DNA from: Candidatus Baltobacteraceae bacterium
GTDB taxonomy: Bacteria; Vulcanimicrobiota; Vulcanimicrobiia; Vulcanimicrobiales; Vulcanimicrobiaceae
Length of the DNA: 64,000 bases
Direction of reading: 5' to 3'
Assembly: GCA_036489885.1 (NCBI GenBank)
Contig: DASXEW010000003.1
Span: 496,001-560,000 of the forward strand
In this document: positions 1-64,000 of the stretch, piece after piece
How positions within the stretch are numbered: the first letter of the stretch is position 1
Layout: each line of letters opens with the position of its first letter
Position numbers and translations under genes: made by a program
The notes under the pieces: generated by a model
The model's database searches: none
The model's input: only the letters and a program-made list of their open reading frames with translations
What the model was told of the DNA's origin: nothing

Positions 1-616
1 CTCGCTCGAAGTCTCACACGACGGTTTGCACAACGCGCTCTACTTTTTCGCACCGGACGGCATGCTCGACGTCCTCTACCGGAAACGTCAGCTGGTGCCG
101 TACGCGGAGTGGATTCCGTTTGGCAGCTCCTTGCTCAAATGGTTTCCCTATCTCGATCAGCTCGGAAGGCAAGTCCCCGGGCACGATCCGGCGGTCGTCA
201 CGATCGGTCCGCTTGACATCGCGCCGCTCATCTGCTGGGAATCCGCATTTTCCGACGTGGTTCACGATCAGATTGCACGCGGCGCAAACCTCCTCGCAAT
301 TTCGACCGACGACGGTTGGTTCGGCGAAAGCGCCGGACCCTACCAGCACGCGCAAATTGCGCAAATGCGCGCGATTGAAAGCGGCCGCTGGGTGCTGCGC
401 GCGGCCGCCACGGGTGTCTCCGGGATCATTGCGCCCGACGGTCACTGGACGCAGCGCTCGGGTCTCGACGAGCAAGTCGCGATCAATGGTTTCGTCGGAC
501 CCCCGGCCCCAACGCTGTTCGCAACGATCGGACCCTGGAACGTCGCGTACGCGCTGTTCGCATTTTATCTTCTCTCGCTCCTCATCGGTTGGCGATGGCA
601 AAACGCCTTGCACTAA
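1..616 (+). CDS. lnt: Apolipoprotein N-acyltransferase, C-terminal part (5' truncated by window)
   Basis: This is the C-terminal ~204 residues of Lnt, the inner-membrane enzyme that transfers an acyl chain from phospholipid to the N-terminal Cys of lipoproteins. The frame is open from base 2, so the gene begins before the window; the TTG at 26 is internal. The nitrilase-fold half is clear: the KRQLVPYAE segment matches KRHLVPFGE of E. coli Lnt, which holds catalytic Lys335 and Glu343, and ICWES matches ICYE with nucleophile Cys387 and Glu389. TDDGWFGES follows, and a hydrophobic helix (AYALFAFYLLSLLIG) closes the protein as in the family. The catalytic Glu267 equivalent lies outside the window. 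It overlaps the lptC-like gene, suggesting one envelope operon. Several lipoproteins in the window would be its substrates. Confidence 0.93.
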   Translation, partial: SLEVSHDGLHNALYFFAPDGMLDVLYRKRQLVPYAEWIPFGSSLLKWFPYLDQLGRQVPGHDPAVVTIGPLDIAPLICWESAFSDVVHDQIARGANLLAISTDDGWFGESAGPYQHAQIAQMRAIESGRWVLRAAATGVSGIIAPDGHWTQRSGLDEQVAINGFVGPPAPTLFATIGPWNVAYALFAFYLLSLLIGWRWQNALH

Positions 617-1125
617 TCGCGACGATCGGCTTGCTTCTCGGACTCGGCTTCGCATTGTGGCGTGCCGGCGAAGAAGATCTGCCGCCGCCGACGGAAACGC
701 AGACGATGAAAACGGGCGAGGCTCAGGGGCGCCGCGCGCAGTTCGCATCGTGGCAATTCACATACGATAGTGCAACGACGCTCCAGGACGGCGTCACCCA
801 GGAGATCGATGGCATTCACGACGGCGTCTATTTAAAAAAAGGGAAGCCATTCGTGCGCATGCACGCCGATCGCGCCGTCTACAACTCGCTGACGCACGAT
901 TTTACCGTAAACGGTCCCGTGCATTTCGACGTCAACGATCATGGTAAGAACCGCACGTTCGATACGGACTACGCCGTCTGGACCGAGGCTAACCAGACGC
1001 TGCGCATCCCCGGGAAGGCGACGGTCGGCAGCGGTCGCGAGCAGGTGACGGTCACCGACATCACGGTCGACCTTAGCAAAGGCCAATACACCATAGGGAA
1101 GATTCAGGGCGCCGCCCAACCGTGA
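595..1125 (+). CDS. lptC: LptC-like LPS export protein
   Basis: A protein of about 176 residues with one N-terminal membrane anchor (KRLALIATIGLLLGLGFALW) and a periplasmic beta-rich domain, the layout of LptC, which links the LptBFG transporter to LptA in lipopolysaccharide export. The repeating short beta-strand text (HADRAVYNSLTHDFTVNGPVHF) resembles the LptC/OstA jelly-roll. The length is close to E. coli LptC (191). The ATG at 595 was chosen; a TTG at 589 in the same frame would add two residues. It overlaps lnt, and its TGA overlaps the GTG of the next gene. LptC is poorly conserved in sequence, so the call rests on topology and pattern rather than on a signature motif. Confidence 0.72.
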   Translation: MAKRLALIATIGLLLGLGFALWRAGEEDLPPPTETQTMKTGEAQGRRAQFASWQFTYDSATTLQDGVTQEIDGIHDGVYLKKGKPFVRMHADRAVYNSLTHDFTVNGPVHFDVNDHGKNRTFDTDYAVWTEANQTLRIPGKATVGSGREQVTVTDITVDLSKGQYTIGKIQGAAQP

Positions 1126-1649
1126 ACAGCATGCGCAGCTCCTTGATCGCGTGCTTCATTCTCGTTCTCATGGTGTCGGCATGCAGCGGAAAGGGCGGCG
1201 GTGGCGCCTCACCCGACGCGACGCCGACGAGCGATACATATCTCTCCCATCGCGGCGAGGTGATGCCGCTGCGTAGCGCGCTCGGCGGAGTCGCATTTCG
1301 CCCGTTCATTCCGGCGCGCGAGATCATCGAAACCGCTGTTCTTCCCGCTTACAACGGCGGAGACGACACGCGTGTTAATCGCGGCATCGGTTTCGAGTAC
1401 ACCTCGAAACGAGAAGCTTACGTTCTCAAAGAATGGCCGGGAAGCGGCTTGCCCGGGCCGCGCAACGTCGCTACGATCGACAATTGCCTAATCACGTCGT
1501 ACGACATCAGTGGCGGTGCGACCGGAAAGCAAGGAGCGCTATGGTCGAACGGACGAGTCGTTTCCAATCTTGTCGCGGTCGGCAACGCCTCTGACCGTGA
1601 GACGTTCGAGGAAGCGCGCCGGCTCGTTCGTCTCGGCGCGTGCCGTTAA
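1122..1649 (+). CDS. Hypothetical lipoprotein
   Basis: A 175-residue protein with a type II signal peptide: a hydrophobic stretch ending in VSAC (lipobox), followed by a glycine-rich linker. The mature part is not recognised. It has two Cys residues (NCLITS, and the penultimate Cys) that could pair. The GTG start overlaps the preceding stop (GTGA), so translation is probably coupled to the lptC-like gene; an in-frame ATG three codons later is the alternative. Its end overlaps the convergent KGG-protein gene by four bases. The position behind lnt and lptC suggests an envelope role, which is inference. Confidence 0.75.
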   Translation: MNSMRSSLIACFILVLMVSACSGKGGGGASPDATPTSDTYLSHRGEVMPLRSALGGVAFRPFIPAREIIETAVLPAYNGGDDTRVNRGIGFEYTSKREAYVLKEWPGSGLPGPRNVATIDNCLITSYDISGGATGKQGALWSNGRVVSNLVAVGNASDRETFEEARRLVRLGACR

Positions 1650-1990
1650 GTCTTTTTTCCTTCCTCGATTTCGAGAGCTTTTTTCGCGTCGGCGATCAGC
1701 TTCTTGACTTTCTGACCGCCTTTGTGACCGATCTCTTCGTAGAAGTCAGAGCCGTACTTGTTCTTGACGACCTTGCCGCCTTTTTGGCCGATCGCTTCAT
1801 AGAACTCGGCGCCGTGCCGCTCGCGGGTAACTTGACCACCCTTACGGCCGATCTTTTCGTAAAAGCCTGAACCGTAGCGATCACGCACAGTGTCGCCGCC
1901 TTTTTTGCCAGCTTCACGCACCGACATTTCGCCGCCATCGTTTTCATCTTGTGGGCGTTCGTTCACATTTTTATCCTTGTCGGTTGCCAT
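1646..1990 (-). CDS. KGG-repeat general stress protein
   Basis: A 114-residue, highly charged, glycine-rich protein without signal peptide or hydrophobic core. It has three repeats of about 20 residues with the pattern GKKGG...RYGSGFYEKIGRKGG, plus a fourth partial copy, the signature of the KGG (stress-induced) repeat family that includes B. subtilis GsiB and fungal con-10. Such proteins are hydrophilin-like and accumulate under desiccation, starvation or other stress; no enzyme activity is known. A GGGGGAA Shine-Dalgarno lies just upstream of the ATG. The gene is monocistronic and convergent with the lipoprotein gene. Confidence 0.9.
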   Translation of the reverse strand: MATDKDKNVNERPQDENDGGEMSVREAGKKGGDTVRDRYGSGFYEKIGRKGGQVTRERHGAEFYEAIGQKGGKVVKNKYGSDFYEEIGHKGGQKVKKLIADAKKALEIEEGKKT

Positions 1991-2057
1991 TGATTCCCCC
2001 GGCCATTATCGAGCGACTCCGTGGTTCGTTCCCCCCGCAGCAAGCGACTAAACGCCA

Positions 2058-3647
2058 ATGCTCAACTACATATTTGAGCGAGCAAGCGTCTACGACGGTT
2101 CTGGGAAGCCACCGTACGTCACAGACGTAGCAACGTTCGGCGATCGCATCGTGCTCATCGGTGATCTTTCCCAGCACGATGCAATCGAACGCATACCGTG
2201 TAGCGGTCGTGCGCTCGCTCCCGGATTCATCGATATTCATTCTCACTCCGATGAGAATTGGCTGATCGACGACGCTGCTGCAGGCAAGATAACGCAAGGC
2301 GTTACGACGGAAATCGGCGGCAACTGCGGCTCATCAATCGCTCCGTTGCTCGGTTATGCGCGCGAACGCAAACGCGCAGAGGCCAAACGGCTCGAGATCG
2401 AGGTCCAATGGTCCTCATTCGATCAGTTCTTTCGGGAAGTCGAACGTGCGGGTGTTGCGCTTAACGTCGCGTCGCTCGTCGGACTTGGAACCACACGGGC
2501 GTGCATCGCCGGACCTGAAGATCGCCGGCTCGAACGCGAGGAACTTCGTTCGCAAGCGCGACTGGTGCGCGAAGCGATCGACGAAGGTGCCGTCGGAGTT
2601 TCCAGCGGTTTGATCTACGAGCCGGGACGCTACGCAGATTTGGACGAGCTTGCGAGCTGCGCAATTGCAGCGCGTGAAGCCGGTGCCCCGCTTTATGCGT
2701 CGCATCTTCGCGACGAAGGCGATCGGCTGATCGAGGCCGTCGACGAAGCACTGGCGGTAGGCGCACGAGCCGACGTCATGGTGCAACTCTCGCATCACAA
2801 GGCTGCATGGCGGCGCAATTGGGGCAAAGTGCATCGCTCGCTCGAGATCGTCGATCGCGCGCGCACCGCGGGGCGGAGCATTGCCTGCGACGTCTATCCG
2901 TACGTCGCGATGTGGACCGATCTCGATACGATCCTGCCGGACGACGTCCGTGACGGCGGTCCCGAGGCAACCCTCGCGCGTTTGCGCGATCCAAAGACCG
3001 CGACGGCCGTGCATCTCGCGCTCGAGATGCGCTTTACCGCGCAGGAGTGGCACGATATCTTGATCACCGACGTGCGCAGCGCCCGTAATGAAGAGCTGGC
3101 CGGAAAGCGAATGGACGAGATCGCCTCCATGCGTGGCGTCAAACCGGCTCGTGCCGCCCTCGATCTGCTGGTCGAGGAACGTTTGCACGCACAGGCTGCG
3201 TTCTTTGCAATGAATGAAGACGATGTTGCAACCGTCCTCTCGGCCTCGTTTTGCGCGGTCGCAAGCGACGCTTCGACGCGCGGATTTTCCGGCCTCACGC
3301 GCCACGGCGTGCCGCATCCACGCGCATTCGGCTGCTTCCCGCGCATTTTCCGCAGGTTCGTGCGAGCGCGCAAGACGCTTACGAACGAAGAAGCGGTGCG
3401 GCGTATGACTTCGTTACCCGCGTCGCTGTTCAATTTGCGCGGCCGCGGAAACATCGCGGAGAACGCCTACGCCGATCTGGTTGTCTTCGATCCGGCACAG
3501 ATCGGGGATCGCGCCACGTACGAGCAGCCCTACGAAGCAGCCGAAGGAATCGCACACGTCTTTGTGAACGGCTCGCCCGTAATGCGCGACGGTAGGATGA
3601 CGCAAGCGCGTCCGGGACGTGTACTGCGTGGAGGAGGAGCAGCGTGA
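2058..3647 (+). CDS. N-acyl-D-amino-acid deacylase (D-aminoacylase family)
   Basis: A 529-residue amidohydrolase-superfamily enzyme of the D-aminoacylase group, which hydrolyses N-acyl-D-amino acids to fatty or acetic acid and D-amino acid. Seen motifs: PGFIDIHSHSD with the metal-binding HxH near residues 60-63, GNCGSS with the Cys ligand typical of the group, the ASHLRDEG and QLSHHK segments with further His ligands, and ASDAS near the C-terminus with the catalytic Asp. The C-terminal composite beta domain ends in ADLVVFDP, as in the family. Its TGA overlaps the ATG region of the BsuPI-domain gene, so the two are probably co-transcribed. The exact acyl and amino-acid specificity cannot be read from the sequence. 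Confidence 0.9.
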   Translation: MLNYIFERASVYDGSGKPPYVTDVATFGDRIVLIGDLSQHDAIERIPCSGRALAPGFIDIHSHSDENWLIDDAAAGKITQGVTTEIGGNCGSSIAPLLGYARERKRAEAKRLEIEVQWSSFDQFFREVERAGVALNVASLVGLGTTRACIAGPEDRRLEREELRSQARLVREAIDEGAVGVSSGLIYEPGRYADLDELASCAIAAREAGAPLYASHLRDEGDRLIEAVDEALAVGARADVMVQLSHHKAAWRRNWGKVHRSLEIVDRARTAGRSIACDVYPYVAMWTDLDTILPDDVRDGGPEATLARLRDPKTATAVHLALEMRFTAQEWHDILITDVRSARNEELAGKRMDEIASMRGVKPARAALDLLVEERLHAQAAFFAMNEDDVATVLSASFCAVASDASTRGFSGLTRHGVPHPRAFGCFPRIFRRFVRARKTLTNEEAVRRMTSLPASLFNLRGRGNIAENAYADLVVFDPAQIGDRATYEQPYEAAEGIAHVFVNGSPVMRDGRMTQARPGRVLRGGGAA

Positions 3648-4375
3648 TCGCGCTTTTCTTTGTTCTCGCACTTGCGGCTGCCACGCCGCCACAGCCGTTG
3701 ACATTGACGGTTTCCGTCAATCCGGCGCATACGGCTTCGCTCGTCCCTGTTTCGATCTCGCTGACGGTTACGAACCGGACGCGCTCACCGATCACGCTCG
3801 AGTTTCCATCGCCGGATCTCTTTGACGTTCAAGTCCTGGACGCGGGCGGACAGGTTCTTTTCGATTCGCACACCGGGCACAACCCGATCGACGTGCATCG
3901 CAAGATGGTCTTCCCGGTCGGACGTACGAACATCGCGACGTACGCTTGGAGTGGTTTAACCGACGAACGTCACGCGCTTGCCGCGCCTGCGCAATACACG
4001 ATCCACGTCGAGATGGCGAGCTCGTCGACAACGCTCGCAACGGACGTACCGCTCACGCTCGATGCGCCGCAAACGATCGACTCCGTGGTCGCGGCAGCAA
4101 AACCCGCAATCGCGACGATTTCCGGAACGCCCGAACGCGAGGGCGGCATCACCTACCTACGCGACGACACCGGACGCGTCGCGATCACGCAACCGCTGGG
4201 AATTCGTCCGCAAGGCACGTTCATCGCCCGCGGAATCATGCAAACGGTTTTGAATGAGCGCCGATTCGTCATTGACCGGTTTGCTCCGGCGTCCGACAAT
4301 TCCGATCCTGAAGGGACGACCATACCGCGCGCGATGCCGCTTCCAAACTCGAGTAGTCTCCCGCGTTCTCGATAA
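3644..4375 (+). CDS. Secreted BsuPI-domain protein
   Basis: A 243-residue protein with a short signal peptide (LFFVLALAAATPP) and an immunoglobulin-like domain at about residues 25-130. The strand pattern LTVTNRTRSPITLEFPS...FDVQVLDAGGQVLFDS is that of BsuPI, named after the B. subtilis intracellular proteinase inhibitor but mostly found in exported proteins of unknown role. Residues about 150-225 may form a second small domain and are not recognised. It overlaps the D-aminoacylase gene by four bases. The last 35 codons (from 4269) run across the 3' end of convergent coaE, giving a 107-bp antisense coding overlap. The tail is low complexity (NSSSLPRSR), so it may be a read-through extension. 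Confidence 0.75.
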   Translation: MIALFFVLALAAATPPQPLTLTVSVNPAHTASLVPVSISLTVTNRTRSPITLEFPSPDLFDVQVLDAGGQVLFDSHTGHNPIDVHRKMVFPVGRTNIATYAWSGLTDERHALAAPAQYTIHVEMASSSTTLATDVPLTLDAPQTIDSVVAAAKPAIATISGTPEREGGITYLRDDTGRVAITQPLGIRPQGTFIARGIMQTVLNERRFVIDRFAPASDNSDPEGTTIPRAMPLPNSSSLPRSR

Positions 4376-4880
4376 CGAACGTTGCTTTTGCGCGCGCGAT
4401 CTCGGGATCGATTTGCGCGCCCATCCGGCGTAGGACGTCCTCGCGGCTCGCGCCGTCACGGGCGAGAACGCGCGCGATCCGGGTTTCGACCGGTGCGATG
4501 ACGACGATCGTCGCATCGCATTTCTTCCAATAGTCGCCTTCGAAGAGTAACGGCACGACGTGTACCGCGATGCCGTCGCCGGCATTGCGCTCGACTTCGG
4601 CTGCGCGCGCACGCACACGCGGGTGAACGATCGCGTTGAGCGCGTCGCGCTCGCTCGCATCCGCAAACACGATCGCCGCAAGCGCAGCCCGGTTGATTGC
4701 ACCGTCGCGGATCACCTGCGGCCAGCGCTTCGCTACCGCAGCAAAGCCATCGGTTCCCGGTGCGACAACCTCACGCGCGAGCTGATCGGCATCTATTATC
4801 GTCGCGCCGACCTGCGCGAAGATGCGTGCGACCTCGCTTTTTCCCGAACCGATCCCACCGGTCAGACCTACGCGCAGCAT
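4269..4880 (-). CDS. coaE: Dephospho-CoA kinase
   Basis: A 203-residue P-loop kinase catalysing the last step of coenzyme A synthesis, ATP-dependent phosphorylation of the dephospho-CoA ribose 3'-OH. The N-terminus has the Walker A GGIGSGKS at residues 8-15 and the DADQLAREV substrate segment at about 31-39. VVAPGTDGF and VVPLLFE are further family blocks. Its length matches the family (about 200). The ATG overlaps the upstream gene's TAA by one base (TAATG), implying coupled translation. The 3' end is overlapped by the convergent BsuPI-domain gene. Confidence 0.95.
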   Translation of the reverse strand: MLRVGLTGGIGSGKSEVARIFAQVGATIIDADQLAREVVAPGTDGFAAVAKRWPQVIRDGAINRAALAAIVFADASERDALNAIVHPRVRARAAEVERNAGDGIAVHVVPLLFEGDYWKKCDATIVVIAPVETRIARVLARDGASREDVLRRMGAQIDPEIARAKATFVIENAGDYSSLEAASRAVWSSLQDRNCRTPEQTGQ

Positions 4881-5368
4881 TAGGGCTGGTGCGGCGTTTC
4901 CTCGATCGTTTCTTTGACCGCGGAGAAGTCGGCTTCGAGCTCTTGCTGCAACATCTCGAGCAGCATCTTGGCCGTCGCTTCGGCGATACGTTTGCCGATA
5001 ACGGCATCGAAGGCTTCACCGACGAGGCCGAGCGGCGGTTGATATTCGCCGCTCAGCACGATCTCGGTGTTGAGGCCGACCGGATGCATCTTCAGCGAAC
5101 CGGTGAAGGTCGGAAAAGGTCCGCCGCCTGATGGCTCCCATACGAATTGCAGCTCGTCGTGCAAAAGGCGCTCGCCCTTGTGCCCGTGCAGCGGAACGAA
5201 CGAAACGTCCACCTCACGTTCGATGCCCAGATTCGCTCCGAATCCCAGCTTCGCGAGGGGGACGCTTAATTTTAGGCGATGTTTCTTGACGCGCAAGCGC
5301 CGTACAATCGAATCGAGTGCAACCGAGTAAGGCGCGTTGACGGTGGTCGTTCCGTAGACTTCAGTCAT
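4880..5368 (-). CDS. SRPBCC-type (START-like) protein
   Basis: A 162-residue cytosolic protein without signal peptide. The order of a long beta-meander (VPLHGHKGERLLHDELQFVWEP, FTGSLKMHPVG, TEIVLSGEYQPPLG) followed by a long C-terminal amphipathic helix (GKRIAEATAKMLLEMLQQELE) is that of the SRPBCC/polyketide-cyclase helix-grip fold, which binds hydrophobic ligands. No catalytic residues are recognised. It lies between rpsA and coaE on the same strand and is coupled to coaE through a one-base overlap. The function is unknown and the fold assignment is from pattern only. Confidence 0.7.
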   Translation of the reverse strand: MTEVYGTTTVNAPYSVALDSIVRRLRVKKHRLKLSVPLAKLGFGANLGIEREVDVSFVPLHGHKGERLLHDELQFVWEPSGGGPFPTFTGSLKMHPVGLNTEIVLSGEYQPPLGLVGEAFDAVIGKRIAEATAKMLLEMLQQELEADFSAVKETIEETPHQP

Positions 5369-5380
5369 CGCGCCTTTCGC

Positions 5381-6535
5381 TTATTCGACTTCGACGGTCT
5401 CCGCGATTGTGCCTAAGGGAGCGCCGTCATCCAGTGCGTAGTCCGCGATCTCTTCCGGAGAGATGTCGGCGACGTGTTGGATCGAGCCGGTGATGCGTCG
5501 CGTACCTTGATTGATCGTCAGCAGTGTGACCTCGACTTCTTGGCCGGGACTGTACTGCGCTGCGGGATCGAACTCGCCTTTCGGAACCATAGCCAGAACA
5601 CCGGGGACGATTTCGACGAGGATGTAGTTCGGCGTAACCTTGACGACTTGCGCAACGAGCTTGTTGCCCTCGATCAGCTGATCTGCATGTTGCAGCCAGG
5701 GATCGGGCAGCGCGTGCTTGAGCGACAGGCTAACCTTCTTCGCTTCGGGGTCGAACTTCATGACTTCGACCTGCACCACGTCACCGATCTTGACGACTTC
5801 GGACGGATGCTTGATGCGCGCGTAGGAGAGCTCGCTGTTGTGAATGAGACCATCCACGCCGCCGAGATCGACGAATGCGCCGAACTCCGCGAGCCGGACG
5901 ACAACGCCTTCGCGAATCTGTCCGACTTCGAGCGTTCCAAGCAGCTCTTGCTTCTTAGCGTTGAGCTCTTCTTCGAGAACCAAACGCTGGGAAAGCACGA
6001 CGCGATGACGCTTGTGATCGAGATCGATCACTTTCAAGCGCAGGCGCTTTCCGACGAGTTCGTCGAGATTGCCGACAGGCTGCCGGCGAATCTGCGATGC
6101 GGGAACGAATCCGCGCATGCCGAGATCGACGAGAACGCCGCCCTTTACGACTTGCGTGACCGTTGCTTCGATCACTTCGTCGCGCTCGTGCGCTTCAATG
6201 ACCTTTTCCCATGTCTTGAGCGCGCGTGCACGCCGTTCGGAAAGAAGCAGCTCGCCATCATCGTCAATGCGATGAATCATCACTTCGAGCTTGTCGCCAA
6301 CCTTGAGCGTCTTCGGCTCGATCGCGAGACTCAACTCGCGGAACGGAAGCGTGCCTTCCGACTTGCCTCCGATATCGACGAGTAATTCTTCTTGATACTT
6401 CGCGACGATGACGCCGGTTAGGACTTGACCCTCGTCGAGCACTTTGAGGCTCTCTTCGTAGAGCCGTTGCTCGAGGGCGAGTTGGTCTTCTTCAGTTACC
6501 GCCGGTTTCGGCGGAGCGATTTCTGTTGTAGAGAT
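5381..6535 (-). CDS. rpsA: 30S ribosomal protein S1, probable ATC start
   Basis: Ribosomal protein S1, which binds mRNA at the 30S platform, here with four S1 (OB-fold) RNA-binding domains: GQVLTGVIVAKYQEELLVDIGGKSEG, then DEVIEATVTQVVKGGVLVDLGMRGFVP, then GQIREGVVVRLAEFGAFVDLGG, then a weaker fourth copy. The first canonical start in frame is GTG at 6442, but that would cut off LYEESLK, which aligns with LFEESLK at the N-terminus of E. coli S1. Upstream in frame no ATG, GTG or TTG occurs, while an ATC at complement 6533-6535 follows AGGAAAAG at good spacing and gives an N-terminus of STTEIAPPKP type (384 residues). I therefore extend to 6535. A leader of about 200 bases carries a hairpin and a possible promoter. 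Confidence 0.9.
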   Translation of the reverse strand: MSTTEIAPPKPAVTEEDQLALEQRLYEESLKVLDEGQVLTGVIVAKYQEELLVDIGGKSEGTLPFRELSLAIEPKTLKVGDKLEVMIHRIDDDGELLLSERRARALKTWEKVIEAHERDEVIEATVTQVVKGGVLVDLGMRGFVPASQIRRQPVGNLDELVGKRLRLKVIDLDHKRHRVVLSQRLVLEEELNAKKQELLGTLEVGQIREGVVVRLAEFGAFVDLGGVDGLIHNSELSYARIKHPSEVVKIGDVVQVEVMKFDPEAKKVSLSLKHALPDPWLQHADQLIEGNKLVAQVVKVTPNYILVEIVPGVLAMVPKGEFDPAAQYSPGQEVEVTLLTINQGTRRITGSIQHVADISPEEIADYALDDGAPLGTIAETVEVE

Positions 6536-6600
6536 CTGTCTTTTCCTATCAATATCACGGTCGTCGACCGTGAGCCCCGGAAATCTCCCGACCCGTCATC

Positions 6601-6636
6601 GTCCCGGACGAGGTGGACCCCGTCGGGGCCCGGGAC
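6601..6636 (-). other. GC-rich hairpin in the rpsA leader
   Basis: GTCCCGG at 6601-6607 is complementary to CCGGGAC at 6630-6636, and an inner CCCC-GTC-GGGG arm can stack inside. The structure lies about 65 bases upstream of the inferred rpsA start in its transcribed leader. There is no T-tract, so it is not a standard terminator. S1 synthesis is autoregulated through the leader in other bacteria; a similar role here is inference. Confidence 0.4.
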
Positions 6637-6678
6637 GAGCAAAGTAGCCGAGAGCCGATCACAATAAGTGGCCACAGG

Positions 6679-6708
6679 AGCCTAACCGATATAAGCTCCG
6701 TTAGTCAA
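6679..6708 (-). promoter_or_regulatory. Possible sigma70-type promoter for rpsA
   Basis: On the minus strand TTGACT (complement 6703-6708) is followed after 18 bases by TAGGCT (complement 6679-6684), a fair -35/-10 pair in the gap between mutM and rpsA. It would give an rpsA leader of about 140 bases. Both boxes are imperfect, so this is a candidate only. Confidence 0.35.
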
Positions 6709-6741
6709 ATCCGCTATGGCGGTAAAGGGTTTCTATGCGGC

Positions 6742-7554
6742 TCAGCGTTGACAATTCCGGCACCACCAGGTCCCCCGCTGCGCCAAAACCGTCCGAACGA
6801 GCGGCCTCTTACAACGAGGACACGGCTCGCCCTCACGGCCGTAGACCGTGAGCTCGTTTTGGAAGCCGCCTTCCATCCCTTCGGCATCAACGTAGTCGCG
6901 CGAACTGGTCCCGCGCATCTCGATTGCCTTGTGAAGCACGGCTTGGAGTGCCCCGTGCAGCCGAACGATCCGTTCATGCGAGAGTTTCCCAGCCGGCGTC
7001 GTCGGCTTGATCTGCGACTCCCACAGCGCTTCGACGGCATAGATATTTCCGACACCCGCGATCCGCCGCTGATCGAGTAGAAACGGCTTGATCGCGGTTG
7101 GCCGGCCTTTTAGAATTGCCGCAAATCTCGGAATGTCAAATTCCCGTGAAAGCGGCTCGACACCGAGCTCGGCATCCCATATTTCATCCTTCTGAACGAG
7201 CCGCATTCGCCCGAACCGGCGCACGTCGGCGAACGCCAGACGCGTGCCGTCCGTGAAGTCGATGACGACGTTCGTATAAGGATAGAGGGCGTCTGTCTGT
7301 CGCTGTACGATCAACCGTCCCGTCATTCGCAACGACACGACGAGTTTGCGTCCCGATGCGAGATCGATGACGGGATACTTTCCGCGACGTCCGGCACGTG
7401 CAATACGATCGCCGGCGAGCTGCTTCGCGAATGCCGGCCGCCGCGGGGCGATCACGATCTCGGGACGTAGCGCACGCGCACCGGCGATCGTTTTGCCGAC
7501 GATCGTACTTGCGAGTCCGCGAGCTATCGTCTCGGCTTCAGGAAGCTCCGGAAT
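6742..7554 (-). CDS. mutM: Formamidopyrimidine-DNA glycosylase, probable ATT start
   Basis: Fpg/MutM excises oxidised purines (8-oxoG, FaPy) through an N-terminal proline that must follow the cleaved initiator Met. With the canonical GTG at 7455 the protein would begin inside the domain and lack that proline. Upstream in frame, to a TGA, the only plausible initiator is ATT at complement 7552-7554, directly before PELPEAETI, the family N-terminus (Pro2, Glu3). GGAG lies seven bases before it. The resulting 270 residues is the usual length. The helix-two-turn-helix segment (VGNIYAVEALW) and the zinc finger CPRCKRP...WWCRNCQ are intact. The start overlaps the DUF192 gene by 17 bases. Confidence 0.93.
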   Translation of the reverse strand: MPELPEAETIARGLASTIVGKTIAGARALRPEIVIAPRRPAFAKQLAGDRIARAGRRGKYPVIDLASGRKLVVSLRMTGRLIVQRQTDALYPYTNVVIDFTDGTRLAFADVRRFGRMRLVQKDEIWDAELGVEPLSREFDIPRFAAILKGRPTAIKPFLLDQRRIAGVGNIYAVEALWESQIKPTTPAGKLSHERIVRLHGALQAVLHKAIEMRGTSSRDYVDAEGMEGGFQNELTVYGREGEPCPRCKRPLVRTVLAQRGTWWCRNCQR

Positions 7555-7969
7555 CGCGTGGCTCCAACTTTGGAATCGTCAGCTTCAATCCCGGGTGTAA
7601 GCCGGCGCGTTTGGCTTCTCCAGCCGCCAGCTCGATCACGTATTTGCCGTAACCGTCGCGCCGAATCTCTTCGCCCGGCGTTTGCGCCGATTGAGCCGGA
7701 ACGTCGGCCGCGATCGAATCGATCGTGCCGTTGGCTCGTACGAACAGCATGTCGAGCGGAATCAAGGTGTTCTTCATCCAGAAGCCTTGCCGCTGATCGG
7801 CGGAAAAAATGAAGATCATCCCCTCGTGCGCCGCGAGTTGCGTGCGGAACATAAGACCGTATTCACGTGTAGCGTTGGTGTCGGCGATCTCGAGCATCAA
7901 CTTTTCATTCGGGGCTTGGACGGTGATGCTGCGCGCGAGCGCCAGCATCAACGCGAGCAGCACCATCAT
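7538..7969 (-). CDS. DUF192 family exported protein
   Basis: A 143-residue protein with an N-terminal hydrophobic signal (MVLLALMLALARS) and one DUF192 domain: TREYGLMFRTQLAAHEGMIFIF, then QGFWMKNTLIPLDMLFV, then YVIELAAGEAKRAGL. This compact beta-barrel family is widespread and mostly exported, and its function is unknown. Its start overlaps the polA stop (ATGA, 7966-7969), and its end overlaps mutM, so polA, this gene and mutM look like a coupled operon that may join replication and repair functions with an unrelated envelope protein. Confidence 0.85.
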   Translation of the reverse strand: MMVLLALMLALARSITVQAPNEKLMLEIADTNATREYGLMFRTQLAAHEGMIFIFSADQRQGFWMKNTLIPLDMLFVRANGTIDSIAADVPAQSAQTPGEEIRRDGYGKYVIELAAGEAKRAGLHPGLKLTIPKLEPRDSGAS

Positions 7970-10665
7970 GCGACGTTTTCTCCTTCGGCGCCGGCCTGAT
8001 CGGGATCGTAGGCGGCGATGTCATACCAACTGCCGCCGACTTTGATCGTGGCCTCGACCGGGACGGAAAGCTGCATCGCGCCCTCCATCTCGCTCTTAAC
8101 GAGACGCGCTACCTTATCGCGCTCATCGGCTGCGACTTCGAAAATCAGCTCGTCGTGAATCTGCAGCTGCATGATCGCATCCAGCTTGGCGTTGCGCAGC
8201 GCGGCGTCGACTTTGACCATCGCGAGCTTCATGAGATCCGAGGCGCTGCCTTGCAGGGGTGCATTCGTTGCCTCGCGCTCGGCCGCCGCTCGCAACGCGA
8301 AGTTTCGCGCACGCAAATCCGGCATGTAGCGGCGCCGCCCGAGCAGCGTGCTGACGTAGCCTTTCTCGCGACCCTCTTCGAGATTACCGTCAATCCAAGC
8401 GCGTACGCTGGGGAAGCGCGCGAAGTACGCATCCGTCATCGCACGCGCTTCGGCTTTTGGAATCTCGAGACGCTGGGAGAGTCCGAATTCCGACATGCCG
8501 TAGAGCAACCCGAAGTTGACGGACTTCGCGATGCGGCGCTGATTCGGATCGACGTCCTGTCCTTTCGGCACCGCGAAGATTTGGCGAGCCGTAAAATCGT
8601 GAATGTCCTCGCCTTCCGCGAAGGCCGTGCGCATCGCCTCATCGCCGGAGAGATGCGCCATCAAACGCAGCTCGATTTGACTGTAGTCTGCGGCCAGCAA
8701 CACGCGTGCGTCCGGCGCGACGAACGCTTTGCGGACGCGGCGTCCAAGCTCACTGCGCACCGGAATGTTTTGCAAATTCGGGTTCGTCGAGGAAAGCCTT
8801 CCGGTCGCGGTCGAGGTTTGATTGAATTCCGTGTGGATTCGGCCACCGGAATCGGCGAGCGACGGTAAAACATCGACGTACGTATTCTTGAGCTTCGAGA
8901 CTTCGCGGTATTCGAGGATACGCGCGCAAATCGGATACTCGCGCGCAAGTCCTTGCAGCACTTCGATCCCGGTCGCCCAACCGGTTTTCGTTTTCTTACC
9001 GCCCGGAATGCTCAACCTTTCGAACAGGACGCGGCCGAGCTGCAGCGGTGAGCCGAGATTGAACGTCTCGCCGGCCAGCTCGTAAACCTCGTTTTGCAAC
9101 GAAGTGATGCGCGCGTCGATTTCCCTCGACATCTTGTTGAGCTCACGCGGATCGAGCTTGATCCCGGCGCGTTCCATGTGCGCGAGGATCGTGGCTAGTG
9201 GGAGCTCGAGCTCTTCGTAGAGTGGAATCTGCTCGCGCAGCGCCAGCTCGTGTCGCAGCTTTTCGGAAAGACGCCAAACCGCATCCGACCAGGCCGCAGC
9301 TTCTTCCGGCAGCGTAAGCGCCAGATGCTCTTCGGCGGCATCGGTTAAGCGGGTGTACGCGCGTCCCGGATTGAGCAAATGCGCCGCGATCATCGTATCG
9401 TCAACGACGTGACAGACGTCGCTCTTGGTCGCTGCGATCAATGCTTTCGCATCGTGCACGACGATCTGCGCTTTCCCGGACCATAGCTCGGAAAACGCTG
9501 CGCCGACGTCATCCAGTTCGAGCGCCGTCACCAGGAACGAAATGCCCGTCCCTTCTTCGGCCGTAATTCCGAGCGTCTCGTTGCTCGGCAACAAACCACG
9601 TTCGGTGATCCCCGGTTTGAGCGCAATTGCCAAGCGCGTTTTCTTCGCGAGCTCGCGCAACGTTGCAGCCAGGCGTTTGAAGTTCGGTGGATCCGTGTCG
9701 CCGACGAAGGTCATATACTTGCCGGAAAGGGCTTTCGGTGCAGCTTCCATCGCCGCCGCGTCTTTCGGTGCTTCCAGCTTAGCGAGCAACGATTTGAATT
9801 CGAGCTCGCGATAGAGCATGTACAACGCGTCGTTGCCCGGCGGTTTATAGTGCGCATGATCCCAGTCGACGTCGATCGGAAGATCGCGCAGCGCGGTCGA
9901 GACGTCGCGGCACAATTGAGCCTGCAGGCCATACTCACGCACCAAGCCTTCGAGCTTCGGCGTTCCGGCGATCGCCGGATTTGCGACCAGCGCGTCCAGT
10001 GTCCCGGCTGCATTTATCAATTTGCTCGCAGTTTTTTCGCCGACGCCCGGGATGCCGGGCAAATTGTCGGACGGGTCGCCCTTGAGCCCGCGATAGTCGG
10101 CGAGCTGGCTCGGTTCGAGATCGAAACGTTCGCGCACCGCGGCTTCGTCGTAACGGCCAAGGTCGGTAATACCGCGGCGCGTCATCAACACGGTCGTGCG
10201 GTCGTCGACGACTTGCAAGAGATCGAGATCGCCGGTTACGACGAGCGTGCGCTGGCGCGCTTCGACGGATTTCTTCGCGAGCGTTGCGATGATGTCGTCG
10301 GCCTCTTCGCCGTCGATCTCGACGATTGGGATATCGTATGCTGCCAGAACTTTGCGCACGAGCGCGAATTGGCTGCGCAAATCGTCTGGCGTCTCCTGAC
10401 GGTTGGCTTTATACTCGGCGTAGCGCTCGAGCCGCGCGCGCGGAACGCCTTTGTCGAAGGCCGCGATAACGTGCGTCGGGCGTTCGTCGGCGAGCACTTT
10501 TTGTAGCATCATGATGAAGCCGTAGGCCGCATTGGTCGGCATGCCGGTCGCCGTCGTCATCACCGGCAGCGCAAAGAAGGCGCGATAGACGAGCCCGTAT
10601 GTGTCGAGCAACATCAAGGTCGCCGTATCAGGCGGCGGTGTACGCGCGGCGGTAGTCGTGGTCAT
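7966..10665 (-). CDS. polA: DNA polymerase I
   Basis: An 899-residue family A polymerase for Okazaki-fragment processing and repair. Residues about 15-280 form the 5'-nuclease domain (LLDTYGLVYRAFFALP, EEADDIIATLA, SDNLPGIPGVGEKTA). Residues about 310-480 are a vestigial 3'-5' exonuclease: the DTE of ExoI is replaced by a LAIALKPG segment and the ExoII Asp is missing, so proofreading should be absent, as in Taq and Bst. The polymerase half has motif A (ADYSQIELR, Asp660), motif B (RRIAKSVNFGLLYG, Lys714) and motif C (HDE at 837-839). It overlaps the DUF192 gene (ATGA) and the A2M-like gene by four bases. Confidence 0.97.
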   Translation of the reverse strand: MTTTTAARTPPPDTATLMLLDTYGLVYRAFFALPVMTTATGMPTNAAYGFIMMLQKVLADERPTHVIAAFDKGVPRARLERYAEYKANRQETPDDLRSQFALVRKVLAAYDIPIVEIDGEEADDIIATLAKKSVEARQRTLVVTGDLDLLQVVDDRTTVLMTRRGITDLGRYDEAAVRERFDLEPSQLADYRGLKGDPSDNLPGIPGVGEKTASKLINAAGTLDALVANPAIAGTPKLEGLVREYGLQAQLCRDVSTALRDLPIDVDWDHAHYKPPGNDALYMLYRELEFKSLLAKLEAPKDAAAMEAAPKALSGKYMTFVGDTDPPNFKRLAATLRELAKKTRLAIALKPGITERGLLPSNETLGITAEEGTGISFLVTALELDDVGAAFSELWSGKAQIVVHDAKALIAATKSDVCHVVDDTMIAAHLLNPGRAYTRLTDAAEEHLALTLPEEAAAWSDAVWRLSEKLRHELALREQIPLYEELELPLATILAHMERAGIKLDPRELNKMSREIDARITSLQNEVYELAGETFNLGSPLQLGRVLFERLSIPGGKKTKTGWATGIEVLQGLAREYPICARILEYREVSKLKNTYVDVLPSLADSGGRIHTEFNQTSTATGRLSSTNPNLQNIPVRSELGRRVRKAFVAPDARVLLAADYSQIELRLMAHLSGDEAMRTAFAEGEDIHDFTARQIFAVPKGQDVDPNQRRIAKSVNFGLLYGMSEFGLSQRLEIPKAEARAMTDAYFARFPSVRAWIDGNLEEGREKGYVSTLLGRRRYMPDLRARNFALRAAAEREATNAPLQGSASDLMKLAMVKVDAALRNAKLDAIMQLQIHDELIFEVAADERDKVARLVKSEMEGAMQLSVPVEATIKVGGSWYDIAAYDPDQAGAEGENVA

Positions 10666-12995
10666 TGCACGGAAAGCGCGAGCGACGCGGCCCCGACGTC
10701 GCCGTCGTCCGAGATTTTCAGCACGGAGACGACGTAGCGACCCGGTTGCGTCGGAAGATCGATATTGAATGCATCGCCTTCATTCTGCCCGATGCGCCAA
10801 ACGATCGCATGCGGCGCTGAGATCGCAAGACTATTGTCAGGCGCTGCAACCGTGCGCGCGTTATCGGCGCCGAAAATATCTTGCGCTTTCGATCCGGCCG
10901 GCGCGACGTATGCGTGCCAACTCGGGTCGGTCGATGCGGGATCCTGAGTCGTCGTTCCGCCGGCTGCCAAAATGGCCGGGGCGTTGTCAAACGATGCGCC
11001 CGCGCTCGGCCGGCCGTCGGAGACGCGCACGGCGAGCAACGCGGCAGCCTGTTCTCCGCCGTCCTGAATCGAGATATGCGCGGTTGCACCCGGCGCGTAA
11101 TTGCCGCGGTCGGCGCTGAGCGCTGTGACGCGCGGATAACCCGGCCCGTCGATCGCGACCGGAAAATCGCTCGTGTAGACGGCGCCGTCTTTGACGAACG
11201 CGACACCTATCCGAACCGTACCTACCGCATTTGCGAGCGATAGACGTGCCGTCGCGTGTCCGCCGGATGCGCTCACGACACGTGTGTCCGCGATGCGTGC
11301 GCCTTCAACGGTAAATAGCGCGCTGCCGTACGCGCCAGTCAGCGTCGCGTCAACGTCGATGTGATCGCCGAGTTTGTAACGGTCTTTATCGAGCGTCAAA
11401 GTGACGTCGGCGCTCCGGCTTGCAAGCCGGGCTCCCAACACGCTTGGCGCGACCGTGACGGCGGTTGCGTCCATTGCCGCCGAGTTATCGGTCAGCTGCG
11501 CGGTCGCGATATTGGTGCCGAGCTGCATCGAGTGAAACGTCGCTTGCGCGTGCCCGAGCGAATCGAGCTTTACGGTTTCATCCGACGTGTTCGGACCTTT
11601 CGTCAAAACCACGTGCACTTGCCGGCCTGCCGCCGGGCGTCCGTCCGCCGCATCGAAGCCATGCACATCGAAGATCGCGGCTTGCCCGACGTCGAGCTGC
11701 GCATTATCGGGTGTGATCGAAACAACGGTCGATGCATTGGGAACGACGACTTGGGTCGTGGCGGTCGCGCTTTGCGTCGATGCGACGACACCGTACGTCG
11801 ACGACAGCCCGTCCGTCGGCGCCGCCAGCGTCACGAGCGCAGTTCCATCCGAGGTCGTGCGAACCGACGTGTTCAGAATCGTCGTCGTTCCCCAGCGAGG
11901 CACATCCGGATTTTCGCCGGGCGGGATGACGTGCGGCGTGCGCACCACACGAACTTGCACGACTTGCCCGGAAATCGGTTTGCCCTGACTGCGTAGCGAC
12001 ACGCGCAGCGGGACCGAGGACGATGCCGAACAGTTTGCGCCGCACAATGCGGCGACGCTCAGTGTGAAATCGCCGCCCCCGTCGACGTGGACGGCAGTGC
12101 CGCCCGTACCACCGCCGGCAGTTGCGATGATGGCAAGCTCGCCGGCCGGCGTATCTTGTGAGATCGGGAGCGCGCCCCAAAAACCGCCGCTCGGTTCCAA
12201 TTCGAAGATCGCGTTTGCGACGGCCCGTCCATTGACGAGCGCGCTGACGTGTACTTGTCCGCGCATCGGCTTGAACATCGCGCCCTCGCGCTTGCGCGCG
12301 AACCCGACGACACGCAACGTTTCGCCGGCGCGCACGACACCACGATCGGCGCGAACGCCGACTATCGCGAGCGGTAAAGGCGGCTGCGGCGTGAGCGATA
12401 CGAACGCTTTGCTGCGTCCCCACTCGGCAAGTGCAAAGCGCGCGCCGGCGATGCCGTGCGCAATTCCGTCGGCGCCTGTCTTGGTCTCAACGAATTTGCC
12501 TCCGGCCAGCAGCGTAACGCGCATGCCGGCAAGAGGCTGCCCCGTACGCAAGTCGGTTCCGTACAGAATCCAGCCTTCCGGCGTTTCTTTCGTGACCAAA
12601 CCGATTCTCGTGAGATTGATCCAGGTTTGCTGCGAGGCATCGCCGCGGCGCGCCTCGATCACGAAGAACCCTTCGCGATTACCGAGCGGAACGCTCACAT
12701 CGTTCGATTCGAATCGATAACCCTGAGGCGGCGTGAACTTCCAGCGTGCGACTGCATGCGCGTGTGACGTATCGATCGCGTGCATGCGCGAGCTGCCTGC
12801 GATCAGAACGTCGGCCGGATCGGTCTCGTAGGCTACGAAATCGACCGGTGCGCCCGAATACGTGTCGAGCCGAACCACGACGTCTTTCCACGGCACCGTG
12901 ACGTCGCGCGCATACAGCGCGAAGACGCCGTCTAGCTTGTGGGTGTCGAGGAGCGGACGCGCGGCGCGCACCGCCGGCGCCATCTGCGCGAGCAC
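10662..12995 (-). CDS. Alpha-2-macroglobulin-like (MG-domain) exported protein
   Basis: A protein of 777 residues built of repeated immunoglobulin-like domains. The segment at about residues 220-300 (RAGETLRVVGFARKR...ELEPSGGFWGALPISQDTPAGELAIIA) matches the MG2/MG3 region of bacterial alpha-2-macroglobulins, which trap proteases in the periplasm. Later repeats (YKLGDHIDVDATLTG, YAPGATAHISIQDGG) are similar. No CxEQ thioester motif or complement-type domain is present, and the protein is about half the usual length. The start is uncertain: GTG at 12995 leaves only part of a signal peptide, and the frame upstream encodes ALLRVALIVVVI, which would complete it but has no ATG, GTG or TTG (a CTG lies at 13010). 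Neighbour genes give no functional clue. Confidence 0.72.
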   Translation of the reverse strand: MLAQMAPAVRAARPLLDTHKLDGVFALYARDVTVPWKDVVVRLDTYSGAPVDFVAYETDPADVLIAGSSRMHAIDTSHAHAVARWKFTPPQGYRFESNDVSVPLGNREGFFVIEARRGDASQQTWINLTRIGLVTKETPEGWILYGTDLRTGQPLAGMRVTLLAGGKFVETKTGADGIAHGIAGARFALAEWGRSKAFVSLTPQPPLPLAIVGVRADRGVVRAGETLRVVGFARKREGAMFKPMRGQVHVSALVNGRAVANAIFELEPSGGFWGALPISQDTPAGELAIIATAGGGTGGTAVHVDGGGDFTLSVAALCGANCSASSSVPLRVSLRSQGKPISGQVVQVRVVRTPHVIPPGENPDVPRWGTTTILNTSVRTTSDGTALVTLAAPTDGLSSTYGVVASTQSATATTQVVVPNASTVVSITPDNAQLDVGQAAIFDVHGFDAADGRPAAGRQVHVVLTKGPNTSDETVKLDSLGHAQATFHSMQLGTNIATAQLTDNSAAMDATAVTVAPSVLGARLASRSADVTLTLDKDRYKLGDHIDVDATLTGAYGSALFTVEGARIADTRVVSASGGHATARLSLANAVGTVRIGVAFVKDGAVYTSDFPVAIDGPGYPRVTALSADRGNYAPGATAHISIQDGGEQAAALLAVRVSDGRPSAGASFDNAPAILAAGGTTTQDPASTDPSWHAYVAPAGSKAQDIFGADNARTVAAPDNSLAISAPHAIVWRIGQNEGDAFNIDLPTQPGRYVVSVLKISDDGDVGAASLALSVQ

Positions 12996-13029
12996 GATGA
13001 CGACGATCAGGGCGACGCGGAGAAGTGCT

Positions 13030-13446
13030 CTAGTATTCGTACGAAATCGTGCCGGCTTGTTCGAACGCCATCTTGAACGCGACGCCGAAATTACGAACGT
13101 CGCCGCGTTTCATGGGCGAGTAGTCGTTGCTGATCCCGATCAATGCCGAAGAGCCGCTGTCGATGCCGGCGTAGCGGCTGCCGTCACTGCCGGTAAAAAC
13201 AAAATGCGTCGCAACCGGAAAGAGCTGCGACGAAATGTCGTTGGTCAACTCCACCTTGAATATCAAATACGACTGCGACGCGCCTCCGACGGTTCCAACC
13301 GATGCATCGTTACTACTCACGAACCGGTTGTCGAGAATCTTAATGTCGGTAGCCGAAGAATAGAGGCTCGCCGGCGTCGGTTTCTCTTGGCATCCCACGG
13401 TCAGCAGACCAAGCGCAAACAACGCTGCGGATATCCGTCGGGGCAT
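13030..13446 (-). CDS. Lipoprotein, DUF4352-like
   Basis: A 138-residue protein with a lipobox signal peptide (ALFALGLLTVGC). The mature domain alternates beta-strands (IKILDNRFV, YLIFKVELTND, THFVFTGSDGSRYAG, RGDVRNFGVAFKM) in the manner of the DUF4352/telomeric-repeat-binding-factor-like immunoglobulin fold of small exported proteins. No function is known. It precedes the A2M-like gene on the same strand by 34 bases and may share its transcript. Confidence 0.7.
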   Translation of the reverse strand: MPRRISAALFALGLLTVGCQEKPTPASLYSSATDIKILDNRFVSSNDASVGTVGGASQSYLIFKVELTNDISSQLFPVATHFVFTGSDGSRYAGIDSGSSALIGISNDYSPMKRGDVRNFGVAFKMAFEQAGTISYEY

Positions 13447-13508
13447 GCATTCGGTCTTCGCGGACTGCGAAGGTTGCGCCTCGCATCAACGGGTACAAGC
13501 TCTCAGCT

Positions 13509-13688
13509 ATGAACGACGAGACTGGCGGGGAACCGGCGACCGTTCCGTGTCGCTACTGCGGGAACGATGCGGACACTGCTACGCCCGGGACGGAGCTGGA
13601 AGCAACAAACGGAAAAACGGACGTGTACCAAGTAATCGTACTGTGCGCAGCTTGTCGCCGCCCGTTCGCGACGATCGCGCGGAATTGA
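13509..13688 (+). CDS. Short zinc-ribbon protein (59 residues)
   Basis: An ATG at 13509 opens a 59-codon frame ending in TGA at 13686-13688, six bases before the next ATG. The product has two CxxC knuckles, PCRYCGN at residues 13-19 and LCAACRR at 45-51, spaced as in a small zinc ribbon. The text between them is polar. No clear Shine-Dalgarno is visible. It lies in line with two further small genes, the second of which also has a CxxC. The regular Cys spacing supports it as a real gene; the role is unknown. Confidence 0.55.
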   Translation: MNDETGGEPATVPCRYCGNDADTATPGTELEATNGKTDVYQVIVLCAACRRPFATIARN

Positions 13689-13693
13689 TCGCG

Positions 13694-14194
13694 ATGCTCG
13701 TACGTAGCGCTATCCTCGCCGCGGCAGTCGCATTGCTCGGCGCATCGCCTGCGCCGGTCAGCGTTCCCGTACCCGGCGTTCCCTTGCACGCGACGTACAC
13801 CGTCGAAACGAACAAGCTCGGACAAGTCGTGCGAGTCGTGTCCGCCAACGCCTCGAACGATGCGCGCTTCAACACCGCGACGCGCGGCAATGCGTTGCAA
13901 GCATTCATTCGGCGGCCTGACGGGACTGCAACTGCGGGCGTCTACAAGCTCAACTATGACTATTCGCCCAAAACAAAAGACGTGCGGCGCGACGTGCAGC
14001 TGGTTCACGCCGGCGGCGTCGATCCGAATGCGAAGGGTTACGTAACGCTCGCGCTCTCGAAATCCAAAGCGCTGCCGGGCACAACGCCCGATCCGCTCCA
14101 AGAGGCGAAGCGCGCCACTGCAGCCGGATCGAATTCGCATCTGCCGGATTTCAACAAAATCGTCGAGCCCATACCGTCCAGCTCGAGCAAGTAG
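13694..14194 (+). CDS. Secreted hypothetical protein
   Basis: A 166-residue protein with a signal peptide (MLVRSAILAAAVALLGASPAPVS). The ATG at 13694 is chosen because the frame upstream reads unlike protein and overlaps the zinc-ribbon ORF. The mature part contains a beta-rich region (YTVETNKLGQVVRVVSAN, AGVYKLNYDYSPKTKDVRRDVQLV) and a polar, Ser-rich C-terminus ending in PIPSSSSK. I do not recognise the family. It is followed after one base by the next small gene, so the three plus-strand genes look like one operon. Confidence 0.65.
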   Translation: MLVRSAILAAAVALLGASPAPVSVPVPGVPLHATYTVETNKLGQVVRVVSANASNDARFNTATRGNALQAFIRRPDGTATAGVYKLNYDYSPKTKDVRRDVQLVHAGGVDPNAKGYVTLALSKSKALPGTTPDPLQEAKRATAAGSNSHLPDFNKIVEPIPSSSSK

Positions 14195-14195
14195 T

Positions 14196-14465
14196 ATGGC
14201 GCGGCGTTCACGCAAGCCGCAAAAACGCGAAGCTGCAGCGACGCCGGAAGACTTGATGCAGTTTTACCTGCGGAATCGTGAACAGTTCGAGAAACGCAGC
14301 GATGCGGATCTTGAGCGATCCTGCGCGTCGAAGGATGCCTATCCGACCGAAGCGCACGCGCGCGCGGTTGCCGCAATGAACGGCATGGCGAACGTTCTGT
14401 ATACCTACGAGTGTTTTTATTGTAAGCAGTGGCACCTCACGCGGCGGCCTACTCCTAGCGCGTAA
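14196..14465 (+). CDS. Small basic protein with C-terminal zinc knuckle
   Basis: An 89-residue basic protein starting with MARRSRKPQKRE. The C-terminal text YTYECFYCKQWHLTRR is the pattern of short zinc-ribbon-like proteins common in phages and actinobacteria (YxCxxCxxWHL), probably nucleic-acid binding. The middle (DAYPTEAHARAVAAMNG) is helical. It overlaps the end of the convergent gentisate dioxygenase-like gene by 11 bases. Function unknown. Confidence 0.65.
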   Translation: MARRSRKPQKREAAATPEDLMQFYLRNREQFEKRSDADLERSCASKDAYPTEAHARAVAAMNGMANVLYTYECFYCKQWHLTRRPTPSA

Positions 14466-15825
14466 AGCTTATCTCGTCGTCGTAGTGAATGAGATCGAAG
14501 AAGTTCTCAATATCGCGGCGCGTTTCGAGGCACGGATAGCGCGCTACGAATTGCTTGCGATGTTCTTCATCGCGGAACGCACGTGACGTGAGCTTTTGGC
14601 TGATCTCGGAAAATTTGCCGGGATCGCTCTTGCTTCGCACCCAATTCGCAATCTTCTCGTCGTCGCGCAGATCGCGCACCGCTTGCGTGAAGTCGTCTTC
14701 GTTGACGCCGAGCCACTCGAGAAGATAACCTGAGAGTCCCGGCGTGACTTTGTAGCCGCCAAGCGTGCCCTGCAGTTTGGCCTTCGTTTTATCGATAGTA
14801 CGCGCAAGCAACACGAGCCCGCCAAGCTCGACGTGCGGCGAACGCGGTGGATGCGCGCGCAAATCGGCTTCCGGAAACTCGAGCGCAGCGGCGCGATAAG
14901 CACCCACGGCGTCAAGCAACGGACGATCGTCGAAGCGAAAGAAATAGGCCTTTTCATCGGCCGTGTGCACGTACGGCATCCAAGCCGGAACCGCGAACGT
15001 ATCGCCGCGCTTCCATTCAAGGACGGCGTCGCCGATCTGGGTGCGTCCCGAGCCTTCGACGACATGATAGACGGCGCTCGCCGTCTCGCGGCGTTCGGGC
15101 GATGACGTTCCCGCATTGACGCGTTCAGCCGAGGCGCCGATCGTGCGCGAAACGGGACACAGCGCATCGCGAAGCACGTAGTCCACCGATGCAAATGATT
15201 GCGACCCTTGATCGACGAGCGCGACGATCTCCGCCCACGGATATTTCAGCCGCGACGGTCCACTCGGTGGACTCGAGGGGTATCGCGGGTCGACGTAGCC
15301 CTCGGCAAAATTGGCTGGGATGAATTGCCAAACCGGCAGATCGAGCCCGTCGAGCCAGATCATCTCGCCGTCGCCCTCGTGTCCGTGATCGTGGAATTCC
15401 CAGGAAGGCGTGAGGATCACGTCGCCGCGTTCCATCGTCACCTTCTCGCCGCCGACCGCCGTGAAGCCGCGGCTGCCTTCGATAATAAAGCGCAGCGCGA
15501 ATGCGGTGTGGCGATGAGCCGGCGCCGTCTCGCCCGGTAAGATCATTTGCAGGCCCGCGAACAACGTGTCGGTCGTGTACGGCGCACGCAACGCCGGGTT
15601 CACGAGCATCAGCACGCGGCGTTCGGCTTCGTCCGCCGAGATCAGATGACCGGCGCGCCCGAGCAGCTCGCGGAGCTGCGCGTAGCGCCATACGTGCGGG
15701 ACCGCTTTTGGTACCGGTTTAGGTGGAACCATCGCGCGCATCGCCGTCCAGAGTGGTGCCGTCGCCTGCGCTGATACGTCTTCAAGAAGACGATCCAGGG
15801 AATCGGCCGGGACGGTTGTTGCCAT
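14455..15825 (-). CDS. Gentisate 1,2-dioxygenase-like bicupin fused to DUF5069
   Basis: A 456-residue protein. Residues about 1-310 form a double cupin like gentisate 1,2-dioxygenase, which opens gentisate to maleylpyruvate using Fe(II). The first cupin keeps its metal site: PAHRH (His104, His106) and a later FHDHGHE cluster (His145/147). The second cupin (VYHVVEGSGRTQIGD, GDTFAVPAWMPYVH) is also intact. Residues about 321-456 match DUF5069 (PPRSPHVELGGLVLLARTIDKTKAK, GYLLEWLGVNEDDF), a domain of unknown function normally found alone. The ATG at 15825 follows an AAGGGGG Shine-Dalgarno; the frame runs on upstream through noncoding-looking sequence. A divergent FAH-family hydrolase gene fits the end of the gentisate pathway. 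Confidence 0.85.
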   Translation of the reverse strand: MATTVPADSLDRLLEDVSAQATAPLWTAMRAMVPPKPVPKAVPHVWRYAQLRELLGRAGHLISADEAERRVLMLVNPALRAPYTTDTLFAGLQMILPGETAPAHRHTAFALRFIIEGSRGFTAVGGEKVTMERGDVILTPSWEFHDHGHEGDGEMIWLDGLDLPVWQFIPANFAEGYVDPRYPSSPPSGPSRLKYPWAEIVALVDQGSQSFASVDYVLRDALCPVSRTIGASAERVNAGTSSPERRETASAVYHVVEGSGRTQIGDAVLEWKRGDTFAVPAWMPYVHTADEKAYFFRFDDRPLLDAVGAYRAAALEFPEADLRAHPPRSPHVELGGLVLLARTIDKTKAKLQGTLGGYKVTPGLSGYLLEWLGVNEDDFTQAVRDLRDDEKIANWVRSKSDPGKFSEISQKLTSRAFRDEEHRKQFVARYPCLETRRDIENFFDLIHYDDEISFTR

Positions 15826-15872
15826 GATGCACCCCCTTGTTTGAAAGGCGCTTCGCCCCCGGCTCCGCGCCC

Positions 15873-15950
15873 CCCGTGCTGCGCACGGGACCCCCACGCA
15901 GTAGGGCCCCTCATAATTGGAGTAAAGTAAGCATTCCCCGTGGGGGCCCT
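15873..15950. promoter_or_regulatory. Divergent control region with inverted repeats
   Basis: The 160-base gap between the dioxygenase and FAH genes has a hairpin CCCGTG (15873-15878) / CACGGG (15884-15889) and a wider pair AGGGCCCC (15903-15910) / GGGGCCCT (15943-15950) around an AT-rich core (TAATTGGAGTAAAG). A T-rich run follows the second arm. These may be operators or leader structures for the divergent pair; no regulator gene is next to them. Confidence 0.35.
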
Positions 15951-15985
15951 TAACAACATTTTCTTTTTTGGGGTGTGGACCTAGT

Positions 15986-16858
15986 ATGCGATTCGTCAGC
16001 TTTATGCGAGGCCGCGATGCGGCGTCAGGCGTTATCGAAGGGATGTCCGTTCGTCCGTTTCGCGCCGGACTCGATCTTGGAGCGTTCATCGCGCTTGCAC
16101 CCTCAGAGCGTGCAGCCGAGCTGAAAAATCTCGGTCAGCCGATGTCGCTCGACGACGTGCGTTTGCTCGCACCGGTCCATCCGCACAAGAACGTCTTCTG
16201 CGTCGGCCGCAACTATCTCGCACACGCCGAAGAAGGCGCGCGCGCACGCGGACAGGAGCTCAAGCTCCCCGACGTCCCGACGTTCTTTACGAAGGCGCCG
16301 ACCGCGATTGCGGATCCCGAGCAAACACTCGAGCTGGATCCGAAGCTTTCCTCACAATACGATTGGGAAGCGGAGCTGGCCGTCATCATCGGAACGCGCT
16401 GCCGCGACGTTGCGGAAAAAGACGCGCTGGATGTCATTTTCGGTTACTCGTGCCTCAACGACGTAACGGCGCGCGATCTGCAAAAGGCTCACGTACAGTG
16501 GTTTAAAGGAAAGACGCTCGACAACACGTGCCCGATTGGTCCGTGGGTCGTCGAAGCTTCCGACATTCCCGACCCGCAAAAGCTCGAGATCGCACTGACG
16601 GTCAACGGCGAAGAGAAGCAACACTCAAATACCGATAAGATGATCTTCTCGATTGCCAAGATCATCGAGAGTCTCAGCGCCGGACTCACGCTCGAACCAG
16701 GCGACGTGATTGCGACGGGAACGCCCGAAGGCGTCGGTTTCGCGCGCACGCCACCCGAATTCCTCAAAGACGGCGACGTCATGGAGATCACGATTCAGAA
16801 CGTCGGCTCGCTGAAGAATAGCGTTCGGCTCACCGCGCCGGTCGCCAGCGCCCGCTAA
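15986..16858 (+). CDS. Fumarylacetoacetate hydrolase-family protein
   Basis: A 290-residue FAH-superfamily enzyme; members hydrolyse fumarylpyruvate, acylpyruvates or decarboxylate oxaloacetate using Mg2+. The metal-site Glu pair is in YDWEAELAVIIG and the Asp in the NDVTARDLQ region. CVGRNYLAHAEE and GDVIATGTPEGVG are family blocks. The ATG at 15986 gives MRFVSF, the usual N-terminus; the frame is open six codons further up. Divergent from the gentisate dioxygenase-like gene, it is a good candidate for fumarylpyruvate hydrolase. Its TAA overlaps the pntAA ATG (TAATG), so it shares the transhydrogenase transcript. Confidence 0.9.
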   Translation: MRFVSFMRGRDAASGVIEGMSVRPFRAGLDLGAFIALAPSERAAELKNLGQPMSLDDVRLLAPVHPHKNVFCVGRNYLAHAEEGARARGQELKLPDVPTFFTKAPTAIADPEQTLELDPKLSSQYDWEAELAVIIGTRCRDVAEKDALDVIFGYSCLNDVTARDLQKAHVQWFKGKTLDNTCPIGPWVVEASDIPDPQKLEIALTVNGEEKQHSNTDKMIFSIAKIIESLSAGLTLEPGDVIATGTPEGVGFARTPPEFLKDGDVMEITIQNVGSLKNSVRLTAPVASAR

Positions 16859-17994
16859 TGCTGATCGTCGTTCCGAAAGAATCCGCCGAAGGCGAGCGGC
16901 GAGTCGGCCTTGTCCCCGACACGGTTGCCCGCCTCATCAAAGCCGGTCACACGATTCGCATCGAGCACGATGCGGGGACGCGTGCGAGCTTTCCCGACGA
17001 TGCGTACACTGCGGCTGGGGCTACAGTCGTCGATCATTCGGCGCTCTTTGCGGGCGCCGATTTGGTCGTGCACGTCAGCCGCCCGAGCGACGCGGAGTTG
17101 AGCGAGATCCCGCAAGGGACGGCGCTGCTCGGACTCCTTGCGCCGCTCGGTGATCCGCGGTATGTCGAAGCGCTCGCCGCTCACAAGCTCCGGGCGCTTT
17201 CGATGGATGCGATCCCGCGCATCACGCGTGCCCAGAGCATGGACGCGCTTTCCTCGCAAAGCAACATCGCCGGTTATAAAGCCGTCATTCTCGCGGCGGA
17301 ATATCTGCCGAAGTTTTTTCCGATGCTCACGACCGCAGCCGGCACGATTGCACCGGCGAAAGTCCTGATCCTCGGCGCAGGCGTTGCAGGACTGCAAGCC
17401 GTCGCGACAGCGCGGCGCCTCGGTGCCGTCGTCTCCGGATACGACGTGCGCGCGGCAGTCAAAGAACAAGTACAAAGTCTGGGCGCAAACTTTCTCGAGT
17501 TCGACCTGGGTGAAAGCGCCGAAGGCTCCGGCGGATATGCAAAAGAGCTGACGCCGGAACAAGCCGAGCGGCAACGTCAATGGATGGTCGATCACATCGG
17601 CAATTCGGACGTCGTCATTCCGACCGCGCTCGTCCCCGGACGGCGCGCGCCGATCCTGATCACCGAGGAAGCGATCCGCAAAATGCGTCCGGGCTCCGTG
17701 ATCGTCGACGTCGCGGCCGATGCGGGTGGAAACTCCGCACTGACCAAGCCGGGTGAAGTCGTCGTCGAGAACGGCGTCACGATTGTCGGCACCAAGAATC
17801 TCGCAGCGACGATGCCGCTGCACGCGAGCCAGCTTTATTCGCGCAACGTTCTCGCATTGCTCGACGCAATCGTCAAGGAGGGCAAGCTCAACTTGGATCG
17901 CAGCGATGAGATCGTACGTGACACGCTCTTGACCGAAAACGGCGAGATCTTGCACGAGCCAACCAAAACCGCGCTTGCCGGAGGACGCACGTGA
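16858..17994 (+). CDS. pntAA: NAD(P) transhydrogenase subunit alpha 1
   Basis: The 378-residue soluble NAD(H)-binding subunit (domain I) of proton-translocating transhydrogenase, which makes NADPH from NADH at the cost of proton motive force. Seen: the alanine dehydrogenase/PNT N-terminal text VPKESAEGERRVGLVPDTV, QSNIAGYKAVILAA, the Rossmann loop LGAGVAGLQAVATARRLGAVV and GAVVSGYDVR. The hydrophobic part of PntA is encoded separately in the next gene, the three-subunit layout seen in Rhodospirillum and many other bacteria. It overlaps the genes on both sides by a few bases. Confidence 0.95.
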   Translation: MLIVVPKESAEGERRVGLVPDTVARLIKAGHTIRIEHDAGTRASFPDDAYTAAGATVVDHSALFAGADLVVHVSRPSDAELSEIPQGTALLGLLAPLGDPRYVEALAAHKLRALSMDAIPRITRAQSMDALSSQSNIAGYKAVILAAEYLPKFFPMLTTAAGTIAPAKVLILGAGVAGLQAVATARRLGAVVSGYDVRAAVKEQVQSLGANFLEFDLGESAEGSGGYAKELTPEQAERQRQWMVDHIGNSDVVIPTALVPGRRAPILITEEAIRKMRPGSVIVDVAADAGGNSALTKPGEVVVENGVTIVGTKNLAATMPLHASQLYSRNVLALLDAIVKEGKLNLDRSDEIVRDTLLTENGEILHEPTKTALAGGRT

Positions 17995-18305
17995 GCGCAC
18001 ACCTTCTCACCGAACTCACCGTCTTTATTCTCGCGCTCTTCGTTGGCATCGAGGTGATCTCGAAAGTTCCGACGACGTTGCACACGCCGCTGATGTCGGC
18101 GACAAATGCGATTCACGGCATCGTTCTCGTCGGCGCGATCCTCGTCGCGGGTCTGCCGAACCCGCCGTTGCATCCTATCCTCGGCGTCATTCTCGTGGTG
18201 ATGGCGAGCCTCAACGTGTTCGGCGGTTACACCGTCACCGAACGCATGCTCGAGATGTTTAAGCCCAAAGCGGCACCCACACCGACTGACGGGAAGCGCG
18301 GATGA
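17991..18305 (+). CDS. pntAB: NAD(P) transhydrogenase subunit alpha 2 (membrane)
   Basis: A 104-residue membrane protein with three hydrophobic helices (ELTVFILALFVGIEVIS, AIHGIVLVGAILVAG, HPILGVILVVMASLNVFGGYTVTERML), the small domain II part of transhydrogenase that helps form the proton channel with PntB. The VPTTLHTPLMSATNAIHGI and GGYTVTERML texts are family signatures. It overlaps pntAA and pntB by four bases each (ATGA type), so the three subunits should be made in fixed ratio. Confidence 0.94.
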   Translation: MSAHLLTELTVFILALFVGIEVISKVPTTLHTPLMSATNAIHGIVLVGAILVAGLPNPPLHPILGVILVVMASLNVFGGYTVTERMLEMFKPKAAPTPTDGKRG

Positions 18306-19708
18306 CGGCAAATCAACTGGCAAATCCCGTCGACATCGCCTACCTCATCACCGGCATCTGTTTCATTCTCGGCCTTCGTTATCTGAACTCACCCAAGACG
18401 GCGCGCCTTGGCAATCGCATTTCGATGTTGGGCATGCTCATTGCGCTCGTCGCAACGCTGACGCAAGGTATCGTCGGCTGGTGGGAAGTTGGGATCGGCA
18501 TTGCAATCGGTGCGGCGATCGGCATCTACTCGGCGCGCGTCGTCAAGATGACGGCGATGCCGCAGATGGTCGCTGCGTTCAACGGAATGGGCGGCGGTGC
18601 GGCTGCGATGGTCGCACTCGGCGACGTTCTTCGCTTGATGCGCGACTCTGGCGGAACGGTACCCGTCGATCAGGGCGTTCCGATCGTACTCTCCTGCGCA
18701 ATCGGTTCGATCAGCTTCGCAGGCAGCATCATCGCGTTCCTCAAGCTGCAAGAATTGATGACCGGACGTCCGATTCAATATCCGGGACAGCAAGTCGTCA
18801 ACGCGCTGATCGCGCTCGTGATCGTCGTATCGGCTGTCGCAGTCTGCGCCAGCTACGTGCCGGAGCTGGCGTTCTACCTGCTTCTCGCGGCGGCACTGCT
18901 GCTCGGCGTGCTCTTCGTGCTGCCGATCGGCGGCGCGGACATGCCCGTCGTCATTTCGCTCTTGAACGCGTTCACGGGTCTAGCAGCCGCGATGACGGGA
19001 TTCGTGCTCGACAACAACGTGTTGATCATTAGCGGTGCGCTGGTCGGCGCGTCCGGTACGCTGCTCACCGTGCTGATGGGCAAAGCCATGAATCGCTCGA
19101 TCACGAACGTGCTCTTCGGTGCGTTCGGTGCGGTTTCGAAGGCTACCGGAGGCGCAGCAGTCGCCGGCGGCGACGGACACGTGCGCAGCGGAACGGCCGA
19201 CGACATCGGCGTCATGCTGGCGTACGCGAAAGAAGTCATCATCGTTCCGGGTTACGGCATGGCGGTCGCGCAAGCCCAACACAGCGTGCGCGAGCTTGCC
19301 GATCAGCTCGAGAAAAAGGGCGTCGAGGTCAAGTACGCGATCCATCCGGTCGCGGGACGCATGCCCGGCCACATGAACGTCTTGCTCGCCGAGGCCAACG
19401 TACCGTACACCTCGTTGTACGACATGGAAGACATCAATCCCGAATTTCCGCGCGCCGACGTCGCGCTTGTGATCGGCGCAAACGATGTCACGAACCCCGC
19501 AGCGCGCAACGTCCAAAGCTCGCCCATCTACGGCATGCCGATTCTCGACGTCGACAAAGCGCAGAACATCGTCGTGCTCAAGCGCAGCATGAATCCCGGT
19601 TTCGCCGGCATCGACAATCCACTCTACGAAAATCCGAAGACGATGATGCTCTTCGGCGACGCCAAAAAATCCATCGATAACCTAACATCGGTCGTTAAAG
19701 GGTTGTAA
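18302..19708 (+). CDS. pntB: NAD(P) transhydrogenase subunit beta
   Basis: A 468-residue membrane subunit with about nine N-terminal helices (domain II) and a C-terminal NADP(H)-binding domain III. The latter has GYGMAVAQAQHSVREL and HPVAGRMPGHMNVLLAEANVPY, both standard PntB blocks, and ends DAKKSIDNLTSVVKGL. With pntAA and pntAB it completes the transhydrogenase. The operon also contains the FAH hydrolase gene upstream, a pairing with no obvious metabolic reason. Confidence 0.96.
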   Translation: MTANQLANPVDIAYLITGICFILGLRYLNSPKTARLGNRISMLGMLIALVATLTQGIVGWWEVGIGIAIGAAIGIYSARVVKMTAMPQMVAAFNGMGGGAAAMVALGDVLRLMRDSGGTVPVDQGVPIVLSCAIGSISFAGSIIAFLKLQELMTGRPIQYPGQQVVNALIALVIVVSAVAVCASYVPELAFYLLLAAALLLGVLFVLPIGGADMPVVISLLNAFTGLAAAMTGFVLDNNVLIISGALVGASGTLLTVLMGKAMNRSITNVLFGAFGAVSKATGGAAVAGGDGHVRSGTADDIGVMLAYAKEVIIVPGYGMAVAQAQHSVRELADQLEKKGVEVKYAIHPVAGRMPGHMNVLLAEANVPYTSLYDMEDINPEFPRADVALVIGANDVTNPAARNVQSSPIYGMPILDVDKAQNIVVLKRSMNPGFAGIDNPLYENPKTMMLFGDAKKSIDNLTSVVKGL

Positions 19709-19725
19709 GGATGCGCGGCGCCGCG

Positions 19726-19773
19726 TGTCATCCCGAGCGTAGCAATGCGAAGCATTGCGTAGTCGAGGGACAG
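19726..19773. repeat. REP-like dispersed palindromic element
   Basis: The gap after pntB contains TGTCATCCCGAGCGTAGC, a hairpin CAATGC-GAA-GCATTG, then TAGTCGAGGGACAG. The ends form an imperfect inverted repeat (TGTCATCCC / GGGACA). Such TGTCATCCCGAGCG...GTCGAGGGACA units are dispersed in many bacterial genomes, often behind genes. Only one copy was noticed in this window. Confidence 0.5.
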
Positions 19774-19782
19774 CGATAATCG

Positions 19783-19962
19783 ATGAGACCGATTATCTCG
19801 CACGTCGATATGCGCGTGCGGCATCGCAAGAAAGCCGAAGCGTTCTATCAACGCATCTTCGACGTGCTCGGCGGCATGTACGGCGAGAACTACTACGCGG
19901 TCATTTTCAATGATCCCGACGGCAATCCACTTGAAGTCGTCTGTTACGAGGCAGAGGACTAA
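19783..19962 (+). CDS. Mini VOC (glyoxalase-fold) protein, internally shortened
   Basis: An ATG at 19783 opens 59 codons ending in TAA that overlaps the ATG of the next gene (TAATG). The N-terminal half (ISHVDMRVRHRKKAEAFYQRIFDVLGG) is the first beta-alpha unit of a vicinal-oxygen-chelate domain and the C-terminal half (YYAVIFNDPDGNPLEVVCYE) is its last strand with the Glu ligand. The middle of the usual 120-130 residue domain is missing without a frame break. It may be an in-frame deletion relic or a real mini-protein working as a multimer. Coupling to the next start suggests it is still translated. Confidence 0.6.
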   Translation: MRPIISHVDMRVRHRKKAEAFYQRIFDVLGGMYGENYYAVIFNDPDGNPLEVVCYEAED

Positions 19963-20461
19963 TGTTTTCGCCGGAGTGGATTTCGGCTGCGAGCGCCGCG
20001 ATTGCGCTCATCGTCGTCGCTATTTCCGTGCACGCTGCGCTTCGGCAGCTCGAATTGATTCGTATATCCAACCAATCGGCGACGTTTTTGTCGCTCGTAC
20101 AGCTAACACATTCGGAGACGGTGCTCGCAGCACTATCGTTCATTTACGACGGGAATCTCGAGCGCCTATGCGATGAACTCGGCGACGCGCCAACGGCCGA
20201 GCAGGTATGGGAGAAAGGGATCCCCGCTCTTCCGGCGCTCTTTTTTACGAAACCCTCGGAGCGTGCGTGCTGCACAAGATGCTCGATCGGGAACTCGCCT
20301 TTGGTACCTTTAACGCCGCCGGCGTTTGGGGTAAAGCTGCCCGATTCATTCGCCTATACCGCAGAGTAGCAAACAGGCCCGACGTGATGGATAAACTTGA
20401 AGCACTTGCGGCAATCGCGCAGACGCACCGGGAGCCCGAGTGGCCGCGGATGCCCGACTAA
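19962..20461 (+). pseudogene. DUF4760-like membrane-anchored protein, frameshifted at a T6 run
   Basis: Two overlapping frames together make one protein of about 165 residues. Frame one (from ATG 19962) has an N-terminal helix (SAASAAIALIVVAISVHAALRQ) and runs to PALPALFF. Frame two continues from the same point with YETLGACVLHKMLDRELAFGTF and ends at 20461. The switch is a -1 shift at the six-T run near 20241-20246. The joined text fits the family in which a short N-terminal helix precedes a helical cytoplasmic domain (FYExxGxLVxRxxLD). It could be an inactivating indel, a sequencing error in the homopolymer, or -1 frameshifting. The second frame overlaps the convergent MFS gene by four bases. 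Confidence 0.6.
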
Positions 20462-21615
20462 CGCCGAGCGGCTACGAGGGCAACGATGGCAAGCAGAACG
20501 ACCATTCCCGCGAGCGCAGAGCTCGCGACATTCAGAGAGTAGAGCGTCGAAAGCGCGCCGACGCCGATTACCGGTATCGAGTTTCCGGAAAAGCAACCGA
20601 TGAAATAGGCCGAGGCTACTTCGGCGCGGCGATCGGACGGAGCGATTGCGTTCACGACCTGCAATCCACCGCGATATCCGAGGCCGAACACGATTCCGAC
20701 GAGCGCGCTCGCGACGAGCAGCAGCAGCATCGAGCCTAAGAGCTGCGCCGTAACGAGCAAACCCGCCGCCGGCACGAGCCCGAAGAGTCCGGCCAACATC
20801 GAAACGCGCCCGTCCAGCTCGCGCGTGACTATCATAACGACGACGGCAATCGCGACCATCTCGAAGACGACGCTACCCGCGACGGCGTTGTTCGAGTTGT
20901 GCAGCGCTTCGCGCAGCATGCTTGGAATCAGCGCGAAATAGAACCCCGCGAGCGCAAACGTTGCGAATGCCGAAACGACCGGCGGGACGAATGCGGCCCG
21001 AATATCGCTCGGCACGCCGACGCGCGGGCGAAGATCGAGCTCGCCGATGCTCCGGACGCGATGCTGCACCGTCTCGGCCGGAAAAACGAGAATCATAATG
21101 ACTGCGACGACGATGATGAGCACGTTGACGACGAATGGCAATGTCAACGGGTCGGGCGCGTATTGTGCGAGCAATCCGCCGATGAGTGGTCCGATCGCGA
21201 TGCCCGTCATGTTGCTTGCCGTCGCCATCACGGTCGCAGCGGAACGTCGCTCCGCGCCATAGAGCTCGACGAGCCACGCGGTACCCGTCCCGGATGCGAT
21301 TCCGACCGCGAGACCGCCGAGAATCCGCCCCGCGTAAAGCCACGCGGTGTTCTGCGCAAACGAGAACAGCAACACGCTGCCGACCGCCAGCAGCATTGCC
21401 GCAACGGCGACCTTCTTGCGTCCCATTTGATCGGAGAGTCGACCGAATAGCAAGAGCGCGACGAGATTACCGGTCACGTAGACCGCGTAGATGAGCGTGA
21501 GCGTGACGTTCGAGAAATGGAACTCGCGCTCGTAGAGCGCGTACAACGGCGTGATTACCGTACTGCCTAGGAAAGCGGCGCCGATCATAACCGCTACAGC
21601 TGCGATTCCGCGCAT
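20458..21615 (-). CDS. MFS transporter
   Basis: A 12-helix major-facilitator transporter of about 385 residues. The loop 2-3 signature GRLSDQMGRKKVAVAAM and loop 4-5 text AGRILGGLAVGIASGTGTAWLVEL are typical of drug/proton antiporters. The ATG at 21615 (MRGIAAVAVMIG) is chosen because it leads straight into helix 1; the frame is open up to 21702 but would then overlap the divergent amidohydrolase gene. The substrate is unknown. Confidence 0.88.
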   Translation of the reverse strand: MRGIAAVAVMIGAAFLGSTVITPLYALYEREFHFSNVTLTLIYAVYVTGNLVALLLFGRLSDQMGRKKVAVAAMLLAVGSVLLFSFAQNTAWLYAGRILGGLAVGIASGTGTAWLVELYGAERRSAATVMATASNMTGIAIGPLIGGLLAQYAPDPLTLPFVVNVLIIVVAVIMILVFPAETVQHRVRSIGELDLRPRVGVPSDIRAAFVPPVVSAFATFALAGFYFALIPSMLREALHNSNNAVAGSVVFEMVAIAVVVMIVTRELDGRVSMLAGLFGLVPAAGLLVTAQLLGSMLLLLVASALVGIVFGLGYRGGLQVVNAIAPSDRRAEVASAYFIGCFSGNSIPVIGVGALSTLYSLNVASSALAGMVVLLAIVALVAARR

Positions 21616-21678
21616 ACTTCCCACGGTGGGCGAAACCCGCGCGAGGTGGGTGCCGTTGCAGAGGCGTAGCTCGCTCGC

Positions 21679-22518
21679 ATGGTCGTCGACGCGCATCATC
21701 ATTTATGGCGCTATCGTCCCGGATTTAAACCGTGGATGGAAGCTAGGGAAGAGCTTGCGCCGCTGCGTCGCGATTTTCTCGGCGACGATCTACTGAAGCT
21801 GATTCGCCAGAACGGCATCGATCGCACCGTGATCATTCAAGCCAATGATACGCTCTCGGAATCGGCGTTCATGATCGATTGCGCGCACCATCATCCGTTC
21901 ATCGCCGGCGTCGTTGCGTGGGCGCCTCTCGAGCAGCCAAAGGCAACCGAAGAAGCTCTCGATATCTACGACAAAGCGCCGCGCGTCAAAGGCTTCCGGC
22001 ACATGATCATTTGGGAACCGGATCCGGATTGGCTCATCCGTCCGGCTGTAATCGAGAGTCTCGGGCTCGTTGCGGAACGTGGCTACACGTGGGACACGAC
22101 GGCGACCGTGCCCGCGCATCTCGAGCACGTCAGCACGCTCGCCGAACGTCTACCGAGTCTCAAAGTGGTCATAGATCACCTCGGGAAACCCGCCGCCACG
22201 CAAGGGCTTTGGGAGCCGTGGGCAACCTCGATGCGACGCGCATCGTACTATCCCAACGTCTACGTCAAGCTTTCCGGATTTCTGAATGCGGCGACGCTCG
22301 CGAATGCGACGCAAGATCAATTCCGCCCGTACGTCGAGCACGTCTTCACGTACTTCGGCCCCGAGCGCGTAATGATCGCGAGCAACTGGCCGGTCTCGAA
22401 TCTCGGCACCGACTATCGCACCACCTGGAACCAGGCGCGTGCGCTCATCCCGCAACTCGACGAAGCCGGACGCACCGCCGTGATGGGTGGTACCGCGACT
22501 GAGTTTTACAAGCTCTAG
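21679..22518 (+). CDS. Amidohydrolase (amidohydrolase-2, fuconolactonase-like)
   Basis: A 279-residue TIM-barrel hydrolase of the amidohydrolase-related group, which includes L-fuconolactonase and 2-pyrone-4,6-dicarboxylate lactonase. The N-terminal metal pair is DAHHHLW, VVIDHLGKP carries a core His, and SNWPVS near the C-terminus supplies the catalytic Asp-equivalent region, although Asn-Trp-Pro is present where many members have SDWP. Its ATG faces the divergent MFS gene. It is followed closely by the convergent enoyl-CoA hydratase gene. The natural substrate, a lactone or small ring acid, is unknown. Confidence 0.85.
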   Translation: MVVDAHHHLWRYRPGFKPWMEAREELAPLRRDFLGDDLLKLIRQNGIDRTVIIQANDTLSESAFMIDCAHHHPFIAGVVAWAPLEQPKATEEALDIYDKAPRVKGFRHMIIWEPDPDWLIRPAVIESLGLVAERGYTWDTTATVPAHLEHVSTLAERLPSLKVVIDHLGKPAATQGLWEPWATSMRRASYYPNVYVKLSGFLNAATLANATQDQFRPYVEHVFTYFGPERVMIASNWPVSNLGTDYRTTWNQARALIPQLDEAGRTAVMGGTATEFYKL

Positions 22519-22519
22519 G

Positions 22520-23308
22520 CTATTTTCCGGTCCATTTCGCGGGACGCTTTTCAAAGAAGGCCGTCATGCCTTCACGGAAATCTTGGCTCATGTAACAGCT
22601 GAGGACCAAATCTTGTCCTTCGGCATTCGCACCCTCGTGCATGATCCGGCGCAACGCTTCTTTGGTCGCGCGGATCGTCAGCGGCGCGTTTCCAGCGATC
22701 GTCTCCGAAAGTTCGGTCGCGCGCTCCATCAATTTGTCGGGCTCGACGATCTCACTCAAGAAGCCGAGCTGGTACGCGCGCTGCGCATCAAATAACTTCG
22801 CCGTGAAGACGTTTTGCTTGACGGCAGTGTAACCGAGCTGGTTGACGAGCCGCTTGTAGTTTTCGATCGATAGGCAGTTCCCGAGCGTCCGCGCGACGGG
22901 ATACCCGAAACGGGAATCCGGCGTTGCAATCCGCAGATCGCACATCGTTGCGATCGACATTCCGCCACCCGTGCACGCGCCACGTACGACCGCGATCATC
23001 GGAACGCGCACGCGCTCGAGCTTGTCCATGACGGCGTTCATTTGGACTTCGTAGTTGATCGAGTCTTCGGGCTTCTTGAAGTTCTCGAATTCCGAGATGT
23101 CGGTCCCAGACACGAAGGCTTTGTCGCCGGCGCCGGTCAGCATCACCACGCGAACGTCATCGTCGGCGTTGACCTCGTCGGCGATCTCCGCGAGCCGGTC
23201 GTACATCACGCGTTTCATCGCGTTCCGAGCCTGCGGACGATTGAACGTCACCCACAGCACGTGTCCTTTTCGTTCGGTGAGAATCTCGTCGGTTAGGACA
23301 GAACGCAT
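22520..23308 (-). CDS. Enoyl-CoA hydratase/isomerase family protein
   Basis: A 262-residue crotonase-fold protein. The oxyanion-hole segments are ARNAMKRVMYDRL and the GACTGGGMSIATMCDLRIATPDSRFGYP block. The usual second catalytic Glu region is altered (FGYPVARTLGN), so the exact reaction (hydratase, isomerase or hydrolase) cannot be set. It overlaps the end of the CoA-transferase gene by 16 bases, and both are probably in one operon handling a carboxylic acid as its CoA thioester. Confidence 0.88.
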   Translation of the reverse strand: MRSVLTDEILTERKGHVLWVTFNRPQARNAMKRVMYDRLAEIADEVNADDDVRVVMLTGAGDKAFVSGTDISEFENFKKPEDSINYEVQMNAVMDKLERVRVPMIAVVRGACTGGGMSIATMCDLRIATPDSRFGYPVARTLGNCLSIENYKRLVNQLGYTAVKQNVFTAKLFDAQRAYQLGFLSEIVEPDKLMERATELSETIAGNAPLTIRATKEALRRIMHEGANAEGQDLVLSCYMSQDFREGMTAFFEKRPAKWTGK

Positions 23309-24513
23309 GCCAACCCCACTACTCCACGTTCGCTCATTTTAGTGATCGCTTGATTGTCGAAGCCCAACTCCCCCAGAACGTCTGCCGTATCCTCGCCGAG
23401 CAGCGGACCCGCGCGCTTGATTTGTACGGGCGACTCTGAGAACCGCATCGGTGAGCCAAGCTGGCGCACCGGGCCGACCTTGGTGTGCGGCGCATCGACG
23501 AAATAGTCACGCGCCAGCAAATGCGGATCGTTGAAAACCTGATCGTAGTTCTGCAAGAGCGAGCACGGAACGCCGGCTTTTTGCAGCTCGTCGACCCACG
23601 AGTGACTGGGTTTCGTCGTCGTCACCGCCTCAATCGGCGGGACAAGTTCCGCAAGATGTTCGCGCCGCAGATGCGGACCGGCGTAGCGTGGATCGTTGAT
23701 CAAATGTTCGAGGCCGAGCACTTTGCAGAACGCGCTCCAATTCTTTTCGGAGTTCGCGCCGACCGTGAAGTAACCGTCGGAGCTGCGCAAGGCCTGATAG
23801 ACGGCGTTGGTTTGATGCGCAGAACCATGCCGGCGCGGAATTTCGCCGGTCGTGAAATACTTCGCGGCTTCGTATATCGAGAAGCTCACACCGGCCTCGA
23901 AGAGCGAGACGTCGATCAGCTGGCCTTCGCCCGTTGTTTCGCGCACCCGTAGCGCAGAGACGGCAGCCAGCGCACCGTACATCGCGCACACGAGGTCGCA
24001 CATCGGCACACCGATCTTCACCGGACCGCCACCTTCCTCGCCCGTGATGCTCATGAGACCACTCATTGCCTGCGCCATGATGTCGAGACCCGGCAAGGCA
24101 CCATACGGACCGTCTTGCCCCCAACCGGAGGCTACGACGTAGATCAAGCGCGGATTGATCGCACGCAAGCGCTCGTAATCAAGCCCGAGTCCGCGCATCG
24201 TCCCAGGACGCAGATTCTCGACGACGATGTCGGTGCGAGCAACCAGCTTGCGAAAGATGTCTTTGCCTTCTTCCGTCTTGAGGTCGAGCGCGAGGCTGCG
24301 CTTGTTTCGGTTGATGCGCAAAAAATTTGCACCCTCCCCATCGACGAAGGGCCCGCCTTGACGCGACATGTCGCCGCCGTCGGGATTCTCTACCTTCACG
24401 ACGTCTGCGCCCAGATCCGCGAGCTGCATCCCGCAGAACGGACCCGCCATATAGTTGCCGACCTCGAGCACCCGAATACCGGTCAGCGGAGGAGCTTGCG
24501 TCATCCGTTTCAT
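23293..24513 (-). CDS. CaiB/BaiF-type CoA-transferase
   Basis: A family III CoA-transferase of about 406 residues, which moves CoA between an acyl-CoA and a free acid. The N-terminus IRVLEVGNYMAGPFCGMQLADLGADVVKVENPDGGD and KRSLALDLKTEEGK are family hallmarks. The catalytic Asp is the one in LPGLDIMAQAMSGLM. The ATG at 24513 overlaps the stop of the upstream oligopeptide-binding gene (ATGA); the open frame above it is the shadow of that gene. With the downstream enoyl-CoA hydratase it suggests activation and hydration of an unsaturated acid. Confidence 0.92.
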   Translation of the reverse strand: MKRMTQAPPLTGIRVLEVGNYMAGPFCGMQLADLGADVVKVENPDGGDMSRQGGPFVDGEGANFLRINRNKRSLALDLKTEEGKDIFRKLVARTDIVVENLRPGTMRGLGLDYERLRAINPRLIYVVASGWGQDGPYGALPGLDIMAQAMSGLMSITGEEGGGPVKIGVPMCDLVCAMYGALAAVSALRVRETTGEGQLIDVSLFEAGVSFSIYEAAKYFTTGEIPRRHGSAHQTNAVYQALRSSDGYFTVGANSEKNWSAFCKVLGLEHLINDPRYAGPHLRREHLAELVPPIEAVTTTKPSHSWVDELQKAGVPCSLLQNYDQVFNDPHLLARDYFVDAPHTKVGPVRQLGSPMRFSESPVQIKRAGPLLGEDTADVLGELGFDNQAITKMSERGVVGLACVLS

Positions 24514-26093
24514 TTCGTCAATCGCCATCCGGCGGCATTCCACGTGGGCGAGAAAGCGCTCGGCGCGAAGCCGGCAAGTCGTTTGTCGTACGCGTAGACG
24601 TAGGATGGATTGAAGAGGTAGATGATCGGCACTGCGTCGGCGACGGCTCGCTCGATCTGCGCGTAAATCACCTTCCGGCGCGCCACGCTCACGTTGATGA
24701 GCGCTTCTTGCTCCAAACCGTCGACGTGTGCGTCGCACCAGCGTGCGTAGTTTGCGACGCCGTTGCAGCGAAAAAGAAAACTGTCGTCCGGATCGACTCC
24801 GACGGGAAACGGAACGTATGCGAGATCGAACTTCCCCGAAGCGAGTATCCCGGTTTGCGGCAAGAACAGCTGAGCGTTCGAGATCGACTTAATCGTAACG
24901 TCGATTCCGCGAATGCGTAGCTCGGCTTGAATGAACGTTGCGGCTGCGACGCCGGTGCGCGTTTCCGGAAACTGAACGTACACGAGCGCAAGCTTCTTAC
25001 CGTCCTTCTCGCGCATCCCGTCGCGTCCACGCAGCCACCCTGCCTCATCGAACATACGATCCGCAGCAATCGGGTCGTACGCCGGCTCGTGCACGGACGG
25101 ATCGCGCGCCCACGAGTAGAGCGGCTGGATCGTGTCGATTACCGGATAACGTCCGAACGTGATTTTCTGACTGATGGCTTGCCGGTTGATCGACGCCGCG
25201 AGTGCGCGACGAACGCGCACGTCATCGAGCGGCGGATGCGTCGTATTGATGACGATGCCGGCCACCAGCGCGAGCGGTACGTAGCGAAACGTGATGTAAG
25301 GCTGATGTTCGACGATCGCTTGTTGATCCGGTGCAATGAGATTCCAGTCGATGCTGCCGGATTGCAAGAGCGTAAGATTCGTTCCGGGATCCGGGACAAT
25401 GCCGACGTTGAGGCGCTTGGTCGCGGGCTCGCCGCGCCAATAGCGTGGATTGCTGACGTATTCCAAACGCTCGCCGCGCTGCCACGAAACGAACAGATAG
25501 GGTCCGTTACCGATCGGATGGTCGTTGAACGACGAGCGCTCGAGTGAATTCTCGTGGATCAAGAGATGCGCGGGCAGGACGAATTGCGAGGATGCACCGA
25601 CGGTGAAAAACGAAACGACCGCCGGCGCCCAGGCGCTCTTGAGTCGCACAACGACGGTTTGTGCGTCGACTGCATACGCGCTGGCGATTCGATCGTAGCC
25701 TTCGCGCGAACGAACCGGATTGTGCGGATTGCCGATCGCTTGGAGCGTAAAGAGCACGTCGGAAGACGTGACGGGCACACCGTCGCTCCACCTGACGTTA
25801 GGCCGCAATCTGTAGACGATCGTGCGTCCGTCGCGCGAGAGCCCGCCGTTCTGCAAGGTAGGGATGACCGAAAGCAACGCTGGGACGAGGTGCCCGTGTT
25901 CATCCACATCGATGAACGGTTCGAACACCAGCCGCGCTAGCTGGGCTTCAACGGAGGCGGCATCCGGATGCGCGAAGAGCGGATTGAGATTCGCCGGATC
26001 TGCGGCGATGTCGAAGCGCACCACCGGAGCCGGAGCAGCCGCACCGAGCGTCAAGAATGCCAGCACGAAAACAAGTAGAGCGACCCTCTTCAT
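24510..26093 (-). CDS. ABC transporter substrate-binding protein, family 5 (peptide type)
   Basis: A 527-residue periplasmic binding protein with a signal peptide (MKRVALLVFVLAFLTLGAAAPAP). Family 5 blocks are seen: LARLVFEPFIDVDEHG, YRLRPNVRWSDGVPVTSSDVLFT, NGPYLFVSWQRGE, DVRVRRALAASINRQAI. The C-terminal lobe ends in NPSYVYAYDKRL...WNAAGWRLTK. It binds oligopeptides or similar solutes for a permease not encoded here. The ATG at 26093 was chosen from the signal peptide; the frame above it is noncoding. It overlaps the 5' end of the divergent glycosylase ORF and is coupled to the CoA-transferase gene. Confidence 0.9.
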   Translation of the reverse strand: MKRVALLVFVLAFLTLGAAAPAPVVRFDIAADPANLNPLFAHPDAASVEAQLARLVFEPFIDVDEHGHLVPALLSVIPTLQNGGLSRDGRTIVYRLRPNVRWSDGVPVTSSDVLFTLQAIGNPHNPVRSREGYDRIASAYAVDAQTVVVRLKSAWAPAVVSFFTVGASSQFVLPAHLLIHENSLERSSFNDHPIGNGPYLFVSWQRGERLEYVSNPRYWRGEPATKRLNVGIVPDPGTNLTLLQSGSIDWNLIAPDQQAIVEHQPYITFRYVPLALVAGIVINTTHPPLDDVRVRRALAASINRQAISQKITFGRYPVIDTIQPLYSWARDPSVHEPAYDPIAADRMFDEAGWLRGRDGMREKDGKKLALVYVQFPETRTGVAAATFIQAELRIRGIDVTIKSISNAQLFLPQTGILASGKFDLAYVPFPVGVDPDDSFLFRCNGVANYARWCDAHVDGLEQEALINVSVARRKVIYAQIERAVADAVPIIYLFNPSYVYAYDKRLAGFAPSAFSPTWNAAGWRLTK

Positions 26094-27007
26094 CAGGCCG
26101 CGTTTCGCACGAGCGCCTGACGCTTCCGCTGAAAGGCCCCGGCGGCGAACCGATCGACCTTCGTCGCACCTTGTGCTCGCACGGATTCGTCGAGCTTGCG
26201 CCCAGCGTCCCCGACGACGACTACCGCGGGATGACGACGACCCTCGCGCTGCGTCACGGCGCACGGACGATACATTTCTTCGAGGCCTCGCCGGGCACAC
26301 TTGCGATCGACGTCGCCGGTCCGCGTCCGAGCGCAAAAACAAGCGACGAAATTGAGCGCGCGGTTCACGTCATGCTCGCGCTGGACGACAATCTTTCGCC
26401 GTTTTACGCGCTCCTGGCGGGCGATCCGATCTTAGAATGGGCAACAAAAGGCGCAGGCCGGTTATATCGGAGCCTAACGGCGTTCGAGGACGTCATTAAA
26501 ACAATCCTTACGACGAATTGCGCGTGGTCGGCGACGATTCGCATGAACAACGCCCTCGTGCAGCACCTCGGCGCGGAAGCGCCGGGCGGCGCCCACGCCT
26601 TTCCGACGCCGCAAGAAATGGGGGGCGCCCCGCTATCGTTCTACAAAGACGTTGCGCGGGCCGGCTATCGCGGTCCGTATCTTCGCTCGCTCGCGAAATC
26701 GGTTGCAAGCGGGGAGATCGATCTCGAAGCGTTACGCGCTGCGGATCGCACGGTGCTTGATGACGAGGCGCTGGAGAAACAGCTGCGAGCTTTACCGGGC
26801 GTCGGACCGTATGCGGCCGCACACATTATGATGCTGTTCGGACGGCGGCACCGGCTCGTCCTCGATTCCGCGACGCGCCCACGCTACGCGAAGCTGACCG
26901 GGCGAAAAACGAAAGACTCGACGATCGTTCGAAAGTTCGCTCGCTATCGAAATGACGCAGGACTCGCATTCTGGCTCTACATAACCCGGCATTGGATAAA
27001 AGAATGA
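26057..27007 (+). CDS. HhH-GPD DNA glycosylase (AlkA/OGG-like)
   Basis: A base-excision glycosylase of about 300-316 residues. The helix-hairpin-helix is LRALPGVGPYAAAHIMML and the catalytic Asp is in HRLVLDSATR, the GPD position. EDVIKTILTTNCAW is the usual start of the HhH domain, and the N-terminal TBP-like domain covers residues about 25-130. The best-supported start is uncertain: ATG at 26057 lies inside the divergent transporter gene's 5' end, and no ATG, GTG or TTG occurs between it and the conserved text LTLPLKGPGG, which begins with a CTG. The stop overlaps the next gene's ATG (ATGA). Confidence 0.87.
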   Translation: MPARKQVERPSSSGRVSHERLTLPLKGPGGEPIDLRRTLCSHGFVELAPSVPDDDYRGMTTTLALRHGARTIHFFEASPGTLAIDVAGPRPSAKTSDEIERAVHVMLALDDNLSPFYALLAGDPILEWATKGAGRLYRSLTAFEDVIKTILTTNCAWSATIRMNNALVQHLGAEAPGGAHAFPTPQEMGGAPLSFYKDVARAGYRGPYLRSLAKSVASGEIDLEALRAADRTVLDDEALEKQLRALPGVGPYAAAHIMMLFGRRHRLVLDSATRPRYAKLTGRKTKDSTIVRKFARYRNDAGLAFWLYITRHWIKE

Positions 27008-27813
27008 ACGCATACGAAACATTTCTCCAGCTTCATCACGGCAAAGAAGCTTTCGTCATGCCGAACGCATGGGACGGCGCATCGGCCGCATTATTAAAAC
27101 GCTCCGGATTTCTTGCGCTCGGCAGCACCTCGGCGGGAATTGCGTTCGCGCTCGGACGGCAAGATGGACGTCACGCCGTTTCGCTCGAGGAAGCAATCGA
27201 CAACGCAAAACTTCTGTTTCGTGCGAGCGGCCTTCCGATCAACGGTGACTTGGAAGATGGATTCGGCCCGAGTCCGGATGATTGCGTGCGAACCGTACAA
27301 GCTGCAATAGACGCGGGTCTCGGCGGCGTCGGCATCGAGGATACGACGGCGGATCCGAACGCACCGATTCACGGCTTCGACGCAGCCGTAGCGCGCATTC
27401 GCGCCGCTGCCAAAGCGGCGCACGGCAAGATCGTGCTGACTGGCCGCACCGACAACTACCTCAACGGTCGCGAGGATCTCGACGACACGATTCGCCGCCT
27501 CGTTGCATTTGCGGAAGCCGGCGCCGACGTGCTCTATGCGCCTGCGCTGCCGGATATGGACGCAATCAAAAAAGTCATCGCGGCCGTGGCACCAAAACCG
27601 GTCAACGTTCTGATTGGCCCGGGAACCGGTATCGTTCCGGTCAGCGAACTTTCAGCCGCAAGCGTAAAACGCATCAGCCTCGGCGGCGCACTCTATCGCG
27701 TCGCAATGTCGGCGCTCGTCGACAGCGCAAAAGCGATGCTCGCGGGCAATCTCAAACCTGCAACGACCGGCATCCCGTTCGGTGAGATTAGCGCGCTCTT
27801 TCCGAATCGGTGA
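27004..27813 (+). CDS. PEP mutase/isocitrate lyase superfamily protein
   Basis: A 269-residue TIM-barrel enzyme of the isocitrate lyase/PEP phosphonomutase group, which makes or breaks C-C or P-C bonds next to carboxylates. Seen blocks: PNAWDGASAALLKRSGF, the metal site NGDLEDGFGPSPDD, GVGIEDTTAD and GRTDNYL. The KxCGH catalytic loop of true lyases is absent, as in the large subgroup annotated as 2-methylisocitrate lyase-like or oxaloacetate hydrolase-like. It is coupled to the glycosylase gene by ATGA. The reaction is unknown. Confidence 0.85.
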   Translation: MNAYETFLQLHHGKEAFVMPNAWDGASAALLKRSGFLALGSTSAGIAFALGRQDGRHAVSLEEAIDNAKLLFRASGLPINGDLEDGFGPSPDDCVRTVQAAIDAGLGGVGIEDTTADPNAPIHGFDAAVARIRAAAKAAHGKIVLTGRTDNYLNGREDLDDTIRRLVAFAEAGADVLYAPALPDMDAIKKVIAAVAPKPVNVLIGPGTGIVPVSELSAASVKRISLGGALYRVAMSALVDSAKAMLAGNLKPATTGIPFGEISALFPNR

Positions 27814-27949
27814 CGTGCGCGCCGATTTTCACCTCGGCATGGCCGACGCTGCCGTCGGGGCGAGAATGGCGCTCGATTTCGGTTGCCTCGAAAACCGTCT
27901 CCATGAAATCGATCAATTTGACGGGTCGGCTATTCGGCTGGCTGGAAGC
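27788..27949 (-). pseudogene. Relic of a PhnB/VOC-family gene
   Basis: On the minus strand, from just after a TGA at 27950-27952 to a TAA at 27788-27790, the frame encodes about 53 codons with KLIDFMETVFEATEIERHSRP and DGSVGHAEVKIG, the first half of a PhnB-like VOC domain. No start of the usual type and none of the second half is present. It overlaps the end of the PEP-mutase-type gene by 26 bases. It reads as a decayed fragment lying upstream of the Lrp gene. Confidence 0.5.
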
Positions 27950-28007
27950 TCATGAATAAACAGCCGCAGGTCTGGGCATAATATCGAACGAATCGACTCT
28001 ATCAGCC

Positions 28008-28493
28008 ATGATTAGCACCGCTCTGTTCGGAAACTCCGAACTGGACGAACTCGACGTCCGGCTTTTGGACGCGCTCCAAAGAAATGCCCGCTCAACCTAC
28101 GCCGAGCTGGGCCAGATCGTTGGCCTCAAGCCCCCCGCCGTTCACGAGCGGGTGAAGCGTCTGGAGACCCGGGGCTACGTCCGCGGGTACGGGGCCCGCC
28201 TCGACGGCCGGCTGCTCGGCCTCGAGCTGATGGCCTTCATCGGCTGCTATTCGACCCCCGATGCCAACTACGACGTGCTGGTAGCCGACCTGGCCGCCCT
28301 CCCGGAAGTCTGCGAAGTCCACAGCGTGGCGGGCGAGGAGAGCTTCATCATCAAGACGGTGACGCGCTCGACCGCGCACCTCGACGATTTGCTCGGACGA
28401 CTCAAGCGCATCGCCGGCGTCGCCCGCACCAAAACGACGGTCGTTCTTTCCACGCCCTTCGAGCGCGGCGGGATTGCGGTGAGCGTATCATGA
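28008..28493 (+). CDS. Lrp/AsnC family transcription regulator
   Basis: A 161-residue regulator with an N-terminal helix-turn-helix (DVRLLDALQRNARSTYAELGQIVGLKPPAVHERVKRLETRGYV) and a C-terminal RAM ligand-binding domain (LMAFIGCYSTPDANYDVLVADLAALPEVCEVHSVAGEESFIIKTV). Lrp proteins sense amino acids. Its GTATCATGA end overlaps the kdd ATG by four bases, so it is co-transcribed with kdd and kamA and is probably their lysine- or beta-lysine-responsive regulator. A CATAAT-like -10 box lies about 30 bases upstream of the ATG. Confidence 0.92.
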   Translation: MISTALFGNSELDELDVRLLDALQRNARSTYAELGQIVGLKPPAVHERVKRLETRGYVRGYGARLDGRLLGLELMAFIGCYSTPDANYDVLVADLAALPEVCEVHSVAGEESFIIKTVTRSTAHLDDLLGRLKRIAGVARTKTTVVLSTPFERGGIAVSVS

Positions 28494-29560
28494 TCGCCGC
28501 GGCACCCGGCGTTTCCAAAAGCTGCCGCTACGGGACGCATCGCGTCCTGGAGCCGGCCGGCGCGTTGCCCCAGGCGGCGTGGCGTCTCGACAACACGCCC
28601 ATTGCGCGCGAAAACGAGATCCTGTGCGGCGTCGACGCGCTGTCGATCGACTCTGCAAGCTTCCGGCAAATGCGCGAAGCCGCAGGCGACGATCCAACCA
28701 AGGTCGGCGACGCGATCATAGAAACCGTCGCGACGCGCGGCAAGCAGCACAATCCCGTCACGGGCAGTGGTGGGATGTTCGTCGGTCGTGTTCTGGACGT
28801 CGGCACGAACCTTGCCGATGGTTGCGAAGTCCATGTCGGCGATCGCATCGCGTCGCTCGTTTCGCTCACGCTCACGCCGCTCTCGCTCGAGCGCATTCGC
28901 AACATCGATCTGAAGACGGCGCGCGTCGACGTCGACGGTCGCGCGATTCTGTTTGCGTGCGCGCACTTCGCCCGGCTCCCCGAGGATATTCCGACCGGCG
29001 TTGCGCTCGCCGTCCTCGACGTCGCGGGTGCGCCCGCCCAAGTTCGGCGGCTTGCGCAGCCGGGGTCGACGGTCGTCGTCATCGGCGCCGACGGCAAATC
29101 CGGACTGCTCGCCTGCGCGCAAGCCAAGGCACGCGCCGGTTCGACCGGCCGGGTCATCGGAATTGCGCCCGACGCCGAATCCCCCGGAGCGCGGCTTTTG
29201 CGCTCGCTGAACTTGGTCGACGACTTCATCGAAGCCGATGCCCGAAAGCCGGGTTCCCTACTCGCAGTTCTGCCCGACCGCATCCCTGGGCTGGCCGACC
29301 TCGTTGTTAACTGCGTGAACGTGCCCGGTACCGAGCAAGCCTCGATCCTGTGCGCGCGAGACGAGGGGACCGTTTATTTCTTTTCGATGTGCACGTCGTT
29401 CACCGCAGCAGCGCTCGGAGCTGAAGGCGTCGGCAAAGACGTCACCATGATCGTCGGCAACGGGTACACCAAAGGGCACGCGGAGCTCGCGCTCAACACC
29501 TTGCGCGCAAATCGTCTGCTGCTCGATTACTTCACGGAGACGTACGGCAAGTCAGCATGA
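28490..29560 (+). CDS. kdd: L-erythro-3,5-diaminohexanoate dehydrogenase
   Basis: A 356-residue NAD(P)-dependent enzyme of the lysine fermentation pathway that oxidatively deaminates 3,5-diaminohexanoate to 5-amino-3-oxohexanoate. The N-terminal text YGTHRVLEPAGALPQAAWRLDN is characteristic. A Rossmann region follows (GSTVVVIGADGKSGLLACAQAKARAG) and the C-terminal MIVGNGYTKGHAELALNTLR is conserved. It lies between the Lrp gene and kamA with four-base overlaps on both sides. The lysine 5,6-aminomutase (kamDE), kce, kal and kat genes are not in the window. Confidence 0.9.
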   Translation: MIAAAPGVSKSCRYGTHRVLEPAGALPQAAWRLDNTPIARENEILCGVDALSIDSASFRQMREAAGDDPTKVGDAIIETVATRGKQHNPVTGSGGMFVGRVLDVGTNLADGCEVHVGDRIASLVSLTLTPLSLERIRNIDLKTARVDVDGRAILFACAHFARLPEDIPTGVALAVLDVAGAPAQVRRLAQPGSTVVVIGADGKSGLLACAQAKARAGSTGRVIGIAPDAESPGARLLRSLNLVDDFIEADARKPGSLLAVLPDRIPGLADLVVNCVNVPGTEQASILCARDEGTVYFFSMCTSFTAAALGAEGVGKDVTMIVGNGYTKGHAELALNTLRANRLLLDYFTETYGKSA

Positions 29561-30912
29561 TCTCACTCGATCGCCCAGTTCAGTCACTCGAGCACCGAGA
29601 GCTTCTCGGCGGTGAGTTTTGGCGCGCCGTCCCTAAATATCGCGAGGTCGACGAAGCGACATTTCTCGATCACGTCTGGCAAGGCCGCAATTCCGTCAAG
29701 ACGCCGGAAGAGTTGCTCGAAACGATCAAAGGCCACGCGCCGCCTGCCTTCATCGAAGATGCCCGCGCCGGATTTGCGCTCGCACCGATGGCCGTGCGGG
29801 TTTCGCCGTACATGCTCTCGCTGATCGATTGGAACGATCCGTACAACGATCCGATTCGCCGGCAGTTTATTCCGCTCAAATCCGGGATCCGTCCCGATCA
29901 TCCACGTTTGACGCTCGATTCGTTGCACGAACGTGCCGATGCGCCCGTGCCGGGACTCGTGCATCGCTACGCCGACAAGGCGCTGTTCATCGCCTTGCAA
30001 ACCTGCCCGGTGTACTGCCGCTTTTGCACGCGTTCATACGCGATCGGCCCGGACACCAGCGACGTCGAGAAAGTGCATCTCACGACACCGCACGAGTGGC
30101 AGCGCATCTTTGATTACATTGCCTCACGTCCGGAGCTGGAAGACATCGTCATCTCGGGAGGCGACACGTATCAGCTGCCGCCGCGCAGCATCACGCTGAT
30201 CGGCGAAGCCCTGCTTGCAATCCCGCACGTTCGCCGCATGCGCTTTGCGACCAAAGGCCCGGCCGTCATGCCGATGAAGCTACTGACGGACGACGCGTGG
30301 CTCGATGCGCTGACCGCAATCGTCAGCGAAGGGCGGACGCTCGGCAAAGAAGTCGTCATTCACACGCACTTCAATCATCCCAAAGAGATCACGCAGATCA
30401 CGCAGCGCGCGATGCAGCGGCTGTTCGAGCGCGGCGTCATCGTTCGTAACCAGAGCGTGCTGATGCGCGGCGTCAACGATGATGAGCAGACGATGGAGCT
30501 GCTTGTGAAACGGCTCTCGTATGTGAACGTGCATCCGTACTACGTCTACATGCACGATCTCGTTAAAGGCGTCGAAGAGCTGCGCACGACGATTCAGCGC
30601 GCAATCGATATCGAGAAATTCGTTCGCGGCGCGACGGCCGGCTTCAATACACCCACGTTCGTCTGCGACGCACCGGGTGGCGGCGGCAAGCGCGACGTGC
30701 ATTCGTTCGAATATTACGATCGCGAGAACGGTATCGCCGTCTACACGGCACCCAGCGTGAAGCCCGGCAAGTACTTCGTGTACTTCGATCCGATTCAGGA
30801 ACTTAGCTCATCCTCGCAAGCGCGCTGGAAGGTTCCCGAACAGCAAGAGACGATGCTCGAAGCCGCCCTCGATCGCGCGGGCGCATCGCCGCGGGATCTC
30901 GTAACCGCGTAG
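29557..30912 (+). CDS. kamA: Lysine 2,3-aminomutase (radical SAM)
   Basis: A 451-residue radical-SAM, PLP-dependent enzyme that converts L-lysine to L-beta-lysine. The iron-sulfur motif is CPVYCRFC (Cys150, Cys154, Cys157). DIVISGGDTYQLP is the SAM-binding GGD block, and DAPGGGGKRDV holds the PLP lysine. HFNHPKEIT and NQSVLMRGVNDD are typical. The neighbouring kdd supports lysine rather than glutamate or arginine as substrate, though related 2,3-aminomutases cannot be fully excluded. It overlaps kdd by four bases and ends eight bases before the LOG gene. Confidence 0.92.
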   Translation: MISLDRPVQSLEHRELLGGEFWRAVPKYREVDEATFLDHVWQGRNSVKTPEELLETIKGHAPPAFIEDARAGFALAPMAVRVSPYMLSLIDWNDPYNDPIRRQFIPLKSGIRPDHPRLTLDSLHERADAPVPGLVHRYADKALFIALQTCPVYCRFCTRSYAIGPDTSDVEKVHLTTPHEWQRIFDYIASRPELEDIVISGGDTYQLPPRSITLIGEALLAIPHVRRMRFATKGPAVMPMKLLTDDAWLDALTAIVSEGRTLGKEVVIHTHFNHPKEITQITQRAMQRLFERGVIVRNQSVLMRGVNDDEQTMELLVKRLSYVNVHPYYVYMHDLVKGVEELRTTIQRAIDIEKFVRGATAGFNTPTFVCDAPGGGGKRDVHSFEYYDRENGIAVYTAPSVKPGKYFVYFDPIQELSSSSQARWKVPEQQETMLEAALDRAGASPRDLVTA

Positions 30913-30920
30913 ATCTCATC

Positions 30921-31475
30921 GTGCGCCTGTGTGTCTTCTGCGGTTCGAAGACCGGTGACGATCCGCGTTTTTCGCAAGCCGCGATCGATACCGGCACCCT
31001 GCTCGCGCGGCGTGGAATCGGTATCGTTTATGGTGGTGGGCGCGTCGGGTTGATGGGCGTGCTCGCCGATGCGGCGCGCGCGGCCGGCGGCGAGGTCATC
31101 GGGGTCATCCCGCGATCGCTTGCGGAGCGCGAGGTCGCACATTCGGGGCTTTCGCAACTGCACATCGTTGAATCTATGCACGAACGCAAAGCGCTGATGG
31201 CCGAGCTGTCGGCAGGATTCATCGCGCTGCCGGGCGGCTTCGGAACGCTCGAAGAGTTTTGCGAAGTGATCACGTGGTCGCAACTCGGGATTCACACGAA
31301 GCCGTGCGGCATCTTGAACGTCGCAGGCTACTTCGATAATTTGATCGGGATGTTCGACTACGGCGTGCGGCGCGGATTCATCAGTGATGTGCATCGTGAG
31401 ATCGTGCTCGAGTCCGAAGAACCGGGCGACCTGATCGAGCGCATGTTGAAGCTAACGGAAGTCGGTTTCCGTTAG
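30921..31475 (+). CDS. LOG-family nucleotide 5'-monophosphate phosphoribohydrolase
   Basis: A 184-residue Rossmann-fold protein of the LOG/YvdD (TIGR00730) family, which cleaves cytokinin or purine riboside monophosphates to base and ribose 5-phosphate. CVFCGSKTGDDPRF, YGGGRVGLMG and PGGFGTLEEFCEVITWSQLG, with the catalytic PGGxGTxxE, are present. The GTG start is used. It follows kamA closely and probably shares the transcript, although no pathway link is known. The last 24 bases overlap the convergent LolA-like gene. Confidence 0.92.
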   Translation: MRLCVFCGSKTGDDPRFSQAAIDTGTLLARRGIGIVYGGGRVGLMGVLADAARAAGGEVIGVIPRSLAEREVAHSGLSQLHIVESMHERKALMAELSAGFIALPGGFGTLEEFCEVITWSQLGIHTKPCGILNVAGYFDNLIGMFDYGVRRGFISDVHREIVLESEEPGDLIERMLKLTEVGFR

Positions 31476-32126
31476 ACCCGTATTGACGCGCAAGTCGTGG
31501 ATGTCCCATTGCTCGAGAAGCGTGTCTCCCGAATAGCGCATCCGCCGTAGCGGCAAATTGGTATGCGGATCGACGATGACCGCGTCTTTCGTCACCGTCT
31601 GGATGTCTTTGTCCGAATAACCGGGACACGCGATCGGGCCATCGCCGCTGAGGACGAGCTCGATCGTCGCAGCGCCGTCGATATCGGGGCCCTCGCGCTC
31701 GCGTACGGAGTCGGCGTGGGCGTCGAAGCACGCGAGCGCGCTTCCGAAATCAGCGGTCGCAATCGTATTGCCGCGCGGTGAAGTGACCATACGATCGGTC
31801 AGCGCAAATCCGACGCGCACGCCTGCGAGCATGCCGTGATGGAAGACGATCACCCTATCGCCGCCGTTCCAAATCGCAACCATCCCGCGCATTGGCCCGT
31901 CCATGATCTCCGCCTTGACGTGATTGGGGCGCAGGTAGCTGAAGTGAAAACGCCGCTCCTGGCGGGTGTCGGCGTCGAACTCTTGCGAGACGATGTTGGC
32001 CTGATAATCATTGACCTTGGCCCACGTCGCGTCAAGCATGCCAAGCTCCGCGGGACCCGAGGCCGCCCCTGCGGGAATGGCCGCCAGCAATAGCACGGCG
32101 GTCAGTCCCCCGACCATCGATCTCAC
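31452..32126 (-). CDS. Exported LolA-like protein
   Basis: A 224-residue protein with a signal peptide (MVGGLTAVLLLAAIPAGAASG). The strand pattern YQANIVSQEFDADTRQERRFHFSYLRPNHVKAEIMDG and VIVDPHTNLPLRRMRYSGDTLLEQWDIHDLRVNTGLTETDF resembles the half-barrel fold of LolA and related outer-membrane-lipoprotein sorting proteins. True LolA residues for lipoprotein release are not identified. Two Cys residues (ALACFDAH, PIACPGYS) could form a disulfide. It stands alone between convergent and divergent neighbours. Confidence 0.65.
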   Translation of the reverse strand: MRSMVGGLTAVLLLAAIPAGAASGPAELGMLDATWAKVNDYQANIVSQEFDADTRQERRFHFSYLRPNHVKAEIMDGPMRGMVAIWNGGDRVIVFHHGMLAGVRVGFALTDRMVTSPRGNTIATADFGSALACFDAHADSVREREGPDIDGAATIELVLSGDGPIACPGYSDKDIQTVTKDAVIVDPHTNLPLRRMRYSGDTLLEQWDIHDLRVNTGLTETDFR

Positions 32127-32202
32127 TGAGCTAGATTATGCCACACTTCTTAACCACGTCTGAGGGCGGGTTTGCCCAGAAGCGCTGACGTACAATCTTT
32201 AC

Positions 32203-32628
32203 ATGACGACGCCGCCGTTTTTCCATCCCGATACACGGCGAGCCGACCTCGCATGGACGGATTGGGACGAAGTCCGCGCGTGGCTCGAGACGCAAAGCTT
32301 TTGCCGCGTTGCGATCAACGAAGATCCGTGGCCGTATGTCGTCGCCCAGACCTATTCGTTCACCGGCGAAGCCTTCGTCATGCACTTCTCGCGTAGCGGA
32401 CGCCTGGCGCGACTGATCGCCGAAAATCCGCTGATCACGATTGAGGTCGACGAGCCGCGCGGACATATGGATGCAATCGGCGGGGCGATCGGTTATCACA
32501 GCGTCGTGGCCCGCTGCCGCGCCAAACTCGACGACGTCGCGGTCGGCGAAGGTTATATCGCGCGCGTAACTGCGGAGATCGTTTTGCTCTCGGCGAAGCG
32601 CCGCGCGCTCCCCGAGCATACCGTTTAG
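32203..32628 (+). CDS. Pyridoxamine 5'-phosphate oxidase-like flavin-binding protein
   Basis: A 141-residue split-barrel protein of the PNPOx-like family, which binds FMN or related cofactors. Strands such as CRVAINEDPWPYVVAQTYSFTGEAFVMHF and LIAENPLITIEVDEP follow the family layout (read substrate, short loop, helix RLARLIAENP). The typical PNPOx catalytic residues for pyridoxamine are not evident, so it is probably a general FMN-binding reductase. It overlaps the convergent VOC gene by four bases. Confidence 0.78.
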   Translation: MTTPPFFHPDTRRADLAWTDWDEVRAWLETQSFCRVAINEDPWPYVVAQTYSFTGEAFVMHFSRSGRLARLIAENPLITIEVDEPRGHMDAIGGAIGYHSVVARCRAKLDDVAVGEGYIARVTAEIVLLSAKRRALPEHTV

Positions 32629-32975
32629 CTCTTCAGCTGATGGAGGGCGAAGCGGTTGCCTTCCGGATCCGTCACGAAACACGCCTGACAATTGGGGAAT
32701 TCGTGCATGTCGCTGACCTCGATGTTGTTTTGCACGAGCTTGTCACGCATCTCGGAAATGTTGTCGACTTCGAACGAAACGCCCGTAGATTTTCCCGGAA
32801 TGAATCCAAGCGGCGTTCCGTCGCCGATTCCGAATGCCGTCGAGCCGACATTGAACTCGACCCAATGATCGCCGAACGCTTGTCCAGGCTCTAAGCCGAT
32901 GATGTCGCGATAGAACGCCCTTGCGGCGGGCACGTCTTTGACCGAATACGCGCAGAACGCAATGTCTTTCACCAT
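32625..32975 (-). CDS. VOC family protein
   Basis: A 116-residue single-domain vicinal-oxygen-chelate protein. Seen: IAFCAYSVKDVPAARAFYRDIIGLEPG, then the second module VSFEVDNISEMRDKLVQNNIEVSDMHEFPNCQACFVTDPEGNRFALHQ. The metal-ligand His is not conserved at the first position, but the terminal FALHQ and DPEGN are. The ATG at 32975 is chosen over an upstream frame that lacks family text. Substrate unknown. Confidence 0.87.
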   Translation of the reverse strand: MVKDIAFCAYSVKDVPAARAFYRDIIGLEPGQAFGDHWVEFNVGSTAFGIGDGTPLGFIPGKSTGVSFEVDNISEMRDKLVQNNIEVSDMHEFPNCQACFVTDPEGNRFALHQLKS

Positions 32976-33013
32976 AGTCCCGCCTATTATGACCGGCTCC
33001 GGCGTGATTCCCT

Positions 33014-33526
33014 TCAGCTCAGCAAATCGACAATTTTTAGGACGGTGTTCCAATTGCGTCCGGAACCGATCCACGGAAAACGCAGCTTTGATTCGCCCAC
33101 ACCGTCGGGATAGTGTACATAAAGGTTCTTGCCGATCGCTTTGAGCCTCTCGCGGCCTTTGTTTGCAGCCTCTACCGCAGCGACATCTTTCGCGCTCGGC
33201 GCGTTTTTCATAAACACGACCAGGAGATGACCCGGATCAGTCTTCGCTTCCTTCGGAAACGGATTGGCCGCGACAAGCGCCTGCATCTCTTGGGTCGTGC
33301 GCACGAAGAACTCGGCCTTGACCTTGAACTTCTTTTCCGTTTCGGCTTCGAATAGTTTTTCCAGCGTCCCATCCGAGCGTCGATCCGCGCTGAACACCAC
33401 ATTCCCGCTATTCAGCAACGTCTTCGCGTCGCCGAAATCGAGCTTAACGAAGAGGGCGCGTAAGTCGGCCATTGCAACCTTGCGTCCGCCAACGTTCACG
33501 GCGCGCAGTAGCGCGACGCGGTTCAC
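33014..33526 (-). CDS. DUF1697 protein
   Basis: A 170-residue cytosolic protein that matches DUF1697 along its length: VALLRAVNVGGRKVAMADLRALFVKLDFGDAKTLLNSGNVVF at the N-terminus and RFPWIGSGRNWNTVLKIVDLL at the C-terminus are characteristic. The function of the family is unknown. It lies downstream of the 2-oxoglutarate dehydrogenase gene, sharing one base at 33526, and is presumably co-transcribed. Confidence 0.9.
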   Translation of the reverse strand: MNRVALLRAVNVGGRKVAMADLRALFVKLDFGDAKTLLNSGNVVFSADRRSDGTLEKLFEAETEKKFKVKAEFFVRTTQEMQALVAANPFPKEAKTDPGHLLVVFMKNAPSAKDVAAVEAANKGRERLKAIGKNLYVHYPDGVGESKLRFPWIGSGRNWNTVLKIVDLLS

Positions 33527-36500
33527 TACTCGGTAAGCGCTTCTTTAACGACGCGTTCTTGTTCGGCCGCGTGGGCGCCCGGATAACCTTCGCTCGGGCT
33601 GGCACGATACGGACGGCCGATATAGTCGATTTCGCCGAACTTCTTCGGTAATTTTTCGAGGAGGCGCCGCCGGACGTGCGCGCGAGCGCCCATGTTCTTC
33701 GGCTCTTCTTGCACCCAAACGACATTTTTCGTGTTGGGATAGCTTTCGAGAACCGAGATGATCTGCTTGCGCGGTAACGGCGAGAGCAGCTCGACGCGCA
33801 CGATTGCAGTCTTCTGCATCTTCGCGTAAGCCGGGTCGGCGACCAAGTCGTGATAAATCTTCCCGCTGCAAAGGATCACGCGTTCGACGGCTTTGCGATT
33901 CTTCGACATCCGCGGATCGTCGATGACTTGCTGGAATCCGCCCTTGGCAAGCTCGTCGAGCGTCCCGAACGAGACAGCGTTGCGCAGAAGCGACTTGGGC
34001 GTGAAGATCACCATCGGGAAGCCATGATGATCGAGCCCCTGCATCCGCAGCAAGTGGAAATACTGCGAAGACGTCGATGGAACCGCGACGCGGATGTTAC
34101 CTTCGGCGGAGAGCTGCAAGAAGCGCTCGATGCGCCCGCTCGAATGCTCCGGACCCATGCCTTCGTAACCGTGCGGCAGAAGCAGCGTTAAGCGCGACTT
34201 CTGATCCCACTTTGCGAGGCCCGCGGCCATGAACTGGTCGATGATGATCTGCGCGCCGTTCGAGAAATCGCCGAACTGCGCTTCCCACAGCACCATCGCT
34301 TCTTCGGAGACGACGCTATAACCGTATTCGAATCCGACGCACGCGTATTCCGAGAGCGGGCTGTTGTAGATCTCGAACGAGGCCTTCGCGCCGGCGAGAT
34401 GCTGCAAGGGAACGTAACGAGCATTGGTGATTGCGTCGTGCAGCACGGCGTGACGATGACTGAACGTTCCGCGTTCGGTGTCTTGCCCCGTCAAACGCAC
34501 CGGCGTCCCTTCGGAGATCATGGACGCGTACGCAAACCATTCCGCGAGGCCCCAATCGATGGCGCCGGTTTTTTCGAGATCATCTTCGCGTTTGCTGAAT
34601 TGACGTTCGAGCTTCGTGCTGACCGCAAAGCCTTCGGGGACGCGGATCAGCTCGTGACTCCAAGCCAAGATTTTCTCGCGCGCGACGCGCGTATCGGTTG
34701 ATTCGTCGGTTGCGTAGTCGATCAGTGATTTCTTGATTAGGAGGCTCGCGTGCTGCTTTGCCTCTTCATGCTGCCGTGTAAGCCGTTCGTTTGCGGCTTC
34801 AACGAGCTGATCGGCCTGCTGCTGTGAGATGATATTTTGCGCGACGAGATTCGCGGCGAAAAGCTCGCGAACGGTTGGATGGTTCTTGATCTTCTCGTAG
34901 ATGCCGGGCTGCGTGTATGCCGGCTCGTCCTGCTCGTTGTGTCCGAAACGGCGATAGCCGATCACGTCGATCAGCACGTCGCGTCCGAACCTCGCGCGGA
35001 AATCAAGGGCGAAGTGGACGGCGCTCATGCACGCTTCGACGTCGTCGGCATTGACGTGCACGATCGGAACGTCGAAGCCCTTGGCGAGATCGCTCGCGTA
35101 ACGCGTGGAGCGGCCTTGATCCGGATCGGTCGTAAAACCGAGCTGATTGTTTGCGATCAGATGGATCGTGCCTCCGGTCGTGTAGCCCGGAAGCGATTGC
35201 AGGTTGAGGACTTCGGCAACGATGCCTTGCGCGGGAAACGCAGCGTCACCGTGCACCAGAATCGGCGCAGCGTTGACCATGTGCTGCACCGGCGGGTTGA
35301 CGGCGTGATCGGTCTGATATGCGCGGGTCATCCCTTCGACAACGCCGTTGACGGCTTCGAGATGACTCGGGTTGCTGGCCAGATGCACGTCGATCTTGGT
35401 ACCGGTCGGCGTTACGTACGTGCCGTCGGCGCCGTGGTGATACTTGACGTCGCCGAGCGCGTCGTTGCCCTCTTCTTGCTCGCCGCGCATCTTCGCGGCT
35501 TCGAACTCGCCGAGCAGCTCTTTATAGGGGCGATTCACGACGTGCGCGATTGTTGCAAGACGTCCACGATGCGCCATGCCGATGACGGCAGCTTTCGTTC
35601 CGTCGTCGGCGAGCATCGAGATCGTCTCTTCGAGCATCGGAACGATGATGTCGAGCCCTTCAACCGAGAACGTCTTCTGCCCGAGGAAGTTCTTGCGCAT
35701 GTAGCGCTCCATCGCCTCAACTTTTGTGAGGCGTCCGAGCACTTGCACCAGGCGTTCGGGTGAGAGCTTGAGACGGTGCAATCCGCCTTCGATATAGTCG
35801 CGAAGCCAGCGGCGTTGCTCGCGATTCGAAATGTGCTCGACCTCGTACGCGATTTGTCCGGCGTACGTCTCGCGCAGTTTCGGCAAGATATCGGCGAGCG
35901 AGTTCCCTTGAAGTTTTGTGTGCAACGCAGCGCCCGGAATCGCCGACATCAGCGCCGGCGTGAGACTGTAGCTGCGCGGATCCAGACCATCATCGCCCGG
36001 CGGCTCCGATCCGAGCGGATCGAGGTTCGCAGCCAGATGTCCGTGCATGCGATACGAATTGATGATTGCAGCTCCGGCAGCGACGCCGCGCAAGAGCTCG
36101 AGGCTCGGCGCAGTGCCGGCTACTGGTGTACCCGTCGCGGGTTCGCTGACGATTGCGAGCGCGCGCGCGGACGGCGTCACGCCGTACGCAAGGAAGATCG
36201 CGTCGTAGAACGCGTTGTCGCCCAGCTGCTGATCGATGCGGCGCAAGAACTCGCCCGAGAGCGCACCCTGAATCACACGATGATCGTAGGTGCTCGTCAT
36301 CGTCATGACTTTCTCAACACCGAGCAACTGCAACGCCTGCGGCGGTGATTTTGCAAAGCCCGGCGGCAAACCGATCGCGCCCGCTGCAACGATCACGCCT
36401 TGTCCGGCCATGAGACGCGGAACGGATGCGACGGTACCAATCCCACCCGGGTTGGTCAGCGTCATCGTCGCGCCGGTGACGTCATCCGCGCCGAGCTTGT

Positions 36501-37485
36501 TGTCGCGCGCTTTTGCGATCAGCTCTTCGTAGCGATCGTGGAATGCAACAAAGTTCAGCGTGTCCGCAGCTTTGATGACTGGGACGATGAGGAATCGTGT
36601 TCCATCTTTGCGCGTGACGTCGACGGCGAGACCCAGATTGATCGGACCGTCGACGCGCGTCGGCGTTCCATCCTCGCGACGGAAGCTGGCGGTCATGCCG
36701 GGGACGTCGCGCGCAGCTTGCACGATTGCGTACGCGATCAGATGCGTGAACGAAACTTTCTGCGGCTTGCCGGCGGCGGCGAGCGCGTCATTGAGTTGAC
36801 GGCGGCGCACGTCGAGCGTGCCGACGCCGATCGTACGGAAGCTCGTCGCGGTTGGAATCGCGAGACTTTGCTCCATCGCACTTGCGAGCATTGCGACGGG
36901 ACCGCGAAGCGGCGTTGTCTTCGCGTCTTTCGGAAGCGGCGGCAGCGGAATGCCGCCGGGTGTTGCGCTCACGGCCGGTTTGGCGCTGCCGCTTTCGATC
37001 GCGGCATCGACATCGTGGCGAACGACGAGCCCGTCCGGTCCGGTTCCGCGAATTCCGCGGAGGTCGACATTGTTGCGCTCGGCAACACGGCGCGCTTGCG
37101 GCGTTGCAACGCCGCCGTTTGCGGCGCTGCCGTTTGGGGGCGCGGCTTCGGCCGCTTTAGGAGCGGGCGCAGCGGCGGGAGCGGCCTGCACCTCGGCGGC
37201 TTTCGGAGCCGGTGCGCCGTCGGGACGCTTCGCGGCCGTGTCGATCTCCGCGAGCGGCGTGCCGACCGTTACGGTCGCGCCTTCGTTCGCGAGGAGCTTC
37301 GATACAACGCCCGATGCGGGCGCGGGGACCTCAACGTCGACCTTCTCGGTCGTGATCTCGACTAAGGTCTCACCCTTATCGATCCAGTCGCCGACGTGCT
37401 TGCGCCACTCGACAACAGAACCTTCGGTAACACTCTCGCCCATCTCGGGCAGTGGGACTTGAACCGTTGTCCCGATCATCGCCAT
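33526..37485 (-). CDS. kgd: Single-chain 2-oxoglutarate dehydrogenase: lipoyl-E2 fused to E1
   Basis: A 1319-residue fusion of the TCA-cycle 2-oxoglutarate dehydrogenase parts. Residues about 7-82 are a lipoyl domain with modified Lys48 (TTEKVDVE). Residues about 83-125 are an Ala/Pro linker, 127-160 the peripheral subunit-binding domain (ATPQARRVAERNNVDLRGIRGTGPDG), and about 190-425 the succinyltransferase core ending TYDHRVIQGALSGEFLRRI. From about 470 on is thiamine-diphosphate E1: GMAHRGRLATIAHVV, SNPSHLEAVNGVVEG, HGDAAFPAQGIVAE, GYRRFGHNEQDEPAYTQP. Actinobacterial Kgd/OdhA has the same E2-E1 order but normally lacks the lipoyl and binding domains. E3 is not encoded here. The E2 active-site stretch reads DHRVIQGA rather than DHRxxDG, as in Kgd. 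Confidence 0.96.
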   Translation of the reverse strand: MAMIGTTVQVPLPEMGESVTEGSVVEWRKHVGDWIDKGETLVEITTEKVDVEVPAPASGVVSKLLANEGATVTVGTPLAEIDTAAKRPDGAPAPKAAEVQAAPAAAPAPKAAEAAPPNGSAANGGVATPQARRVAERNNVDLRGIRGTGPDGLVVRHDVDAAIESGSAKPAVSATPGGIPLPPLPKDAKTTPLRGPVAMLASAMEQSLAIPTATSFRTIGVGTLDVRRRQLNDALAAAGKPQKVSFTHLIAYAIVQAARDVPGMTASFRREDGTPTRVDGPINLGLAVDVTRKDGTRFLIVPVIKAADTLNFVAFHDRYEELIAKARDNKLGADDVTGATMTLTNPGGIGTVASVPRLMAGQGVIVAAGAIGLPPGFAKSPPQALQLLGVEKVMTMTSTYDHRVIQGALSGEFLRRIDQQLGDNAFYDAIFLAYGVTPSARALAIVSEPATGTPVAGTAPSLELLRGVAAGAAIINSYRMHGHLAANLDPLGSEPPGDDGLDPRSYSLTPALMSAIPGAALHTKLQGNSLADILPKLRETYAGQIAYEVEHISNREQRRWLRDYIEGGLHRLKLSPERLVQVLGRLTKVEAMERYMRKNFLGQKTFSVEGLDIIVPMLEETISMLADDGTKAAVIGMAHRGRLATIAHVVNRPYKELLGEFEAAKMRGEQEEGNDALGDVKYHHGADGTYVTPTGTKIDVHLASNPSHLEAVNGVVEGMTRAYQTDHAVNPPVQHMVNAAPILVHGDAAFPAQGIVAEVLNLQSLPGYTTGGTIHLIANNQLGFTTDPDQGRSTRYASDLAKGFDVPIVHVNADDVEACMSAVHFALDFRARFGRDVLIDVIGYRRFGHNEQDEPAYTQPGIYEKIKNHPTVRELFAANLVAQNIISQQQADQLVEAANERLTRQHEEAKQHASLLIKKSLIDYATDESTDTRVAREKILAWSHELIRVPEGFAVSTKLERQFSKREDDLEKTGAIDWGLAEWFAYASMISEGTPVRLTGQDTERGTFSHRHAVLHDAITNARYVPLQHLAGAKASFEIYNSPLSEYACVGFEYGYSVVSEEAMVLWEAQFGDFSNGAQIIIDQFMAAGLAKWDQKSRLTLLLPHGYEGMGPEHSSGRIERFLQLSAEGNIRVAVPSTSSQYFHLLRMQGLDHHGFPMVIFTPKSLLRNAVSFGTLDELAKGGFQQVIDDPRMSKNRKAVERVILCSGKIYHDLVADPAYAKMQKTAIVRVELLSPLPRKQIISVLESYPNTKNVVWVQEEPKNMGARAHVRRRLLEKLPKKFGEIDYIGRPYRASPSEGYPGAHAAEQERVVKEALTE

Positions 37486-37611
37486 GCTCTCGCCACCATC
37501 TCCCTCGACTCATTCGCTACACCCCGTGGATGCGACTCTCGATACGTGGCGCAGATCACGTCCATCGCTCAGCCGAGGGAGCGTTAGGCGAGGCAACGGA
37601 AGCCTGGGTCC

Positions 37612-39720
37612 TTGTTATCGCGCCGACGCGTCCCGATTCAGGCGTATCTGGCGGCGCTTTTTGCGCTGCTCACGCTGGTGATTGGCCTGCTGACCGCAGC
37701 AATATTCTACGAGCGCATGAAGAGCGAGAGCCTTCACGCTGCGAGTTTGCTGTTCGATAGCACCACGACCGTTCTCACGCAAGATATCGGGCAAGTGCGC
37801 TGGGAGGTCAGCTATGCGCTTGCGCTTGCAACGGGCAGCGATCTCGCAACCGCAAGAACGTTCGAAGCGCGTCTACATTCAAAGAACGTCCTAACGTCGA
37901 TCATCAAATCCAACGATCTCAGCGTCGCCGCGTACGCGGGCTACCCCGACGGTGATTTCTTCTTCCTCTTGCGCCTCGATCAAGCAAAACCACCGAATCT
38001 CGAGATTCCGAGTAACGCTGCCTACCTTCTGCGCAGCATCGGTCGGATGCCCGGAAAGAAAACGATCGGCAGCTACTCGTTCTTCGATCGCAACTTTGAA
38101 TTGCTCTCGACGCGTCCGGATCCGAATCCCGATTTCGATCCGCGCACGCGTCCGTGGTTTGCAGCGAAAACGAGCGGCGTGTACGTTACGTCGCCGTACA
38201 TTTTCTTCACGACACATCACCTCGGCATCACGCTGTCGCAGCGCTCGCCGGCCGGCAGCGTCTTCGGTGTGGACATCGACTTGACGTCGATCTCGCAAAA
38301 GATTGCGCGCCTGCTGCCGACGCCCTCGACCCTGGCTGCCGTGATCGAACCGAGCGGCGAGGTGTTGGCGTTTTCGAATCCAAGGCAACTCCAACAAGCG
38401 AATCAACGTCCGGGCGCACCGGCGGCGACGTTGGCGCAGATGAACGCTCCGCCGCTCGTCGCGGCGTACCACGCGGCGTCCTCAACGACGATGCAATCTG
38501 AGGGGACATTCAAGGACGCGCACGGACGCGTTTGGCTTTATCGTATGACCCCGGTGCTGCAGCGCGAGGGAGCGGTACGTGGCTTCGCGGTCGCAATCCC
38601 CGAAGATGAGCTGCTAACGTCGGCGATTCGCGTACGCAACGACGCCCTGATCCTCTGTCTCACTTTGATTTTGATGTCTGTTCCGATTGCGTTTTGGCTT
38701 GCGAAACTGATCGCACGGCCGCTGAACGGATTACGCAGCGACGCGCTCGCGATTCGAAATCTCGATTTCTCGCAACGGCCGCCCCACGACTCGTTCATCG
38801 CAGAGATCGACGAGTTCGCGCGGACCTTCGCCGCTATGCGGCAGCACATTCGCGAATACAACGAGTCCGCGACACGATTCATACCGCGTGAGTTCATGAG
38901 CCAGCTCGGACGTCTGGACATCAAGAGCCTGCAGCTCGGCGATCACGCGGAAGAGACGATGACGATCCTGTTCTCGGATATCCGGTCGTTCACGACGCTT
39001 TCGGGCGGTATGACGCCGGAAGAGACGTTCAAGTTCGTCAACTCATACCTGACGCGCATCGGCCCGATCATTCGCGACTACCACGGCTTTATCGACAAGT
39101 ACATCGGCGATGCGATCATGGCACTCTTTCCGGAATCGCCCAGGCAAGCCATCGAGGCTGCAGTCGCCATGCAAAAACGCGTGGTCGTGTATAACGAAGA
39201 GCGCTTCCGCGCGGGCTATCCGCCAGTGGCTATCGGGATCGGCGTGCACAGCGGGGATCTAATGCTCGGAACTATAGGTGAAACGCAACGGTTTGAGACG
39301 ACCGTCATCTCCGATGCGGTCAACATTGCTTCGCGCCTCGAAAGTCTGACGAAAACCTTTGGCGTGCTGATCCTCGCCAGCAGCACCGTGATGTCGGAAG
39401 TCGATCCCACCCGGGTGCCTTCTCGACGGCTCGGCGACGTGCAGGTGAAGGGCGCGACCCACCCTGTCACGATCTACGACGTCTTTGCAGCCGATCCACC
39501 GGATTTGCTCGAGCACAAGATCAAAACGCGCGACGAATTCGATCTGGGCCGCATGGCGTACGCACACGGCGAGTTTACCGAAGCGTATCGCTACTTCCGA
39601 GAAGTCGCGCGCAACAAAAAAGACCACGCGGCCGCATACTATCGCGACCGCTGCGCGATTCTGGCCTCAGCCGTTCGGACGCTCGAATGGGACGGCGTCG
39701 AACATATGGATTCGAAGTAG
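37612..39720 (+). CDS. Membrane adenylate cyclase, class III (Cache-HAMP-cyclase)
   Basis: A 702-residue receptor cyclase making cAMP. Helix 1 is at about residues 9-32; an extracytoplasmic Cache-type sensor follows (SIGRMPGKKTIGSYSF, DPRTRPWFAAKTSG); helix 2 is at about 345-365 (ALILCLTLILMSVPIAFWLAKL), then a HAMP domain. The class III catalytic domain has both metal Asp residues (ILFSDIRSFTT and DKYIGDAIMALFP), the adenine-selecting Lys in DKYIGD and Asp in ISDAVNIASRLESL. About 60 C-terminal residues (FDLGRMAYAHGEFTEAYRYF) are TPR-like. Translation starts at TTG 37612. It is convergent with the HD-GYP gene, three bases apart. Confidence 0.93.
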   Translation: MLSRRRVPIQAYLAALFALLTLVIGLLTAAIFYERMKSESLHAASLLFDSTTTVLTQDIGQVRWEVSYALALATGSDLATARTFEARLHSKNVLTSIIKSNDLSVAAYAGYPDGDFFFLLRLDQAKPPNLEIPSNAAYLLRSIGRMPGKKTIGSYSFFDRNFELLSTRPDPNPDFDPRTRPWFAAKTSGVYVTSPYIFFTTHHLGITLSQRSPAGSVFGVDIDLTSISQKIARLLPTPSTLAAVIEPSGEVLAFSNPRQLQQANQRPGAPAATLAQMNAPPLVAAYHAASSTTMQSEGTFKDAHGRVWLYRMTPVLQREGAVRGFAVAIPEDELLTSAIRVRNDALILCLTLILMSVPIAFWLAKLIARPLNGLRSDALAIRNLDFSQRPPHDSFIAEIDEFARTFAAMRQHIREYNESATRFIPREFMSQLGRLDIKSLQLGDHAEETMTILFSDIRSFTTLSGGMTPEETFKFVNSYLTRIGPIIRDYHGFIDKYIGDAIMALFPESPRQAIEAAVAMQKRVVVYNEERFRAGYPPVAIGIGVHSGDLMLGTIGETQRFETTVISDAVNIASRLESLTKTFGVLILASSTVMSEVDPTRVPSRRLGDVQVKGATHPVTIYDVFAADPPDLLEHKIKTRDEFDLGRMAYAHGEFTEAYRYFREVARNKKDHAAAYYRDRCAILASAVRTLEWDGVEHMDSK

Positions 39721-39723
39721 CGC

Positions 39724-40794
39724 TTAGGCGACGCGCTCGTCGGGGAAACGCACGCGCACGGCCGTAACCTCGGGCATTGCGCCCATGAACGCCTCAACGA
39801 GGTCCGGATCGAAATGCGAACCACTATCCGCCTTGATCCGCTCTAGCGCTTCACCGACTGGCCATGCCTTCTTGTACGGACGCTCTGATGTAAGCGCATC
39901 GAAGACGTCGACGAGGGCCGTGATGCGGCCCCAGAGGGGAATGTCTCGACCTTTCATTCCGCGCGGATAGCCCGAACCGTCGAATTTTTCATGATGTGTG
40001 AGCGCGATGTCGGCACCCGCACGCAACAGATCGGATTTGCTTTTGGCGAGAATCTCATAACCGGCAGTCGTGTGCTGACGCATGATGACCCATTCTTCCG
40101 GCGTCAGCTTCCCGCGCTTGAGCAGAATGTTGTCCGGCGTCGAGACTTTGCCGATGTCGTGCATCGGCGCGGCAAGCGCGATCATCTCGACGCGATCCGG
40201 AGATTCGCCGACGACGCGTGCGACGACCGCCGCCAGCTGTCCGATGCGGACGATGTGGCTCGCAGTGTCCTTGTCGCGAAATTCTGCGACGCACAACAGC
40301 TGAAGGATCGATTCGCGTTCGCGCTCCGCAAGCGCAGCCGTCGCCTTCCTGACTTCATCGGCGAGGTGAAGTGCGCGATCCGCGAGCTTCTTTTGACCTT
40401 CACGCAATGCCAGCAAATTGCGCGCACGTGCGATGAATTCGAGCGGGTCGGCGGGCTTGTTCAGAAAATCGGTCGCGCCCAATTCGAGCGCGGTCTGCCG
40501 CACGGTCTTGTCTTGCGATGCCGTGATCATCACGATCGGCGTTAACGCGCGTCCGGGAAGCAAACGAAAATGCTTGATGAACTCGTGCCCATCCATCTTC
40601 GGCATTTGGTAGTCGACGAGAACGAGATCAGGCTCGTTCTGCGAGGCCCATGCGAGCGCGTGCTCGGGCGATTCGTACGGCACGCAAACAGCGCCCGAAA
40701 GTTGACGAAGGATGGTCTGATAGACCGCGAGATTCGTCCGGGAATCGTCGACGAGTAAAATTTTAACGGAATCAGGAGACAACATAGACGTCAC
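39724..40794 (-). CDS. Response regulator with HD-GYP domain
   Basis: A 356-residue two-domain protein. The receiver (residues about 11-130) has the acidic pair VDDS, phosphoacceptor Asp in LVLVDYQMPKMDG and the Lys in ITASQDKTV. The output domain is HD-GYP: HDIGKVSTPDNILLKRGKLTPEEW and HHEKFDGSGYPRGMKG contain the metal-binding His/Asp and GYP signature, predicting cyclic-di-GMP phosphodiesterase. A short coiled linker with RKATAALAERERESI connects them. The partner histidine kinase is not in the window. It faces the cyclase gene, so two second-messenger genes lie tail to tail. An alternative ATG is at 40785. Confidence 0.94.
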   Translation of the reverse strand: MTSMLSPDSVKILLVDDSRTNLAVYQTILRQLSGAVCVPYESPEHALAWASQNEPDLVLVDYQMPKMDGHEFIKHFRLLPGRALTPIVMITASQDKTVRQTALELGATDFLNKPADPLEFIARARNLLALREGQKKLADRALHLADEVRKATAALAERERESILQLLCVAEFRDKDTASHIVRIGQLAAVVARVVGESPDRVEMIALAAPMHDIGKVSTPDNILLKRGKLTPEEWVIMRQHTTAGYEILAKSKSDLLRAGADIALTHHEKFDGSGYPRGMKGRDIPLWGRITALVDVFDALTSERPYKKAWPVGEALERIKADSGSHFDPDLVEAFMGAMPEVTAVRVRFPDERVA

Positions 40795-40848
40795 CCCCGC
40801 GTCGTCTAGCTGGTTTACCCGAGTATACAGCTTATTTAAACTGCGGCC

Positions 40849-41202
40849 CTACCTGGCGCTAGAAGCCTCGACTGCCTTAAGCAGCCCGTCGAGGAGACCG
40901 GGGAAGAGCGAATCGATATCGTCGCGGCGCAGCCACACGTACTTGTTGCGGCCCTCATAGCGGGCCTTAACTAGGCCGGCCTCGCGCAGCACCTTAAAAT
41001 GGTGGCGCAGATTCTGCTTGCTGCCGATGTCGAGAAACTCGAAGGGACAGCATTCTTCCTGGCGCGCAAGGGCGCGAACGATCTCCAGCCGCGTGGGGTC
41101 GCTGAGAGCTGCGAGGATCCCGTAGATCGTGATATCCTCGCGCTCGGGGTACCAGAACTCGCGCTGTTGGGCCGGCGCCTCGGCAATTTCGTTTGGTGAC
41201 AT
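40849..41202 (-). CDS. ArsR-family transcription repressor
   Basis: A 117-residue winged-helix regulator. The core ITIYGILAALSDPTRLEIVRALARQEECCPFEFLDIGSKQNLRHHFKVLREAGLVKARYEGRNKYVWLRRDDID is typical ArsR/SmtB, but the metal-binding CVC motif is not exact: there is ECCPFEF instead. It may therefore sense thiols or redox change rather than As or Zn. It is transcribed away from a small gene and the DHA2 pump, whose promoter region contains an inverted repeat, so it probably represses that pump. Confidence 0.9.
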   Translation of the reverse strand: MSPNEIAEAPAQQREFWYPEREDITIYGILAALSDPTRLEIVRALARQEECCPFEFLDIGSKQNLRHHFKVLREAGLVKARYEGRNKYVWLRRDDIDSLFPGLLDGLLKAVEASSAR

Positions 41203-41222
41203 GCTTGACAGTAAAATAGCTG

Positions 41223-41242
41223 TTGTACTATTATTGGTACAA
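41223..41242. promoter_or_regulatory. Inverted-repeat operator candidate
   Basis: TTGTAC at 41223-41228 and GTACAA at 41237-41242 form a perfect 6-bp inverted repeat with an AT-rich 8-base spacer, just upstream of the ATG at 41244 and 21 bases from the divergent ArsR start. The size and place fit an ArsR-type dimer site controlling both directions. Confidence 0.5.
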
Positions 41243-41243
41243 G

Positions 41244-41570
41244 ATGTATTTTACCATTCCCAAGGGCGCTCCGTCTACAGTAGCCCTAACAACCGACGCC
41301 TTGGGGTCGTTCCAACGCCTACGGCAGCATGCCGTGGCGCTCGGAGGCCTCTCGGCGAGCTTTCTTACCGAAGCCGAGGCCGTCACGGACTCCTACGTCG
41401 CCGCGCTTTCTAAAGGCGATCGCGACGCATGGTCGACCTTCGTTGCCGATGCCGCATCACTCGTCCGTCACAGTGAAAGCGTCGACTCGATCGTCCATCT
41501 CGATGCGCGCGAACGCGCTGCACACGACTTCTTCGCACAGATCACGCGCGAGAACGACGACCTGATCTAG
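41244..41570 (+). CDS. Hypothetical helical protein in the DHA2 pump operon
   Basis: A 108-residue protein from ATG 41244 (the frame is open to a TTG at 41223). It is mostly helical (TDALGSFQRLRQHAVALGGLSASFLTEAEAVTDSYVAALSKGDRDAWSTFVADAASLVRHSESVDS) without membrane segments or known motif. Five bases separate it from the pump gene, so the two are co-transcribed and probably under the ArsR regulator. The role is unknown. Confidence 0.65.
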   Translation: MYFTIPKGAPSTVALTTDALGSFQRLRQHAVALGGLSASFLTEAEAVTDSYVAALSKGDRDAWSTFVADAASLVRHSESVDSIVHLDARERAAHDFFAQITRENDDLI

Positions 41571-41575
41571 AAGCC

Positions 41576-43174
41576 ATGCCTTTGGTCGTCGAATACGGCA
41601 CACGACGTACGCTCGTCGTGACCGCCGTGATGTTGGCTGCGCTCATGCAGCTGGCTGACACAACAATCGTCAACGTCGCACTGCCCACGATCGACGGCGC
41701 GCTCGGCGCGTCCGTCGATCAAGGCGCGTGGTTCATCACCGCCTACATCATTGCGAACGTCATCATCATTCCGCTCTCGCCGTGGTTTCAGACGATGCTC
41801 GGGCGCAAAAATTACTTTGCGATTTCGATCGTCGGGTTCACGGTGACGTCGGTTCTGTGCGGGCTCGCGAACGACACGTCCACCGAGATCGGCCTTCGAT
41901 TTTTGCAAGGCGCGTTCGGGGGCGGCTTGATGGTGCCGGCCCAACAAATCATTCGCGATACCTTCCCGCCCGCACAGCTGGCGACGAGTCAGTCGCTCTT
42001 CGCGCTCGCCGTCATTTTGGGACCGACCCTCGGCCCGACATTGGGCGGAATTCTCACCGACGACTTGACCTGGCGCTGGGTTTTCTTCATCAACGTCCCG
42101 CTCGGGATCGGTGCAACGATCCTAACGCTGCTTTTTATTCGCGATCCGGCTCCGCCCAAGCGCATGCCCTTCGATATACTCGGCGTGGGTTTGCTCGCGC
42201 TCGGACTCGGCGCGTTGCAATACGTCCTCGACGAGGGTGAACGCAACGGTTGGTTCGACGATTCGCGCATTTGCTTGGCAGCGATCATCGCCGTCGTTGC
42301 GCTTGTCGTCTTCGTCTTGTGGGAGCTCTTCGGCGCACGCGCGCCCGGCGTAGCGTTACGGACGTTCCGCCACCGCACGGTTTGGGCGCTTGCGATCATC
42401 TACTTTGCCGTCGCCGGCGGAATCTTCGCGCTGATCTTCATTCAGCCACAGTGGGCGCAGACGTCGCTCGGCTTTACCACGACCCTCGCAGGACTGCTGC
42501 TCATGGTGCGCGCGGGGACGCTGGTCGTGCTCTTTCCGCTCACGACGTGGGTGACGTCGCAAGCGAATTGGGACATGCGCTGGGTCGCGGCCGGCGGAAT
42601 CGCGCTGGCCGGGATTGCAACCTGGGTGCAAGCCAACGTTATGACGACGCACACGACGTTCGCAGCGCTGGTGCCGATGCAAATCGTCGGCGGCATCGGA
42701 TACGCGTTCATCTGGGTGCCGCTCAGCGTCGTACTCTTCCGAACCGTTCCGCAAGCTGAGATTCCGTCGGCGCTGGCGCTGACGCGGCTCGTGCAGCAGA
42801 TTGGTGCATCGGCCGGATCCGCATACGCCGCGACGTTGCTCGATCGCGGTTACGACAACGCGCTCAGCGGCCTCGCAGGTTCGGTGAACCTCGGGAACAG
42901 CGCCGTTGCCTCGTACGTCGCGCAACACGGTTCGCAAGCCATCGCGCAGCTGAGTCAGCTGGTCGCGAGCGAAGCCCAAAATCTTGCGGCGACCGACGCC
43001 ACGCGCGTCTTCGCGATCGCCACGATCTTTGCGGCAGGCCTGCCTTTCTTGCTCAAGCGTTATCGCGGCCAGACACCGGTCTCAGCATTGCCGCCGGCGC
43101 CGCTTCCCTCCCCGCCGGTACCCGTGCTCCGTGAAAAGGTATCTTCGAACGGGTCACGAGTTACTTCGGCATGA
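41576..43174 (+). CDS. DHA2-family MFS multidrug exporter (EmrB/QacA type)
   Basis: A 532-residue, 14-helix drug/proton antiporter. The first helix carries QLADTTIVNVALPTIDGALGAS, the motif D1 text of the family, and GLRFLQGAFGGGLMVPAQQII and GPTLGPTLGGILTDDLTWRWVFFINVPLG (motif C, antiporter) follow. Residues after 495 form a Pro-rich tail. No partner membrane-fusion or outer-membrane protein (EmrA, TolC) is encoded beside it. It is preceded by a small unknown gene and overlaps the next gene by four bases. Confidence 0.93.
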   Translation: MPLVVEYGTRRTLVVTAVMLAALMQLADTTIVNVALPTIDGALGASVDQGAWFITAYIIANVIIIPLSPWFQTMLGRKNYFAISIVGFTVTSVLCGLANDTSTEIGLRFLQGAFGGGLMVPAQQIIRDTFPPAQLATSQSLFALAVILGPTLGPTLGGILTDDLTWRWVFFINVPLGIGATILTLLFIRDPAPPKRMPFDILGVGLLALGLGALQYVLDEGERNGWFDDSRICLAAIIAVVALVVFVLWELFGARAPGVALRTFRHRTVWALAIIYFAVAGGIFALIFIQPQWAQTSLGFTTTLAGLLLMVRAGTLVVLFPLTTWVTSQANWDMRWVAAGGIALAGIATWVQANVMTTHTTFAALVPMQIVGGIGYAFIWVPLSVVLFRTVPQAEIPSALALTRLVQQIGASAGSAYAATLLDRGYDNALSGLAGSVNLGNSAVASYVAQHGSQAIAQLSQLVASEAQNLAATDATRVFAIATIFAAGLPFLLKRYRGQTPVSALPPAPLPSPPVPVLREKVSSNGSRVTSA

Positions 43175-43827
43175 GATATTGGCTGGTAGCACTTGCCTTG
43201 AGTTTATCGATGGGATCGGTGGCATTTGCCAACGAGCATCCGGGATTTCAGAAACCGATCTATTCCGGAACGATGACCGCACGTGAGAAAGCGTTTGTCG
43301 CATCGTCGCAAACCGATTTGATGTCGCGCTTTGCGACGGCGCAGGAAGCCCAAGCTGCCGGGTACGTGCGATATACCGGGGTCGACGACACCGGTGCGAT
43401 CAGCTACGCAAATAAGGATTGGCAATCGGCCGACGCGCAGCATCCCAGTCAACTTTGGTATGACAAGCACGGAAAGTTGATGGGCGCGGATTTCTCTCGC
43501 TTGAAGACGTCGAAAGTACGTCCGAACATTTGGGGAATCAATCCCGGCCGCTGGTGGGAATTCGACCGCCACATGCACTACGTGACGCACAATCCGCGTA
43601 CCGGGAAGACAGTCTACGATCTCTACGTCGCCGACGACGATTTTATCAATGCGGGCGGCAGCCTCGCGAATCCGCGCGCGGCAACGCTGGTGCGCATGCA
43701 CCAGGTCAAGCGCGCAAGTGACGTCGTGACGATCTTCAACTTCCCGTCCGTGTGGGATCTCATGGTCTGGGTACGGCCGAATCCCAAAGGCGCATTCTCG
43801 TACACAAACCCGGCCGTAAAACCGTAA
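43171..43827 (+). CDS. Secreted hypothetical protein
   Basis: A 218-residue exported protein with signal peptide MRYWLVALALSLSMGSVAFA. The mature part has a conserved look (QPxLWYDKHGKLMGADFSRLKT, WWEFDRHMHYVTHNPRTGKTVYDLYVADDDF, VVTIFNFPSVWDLMVWVRPNPKGAF), rich in aromatic residues, but I do not recognise the family. It overlaps the pump gene's stop (ATGA), so it belongs to the same operon, perhaps as a periplasmic partner, which is inference. Confidence 0.7.
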   Translation: MRYWLVALALSLSMGSVAFANEHPGFQKPIYSGTMTAREKAFVASSQTDLMSRFATAQEAQAAGYVRYTGVDDTGAISYANKDWQSADAQHPSQLWYDKHGKLMGADFSRLKTSKVRPNIWGINPGRWWEFDRHMHYVTHNPRTGKTVYDLYVADDDFINAGGSLANPRAATLVRMHQVKRASDVVTIFNFPSVWDLMVWVRPNPKGAFSYTNPAVKP

Positions 43828-43839
43828 GCGCCTGAGGCC

Positions 43840-44811
43840 GTGAAACGGGCTACCGTTATCGCTTCGCTCGCCGCGATCTTCGCGACGCGAGCGAAGTCGT
43901 TCGCGCAAGTCAGCTGGTCGATGGCCACCGACTATCCACGCGATTCGATGTCGGGCGCGGGCATCGTCGCGTTTACGGAAGAGCTTGCGCGTGCGAGCCG
44001 CAACGAGTTAACGGTTTCGCCGGCCTTCGACGGCAGCGGTGTCAAAGCGTCACAGGCGATTGCCGCGATCGGCGCTGGCAGCTTGCAAGCCGGCGATGTG
44101 TTCGGCGGCGTCGTGGGCGCAACCGATCCGATTTTCTTGCTCTCGTCGCTGCCGTTCTTGACGACGTCGACGGCCGATGCGCGGCGACTCTACGAGATCG
44201 CGCGCCCTACGTATGAGGCGACGTTCACGCGACTCGGTCATCGGTTGCTCTACGTCAGCCCGTGGCCGCCGTCGGGGATTTGGGCAAAGATTCCGGTCCG
44301 CGAACCGAGCGACGTCGCGCAGCTGCACATCCGCACCTACGACGCGACCAGCACCACTGTTATGAACGCGCTCGGTGCGCACGCGCAATCGCTAACGTTC
44401 GGCGAAGCCATGCCGCTGCTCAAAAGTGGCGCGATCGATGCCGTGCTTTCGTCCGGCGACGGCGGCGCGGGCCGGAAGCTCTGGGAATACTTCCCGGTCT
44501 ACACCAAGCTTGAGTACGCGTTCCCGCTCAGCTTTGCGACGATGAACAAAGGGCTCTACGACGCGCTCGAACCCAACCTGCGAGCCGCCGTCGATGGGGC
44601 CGCCTCACACACGCAGATGCGGCAGTGGACGGCGATCGAAACGCGACTTGCGCGCAACGAAGAAACGATGCGCGCCAACAACGTCACGATCGTCGGCGAC
44701 GTTTCACCGGCGCTGCGCAAACGCGCAGCCGTTGCTGCCGCCGACGCGATCACCGCCTGGAAAGCCCAGGTCGGTGCGCCGGGTCGCGCGATACTCGACC
44801 GCTTTAGCTAG
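43840..44811 (+). CDS. TRAP transporter solute-binding protein (DctP family)
   Basis: A 323-residue periplasmic binding protein with a signal peptide (VIASLAAIFATRAKSFAQ) and the DctP pattern: LSSLPFLTTSTADARRLYEIARPTYEATF, IWAKIPVREPSDVAQLHIRTYDATSTTVMNALGAHAQSLTFGEAMPLLKSGAIDAVLSSGDGGAGRKLWEYF. The Arg before the ligand site is in HIRTYD. TRAP binding proteins carry organic acids to a DctQ/DctM permease, but no such genes are beside it. It may work with a distant permease. The GTG start is used, and the end overlaps the basic-protein gene by four bases. Confidence 0.85.
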   Translation: MKRATVIASLAAIFATRAKSFAQVSWSMATDYPRDSMSGAGIVAFTEELARASRNELTVSPAFDGSGVKASQAIAAIGAGSLQAGDVFGGVVGATDPIFLLSSLPFLTTSTADARRLYEIARPTYEATFTRLGHRLLYVSPWPPSGIWAKIPVREPSDVAQLHIRTYDATSTTVMNALGAHAQSLTFGEAMPLLKSGAIDAVLSSGDGGAGRKLWEYFPVYTKLEYAFPLSFATMNKGLYDALEPNLRAAVDGAASHTQMRQWTAIETRLARNEETMRANNVTIVGDVSPALRKRAAVAAADAITAWKAQVGAPGRAILDRFS

Positions 44812-45029
44812 CGCTTACGCTTTTTCGCGGCTGACTTCTTCAATTTTCGGGGATTGTCGAGCGCGACTTCGAGAGCGGCAGCGCCGGCTTCGACCATTGC
44901 GCTGACCTCTTTCGCCGCGCGGCTGACTTTGCGAACGGTTCGCGTTGTTTTCTTTGCAGACCCGAGTGCGCGCTTTAATGTTGGTTTTGCGCGCTTTGCG
45001 GCTTTCCTTGACTTCTTCTTAACTGCCAT
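44808..45029 (-). CDS. Small lysine-rich histone H1-like protein
   Basis: A 73-residue very basic protein: MAVKKKSRKAAKRAKPTLKRALGSAKKTTRTVRKVSRAAKEV at the start and KSAAKKRKR at the end, with a hydrophobic helix-like middle (VSAMVEAGAAALEVALDN). It resembles small nucleoid or histone H1-like proteins, which bind DNA by charge, but no defined family is certain. It is transcribed convergently to dctP with a four-base overlap. Confidence 0.6.
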   Translation of the reverse strand: MAVKKKSRKAAKRAKPTLKRALGSAKKTTRTVRKVSRAAKEVSAMVEAGAAALEVALDNPRKLKKSAAKKRKR

Positions 45030-45115
45030 TTCATGGACACTATGCCCGGATCGTGTTTGGTTATAGCCTTACCTGGACAACTATTTTGGAGCCGTTTTCA
45101 AATGGAGTTAGCTTT

Positions 45116-45373
45116 ATGAGCATTCTCGCATGGCTAATCGTCGGGCTTATCGCCGGCATTTTGGCAAGATGGGTCGTTCCGGGTGAGGGACCCGGCGGGA
45201 TTATCGGCGACATCATCATCGGAATCATCGGCGCGTTCATCGGCGGATGGATCTTCAACTTGTTCGGTCACGCCGGCGTGACCGGCTTCAACCTCTACAG
45301 CGTGCTCGTCGCATTCGTCGGCGGAATCGTTCTGTTGTACATTCTGCGCCTCTTTACACGACGGACCGTATAG
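45116..45373 (+). CDS. GlsB/YeaQ/YmgE-family stress membrane protein
   Basis: An 85-residue membrane protein with three Gly-rich hydrophobic helices: ILAWLIVGLIAGILARWVVPG, GGIIGDIIIGIIGAFIGGWIF and VLVAFVGGIVLLYILRLF. This is the transglycosylase-associated (GlsB/YeaQ) family, tied to general stress. The ATG at 45116 follows GGAG, and the open frame upstream has no family text. It precedes a relic of an adenylate cyclase on the other strand. Confidence 0.92.
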   Translation: MSILAWLIVGLIAGILARWVVPGEGPGGIIGDIIIGIIGAFIGGWIFNLFGHAGVTGFNLYSVLVAFVGGIVLLYILRLFTRRTV

Positions 45374-45375
45374 AG

Positions 45376-45519
45376 TTACTTCGTCTCCATGTGCTCGACG
45401 CCGTCCCATGAGACGGCCTCGTGTCCAACAGCCATGATCGCGCACCTATCTCGGAAATAGACCGCGGGTTTATCGGCCGCGTTTTGCCCAATCGGGGTGA
45501 AAAGTCGAAGTGCTTCCGT
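45376..45519 (-). pseudogene. C-terminal relic of a class III adenylate cyclase
   Basis: On the minus strand 47 codons between a TAA (45520-45522) and the stop TAA (45376-45378) encode TEALRLF, a middle with YFRDRCAIMA, and an end WDGVEHMETK. The same stretch in the cyclase at 37612-39720 is TEAYRYF, YYRDRCAILA and WDGVEHMDSK. The match covers the C-terminal tail only; the rest of the gene is absent. It is a leftover of a second, related cyclase, possibly one that was deleted or moved. The 265-base gap 45374-45638 contains nothing else recognisable. Confidence 0.7.
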
Positions 45520-45638
45520 TTAGGCCCGCTGGCGGGCAAGGAATGTCGAAACACAGGCTGCCGCGTCTTCGTACCAACGACATGATCGATGCACGCCCGG
45601 TGCGTGCCGCCTAAATTCGTCTGGAAGGAGCGCTGCTC

Positions 45639-46019
45639 ATGACCCTGCCGCAAGCGATCAGGAGCGCCTTCGCGCGCTGGCTCATGTTCAGCGGACGCGC
45701 CGGCGGCACCGAATACTGGTGGTTCGTGCTCTTTGGGACGATCGTGTTCGGCCTCGCAAGCCTCCTCGATCATGCGTTGTTTGAACGCGATGCGCTCTTC
45801 TGGGCCATCTCGCTCGTGTTCCTGATGCCATACCTCGCCGTCGCGGTCCGTCGCTTGCACGACACCAACCGCAGCGGCTGGTGGCTGCTACTGATCTTTG
45901 TCCCGCTAGTCGGCAACATCGTTCTGTTGATCTGGTTTTGTACGCCCAGCTCGTCGGGGCCCAACCGGTTCGGCCCGATGCCGGGTGCGATCTTGGATGG
46001 AGTCGTGGCGGCCCGCTGA
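45639..46019 (+). CDS. DUF805 membrane protein
   Basis: A 126-residue membrane protein matching DUF805: SAFARWLMFSGRAGGTEYWWFVLFGTIV at the start and AVAVRRLHDTNRSGWWLLLIFVPLVGNIVLLIWFCTPSSSGPNRFGP, with the conserved RRLHDTNRSGWW, at the end. Four helices are likely. A GGAAGGAG-type Shine-Dalgarno lies before the ATG. The function of the family is unknown. It is monocistronic. After it, 46020-46230 holds no recognised gene. Confidence 0.92.
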   Translation: MTLPQAIRSAFARWLMFSGRAGGTEYWWFVLFGTIVFGLASLLDHALFERDALFWAISLVFLMPYLAVAVRRLHDTNRSGWWLLLIFVPLVGNIVLLIWFCTPSSSGPNRFGPMPGAILDGVVAAR

Positions 46020-46230
46020 CGGTTGAACCGATTGTCGTGCTGACGGCTCTGGCGGGCATTATCGTTCCGTCGAACTGGCGCATCACCGCGACCGCGTTAA
46101 ACGATTGCTCAATAACGCTTGGGGCTCCGGACCAGAATTTGCAATCCCTATGAGCGTAGCCCGGATTTAGCAATCGCCTACAAGGCATCCCATAATTCGG
46201 TCTTGGTACCTTCGCGAGAGTGAACTGACC

Positions 46231-47112
46231 CTACCGGTTCTTTTTTCGGAGATCAATCAACGTCCGCATACCCTCTGCTCCGGCCAGGCTCAGTGCGGCT
46301 TCGATCGTTGCGACTCGCTTGGCAGTCTTCGGAAAAGCACTCGTCAGCATGACGATCGGATATGCGTCCTCCGTGCAGCGAGGATAAGAAAGAAGCCTAT
46401 TGTCGATCGGCTGCGCGTCTCTTAGCGCGAGCGTCGGAAAGTCGAAGAAATCGAGGTTGCGCTGCGCTTTGTATTCTGTGACGTCAGCGACCAAAGCGAA
46501 CGTGTCCGCCGCCAAAGGGCCAGTCATGAGATAATAGAGCGCGACACCCACCTCGACTGGCCCGCGAATCGCCAGCGGGTTCAGCATCCCGAGCCAATTG
46601 GTGCGCATGAAGCGCATGAGTTCAGCGACCCTCGTCAGCGGCTGGTCGGCCAGCCCAGGAACGCCATGAAAGACGCGCCACCCGAACACGTCTTCGGCGG
46701 AGAAGCGTGGCCGCGCCTCGGTTCGCAATGTCATCTCGGAGTTTGCGCTCCCGAGAAAAGACAAGACGAGGTAGCCCACCAACTCCCCTGACTCCGCGGA
46801 CGCGGCCAGAATGTGAACGTCATCGCTCCCACCGGGGCACCACCATTCGCACTCGACGCCGTGCTGACCGACCAACGCCGAATCGACCTCGCCGTACATC
46901 AGCCGGTTCGCCAGCCGGTAACGCCGGATGGTTGCCAACTGGGTCTGGTCGAGATGCCCTTGCCGCAGCGCAACTACGACGATCCCCGCGCGGCGCCGCA
47001 CGTACAAAGCCTCCGGGTGGGGAGCCGCGAAAAGCTCCGGTAGACGATCGCTCTTCGCCTTCGCTATCAGGGCGTCGACGAACATCTCATCCCGGTCGAG
47101 AGGCGCTCGCAC
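46231..47112 (-). CDS. Hypothetical protein, possible GNAT-like fold
   Basis: A 293-residue soluble protein of unknown family. The N-terminal half (TIRRYRLANRLMYGEVDSALVGQHGVECEWWCPGGSDDVHILAASAESGELVGYLVLSFLGSAN) has the order of helix, then strand pairs with a hydrophobic GYLVLSF strand, as in GNAT or autoinducer-synthase-type acyltransferases. No acetyl-CoA loop (Q/RxxGxG/A) is seen. It starts at GTG 47112, sharing a base with the stop of the next gene upstream (TAGTG), so the pair is co-translated. It lies in an unknown-gene stretch next to a tRNA gene. Confidence 0.6.
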   Translation of the reverse strand: MRAPLDRDEMFVDALIAKAKSDRLPELFAAPHPEALYVRRRAGIVVVALRQGHLDQTQLATIRRYRLANRLMYGEVDSALVGQHGVECEWWCPGGSDDVHILAASAESGELVGYLVLSFLGSANSEMTLRTEARPRFSAEDVFGWRVFHGVPGLADQPLTRVAELMRFMRTNWLGMLNPLAIRGPVEVGVALYYLMTGPLAADTFALVADVTEYKAQRNLDFFDFPTLALRDAQPIDNRLLSYPRCTEDAYPIVMLTSAFPKTAKRVATIEAALSLAGAEGMRTLIDLRKKNR

Positions 47113-47480
47113 TAATGGTGGTGCGTTTTGGAACCGCCCTTTGTCGGATGCCAGTCCATGACGAGTTCCGAGATGTGAGCTGCGACTCTTTCCGGATGGT
47201 GCCCGGTGAGCTCTTCGTATTGCTTATCGAACCACTTCTCGAAGTCGTCGTCTTCGTCGTGCCCCTTCAAGGTGGTATGGATATCGTCGGACTCTGCGTA
47301 AACGACGAACAGCTCGACAGGCCATTGCTGGTGGAATACCTGAAATCGTTTATAGCCGCGAGCCAACATCCGCCGCTTGAAGTGGCCGGACTCGTCATGC
47401 AGTAGTGCTTCAACGAACTTCCGCGCATCGGCGCCGTTCTTGCCGCTCGCGACGGGCAAGGCAAAAGCGATCGAAGACAT
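47112..47480 (-). CDS. Hypothetical small protein, possible dimeric alpha/beta barrel
   Basis: A 122-residue soluble protein. The run SSIAFALPVASGKNGADARKFVEALLHDESGHFKRRMLARGYKRFQVFHQQWPVELFVVYAESDDI has the strand, helix, strand, strand pattern of ferredoxin-like dimeric barrel proteins, and the C-terminus ends in a His-rich tail (KTHHH). It is not recognised. It is coupled to the following unknown gene by a one-base overlap. Confidence 0.6.
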   Translation of the reverse strand: MSSIAFALPVASGKNGADARKFVEALLHDESGHFKRRMLARGYKRFQVFHQQWPVELFVVYAESDDIHTTLKGHDEDDDFEKWFDKQYEELTGHHPERVAAHISELVMDWHPTKGGSKTHHH

Positions 47481-47571
47481 GCGTTAACACCCTCTCCACA
47501 AAAACGGTGAAGGCATTAGGCTCCACCCGCATATTTAAGATTCTAGCAAGCGGAGCGGTTGCTGTCTATCC

Positions 47572-48174
47572 TCAAAAAAAACCAGATGGACCAATGAAAC
47601 AGGCGCTTGCCGTAACGCTCGGCCGGGAGACCGTGGTGCTTCTAAACGACGCTATTGCTGAGCGAGTCGAGCGCACGTTCCATGCGGGCGAGGCGCTGGT
47701 CTCCGCTGGGCACGCCCCGGCGGGAGGTGCAAGTGCGGCTTCAGCAAGCTCTTGCATACCTTTAATAGAGAATCGGCGCGTACTAAAGTGATCGGTTAAA
47801 ACAATCCTAGCCCCATTGAAATCCGCGACGCGGTCCTTTCCGGCGTCACGCCATTTAGCGTCCTCGAAAATCCGCTCGAAGACTCGCCGGCTCGCCTTCC
47901 CGTAGCAGACGATCAGTTTTCGATCGTTCTTACTCAAGACGTCGTGAATTAAGCGAATTCTTTCCGGAAGCATTTGCGCTTCGTACTCATCTCGCGTATC
48001 AAATCGTCCAAATTGCTTGTCGGCATTTGTGAAGGACTCGTCGCTTTGCGATCGATGTCCCCATTGCGTCGGATCCGCACCGACGCCAACAGCCGACCTA
48101 GGCGCTGTCCCGGAATTTTTTCCGGTGCTCGCCTGTCCCAAATTTTCGACGTCGAAAATCAAAATATGGGTCAC
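47572..48174 (-). CDS. Hypothetical protein, weakly like a uracil-DNA-glycosylase-type fold
   Basis: About 200 residues from GTG 48174 (the frame runs on into the tRNA gene, which is not coding; an ATG at 47973 is another option). The best-ordered part is RIRLIHDVLSKNDRKLIVCYGKASRRVFERIF...ARIVLTDHFSTRRFSIKGMQELAEAAL. The layout of a CYG strand and a later HFS-like loop recalls the C-terminal half of uracil-DNA-glycosylase-fold proteins, but this is weak. The C-terminal 50 residues (RSTRSAIASFRSTTVSRPS) look noncoding, which suggests a decayed 3' end. Confidence 0.4.
   Translation of the reverse strand: MTHILIFDVENLGQASTGKNSGTAPRSAVGVGADPTQWGHRSQSDESFTNADKQFGRFDTRDEYEAQMLPERIRLIHDVLSKNDRKLIVCYGKASRRVFERIFEDAKWRDAGKDRVADFNGARIVLTDHFSTRRFSIKGMQELAEAALAPPAGACPAETSASPAWNVRSTRSAIASFRSTTVSRPSVTASACFIGPSGFF
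48142..48159. repeat. 18-bp perfect palindrome
   Basis: ATTTTCGAC and GTCGAAAAT form a perfect, spacer-free 18-bp palindrome about 40 bases downstream of the tRNA-Leu 3' end, inside the 5' part of the unknown ORF. No T-tract follows on the tRNA strand, so it does not read as a normal terminator. It could be a regulator site. Confidence 0.4.
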
Positions 48175-48192
48175 AGCGAACGCTTGGACGTT

Positions 48193-48279
48193 TGGTGCCC
48201 AGAAAGGGACTCGAACCCCCACGACCTCGCGGCCACAGGTACCTGAAACCTGCGCGTCTACCAATTCCGCCATCTGGGC
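48193..48279 (-). tRNA. tRNA-Leu (CAG anticodon)
   Basis: The minus strand folds as a class II tRNA: acceptor arm GCCCAGA / TCTGGGC, D-arm with GGTAGACGC, anticodon stem CAGGT / ACCTG with loop TTCAGGT (anticodon CAG, reads CUG), a long variable arm, T-arm GGTTCGAGTCC and discriminator A. CCA at complement 48193-48195 is encoded. The spurious peptide starting MAELVDAQVSGT that reads through it is the usual mistranslation of tRNA-Leu. Confidence 0.96.
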
Positions 48280-48322
48280 ACGGACAGCCGCCCGTAGTTA
48301 GCCGGGCTTAACCCGTCCGCCT

Positions 48323-49504
48323 TTAGCCCAGTGAGGCTCGCTCGCGCAGCTCGGCCGCCGCAAACGCGCGGCGTGCAAGCACTGCGGGAAAAACACCGAT
48401 TGCTGCCAGCACGGCGATCAGCCACCATGCTGACGAGAGTCCGTACGCATCCGCAAATGCGCCGAATGCGAGCGGCCCGGCTGCGCCCGCGAAAAAAACG
48501 GCCGTCAGTCCGATCCCGATTGCGCTGCCCGCAAGGCGCGCGCCGCCGATCTCCGCCATTGCGGCCGCAAAGAGTCCGTTCCAACCCGCTCCGGTGAACC
48601 CATAGAGCAGCGCACTCGCGAACAGCACGAGCGTCGCGCCCGGTGCCGTGATCGCCAAACCTGCGGCTGCAAAAACCAGCAGGCCGCACGAAAGCGCGAT
48701 CGGCATGACGCGATCACCGCCGAAGATGACGTCGCTCGCGCGTCCCCACACGAGCCGCCCCATCATCGACGCTGCTTGCGCAACGATAAAGACACCGGCG
48801 GCAAGCGTGATCGACACGTGCGCGCGATTTACTGCGGTGAGCGCCAGAAATCCGACCATGGTCTGCTGCGCGATTGCGAGCAGCGCGCACGTCGTCGCAA
48901 GACACAACATGCGCGGATCGAGCACGATCGAACGAATACCGCCAAAAACTTGATGGAAGCGCGGTGCCGGAAACGCATCTTCCGATGCGTCGTGATAGAG
49001 CGTCGCCGCACCGGCCGTTAGCACGAGCGCTAAAATTGCGCCGCCGAAAAGGGCGGCGCGATAGTTCCAGTGCGTTGCAAGCAGCGGCAGCATGACTCCA
49101 CCGACCATCGCACCGATCGGTACGCCCATCTGACGAATGCTCATTGCGAAACCGCGATCGCGGGTGAACCAGGTGAGGATTGCGCGTCCACCCGCGGGCG
49201 TCATCGCGCCGTACGTCAAGCCCATGATGAACAGCCATGCGATCATTGCGCCGTACGTGGACATCAGCGCCGCCATCGTGAGCGTGAGGAATATGCCGAC
49301 GCCCGCGAAGATCGTCATGGTGCGCTCGCCGAAGCGATCGACCGCCATGCCGCCGAGCGCAACCGTGAACGCCGAGCCGAGCATGATCAGCGTGAAGGAT
49401 GCGCCAAGCGCTGCTTTGTTGATGCGGAAGTATTCAACGATGAACGGCGCGAGCGAACCGTAACCTTGCTGCACGACGGCGCCGCCGATTTGGGCGGCCG
49501 TCAT
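48323..49504 (-). CDS. MFS transporter
   Basis: A 12-helix transporter of about 393-405 residues with GGMAVDRFGERTM in loop 2-3 and WFTRDRGFAMSIRQMGVPIGAMVGGVMLP around helices 4-5; the latter is typical of oxalate/formate or monocarboxylate-type MFS. The ATG at 49504 begins within helix 1. A longer form (to 49540) would start at ATA overlapping the upstream TAG and supply the N-terminal EHSGRYRALAI, with the positive charge expected before helix 1. Either start puts it directly behind the methylisocitrate lyase-like gene, so it may import its substrate. Confidence 0.87.
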   Translation of the reverse strand: MTAAQIGGAVVQQGYGSLAPFIVEYFRINKAALGASFTLIMLGSAFTVALGGMAVDRFGERTMTIFAGVGIFLTLTMAALMSTYGAMIAWLFIMGLTYGAMTPAGGRAILTWFTRDRGFAMSIRQMGVPIGAMVGGVMLPLLATHWNYRAALFGGAILALVLTAGAATLYHDASEDAFPAPRFHQVFGGIRSIVLDPRMLCLATTCALLAIAQQTMVGFLALTAVNRAHVSITLAAGVFIVAQAASMMGRLVWGRASDVIFGGDRVMPIALSCGLLVFAAAGLAITAPGATLVLFASALLYGFTGAGWNGLFAAAMAEIGGARLAGSAIGIGLTAVFFAGAAGPLAFGAFADAYGLSSAWWLIAVLAAIGVFPAVLARRAFAAAELRERASLG

Positions 49505-49536
49505 GATGGCCAGTGCGCGGTAACGTCCGGAGTGTT

Positions 49537-50406
49537 CTATCGTTGTTGCGCGCGCGTGTCGATGGCGAGCGTCTCGGAAAGTCCGAGAATCTCGAAAATC
49601 TCGGTCGGTCCCAACCCGACGGACGTGTGTTCGTCGGTTCCGGTCTTCTTGAATTCGCGAACCGCGGCTTGCATCGCAGCGATCGCCGCGCGGTTGAGAG
49701 CGCCGGGCCAAATCGCGAATTTGAATCCGAGATCGCGCACCTGATCGACCGTCAGCATCGGCGTCTTGCCGTTGGCAACGACGTTGAGCAGCATCGGCCC
49801 CGGTGCTTCATTTATGATGCGATCGATTTGCTCCATGCTGGTCGGCGCTTCCAGAAATCCGACATCGGCGCCGGCAGAAAATCCGATCTTGATCCGATTG
49901 AGCGCGTCGTCAAAACCGTTGACGGCATTCGCATCGGTGCGCGCGATGATCACGAAATCTTTATTGTAGCGTTCGCGCGTCGCAGCATGAATGCGCGCAT
50001 GCCACTCGTCGAGCGAGCAAACGGATTTGCCCTCGAGGTGACCGCAGCGCTTCGGAAACGTCTGATCCTCGATGTGAATCGCGGCAACCCCGGCTTGCTC
50101 ATATAGATGCACGGCCCGAGCAACATTGATCGAGCCGCCGAACCCAGTGTCGGCGTCGGCGATCAGCGGCACGTCGATCACGCCCGCAATCATGCGCGCG
50201 TTCTCGATCATTTCGGTCATCGTAGTCAGACCGAGATCGGCGTGGCCGAGCCGGCTGCCGGCAGTGCCTGCTCCCGTCATGTAGAGTGCGGGAAAGCCTT
50301 CGGCGTTGGCGATGCGAGCAGAGTAACCGTCGAAAACACCCGGCGCCCAGATCAGCGGCGTCGTTTGCATCAGCTCGCGTAAGCGTTCCGGTGCGTTGAC
50401 TAACAC
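49537..50406 (-). CDS. Isocitrate lyase/PEP mutase family protein (methylisocitrate lyase-like)
   Basis: A 289-residue TIM-barrel lyase. IADADTGFGGSINVARAVHLYEQAGVAAIHIEDQTFPKRCGHLEGKSV contains the metal-binding DADTGFGG and the catalytic KRCGH loop, as in 2-methylisocitrate lyase (PrpB), which splits 2-methylisocitrate to pyruvate and succinate. ARTDANAV is also conserved. A PrpD-family gene lies 1 kb away on the other strand, which supports methylcitrate-cycle use, but oxaloacetate decarboxylase or carboxyvinyl-phosphonate enzymes have similar motifs. It starts with TTG or GTG at 50406; no ATG fits. Confidence 0.9.
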   Translation of the reverse strand: MLVNAPERLRELMQTTPLIWAPGVFDGYSARIANAEGFPALYMTGAGTAGSRLGHADLGLTTMTEMIENARMIAGVIDVPLIADADTGFGGSINVARAVHLYEQAGVAAIHIEDQTFPKRCGHLEGKSVCSLDEWHARIHAATRERYNKDFVIIARTDANAVNGFDDALNRIKIGFSAGADVGFLEAPTSMEQIDRIINEAPGPMLLNVVANGKTPMLTVDQVRDLGFKFAIWPGALNRAAIAAMQAAVREFKKTGTDEHTSVGLGPTEIFEILGLSETLAIDTRAQQR

Positions 50407-50474
50407 ATGGACGCGTTGCGCGGTGAGGCAAGCTGAAACCTTCGCGTCCGCTGCGCGGTTTTCAGCATCCCAAC

Positions 50475-51422
50475 GTGCCTACCGTTCTTCAAATCAACGA
50501 CCCTTATTCCGAGACCGTCACGCATGCGGTCGATATCGCCAGCCCATCGGTGGTCGGCATCGACGTCACAACCGGAGGCGGCCGTTCCGGCTCCGGATCC
50601 GGCTTCGTCATCACTCCGGATGGCTTCGCGCTGACCAACAGCCACGTCGTTCACGATGCAAAACAACTTGCTGTTGCGACGATCGACGGCCATCGCTACG
50701 AAGCGCAGCTGATCGGTGACGATCCTGCGACCGATCTCGCAGTCATTCGCATCGCGGGCAACGATCTTGCACACGCGACGCTTGGCGACTCCGCGACAAT
50801 TCGACCCGGGCAGCTCGTCGTTGCGCTCGGCAATCCATATGGCTTGCAGACAACCGTGACCGCCGGTGTGGTCAGCGCGCTGGGACGCTCGCTCCGCTCG
50901 CAGTCGGGGCACTTGATCGACAATGTCATTCAAACCGACGCGGCGCTCAATCCGGGAAATTCGGGCGGTCCGCTCGTCGACGCACAAGGACATGTCATCG
51001 GGGTCAACACGGCGATCATCGCGTGGGCGCAAGGCATCTGTTTTGCAACGGCGATCAACACCGCCAAACAGGTCAGCGCGCTCTTGATACGCGACGGTCG
51101 CGTGCGGCGCGGTTACCTGGGCATTGCCGGCGCCGATCTGAAGCTGCCGCGTTATCTCGAGCGGCTGCTCGAGCTCGATGATCCGCGCGGCGTGGTCGTC
51201 CATTCCGTCGAGCGGCAAAGTCCGGGCGCGAAAGCCGGTTTGCAGGACGGCGACGTCGTGCTTGCGCTCGCGGGCCGGCGCACGGCCGGGATCGACAGCC
51301 TGCACCGAATTCTCACCGAGATTCCGCTCGGGGAATCGACCGCGCTCGACGTCCTTCGGAAAAACGAACGCGTCCGTCTTCAGATCACACCAGTAGAAGC
51401 CCAACCCCGCGTCGCAAACTAA
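50475..51422 (+). CDS. S1C (HtrA/DegP-like) serine protease without signal peptide
   Basis: A 315-residue trypsin-fold protease with a C-terminal PDZ domain. The catalytic triad is visible: TNSHVVH (His), ATDLAVIRI (Asp) and [11 protein letters not shown] (Ser). The PDZ region covers about 225-310 ([42 protein letters not shown]). Unlike DegP or DegQ, no signal peptide or anchor precedes the domain, so it may act in the cytosol or use another export route. It starts at GTG 50475 and ends seven bases before the PrpD-like gene. Confidence 0.9.
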
Positions 51423-51429
51423 GGGCGCA

Positions 51430-52932
51430 GTGCGCCGCTACACCATCCGAGTCCATCCTTCACGCGAGCGGTTGCCGTTGCGGCAGCAGCTTGCATACCG
51501 TCTCGCGCTCATCGCGACCGCCCGTCCAAAGCTCGATACGGGCGCGGTTGGCACCGTTGTCGACCGCATCATCGACGACGTCGCCGTTTCGATCGCCGCG
51601 ATCGATCGGCATCCGGTTGCTAGCGCACGCGCGCAAGCCTTCGCGCATCCACGTGAAGGCGGTGCGACAATCTGGGGCGCCGGCGATCGCCGCTACGAGT
51701 GCGAGTGGGCGGCGTGGGCAAACGGCGTCGCAACCCGCGAGCTCGATTTTCACGACACGTATCTCGCGGCGGAGATGGGACATCCCGGCGACGCGATTCC
51801 AGCCATCATCGCCGTCGCGCAACAAATGCGCCGCGGCGGCGATGACTTGGTGCGCGGGATTCTCACGGCTTACGAGATCGACGTCGCGCTCATTCGCGCA
51901 ATATCGCTGCACCGTCACAAGATCGATCACATCGCACACCTTGCGCCGGCAACCGCTGCCGGCATCGGGACGCTACTGCAGCTTTCGCCCGACGTTATCT
52001 TTCACGCGATCGGTCACGCGCTGCACGTAACGACCACGACGCGGCAGTCACGGAAAGGCGAGATCAGCTCCTGGAAAGCCTACGCGCCGGCCTTCGCCGG
52101 AAAGATGGCGATCGAAGCCGTCGATCGCGCAATGCGCGGCGAGACGTCACCGTCGCCGATCTACGAAGGCGAAGACGGCATCATTGCCTGGATGCTCGAC
52201 GGTAACGACGCGCGCTACGAGATCGAGCTTCCCGACGACGATGAACCACGCCGTGGGATTCTGGAGACGTTCACGAAGGCACACTCCGCTGAATATCAGG
52301 CGCAAGCGCTGATCGACCTCGCGCTACGCATGCGTAAGCGTATCGGTGACGTCGGGCGAGTCGCAAAGGTCATCTTGCGTACCAGCAATCATACGCACGT
52401 CGTGATCGGCAGCGGCTCCAACGATCCGCAAAAATACGATCCGCAGGCCAGCCGTGAAACACTCGATCACAGCGCGCCCTATATCTTCGCGGTGGCTCTC
52501 GAAGACGGCAAGTGGCATCACGTCGACTCGTATACGCCGCAGCGCGCAAGTGAGCCGTCGACGCTACGCTTGTGGCGTTCGATCGAAACGGTCGAGGATC
52601 CGGAGTGGACCGAACGCTACCACATCGCCGATCCACGACGCAAAGCATTCGGCGCTCGTGCCGAGATCACGCTCGACGATGGCCGCGTGGTCGAAGACCA
52701 ACTGCTCGTCGCGGACGCGCACCCGAATGGCGCGAAGCCGTTCGCACGCGAAGAGTACCTTGCAAAGTTTGCGACGCTGACCGAAGACCGCGTCGATCCG
52801 GGTGAAAGCCGCCGCTTTCTCGACGTCGTTCAGCGCCTACCGGCGCTTGACGGCGCGGGTGTCGGTGCACTGAACATCCGCTGTCTGCCCGGCATCATCG
52901 ATCGTACACACGTCGACTCGGGAATTTTCTAG
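51430..52932 (+). CDS. prpD: MmgE/PrpD family protein (2-methylcitrate dehydratase-like)
   Basis: A 500-residue MmgE/PrpD enzyme. [37 protein letters not shown] is the N-terminal family block, and [31 protein letters not shown] and [29 protein letters not shown] are in the dehydratase core. In the methylcitrate cycle PrpD dehydrates 2-methylcitrate, though relatives use other substrates such as immunoresponsive cis-aconitate. The adjacent PrpB-like gene supports propionate degradation. The start is GTG 51430. The next MFS gene begins at its stop codon. Confidence 0.9.
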
Positions 52933-54110
52933 TGCTCGTTCGGCTGGCGCCGATTCTCGGAATCACGTTCATCGATATCCTCGGCTTCTCGATCCTCATT
53001 CCACTGCTGCCGTATTTCGTGAAGCACTTCGGCGTCGGCGACGTCGTCGTCGGCTTTCTCTTCACTGCCTTTGCGCTGACGCAATTCATCGGCAGTCCGC
53101 TTTGGGGCAATCTCAGCGACCGCATCGGACGCAAGAAGGTGTTGATCATCAGCCAGGTCGGCGCGGCAATCGGTTGGGGAATGCTCGGATGGGCGCCGAC
53201 GATCATCTGGGTCTTTGTCGCGCGCATCGTCGAGGGAATCTCCGGCGGGAACATCAGCGTCACGAAAGCTTACGTCGCCGATCTCGTCGAGCCGGAAAAA
53301 CGTGGGCGCGCTTTTGGCTATATCGGGGCAACTTTTAGCGGCGGGCTGATTTTTGGCCCGGCAATCGGCGGATTTCTCGTCGACCGCTATGGATTCTCGG
53401 CACCGTTTTACGCAGCGGCCGCATTGCAGATCGTGACGCTGATCGCGACGATCATCTTTTTACCGGAGTCGCTATCAAAAACTGAAGAGACGACGCCGGC
53501 TACGTTCCCCGAGATCGTGCGCTCGCTGAAGGATCCGCGCGTCGCGCCGGTCTTGGTTCAAGATTTGTTCAACTCGATGGGCCTCTACGGGTGGTTCAGC
53601 GTGTTCGCATTGATTGTCGGCGCACAACTCCACTTCGGCCCCGGCGACACCTCGCGGATGTTCTCCGTCTTCGGCGTGTTCAGCGTCATCATGCAAATCT
53701 TCGTCGTCGGCCGGCTCACCGACACGCTCGGCAACCGTATGATGTCCAACGCCGGATTCGCCTCGTTGATCATCGCATTCGGCTTCGCGCCGTTCATGCA
53801 CAATTTGTGGGGAGCCGCGCTACTGGTTGCGACCTTCTCGTTCGGTATGTCGCATGTCAATGCGACGATTCCGGCACTCCTCACCGAGGGCGCACCGGCA
53901 AACATGCGCGGAACGATCCTGGGCAGCGCGGCATCGCTCGAAGCCTCAGCGGGCATCTTCATGCCGCCGATCTCGACGGGCGTGCTCGGGACCGTCGGAA
54001 CCGCCGGGCCTGCTGCGATCTCGGCGTCGTTCGTCGCGATAGCACTTGCGCTCGGGATTCGAGCGCAACTCGCAGCGACACCCATTGCCAACGCAACGCG
54101 CGCGGAGTGA
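52932..54110 (+). CDS. MFS transporter (TCR/Tet-like)
   Basis: A 392-residue, 12-helix exporter in the TetA/TCR group: GSPLWGNLSDRIGRKKVLIISQVGAAIGWGMLGWAP holds the loop 2-3 signature, ARIVEGISGGNISVTKAYVADLVEPEKRGRAFGYIGATFSGGLIFGPAIGGFL contains helices 4-5 with motif C. A GTG start shares the PrpD-like stop region. The substrate is unknown. Confidence 0.9.
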   Translation: MLVRLAPILGITFIDILGFSILIPLLPYFVKHFGVGDVVVGFLFTAFALTQFIGSPLWGNLSDRIGRKKVLIISQVGAAIGWGMLGWAPTIIWVFVARIVEGISGGNISVTKAYVADLVEPEKRGRAFGYIGATFSGGLIFGPAIGGFLVDRYGFSAPFYAAAALQIVTLIATIIFLPESLSKTEETTPATFPEIVRSLKDPRVAPVLVQDLFNSMGLYGWFSVFALIVGAQLHFGPGDTSRMFSVFGVFSVIMQIFVVGRLTDTLGNRMMSNAGFASLIIAFGFAPFMHNLWGAALLVATFSFGMSHVNATIPALLTEGAPANMRGTILGSAASLEASAGIFMPPISTGVLGTVGTAGPAAISASFVAIALALGIRAQLAATPIANATRAE

Positions 54111-54113
54111 ACG

Positions 54114-54830
54114 GTGTTGGCCGGCTCTATGCAGCACCGCGTTTCTGAGCTCGATTGGAGCGAGCTCGAGCGAGCGCTTTTCACCGACGGGTACATCCTC
54201 GTGCCGGACGTCATCGACGCATCTACATGCAACGACGTGGCCGCCATGTATACGAGCGACGATCTCTTTCGCAGCCGGGTGCACATGGAAGCACATGGAT
54301 TCGGACGCGGACAGTATCGCTATTTCCGGTATCCGCTACCGGAACTGATTCAATCGCTGCGAGAGGAGCTGTACACGCGCCTCGCGCCGATCGCAAATCG
54401 ATGGATGGCAGCGTTAAAGTTGCCGGACCGCTTTCCGGATTCGCAGCAAGCGCTCTTCGATTTGTGCGCTGCTCGCGGCCAGACGCGTCCGACGGCTCTC
54501 TTGCTCGCGTACGAAACGGGCGATTGGAACGCGCTGCACCAAGATCTATATGGCGAGATCGCGTTCCCGTTTCAGGCAACGGTCTTCCTTAGCCGTCCGG
54601 GCAAAGATTTCACGGGCGGTGAGTCCGTCCTCGTCGAGCAACGTCCGCGCTTACAGTCGCGTCCCGAGGTGATCGTCCCCGAGCTGGGCTCGATGTTAAT
54701 CTTCGCGAATCGCTATCGGCCCGTTCAGGGGAAGAATGGCACGTACCGCACAATCGTGCGGCACGGCGTCAGCCGGATCAGGAGCGGGCGCAGATACGCT
54801 CTCGGAATCATTTTTCACGACGCAGAGTAA
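54114..54830 (+). CDS. 2-oxoglutarate/Fe(II)-dependent oxygenase
   Basis: A 238-residue jelly-roll oxygenase. The iron triad is HxD...H: NALHQDLYGEIAFPFQ supplies His and Asp, and RTIVRHGVSRIRSGRRYALGIIFHD supplies the distal His with the 2OG-binding Arg close by. ERALFTDGYILVPDVID at the start is typical of prolyl-hydroxylase and PhyH-like relatives. The substrate cannot be inferred. Fifteen bases separate it from the VOC gene. Confidence 0.85.
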   Translation: MLAGSMQHRVSELDWSELERALFTDGYILVPDVIDASTCNDVAAMYTSDDLFRSRVHMEAHGFGRGQYRYFRYPLPELIQSLREELYTRLAPIANRWMAALKLPDRFPDSQQALFDLCAARGQTRPTALLLAYETGDWNALHQDLYGEIAFPFQATVFLSRPGKDFTGGESVLVEQRPRLQSRPEVIVPELGSMLIFANRYRPVQGKNGTYRTIVRHGVSRIRSGRRYALGIIFHDAE

Positions 54831-54844
54831 GGGAGTCCATACGA

Positions 54845-55249
54845 ATGAAGCTGGTGCCGTACGTTTTCTTCTACGGACGCTGCGAAGAAGCGCTCGAGTT
54901 CTACAAGACCGTGCTCGGCGGCGACTACGAGCTCTCCAAGAACGACGAAGGGCCGATGGCCGATCAAGTTACGCCTGATTTCAAAGGTAAGGCGATGCAC
55001 GCGACGTTTACCTCGGGCGATCTGACATTCATGGCCTCCGACGGGATGGGCGGCAAAACCATCGATCCGGAAGCCGGTAACATAACGCTGTGCATCGAGG
55101 CCGACGGTCGCACCGACGGCGAGCGTATCTTCGAATCACTTTCGGCCGGAGGCAAGGTTAAAATGCCGTTCGCAGACGCGTTTTGGGGCGGCCGTTTCGG
55201 CGCGTTCGACGACCGTTTCGGGATCGAGTGGTATGTAACGTCGCCCTAG
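54845..55249 (+). CDS. VOC family protein (PhnB-like)
   Basis: A 134-residue protein of the PhnB/3-demethylubiquinone-methyltransferase-like VOC group: LVPYVFFYGRCEEALEFYKTVLGGDYEL, MHATFTSGDLTFMASDGM and GAFDDRFGIEWYVTSP are family blocks. The metal ligands are only partly conserved, as usual for PhnB-like proteins. It is likely co-transcribed with the oxygenase gene. Confidence 0.9.
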   Translation: MKLVPYVFFYGRCEEALEFYKTVLGGDYELSKNDEGPMADQVTPDFKGKAMHATFTSGDLTFMASDGMGGKTIDPEAGNITLCIEADGRTDGERIFESLSAGGKVKMPFADAFWGGRFGAFDDRFGIEWYVTSP

Positions 55250-55321
55250 CCGGCGATGCAACGCGATGGCCTCGGCTCGTGTTTCCTACGCATTCAACCC
55301 GTCCACACAAGGAACACCCCG

Positions 55322-55456
55322 ATGGTCAACCTTCTCGATGTTGCGATTTTCGTGACTTTTATCGTGATCTTACTCCAACTAGCACGTCCAGGATCCCCGC
55401 GCACGCAAGACGTCCAAGTCTGGACTGACGACGTCGAACGCCGCATGCTCCGCTAA
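55322..55456 (+). CDS. 44-residue membrane peptide upstream of the ECF sigma gene
   Basis: An ATG at 55322 with AAGGA seven bases before it opens a 44-codon frame. The product has one hydrophobic helix (LLDVAIFVTFIVILLQLA) followed by a polar tail (TQDVQVWTDDVERRML). It ends two bases before the sigma-factor ATG, so the two are co-transcribed and probably translationally linked. In-frame sequence above 55322 is not coding-like. The role is unknown; a membrane tether for the sigma factor is a possibility. Confidence 0.6.
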   Translation: MVNLLDVAIFVTFIVILLQLARPGSPRTQDVQVWTDDVERRMLR

Positions 55457-55458
55457 CG

Positions 55459-56061
55459 ATGACGGCTGCGCTTTCGAGTTTCGAACCGGTAACCTCAGTC
55501 GACGAAGTCGGCGAGTTGCTTGCTCACGCGCTCGCCGACGACGTCGACCTGGCGTTCGAACAAGTCGTGCGCACGTATCAGGATCGCATCGTGAGCGTCG
55601 CGGCCCGTGCGCTCGGCGACCGTCAGCGCGCGGAAGAGCTCGCGCAAGACGTCTTCGTTCGCGCGTACCGCGCGCTGCGGACATACGATCGTCCGCGAAT
55701 TCGCAAGCTACGTTTACGTTCGTGGTTATATGCGATCACACTCAATCTCATTCGTAACGCGGTTCGCGGTAAACGCTTGCGCACCGTCGGGCTCGAACGC
55801 GACGACGGCAGTCCACGGCCGATCGCCGATCCGAAGCCGACTCCGGAATCCCAAGCCGAGATTCGTGAGGATTGGCAATACATCGGAGGCGCGGTCGCGC
55901 AACTCTCGCCGAAGCTGCGTGACGCCTTCGTGTTGCGCTATGTGGAAGAACTTTCATACGACGAGATCGCGGATGCGCTCTCGCAACCCGTCGGAACGGT
56001 CAAGGCGAACGCGCATCGCGGGCTGATGAGCGTCCGCGCTTTCCTGGAGGAACAATCATGA
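55459..56061 (+). CDS. ECF-type sigma-70 factor
   Basis: A 200-residue extracytoplasmic-function sigma factor. Region 2 is FEQVVRTYQDRIVSVAARALGDRQRAEELAQDVFVRAYRAL, including the -10 recognition helix, and region 4 is LSPKLRDAFVLRYVEELSYDEIADALSQPVGTVKANAHRGL, with the -35 helix-turn-helix. No C-terminal extension is present. Its TGA overlaps the ATG of the alkyltransferase gene (ATGA), so no separate anti-sigma gene follows; the protein in the normal anti-sigma position is the alkyltransferase. Confidence 0.95.
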   Translation: MTAALSSFEPVTSVDEVGELLAHALADDVDLAFEQVVRTYQDRIVSVAARALGDRQRAEELAQDVFVRAYRALRTYDRPRIRKLRLRSWLYAITLNLIRNAVRGKRLRTVGLERDDGSPRPIADPKPTPESQAEIREDWQYIGGAVAQLSPKLRDAFVLRYVEELSYDEIADALSQPVGTVKANAHRGLMSVRAFLEEQS

Positions 56062-56840
56062 CGGAACGTCTTCGTCAGTGTCTCGACGACTTTCGCGCGA
56101 ACACGCAGTGCACGGCATCGCCTGAGTTTACATCGGCGACACTCGACCGGCTGGGACTCGCGGATCGTTACACGACCCTCGAAAGCGTAATCGGTCCCGT
56201 GTACGTTGCTTGGAATCCGCGCGGGGTCTCCGCCGTTCGACAGGCCGATGGTACGGAGGCCTTCGAACGCTGGTTCCGCAAGCGCTTCACGCGCCGCGCG
56301 CTCCCGGCTGAAAACATTCCGTCGATCGTTGAGGATGTGCGGCGCGCGCTCGCCGGTGAAGACGTGAAGCTCGACATCGACTTGCGTGACTGCACGCCTT
56401 TCGAAGCAGCCGTCTTGCACAAAGCGCAAGAGATTCCGAGCGGCCATGCCCGTCCGTATGCGTGGGTCGCACGCGAGCTGGATAATCCGCGCGCAGTGCG
56501 TGCCGTCGGCAGTGCACTCGCGAACAATCCTGTGCCGCTCTTGATTCCTTGCCATCGCGTCGTGCGCAGTGACTACGCTACGGGCGAATACGTTTTCGGC
56601 TCCGCAAAGAAACGGGAATTGCTCGAACACGAGGGCTTGCACGTGCATGAAATCGAGGAGCTCGCGAAGCGCGGGATTCGCTACATCGGTCAACCGCAAG
56701 ACAATTGCTTCTGCTTGCCGACCTGCGGACCGGATTTGATCGCGGATCACAATCCGGAACATGTCGAGCTGCACAGCGTTGATGAGGCGTTGGCAATGGG
56801 TCTCGAACCGTGCGCGACATGCCGTCCGATTGCGGCCTAG
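56058..56840 (+). CDS. O6-alkylguanine alkyltransferase with C-terminal Ada zinc domain
   Basis: A 260-residue protein in three parts. Residues 1-37 form an extra N-terminal segment of unknown role. Residues about 38-195 are MGMT/Ogt: RPYAWVARELDNPRAVRAVG and LIPCHRVV, with the suicide acceptor Cys165. Residues about 208-258 match the Ada zinc-binding domain: CFCLPTC (Cys219 and Cys223, the Cys38 and Cys42 equivalents) and EPCATCRP (Cys252, Cys255), so the methylphosphotriester acceptor is also present. E. coli Ada has the zinc domain first, then an AraC domain, then MGMT; here the order is reversed and the AraC domain is missing. The gene is coupled to the ECF sigma gene by ATGA. Confidence 0.93.
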   Translation: MTERLRQCLDDFRANTQCTASPEFTSATLDRLGLADRYTTLESVIGPVYVAWNPRGVSAVRQADGTEAFERWFRKRFTRRALPAENIPSIVEDVRRALAGEDVKLDIDLRDCTPFEAAVLHKAQEIPSGHARPYAWVARELDNPRAVRAVGSALANNPVPLLIPCHRVVRSDYATGEYVFGSAKKRELLEHEGLHVHEIEELAKRGIRYIGQPQDNCFCLPTCGPDLIADHNPEHVELHSVDEALAMGLEPCATCRPIAA

Positions 56841-56913
56841 CGCACACATTCGTAGACAGGTCAGACAACCACGCATGAAATAGTGTGAACGCCTTCCCAT
56901 TCGGAGGTCGCAC

Positions 56914-58692
56914 ATGCGCGCGTTACATATCGCTGGAGTTTTTCTCGTCGCTGGTTCGGTTTTCGCAGGGTGCGGCGGTGGCGGCTCGTCGGGCTCACAC
57001 GTTGGCGCCGGCAGCAACACGTCGAGCAAGCACGCGCAGTATACCGTAAAGGTTAAGATTCCGTCAGCATCAAGCAGCTCGGCGAGCGCGGTGCGACGCG
57101 CGAAATTCGTCTCACCATCAGTGCAGTCGATCGTCGTGCAAATCTTCGATGGTTCGACGCAGATCGTGCAAGGTACGAATTACGTCAACGTTACGGCGAC
57201 AACGGCGAACGGCGCGAGCGGCTGCACGACCGGCGCAGGCGGCGTGTTATGCACGGTTGTCGTCAACGCGTCCATCGCAACCGCGGGATCGTACACGATC
57301 GTCGTCGCGACGTATGATGCGCAGCAAACCGTTACGTGCGCGCCGGGCGGCTCTCCGGCGTGCTCGGGAAACTTGCTTTCGATTTCGAATCTGCCGCAGC
57401 AAGTCACGCCCGGCGATACGATCAGCCTAACGCTGGGCGGAATACCGTCATATCTCCAGCCGGTCGAGCTCGTTTCGGGATACATCTCAGCCAATAGCAG
57501 CGACATGGTCACGGTCTACGGTCCGGGACCACAAGCTATCTCCTTTGAGTTTCTCGATGCCGATCACAACGTGATCATCGGCGCCGGCGCACCAACCGTC
57601 ACGCCGGTGAACAATACCGCCGGCACATTGACGACAACAGTGACGACAAGCGGCGGTTCGGGCCTCTACACGCTGCAATTGGCGCCTGTGACGACAACCG
57701 TCGGCAGCTTGCAAGTCGTACAAGCCGGAACCGTTGCGCCTCAATTCTCCGTAACGATCCCCAACACGACCCTGTCCGCCACGATAACGTTCCCGATCAC
57801 GATCGCGCACAGCGAACTGTTCGTTTCGGCCAGCGTGCCGTCACCGCCGGGAACGACCTCAATTTACGTTTACTTCGACGGGAACACGACGCCGCAGTAC
57901 AACGTGTACAACACCGGTTATTCGCCGCTGAATCTCGCGACCGATATCAACGGAAACGTCTGGGGAGCCGATTACGGCAACAACAAGATCCTCGAATTCA
58001 GCGCGCAGCCGGCCTCGGCGCCCTCGGAAAATGATGCGGTCGGGACTCTTTCAGAGCCGTATTCGATCGGATTTGATTCGTCCAGAGACGCCTACGTCGG
58101 TAACGGCTCTCCGTTCGGCGTCGTCCAGTACAGCGCGCCGTCGCCGCAGAGCACACCGAACTTCACAACCAGCGCGTTCACCTACTCGTCGAATCCGAAT
58201 CTGGATCCACAAGGCATCGCCTTCAACAATAGCAACGGAACGCTCTACGTGAGCTACTACAACTATTCGACCACGCAATATTCCGTCGGTTCGTACCCAT
58301 CGGGTTCCAGCTCGTTAACGACACTCTACGGACCCGGCTCGACGGTAACCAACGGAGTCGCCATCGATCCATTGCACGGCGACATCTGGTTCGTGGCGGG
58401 AAGCCCGACCGTCGTGGAGATCAATCCCGCGGGGACGCAAGTCGGATCGATTTCGGGTTTCAGCTCAGCCGGTGTCGCAACCGATTCGCTCGGCAATGTT
58501 TTCGCAACGAACTCGAGCGGCGGTATTAAGGAATTCGCCGCGCCTTCGTTCTCCTCGCCGGTGACGATCGGGTCGGTGGTCGCGCCTCAGAGCGTCGCCG
58601 TCTACCCAAACGCACTCATCGGTTTTCAGAGTCCCGTTGGCGTTCTTCCCAACCCTACGCCTTCGCCGATTCCGATCCCGACGCCGACGTAG
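56914..58692 (+). CDS. NHL/SMP-30-type repeat lipoprotein
   Basis: A 592-residue exported protein with lipobox GSVFAGC and a Gly/Ser-rich linker. Residues about 45-330 are beta-rich Ig-like domains with a Ser/Thr bias. Residues about 335-570 contain repeats of the style LATDINGNVWGADYGNNKILEFS, IGFDSSRDAYVGNGSPFGVVQYS, GVAIDPLHGDIWFVAG, AGVATDSLGNVFATNSSGGIKEF, a beta-propeller of the NHL/SMP-30 kind. The end is a Pro-Thr-rich tail. Function unknown, probably surface display or binding. A CGGAGG Shine-Dalgarno precedes the ATG. It ends 37 bases inside the convergent membrane-protein gene. Confidence 0.8.
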   Translation: MRALHIAGVFLVAGSVFAGCGGGGSSGSHVGAGSNTSSKHAQYTVKVKIPSASSSSASAVRRAKFVSPSVQSIVVQIFDGSTQIVQGTNYVNVTATTANGASGCTTGAGGVLCTVVVNASIATAGSYTIVVATYDAQQTVTCAPGGSPACSGNLLSISNLPQQVTPGDTISLTLGGIPSYLQPVELVSGYISANSSDMVTVYGPGPQAISFEFLDADHNVIIGAGAPTVTPVNNTAGTLTTTVTTSGGSGLYTLQLAPVTTTVGSLQVVQAGTVAPQFSVTIPNTTLSATITFPITIAHSELFVSASVPSPPGTTSIYVYFDGNTTPQYNVYNTGYSPLNLATDINGNVWGADYGNNKILEFSAQPASAPSENDAVGTLSEPYSIGFDSSRDAYVGNGSPFGVVQYSAPSPQSTPNFTTSAFTYSSNPNLDPQGIAFNNSNGTLYVSYYNYSTTQYSVGSYPSGSSSLTTLYGPGSTVTNGVAIDPLHGDIWFVAGSPTVVEINPAGTQVGSISGFSSAGVATDSLGNVFATNSSGGIKEFAAPSFSSPVTIGSVVAPQSVAVYPNALIGFQSPVGVLPNPTPSPIPIPTPT

Positions 58693-59215
58693 ATTCTTCG
58701 TCCGGCTCGGGATCGGGTCGTATTGCAAGATACGTCACGACATCCCACGCGTTACGTATGCCGATGAAGACGAGAAGAAACGTTGCGCCCGCAAGCGCGA
58801 ACAGTACGATTCTCGTGAAATGCGCCAGGAGCAATCCGGATACGAGAGTCACCACGTACGCAACGCACGGTAGGATTGAGTAGAAAATCCAGTCGTCGAT
58901 TTCCGCGCGATACGACGTGAGGCCCCACGTCCTCAACGCGATGCGAGCGATGTAGACCGTACCCACGAGCCCGAGCAATGCGATTGCAATCCCGGGAACC
59001 CACAACGAGTGCCATGGCGCGAGCGCGATTCCAGAGATGAGGAGCGCCGCGCAAAAATGGTAGACGGTCGGCGTACTAAATGTCGATAGGCCATCTTCGG
59101 GTCTTGGCCTGCTTCGAATCGAGTCCGTAACAAGCGTGATGACGACGAACATTAAGCCCGTCAGCGCGGCGGCCGACGAGCCCATCATCACGTAAAAGTT
59201 AGACCACTCGCTGAT
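58655..59215 (-). CDS. Small membrane protein in the NHEJ operon, possible ATC start
   Basis: A protein with four hydrophobic helices (SAAALTGLMFVVITLVTD, FCAALLISGIALAPWHSLWV, GIAIALLGLVGTVYIARIAL, FYSILPCVAYVVTLVSGLLLA) and an acidic Ser-rich tail. The usual N-terminus of such proteins, SEWSNFYVMMGSSAAALTG, begins at an ATC (complement 59213-59215) three bases after the Ku stop, with no ATG, GTG or TTG between; the GTG at 59191 would cut it inside the first helix region. I give the longer form. It follows Ku closely on the same strand. Its role is unknown, and it may just share the transcript. Confidence 0.72.
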   Translation of the reverse strand: MSEWSNFYVMMGSSAAALTGLMFVVITLVTDSIRSRPRPEDGLSTFSTPTVYHFCAALLISGIALAPWHSLWVPGIAIALLGLVGTVYIARIALRTWGLTSYRAEIDDWIFYSILPCVAYVVTLVSGLLLAHFTRIVLFALAGATFLLVFIGIRNAWDVVTYLAIRPDPEPDEESTSASGSESAKA

Positions 59216-59218
59216 TGG

Positions 59219-60070
59219 CTACGCTGCCGAACGCTTGCGCGTTTTCTTGGCGCCGTTCTTCTTGCGTGCAATCGAGGCACCGCGGCCCTTTTTCGATTCC
59301 TCGATGCTGCGCTGCAGTACGTCCATGAGGTTGACGACGTTCGTTGCTTCGGGGGCTTTGGCGCGCGACGCGGGAATCGCCTTGCCCTTGGCGCGCGCTT
59401 CGACGAGCGCCAACAATTTCTCACGATACGTGTCCTCGAAGACTTCCGGCTTGAATTCCGAGGTCATCGTGTCGATCAGCAGTTTCGCGACCTTCATCTC
59501 AGTCGCCGGAACCTCGGCTTTGAGGGGAGGAAATGCGAAGTCCGATTGGTCGACGAGCTCCTCGTTGAAGTGCATCAGCTCGAGGACGAGGGCATCGCCG
59601 TTCGGCTTGACGGCCGCCAGATGCTCGCGATTGCGCAGCACGACTTTCGCGATGCCGACTTTGTTCGCGTCGCGCAGCGCATCGCGCAAGAGCGCGTAGG
59701 CGTGGCTTCCTTTCTTCTCCGGTTCGAGATAGTACGGCGTGTCGAAGAACATTGGGTTAATCTCGTCGAGATCGCAGAATTGCACGATGTCGACGGATTG
59801 CGTGTTCTCGGCGTCCAGACGCTTGAGCTCGTCATCACTGAACGTCACCCACTCGCCCTTTTCGTACTCGTAGCCGCGCACAATCTCGCTGCGGGGGACT
59901 TCTTTGTCTTCGCGTTCGCAAAACGTGCGATAGCGAATGCGCGAATCATCTTTCTTGTGGATGAAGTTGAAGCTAATATCGCTCGAGCGCGAGCGCACGG
60001 CGGTGAAGAGCTTCACCGGGATCGTGACGAGCCCGAAATTTATAGCGCCCGACCAAATTGCGTGTGCCAC
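59219..60070 (-). CDS. ku: Ku protein (NHEJ)
   Basis: A 283-residue bacterial Ku homodimer subunit, which rings DNA ends and recruits LigD. The N-terminus AHAIWSGAINFGLVTIPVKLFTAV and the FCDLDEINPMFFDTPYYLEPEKKGSHAYALLRDALRDANK block are characteristic. The C-terminal ~40 residues are lysine-rich (KGRGASIARKKNGAKKTRKRSA), the extension associated with DNA binding. It lies four bases downstream of the polymerase gene in a ligase-polymerase-Ku operon. Confidence 0.97.
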   Translation of the reverse strand: MAHAIWSGAINFGLVTIPVKLFTAVRSRSSDISFNFIHKKDDSRIRYRTFCEREDKEVPRSEIVRGYEYEKGEWVTFSDDELKRLDAENTQSVDIVQFCDLDEINPMFFDTPYYLEPEKKGSHAYALLRDALRDANKVGIAKVVLRNREHLAAVKPNGDALVLELMHFNEELVDQSDFAFPPLKAEVPATEMKVAKLLIDTMTSEFKPEVFEDTYREKLLALVEARAKGKAIPASRAKAPEATNVVNLMDVLQRSIEESKKGRGASIARKKNGAKKTRKRSAA

Positions 60071-60073
60071 CGT

Positions 60074-61027
60074 TTACCCCCAGAGCTTGCGTGCTTTTTG
60101 AAGCGCCCGTTCCAGGCGCTGTCCGCGCCATTGTCCCTTCCAGGCGTCGCCGTCTTTCCGGAGGAGCGCCGGCACCGTTTCGAGATTCCAACGTTCCCAT
60201 TCTTTTGATGGATCCGGGACGCGCTTCTTGCGAAGCTTCTCGACCTGCGGCCAAGTCAGCGGGAACGAGACCGGAGCCCCATCCCGTGCTCGCACCGCGA
60301 ACGGCGGCACCAGCGTCTTTCCCCGGCCGACCTGGACATAGTCGAGATAGACCGTACCGGAAGGACGTCTGCGCACCGACCTTTCGAGCGTTGTCGTCTC
60401 CGGGGCCTGTTCGTGGATGCGGCGTCCGAGCAGCTCCGAGAAACCCTTGATGATCTCGTAGTCATAGCGGGGTTCGAGCGGGACGATGACGTGCAGACCG
60501 CTACCGCCCGTCGTCTTTACCAGCGCCCGCAGGCCGATCGACTCGACGGTGTCGCGAAAGAGCAGCGCGACGCTGCACAGTGTAGCCAGCGTACAATCGT
60601 CGCCGCGATCGAGATCGACCAAGAGAAAATCCGGGTGATCGAGTTTGGGTTCGCGCGACGTCCAAACGTGCAGCGTGATCGCGGCGAGATTCGCAACGTA
60701 CGCAAGCGTCGCTTCATCGTTGCATAACATGAACTCGACCTTACCGGTGCGTCCGTACTCGGCTTGCACGTGGACGGTTGGAACCCAATCCGGAAGACCT
60801 TTGGGAATCTGCTTCTCCCACCATCCGGGCTTGTCAACGCCGTTCGGATAACGTTCGAGCGTCAGCGGTCGGCCTTTCGTGTACGGCAGAATATAGGGCG
60901 CGACCGCGCGATAGTACGCGATCAGCTGACCCTTCGTGATCTTGTCTTTTGGAAAGATCACTTTGTCCAGATTGGTAACCGCAAGCGTGCGGCCGTCGAC
61001 CGCGAGCGCGGTCTTGACGCTGGCTAT
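60074..61027 (-). CDS. ligD: LigD polymerase/primase (separate subunit), probable ATA start
   Basis: The NHEJ polymerase part of LigD, a primase-polymerase that fills gaps at broken ends. DFLLVDLDRGDD supplies the catalytic DxD, and LVKTTGGSGLHVIVPL and SGTVYLDYVQVGRGKTLVPPFAVRARDGAPVSFPLTW are hallmarks. The first canonical start is GTG at 60961, which cuts off VDGRTLAVTNLDKV, the family N-terminus. Upstream no ATG, GTG or TTG occurs, but ATA at complement 61025-61027 overlaps the ligase TAG (ATAG) and is preceded by GGAG seven bases away. The extended form has about 317 residues. In many bacteria this domain is part of one LigD chain; here it is its own gene. Confidence 0.93.
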   Translation of the reverse strand: MASVKTALAVDGRTLAVTNLDKVIFPKDKITKGQLIAYYRAVAPYILPYTKGRPLTLERYPNGVDKPGWWEKQIPKGLPDWVPTVHVQAEYGRTGKVEFMLCNDEATLAYVANLAAITLHVWTSREPKLDHPDFLLVDLDRGDDCTLATLCSVALLFRDTVESIGLRALVKTTGGSGLHVIVPLEPRYDYEIIKGFSELLGRRIHEQAPETTTLERSVRRRPSGTVYLDYVQVGRGKTLVPPFAVRARDGAPVSFPLTWPQVEKLRKKRVPDPSKEWERWNLETVPALLRKDGDAWKGQWRGQRLERALQKARKLWG

Positions 61028-62643
61028 GCGACCTCTCCGCGCGGAATCTCGGGCTCACGCACAACGGCCTTTGCATCTTTGTCTTCGCGCAAGCCCATGA
61101 ATGCAGGATGACGCAGACTCCCTTCATCCGTCCATTCCGTAAAGCGAACTTCGCAGAGGAGCTCCGGCGAAACCCAGTGCGCGGGTGCCGCGGATTTCGG
61201 CGGCGCCGTTGCAAACGGACACGTCTTTCGTTCGAGCTTCACCAAACGTTTGTGCAGCGACGCAAGCATCTTCGCATCGAATCCGGTCCCGACATGTCCG
61301 GCGTAGATCAGCTTCCCTTTTGCGTAATAGCCCACGATCAAGGCACCGAATCCTGAACGGCTGCCGCGCGGTTCGGTATATCCGCCGATCACGAACTCCT
61401 GACGCTTTTGCGTCTTGATCTTCAGCCACGTGCGCGTGCGGCGCCCCGATTCGTATTCCGAGTCGCGGCGCTTGGCCATGATGCCTTCGAGCCCGCGCTT
61501 CTCTGCAAGCGCAAAGAGCTTCTCGCCTTCGCCGATCACGTGCTTCGAATAGATTACGCGGTGTCCGTCGACGATCAAACCTTCGAGAATCTTCTTGCGC
61601 TCTTCGAGCGGAAGCGCGCGGAGGTCGCGTCCGTCGGCAAAGAGCACGTCGAAGGCCGCGTATGCGATCTCGCCCCCGCCCGCCGGCCGGCGCGGTCCAC
61701 GAATGCTTTCGATGCGATTTTGCAGTCGCTGAAATGACGCGCGGCCTTTGTCATCGAGCGCTACGATTTCACCGTCGACGATGATCGGCAGCGAGCGAAA
61801 TGCGTGTCCAATATCCTCAAGCTCGGGGAACTTACTCAAGAGATCCTTGGCGTTTCGCGACGTCAGTTTGACGGTGCCGTCCGCTTCGATCGTCGCCAAG
61901 GCGCGAAATCCGTCCCACTTGATCTCGAAGAGCCATTCGTCGTTGTCAAATGGCTCGTCGACCGCGGTCGCCAGCTGGATTCCGGATATTATGGGAAGTT
62001 TAACTGGCTTAAGAGGACGTTGTGACTTGCCTTTTTTAGGTGGACTTATCCACTTCTTCACAGAGGGGCTGTGAGCAATTTGCTCGATCGTTTTGTGGCT
62101 GATGACGCTTTTCGGCTGGTCGTCGACACTCCATTTTGGATCGACGTAACGATCTTTATCCTTGATCAGCAGCCACGGCTCGCCGCTTTCACCAGCGCGC
62201 GCACGTATTTTTACGAGCGTGAATTCGCCTTTGAGTTTGTGTCCGTGCAGGATGAATTTGATCTTGCCTTTTTTGATTTCTTTTGCGGGATCTTCGCCTT
62301 CCGCAAGCTCGTACGTCCCCTCGTCCCAAATAATGACGGGACCGGCGCCGTAATGTCCCTCCGGGATGATGCCTTCGAACTTGCGATATTCAAAGGGATG
62401 ATCCTCAACGTGCATCGCGAGACGCTTCTCGCCGATCTCGCGCGAGGGGCCCTTGGGAACCGCCCAGGATGCGAGCACGCCATTCGCTTCGAGACGGAAA
62501 TCGTAGTGCAAACGCGTCGCGTCGTGTTTCTGTATGACGAACACCAGCTTGCCGTGGCCCTTGCGAACCTTGCCGGCCGGCTCCGGCGTCGCCGTGAAAT
62601 CGCGCTTGCGGTTGTACTCCTTGAGCTGGGTGCTCTTGGGCAT
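61024..62643 (-). CDS. ligD: ATP-dependent DNA ligase with 3'-phosphoesterase domain (LigD type)
   Basis: A 539-residue NHEJ ligase. Residues about 20-165 are the 3'-phosphoesterase (FVIQKHDATRLHYDFRLEANGVLASWAVPKGPS, HVEDHPFEYRKFEGIIPEGHYGAGPVIIWDEG) with its His/Asp site. Residues about 225-520 are the ligase: FEIKWDGFRA carries the adenylated Lys, followed by DGEIVALDDKG, and the OB domain at the end. The ATG at 62643 starts MPKSTQLKEYNRKRDF; the frame above it is not family text. The gene is coupled to the polymerase gene (ATAG overlap). A 37-residue membrane peptide gene ends four bases upstream. Confidence 0.95.
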   Translation of the reverse strand: MPKSTQLKEYNRKRDFTATPEPAGKVRKGHGKLVFVIQKHDATRLHYDFRLEANGVLASWAVPKGPSREIGEKRLAMHVEDHPFEYRKFEGIIPEGHYGAGPVIIWDEGTYELAEGEDPAKEIKKGKIKFILHGHKLKGEFTLVKIRARAGESGEPWLLIKDKDRYVDPKWSVDDQPKSVISHKTIEQIAHSPSVKKWISPPKKGKSQRPLKPVKLPIISGIQLATAVDEPFDNDEWLFEIKWDGFRALATIEADGTVKLTSRNAKDLLSKFPELEDIGHAFRSLPIIVDGEIVALDDKGRASFQRLQNRIESIRGPRRPAGGGEIAYAAFDVLFADGRDLRALPLEERKKILEGLIVDGHRVIYSKHVIGEGEKLFALAEKRGLEGIMAKRRDSEYESGRRTRTWLKIKTQKRQEFVIGGYTEPRGSRSGFGALIVGYYAKGKLIYAGHVGTGFDAKMLASLHKRLVKLERKTCPFATAPPKSAAPAHWVSPELLCEVRFTEWTDEGSLRHPAFMGLREDKDAKAVVREPEIPRGEVA

Positions 62644-62647
62644 GGTC

Positions 62648-62761
62648 CTACTTACCCCACAAGGAGCCGTTGGAGTTCCACGGCTGCCAGACAAAGAGGC
62701 CGATCACGATGACGGCGATCGCGATCAGGACTGCCACATAGGCGGGACTGCGCTGTTGCAC
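62648..62761 (-). CDS. 37-residue single-pass membrane peptide
   Basis: A GTG at complement 62759-62761 opens 37 codons ending in TAG at 62648-62650, four bases before the ligase ATG. The product is MQQRSPA, one hydrophobic helix (YVAVLIAIAVIVIGLFVW) and a short polar end (QPWNSNGSLWGK). The frame has no stop for 15 codons above the GTG. The spacing to the ligase gene suggests translational coupling. It may be a true small protein or a leader peptide; the function is unknown. Confidence 0.5.
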   Translation of the reverse strand: MQQRSPAYVAVLIAIAVIVIGLFVWQPWNSNGSLWGK

Positions 62762-62802
62762 GCCCGGCGGTTTCGCCGCCGCATCGGCGAATACACGCCC
62801 CG

Positions 62803-63084
62803 ATGTGGGCTCTCATCGGAATCATCCTGGCGCTTGGCGGGGCGGCACTCGGTTTGGCGCGTAGCCGTACCGATAAGCCTGGGTATTTTGAAGCCGAAGT
62901 GTACACGCTTTCCGCGATCTCGCACCGGCGCTTCGCAACCGCGAGCCTGGCGTTCGCCGGCATTTTTGCTGTGCTCGGCGCGTTTCCGATTCTGCCGGTC
63001 TTCCCCGTCTTTGCGGCATATGTAATTCTCGCGGTTCTGTACGTCACGTCATTTGCGCGCGGCGCGCAGGGGGAGGACGAATGA
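62803..63084 (+). CDS. Small hypothetical membrane protein
   Basis: A 93-residue protein with helices at about residues 2-18 (ALIGIILALGGAALGLA), 45-62 (ATASLAFAGIFAVLGAF) and 65-84 (ILPVFPVFAAYVILAVLYVT), and a charged tail ending GEDE. It is not recognised. Its stop overlaps the ATG of the DUF255 gene (ATGA). It is divergent from the NHEJ operon. Confidence 0.75.
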   Translation: MWALIGIILALGGAALGLARSRTDKPGYFEAEVYTLSAISHRRFATASLAFAGIFAVLGAFPILPVFPVFAAYVILAVLYVTSFARGAQGEDE

Positions 63085-64000
63085 GTCACCATTTCAGCCC
63101 GCGCGCGAATCGCGCTTCCGAGATCGGTTGGATGGAGTGGGGCAGCGAAGCTTTCGAGCGCGCGGCATCGGCGAACCGCCCGATCCTGCTCGGCATCTCG
63201 GCGGTATGGTGCCACTGGTGCCACGTCATGGATGAGACGACGTATTCCGACGCGCGTGTGATCGACGTGATTCGCCAGCGCTACGTTCCGATTCGCGTCG
63301 ACAACGATCAGCGTCCCGATGTCAATGCGCGTTACAACATGGGCGGTTGGCCGACGACGGTATTTCTGTCGCCGAGCGGTGACATTCTTACCGGCGGGAC
63401 CTACATTCCGCCCGACGACTTCGTCGGGGTTCTCGAACAGGTCGCGGACATGTGGGCAAACGACCGCGAGGATCTCGAGCGGCGGATGCAAGCGGCGAAG
63501 CACACGCACGCGCACCCGCCTACGAAAATCGCACCGGATGCTCCGTCCACGATCGCGAGCGCGATCGTCGAAGGCTACGACGAGGAGTTCGCCGGTTTCG
63601 GAACGGCGCCGAAATTTCCGCAAAGCGACGCGCTGCGTTATTTGTTGCTACTCTATCGCCGCGACCGCGCCGCGGGCAAAGCTGATGAGCGTCTGTACGA
63701 CATCCTCGCGCGCACCGCGCTCGCAATGGCGCGCGGCGGAATGTACGACCACGTCGAAGGCGGTTTCTTCCGCTACTCGACGACACGCGATTGGTCGATC
63801 CCCCATTTCGAAAAGATGTCCGAGGATCACGCGGGCTTGCTGCGCTTCTATGCCGATCTGTATCGCGTCTCGGCGAATCCGCAATTTGCGCAAACACTGC
63901 GTTCTGCATTGCGCTGGCTACGCGGCACGCTACGCAATCCTGGGAATGCGCTCTTCGGCGGAAGCCAAGATGCCGACGAAGAGTATTTTTCGCTCGCGCT
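63081..64000 (+). CDS. DUF255 thioredoxin-like protein (YyaL/SSP411 family), 3' truncated by window
   Basis: ATG at 63081 opens a frame that runs off the window end (about 306 codons seen). The N-terminal domain is DUF255, a thioredoxin-fold: NRPILLGISAVWCHWCHVMDETTYSD with the CxxC (CHWC), then RVDNDQRPDVNARYNMGGWPTTVFLSPSG and GTYIPP. After it begins the long helical (six-hairpin-like) part (GTAPKFPQSDALRYLLLLY, GGMYDHVEGGFFRYSTTRDWSIPHFEKMSEDHAGLLRFYADLY). This is the YyaL / spermatogenesis-associated protein 20 family of about 650-700 residues, of uncertain function. It is coupled to the preceding gene by ATGA. Confidence 0.93.
   Translation, partial: MSHHFSPRANRASEIGWMEWGSEAFERAASANRPILLGISAVWCHWCHVMDETTYSDARVIDVIRQRYVPIRVDNDQRPDVNARYNMGGWPTTVFLSPSGDILTGGTYIPPDDFVGVLEQVADMWANDREDLERRMQAAKHTHAHPPTKIAPDAPSTIASAIVEGYDEEFAGFGTAPKFPQSDALRYLLLLYRRDRAAGKADERLYDILARTALAMARGGMYDHVEGGFFRYSTTRDWSIPHFEKMSEDHAGLLRFYADLYRVSANPQFAQTLRSALRWLRGTLRNPGNALFGGSQDADEEYFSLA

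Follow-up and report, generated by a model that had tools for sequence, protein, structure and literature searches.

The Ada protein of E. coli carries both methyl acceptors in one polypeptide, couples repair to the induction of repair genes, and is autoregulated. Cada2 of Caulobacter is a methylation-dependent transcription factor with a C-terminal MGMT-type methyltransferase domain; it binds DNA (B-box, RLHD domains), and its regulon includes a 2OG dioxygenase and an Ada-like methyltransferase (PMC10957082). Among the cytoplasmic anti-sigma factors, the class I proteins (RsrA/ChrR type) bind sigma region 2 through their helix 4; CnrY, a class II protein with two helices, binds both sigma domains (PMC7406223). 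Group ECF122 of the Casas-Pastor classification is placed, in the passage of a 2022 review that deals with it, among the sigma factors that lack an anti-sigma and whose mechanism is unknown, and 6-O-methylguanine methyltransferases are named there as neighbors that might be involved (PMC8999054).

The locus described here was found in a 64-kb stretch of DNA (the window). As the earlier note had reported, three plus-strand genes lie within 1.5 kb: (i) a 44-aa membrane peptide (55322..55456), (ii) a 200-aa ECF sigma factor (55459..56061), and (iii) a 260-aa MGMT-Ada_Zn alkyltransferase (56058..56840), which we propose as anti-sigma and sensor. The peptide and sigma genes are separated by 2 nt, and the sigma and alkyltransferase genes overlap by ATGA. 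The sigma factor matches Pfam Sigma70_r2 (E 7e-14) and Sigma70_r4_2 (E 5e-15), as well as TIGR02937, and belongs to the ECF type by having regions 2 and 4 only, without region 3. The sigmas paired with MGMT-Ada_Zn form one clade, inherited together with the alkyltransferase and separate from the other sigmas of the host genome.

The alkyltransferase matches Pfam DNA_binding_1 (E 3e-26) and possesses the features of an O6-alkylguanine-DNA alkyltransferase: the PCHR active site (Cys165), the RAVG arginine finger, the Asn hinge, and the AGT fold. PCHR is kept in 87/87 non-redundant homologs, which were chosen for having the Zn cysteines. All four cysteines of the zinc site are present in the window protein (Cys219, Cys223, Cys252, and Cys255), the first of them being the predicted methyl acceptor, but the domain is C-terminal and its Ada_Zn_binding match is sub-threshold (E 0.0019, 18.6 bits against a cut-off of 23), whereas orthologs score strongly (55.8 bits in the Eremiobacterota operon L006); most of the basic residues of this site that are kept by relatives are lost in the window copy. 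Both predicted acceptors are retained in a reversed domain order, as the earlier note had read from the translation. An AraC domain was absent from the window protein in a Pfam search, and the protein is therefore not classed as Ada. Unlike in Ada, the output would pass through a dedicated sigma factor rather than an activator, and in contrast to Cada2 no DNA-binding regulator domain was found in the protein and a sigma partner is present.

In an AlphaFold2 model (mean pLDDT 93.7), two N-terminal helices (residues 3-16 and 24-31) precede the alkyltransferase fold and a zinc module similar to N-Ada; the model superimposes on the E. coli Ada C-domain (1sfe) with a TM of 0.83 by target. The segment of residues 1-34 (56058..56159, plus strand) is a candidate sigma-binding element. 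Its approximately 34 residues matched no anti-sigma family by sequence, and the class I domain Hx3CxxC is absent from the window protein; the two predicted helices recall CnrY and other class II anti-sigmas by analogy. Gene order and overlap are those of both anti-sigma classes, but sensing would be done by a suicide DNA-repair enzyme, where those proteins use a redox site or a membrane relay.

In its neighborhood the locus matches the description of ECF122, sharing an ECF sigma, a conserved 6-O-methylguanine DNA methyltransferase neighbor, and the lack of a linked anti-sigma; the Ada_Zn domain, promoter, regulon, and zinc-domain-MGMT fusion reported below are not given in the description of the group in PMC8999054. 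Among the open-access papers searched for ECF sigma factors with alkylation or alkyltransferases, no study of such a system was found, and none of these papers other than PMC8999054 mentions ECF122. The statement of the earlier note that no system of this type had been described thus needs qualification: the neighborhood pairing is already catalogued as ECF122 in that review. What appears to be new, among the open-access papers searched, is the occurrence of the Ada_Zn architecture beside a sigma, together with the promoter, the regulon, the fusion, and the mechanism proposed here.

To assess conservation of the gene pair, orthologs were searched by the alkyltransferase alone. They were found in 60 relatives, and every full-length ortholog with enough contig has a sigma gene directly upstream. 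A wide search covered one genome per species for 84,980 species, with the alkyltransferase alignment, blind to the sigma, as query (a single-sequence query against genome contigs gave no matches), and produced loci in Chloroflexota, Actinomycetota, Acidobacteriota, and Eremiobacterota. The sigma gene is immediately upstream in 85 of the 86 informative non-redundant loci, the only exception being the distant locus L139, and the -4 (ATGA) overlap is present in 63. The host genome encodes 13 sigma factors and three MGMT proteins, and two of these three MGMT genes lie directly 3' of an ECF sigma gene. Because the arrangement is kept across phyla and recurs within the host, the pairing is not due to chance. 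No sigma gene adjoins the seven Eremiobacterota MGMT genes that encode neither an Ada_Zn nor a zinc domain. A third conserved neighbor was not seen across clades, a clustering confounded by overlapping high-GC ORFs. Co-inheritance of the pair is thus supported by computation, and the possibility raised beforehand that MGMT-Ada_Zn genes occur mostly without a sigma did not materialize; a mere target gene of the sigma, however, would be expected to show conserved adjacency as well.

The earlier note had also suggested looking for a shared ECF promoter motif upstream of the operon and of repair genes, and such a motif was recovered. Bipartite words were counted upstream of the sigma genes clade by clade, with no preset consensus, and the same word pair, TGCAAC-N16-GTGTT, emerged in Streptosporangiales, Chloroflexota, Eremiobacterota, and Streptomyces. 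Of the 85 regions upstream of a sigma gene, 59 carry it; shuffled sequences give an expectation of 0.5, and it occurred in 3 of the 402 control windows. Several of the remaining regions contain close variants, and in three loci (L060, L066, and L074) another gene seems to head the operon and the site precedes that gene. A 16-nt spacer separates the two words in 119 of 130 sites. Potential start codons, ATG or GTG, are concentrated 6-10 nt after GTGTT. This clustering fits leaderless transcripts that begin at the start codon, and GTGTT is therefore assigned as the -10 element; judged from fixed spacing and start-codon clustering in the sequences, the motif is a -35/-10 promoter. Its position before its own operon and before other targets is that of an ECF promoter, with the paired sigma as the candidate factor recognizing it. 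Known ECF -35 words (GGAAC, and TGAAC with CGT) showed no clear enrichment upstream of these sigma genes.

The core GCAA of the -35 word coincides with the Ada/Cada2 B-box (PMC10957082), and sigma is reported to be essential for Ada-activated transcription in E. coli, with an Ada-sigma interaction cited in a review (PMC4437013). Hence, the alkyltransferase might act as a positive co-factor: once methylated, it would contact the sigma or the promoter DNA and stimulate transcription, in the way that methylated Ada works with sigma-70. We consider this reading improbable: the protein lacks the AraC domain, which is the B-box-reading part, spacing and leaderless starts mark a -35/-10 promoter rather than an upstream activator site, and the gene occupies the position of an anti-sigma gene. 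On the same spacing and start positions, identification of the motif as an Ada B-box was rejected.

The window contains only two sites. One, TGCAAC-N16-GTGTT at 55257..55283 (plus strand), is the candidate ECF-type promoter of the sigma operon and the only exact motif copy in the host genome. The other, CGCAAC-N16-GTGTT at 54092..54118 (plus strand), is located 10 nt 5' of the probable start codon of an Oxygenase-NA family 2OG-Fe(II) oxygenase (54129..54830, plus strand; PF09859, E 3e-76), for which GTG 54114 is an alternative open start. One-mismatch sites elsewhere in the host genome occur at chance level (21 versus 25 in the control), so we claim only the two window sites. A VOC/glyoxalase-like gene (54845..55249, plus strand; PF06983 / PF00903) follows the oxygenase gene after 14 nt and, given this spacing, is probably co-transcribed with it.

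Comparison of sites across genomes revealed the likely content of the regulon. PF09859 proteins are described in Pfam as acting on damaged DNA, and the window oxygenase is a probable regulon member, since a site also precedes a PF09859 oxygenase gene in Pseudonocardia (L125 and L205), Actinomadura (L223), and Eremiobacterota (L060); in L065, L130, and L136 this gene is directly 3' of the alkyltransferase gene. A second O6-methylguanine methyltransferase gene is preceded by a site in three Actinomadura genomes (L237, L246, and L247) and in Thermomicrobiales L074, where it is divergent from the sigma operon. In 20 actinobacterial genomes, approximately 84 strict sites were counted, compared with 5 for the reversed pattern. 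From these sequence comparisons the regulon is well supported as a prediction. Further recurrent targets, in Actinomycetota, encode SDR proteins, EamA transporters, and SnoaL proteins and have no evident link to alkylation. The same SDR oxidoreductase gene lies directly behind the promoter in seven Nonomuraea genomes (L206-L209, L240, L244, and L245). Streptomyces relatives (L191, L222, L195, L219, L198, L220, L200, and L215) have 7-13 sites each; some of these sites are shared between species although no reading frame is obvious downstream, and may represent small RNAs or misread sites.

Since the regulon contains ordinary repair genes, finding one in the sigma operon is to be expected as well. 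The alkyltransferase could thus be a repair enzyme only, co-transcribed and controlled by a sigma factor that is itself set by expression level, proteolysis, or an unlinked anti-sigma. We regard such a passive role as unlikely. It leaves unexplained why the sigma clade goes with this MGMT architecture and no other, in 85/86 loci and with translational overlap, and why no unrelated repair enzyme was seen in its place; two further observations that it does not explain, the behavior of the N-terminus and the domain structure of a paralog, are presented below.

No zinc anti-sigma gene was detected near the sigmas paired with MGMT-Ada_Zn, and the same scan detects the anti-sigmas of neighboring unrelated sigmas. 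Nor was an orphan zinc anti-sigma gene found in the host genome, the separate partner that the earlier note had considered: its clearly scoring zf-HC2 genes each adjoin another sigma. The alkyltransferase therefore occupies the anti-sigma position.

The second sigma-linked MGMT gene of the host (L002; C1:379160-379885, minus strand, with its sigma at C1:380220) encodes a fusion of an N-terminal zinc domain (MRC...HLxxCxxCQ..Y) to an intact MGMT. An ECF sigma gene with an overlapping gene for such a fusion was found in 96 of 147 Eremiobacterota genomes, the host included. The paralog and its relatives contain the Hx3CxxC anti-sigma domain; the zinc domain matches anti-sigma models with E values of 2e-7 to 2e-3, and its best match among solved structures (PDB) is RsiW (E 0.013). 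In this feature the paralog resembles class I anti-sigmas of the RsrA/ChrR type. In a multiple alignment, the helix-4 region of the fusion (EPP..LVPKIL) is aligned with the short N-terminal stretch of proteins of the window family, where the motif [AS]P..[FL]...[TV]L corresponds to anti-sigma helix 4 of the paralog. The TGCAAC motif was found before 0/16 of the sigmas paired with the fusion, and no other clear motif was seen there either; the fusion thus belongs to a separate circuit and supports the anti-sigma idea by analogy only. In several loci, a PHP-domain-like gene is located 3' of the fusion gene.

Divergence of residues 1-34 tracks that of the sigma with a partial rho of 0.64, compared with 0.27 +/- 0.14 (maximum 0.51) for 40 control blocks of the alkyltransferase core; this covariation is suggestive only, as phylogeny and fast evolution can raise such values. 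The anti-sigma role gains support from these N-terminal helices and from the fusion behind another ECF sigma. A passive repair enzyme would account neither for an N-terminus that covaries with the sigma more strongly than other parts of the alkyltransferase nor for a paralog with an anti-sigma-like domain.

The membrane peptide (55322..55456) is real, too: 8 further operons of Eremiobacterota encode it at the corresponding place, after the promoter and before the sigma gene, with a VWNDE[AT]ERR[LM]L-like motif (VW[NTS]D..ERR[LM]L overall). In all, 9 operons carry it, and its charged C-terminal motif is near-invariant. Such constancy would suit a membrane anti-sigma in a system that reports envelope stress. 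This seems highly improbable to us: the peptide was seen only in Eremiobacterota, it was not found at the corresponding place in the Eremiobacterota operons L006 and L009, many actinobacterial loci have the promoter so close to the sigma that there is seemingly no room for it, and the pair, promoter, and regulon are all kept outside its range.

Taken together, we favor, with a probability of roughly 0.6, a self-contained alkylation-response switch in which the alkyltransferase holds the sigma factor and its own alkylation frees it; the pair appears to turn on itself and other alkylation-repair genes, the probable reason being that the repair protein keeps the sigma off until damage consumes it. 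We infer both sigma binding by the alkyltransferase and release on methylation. Points against the model include the shortness of the N-terminal segment, the divergence of the Ada_Zn domain in the window protein, and several Actinomycetota targets of no apparent relation to alkylation. The cycle would proceed as follows: (i) the sigma would read the TGCAAC-N16-GTGTT promoters of both its own operon and the alkylation-repair genes (Oxygenase-NA and, in relatives, a second Ogt), (ii) in an undamaged cell, co-made MGMT-Ada_Zn would hold the sigma via its N-terminal helices, (iii) the protein would irreversibly take up alkyl groups from DNA at one or both of its acceptor cysteines (PCHR, zinc site), (iv) the alkylated form would change in conformation, DNA-bound state, or stability and free the sigma, (v) freed sigma would produce more sigma, repair protein, and other repair products, with positive feedback through the shared promoter, and (vi) the response would shut off once fresh unmethylated protein again exceeds damage.

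A broader proposal, which we hold to be evenly balanced, is that a stoichiometric, suicidal repair protein serves as anti-sigma, so that one inhibitor is spent per alkyl transfer and the transcription machinery counts lesions, and that this evolved in two forms: as a two-helix N-terminus with MGMT and Ada_Zn in four phyla and as a zinc anti-sigma domain with MGMT in Eremiobacterota. If true, the switch would be a third alkylation-sensing architecture after the methylated transcription factors Ada and Cada2, acting via sigma release. Large groups of soil bacteria, among them Streptomyces and Nonomuraea, would possess it, and an ECF group so far listed as unknown would gain both a function and a mechanism. 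The promoter sequence, the candidate regulon, and the cysteine residues are now testable in cultivable strains.

Two further observations concern the surroundings of the operon. The gene at 56914-58692, 3' of the alkyltransferase gene, encodes a secreted lipoprotein-like protein with weak NHL/beta-propeller matches, which is probably unrelated to the sigma/alkyltransferase system. Approximately 2.4 kb from the alkyltransferase gene, at 59219-62694 on the minus strand, one Ku-like and two LigD-like genes (for the polymerase and ligase parts) lie in a row; from the look of the translations, they make up a bacterial end-joining cluster.
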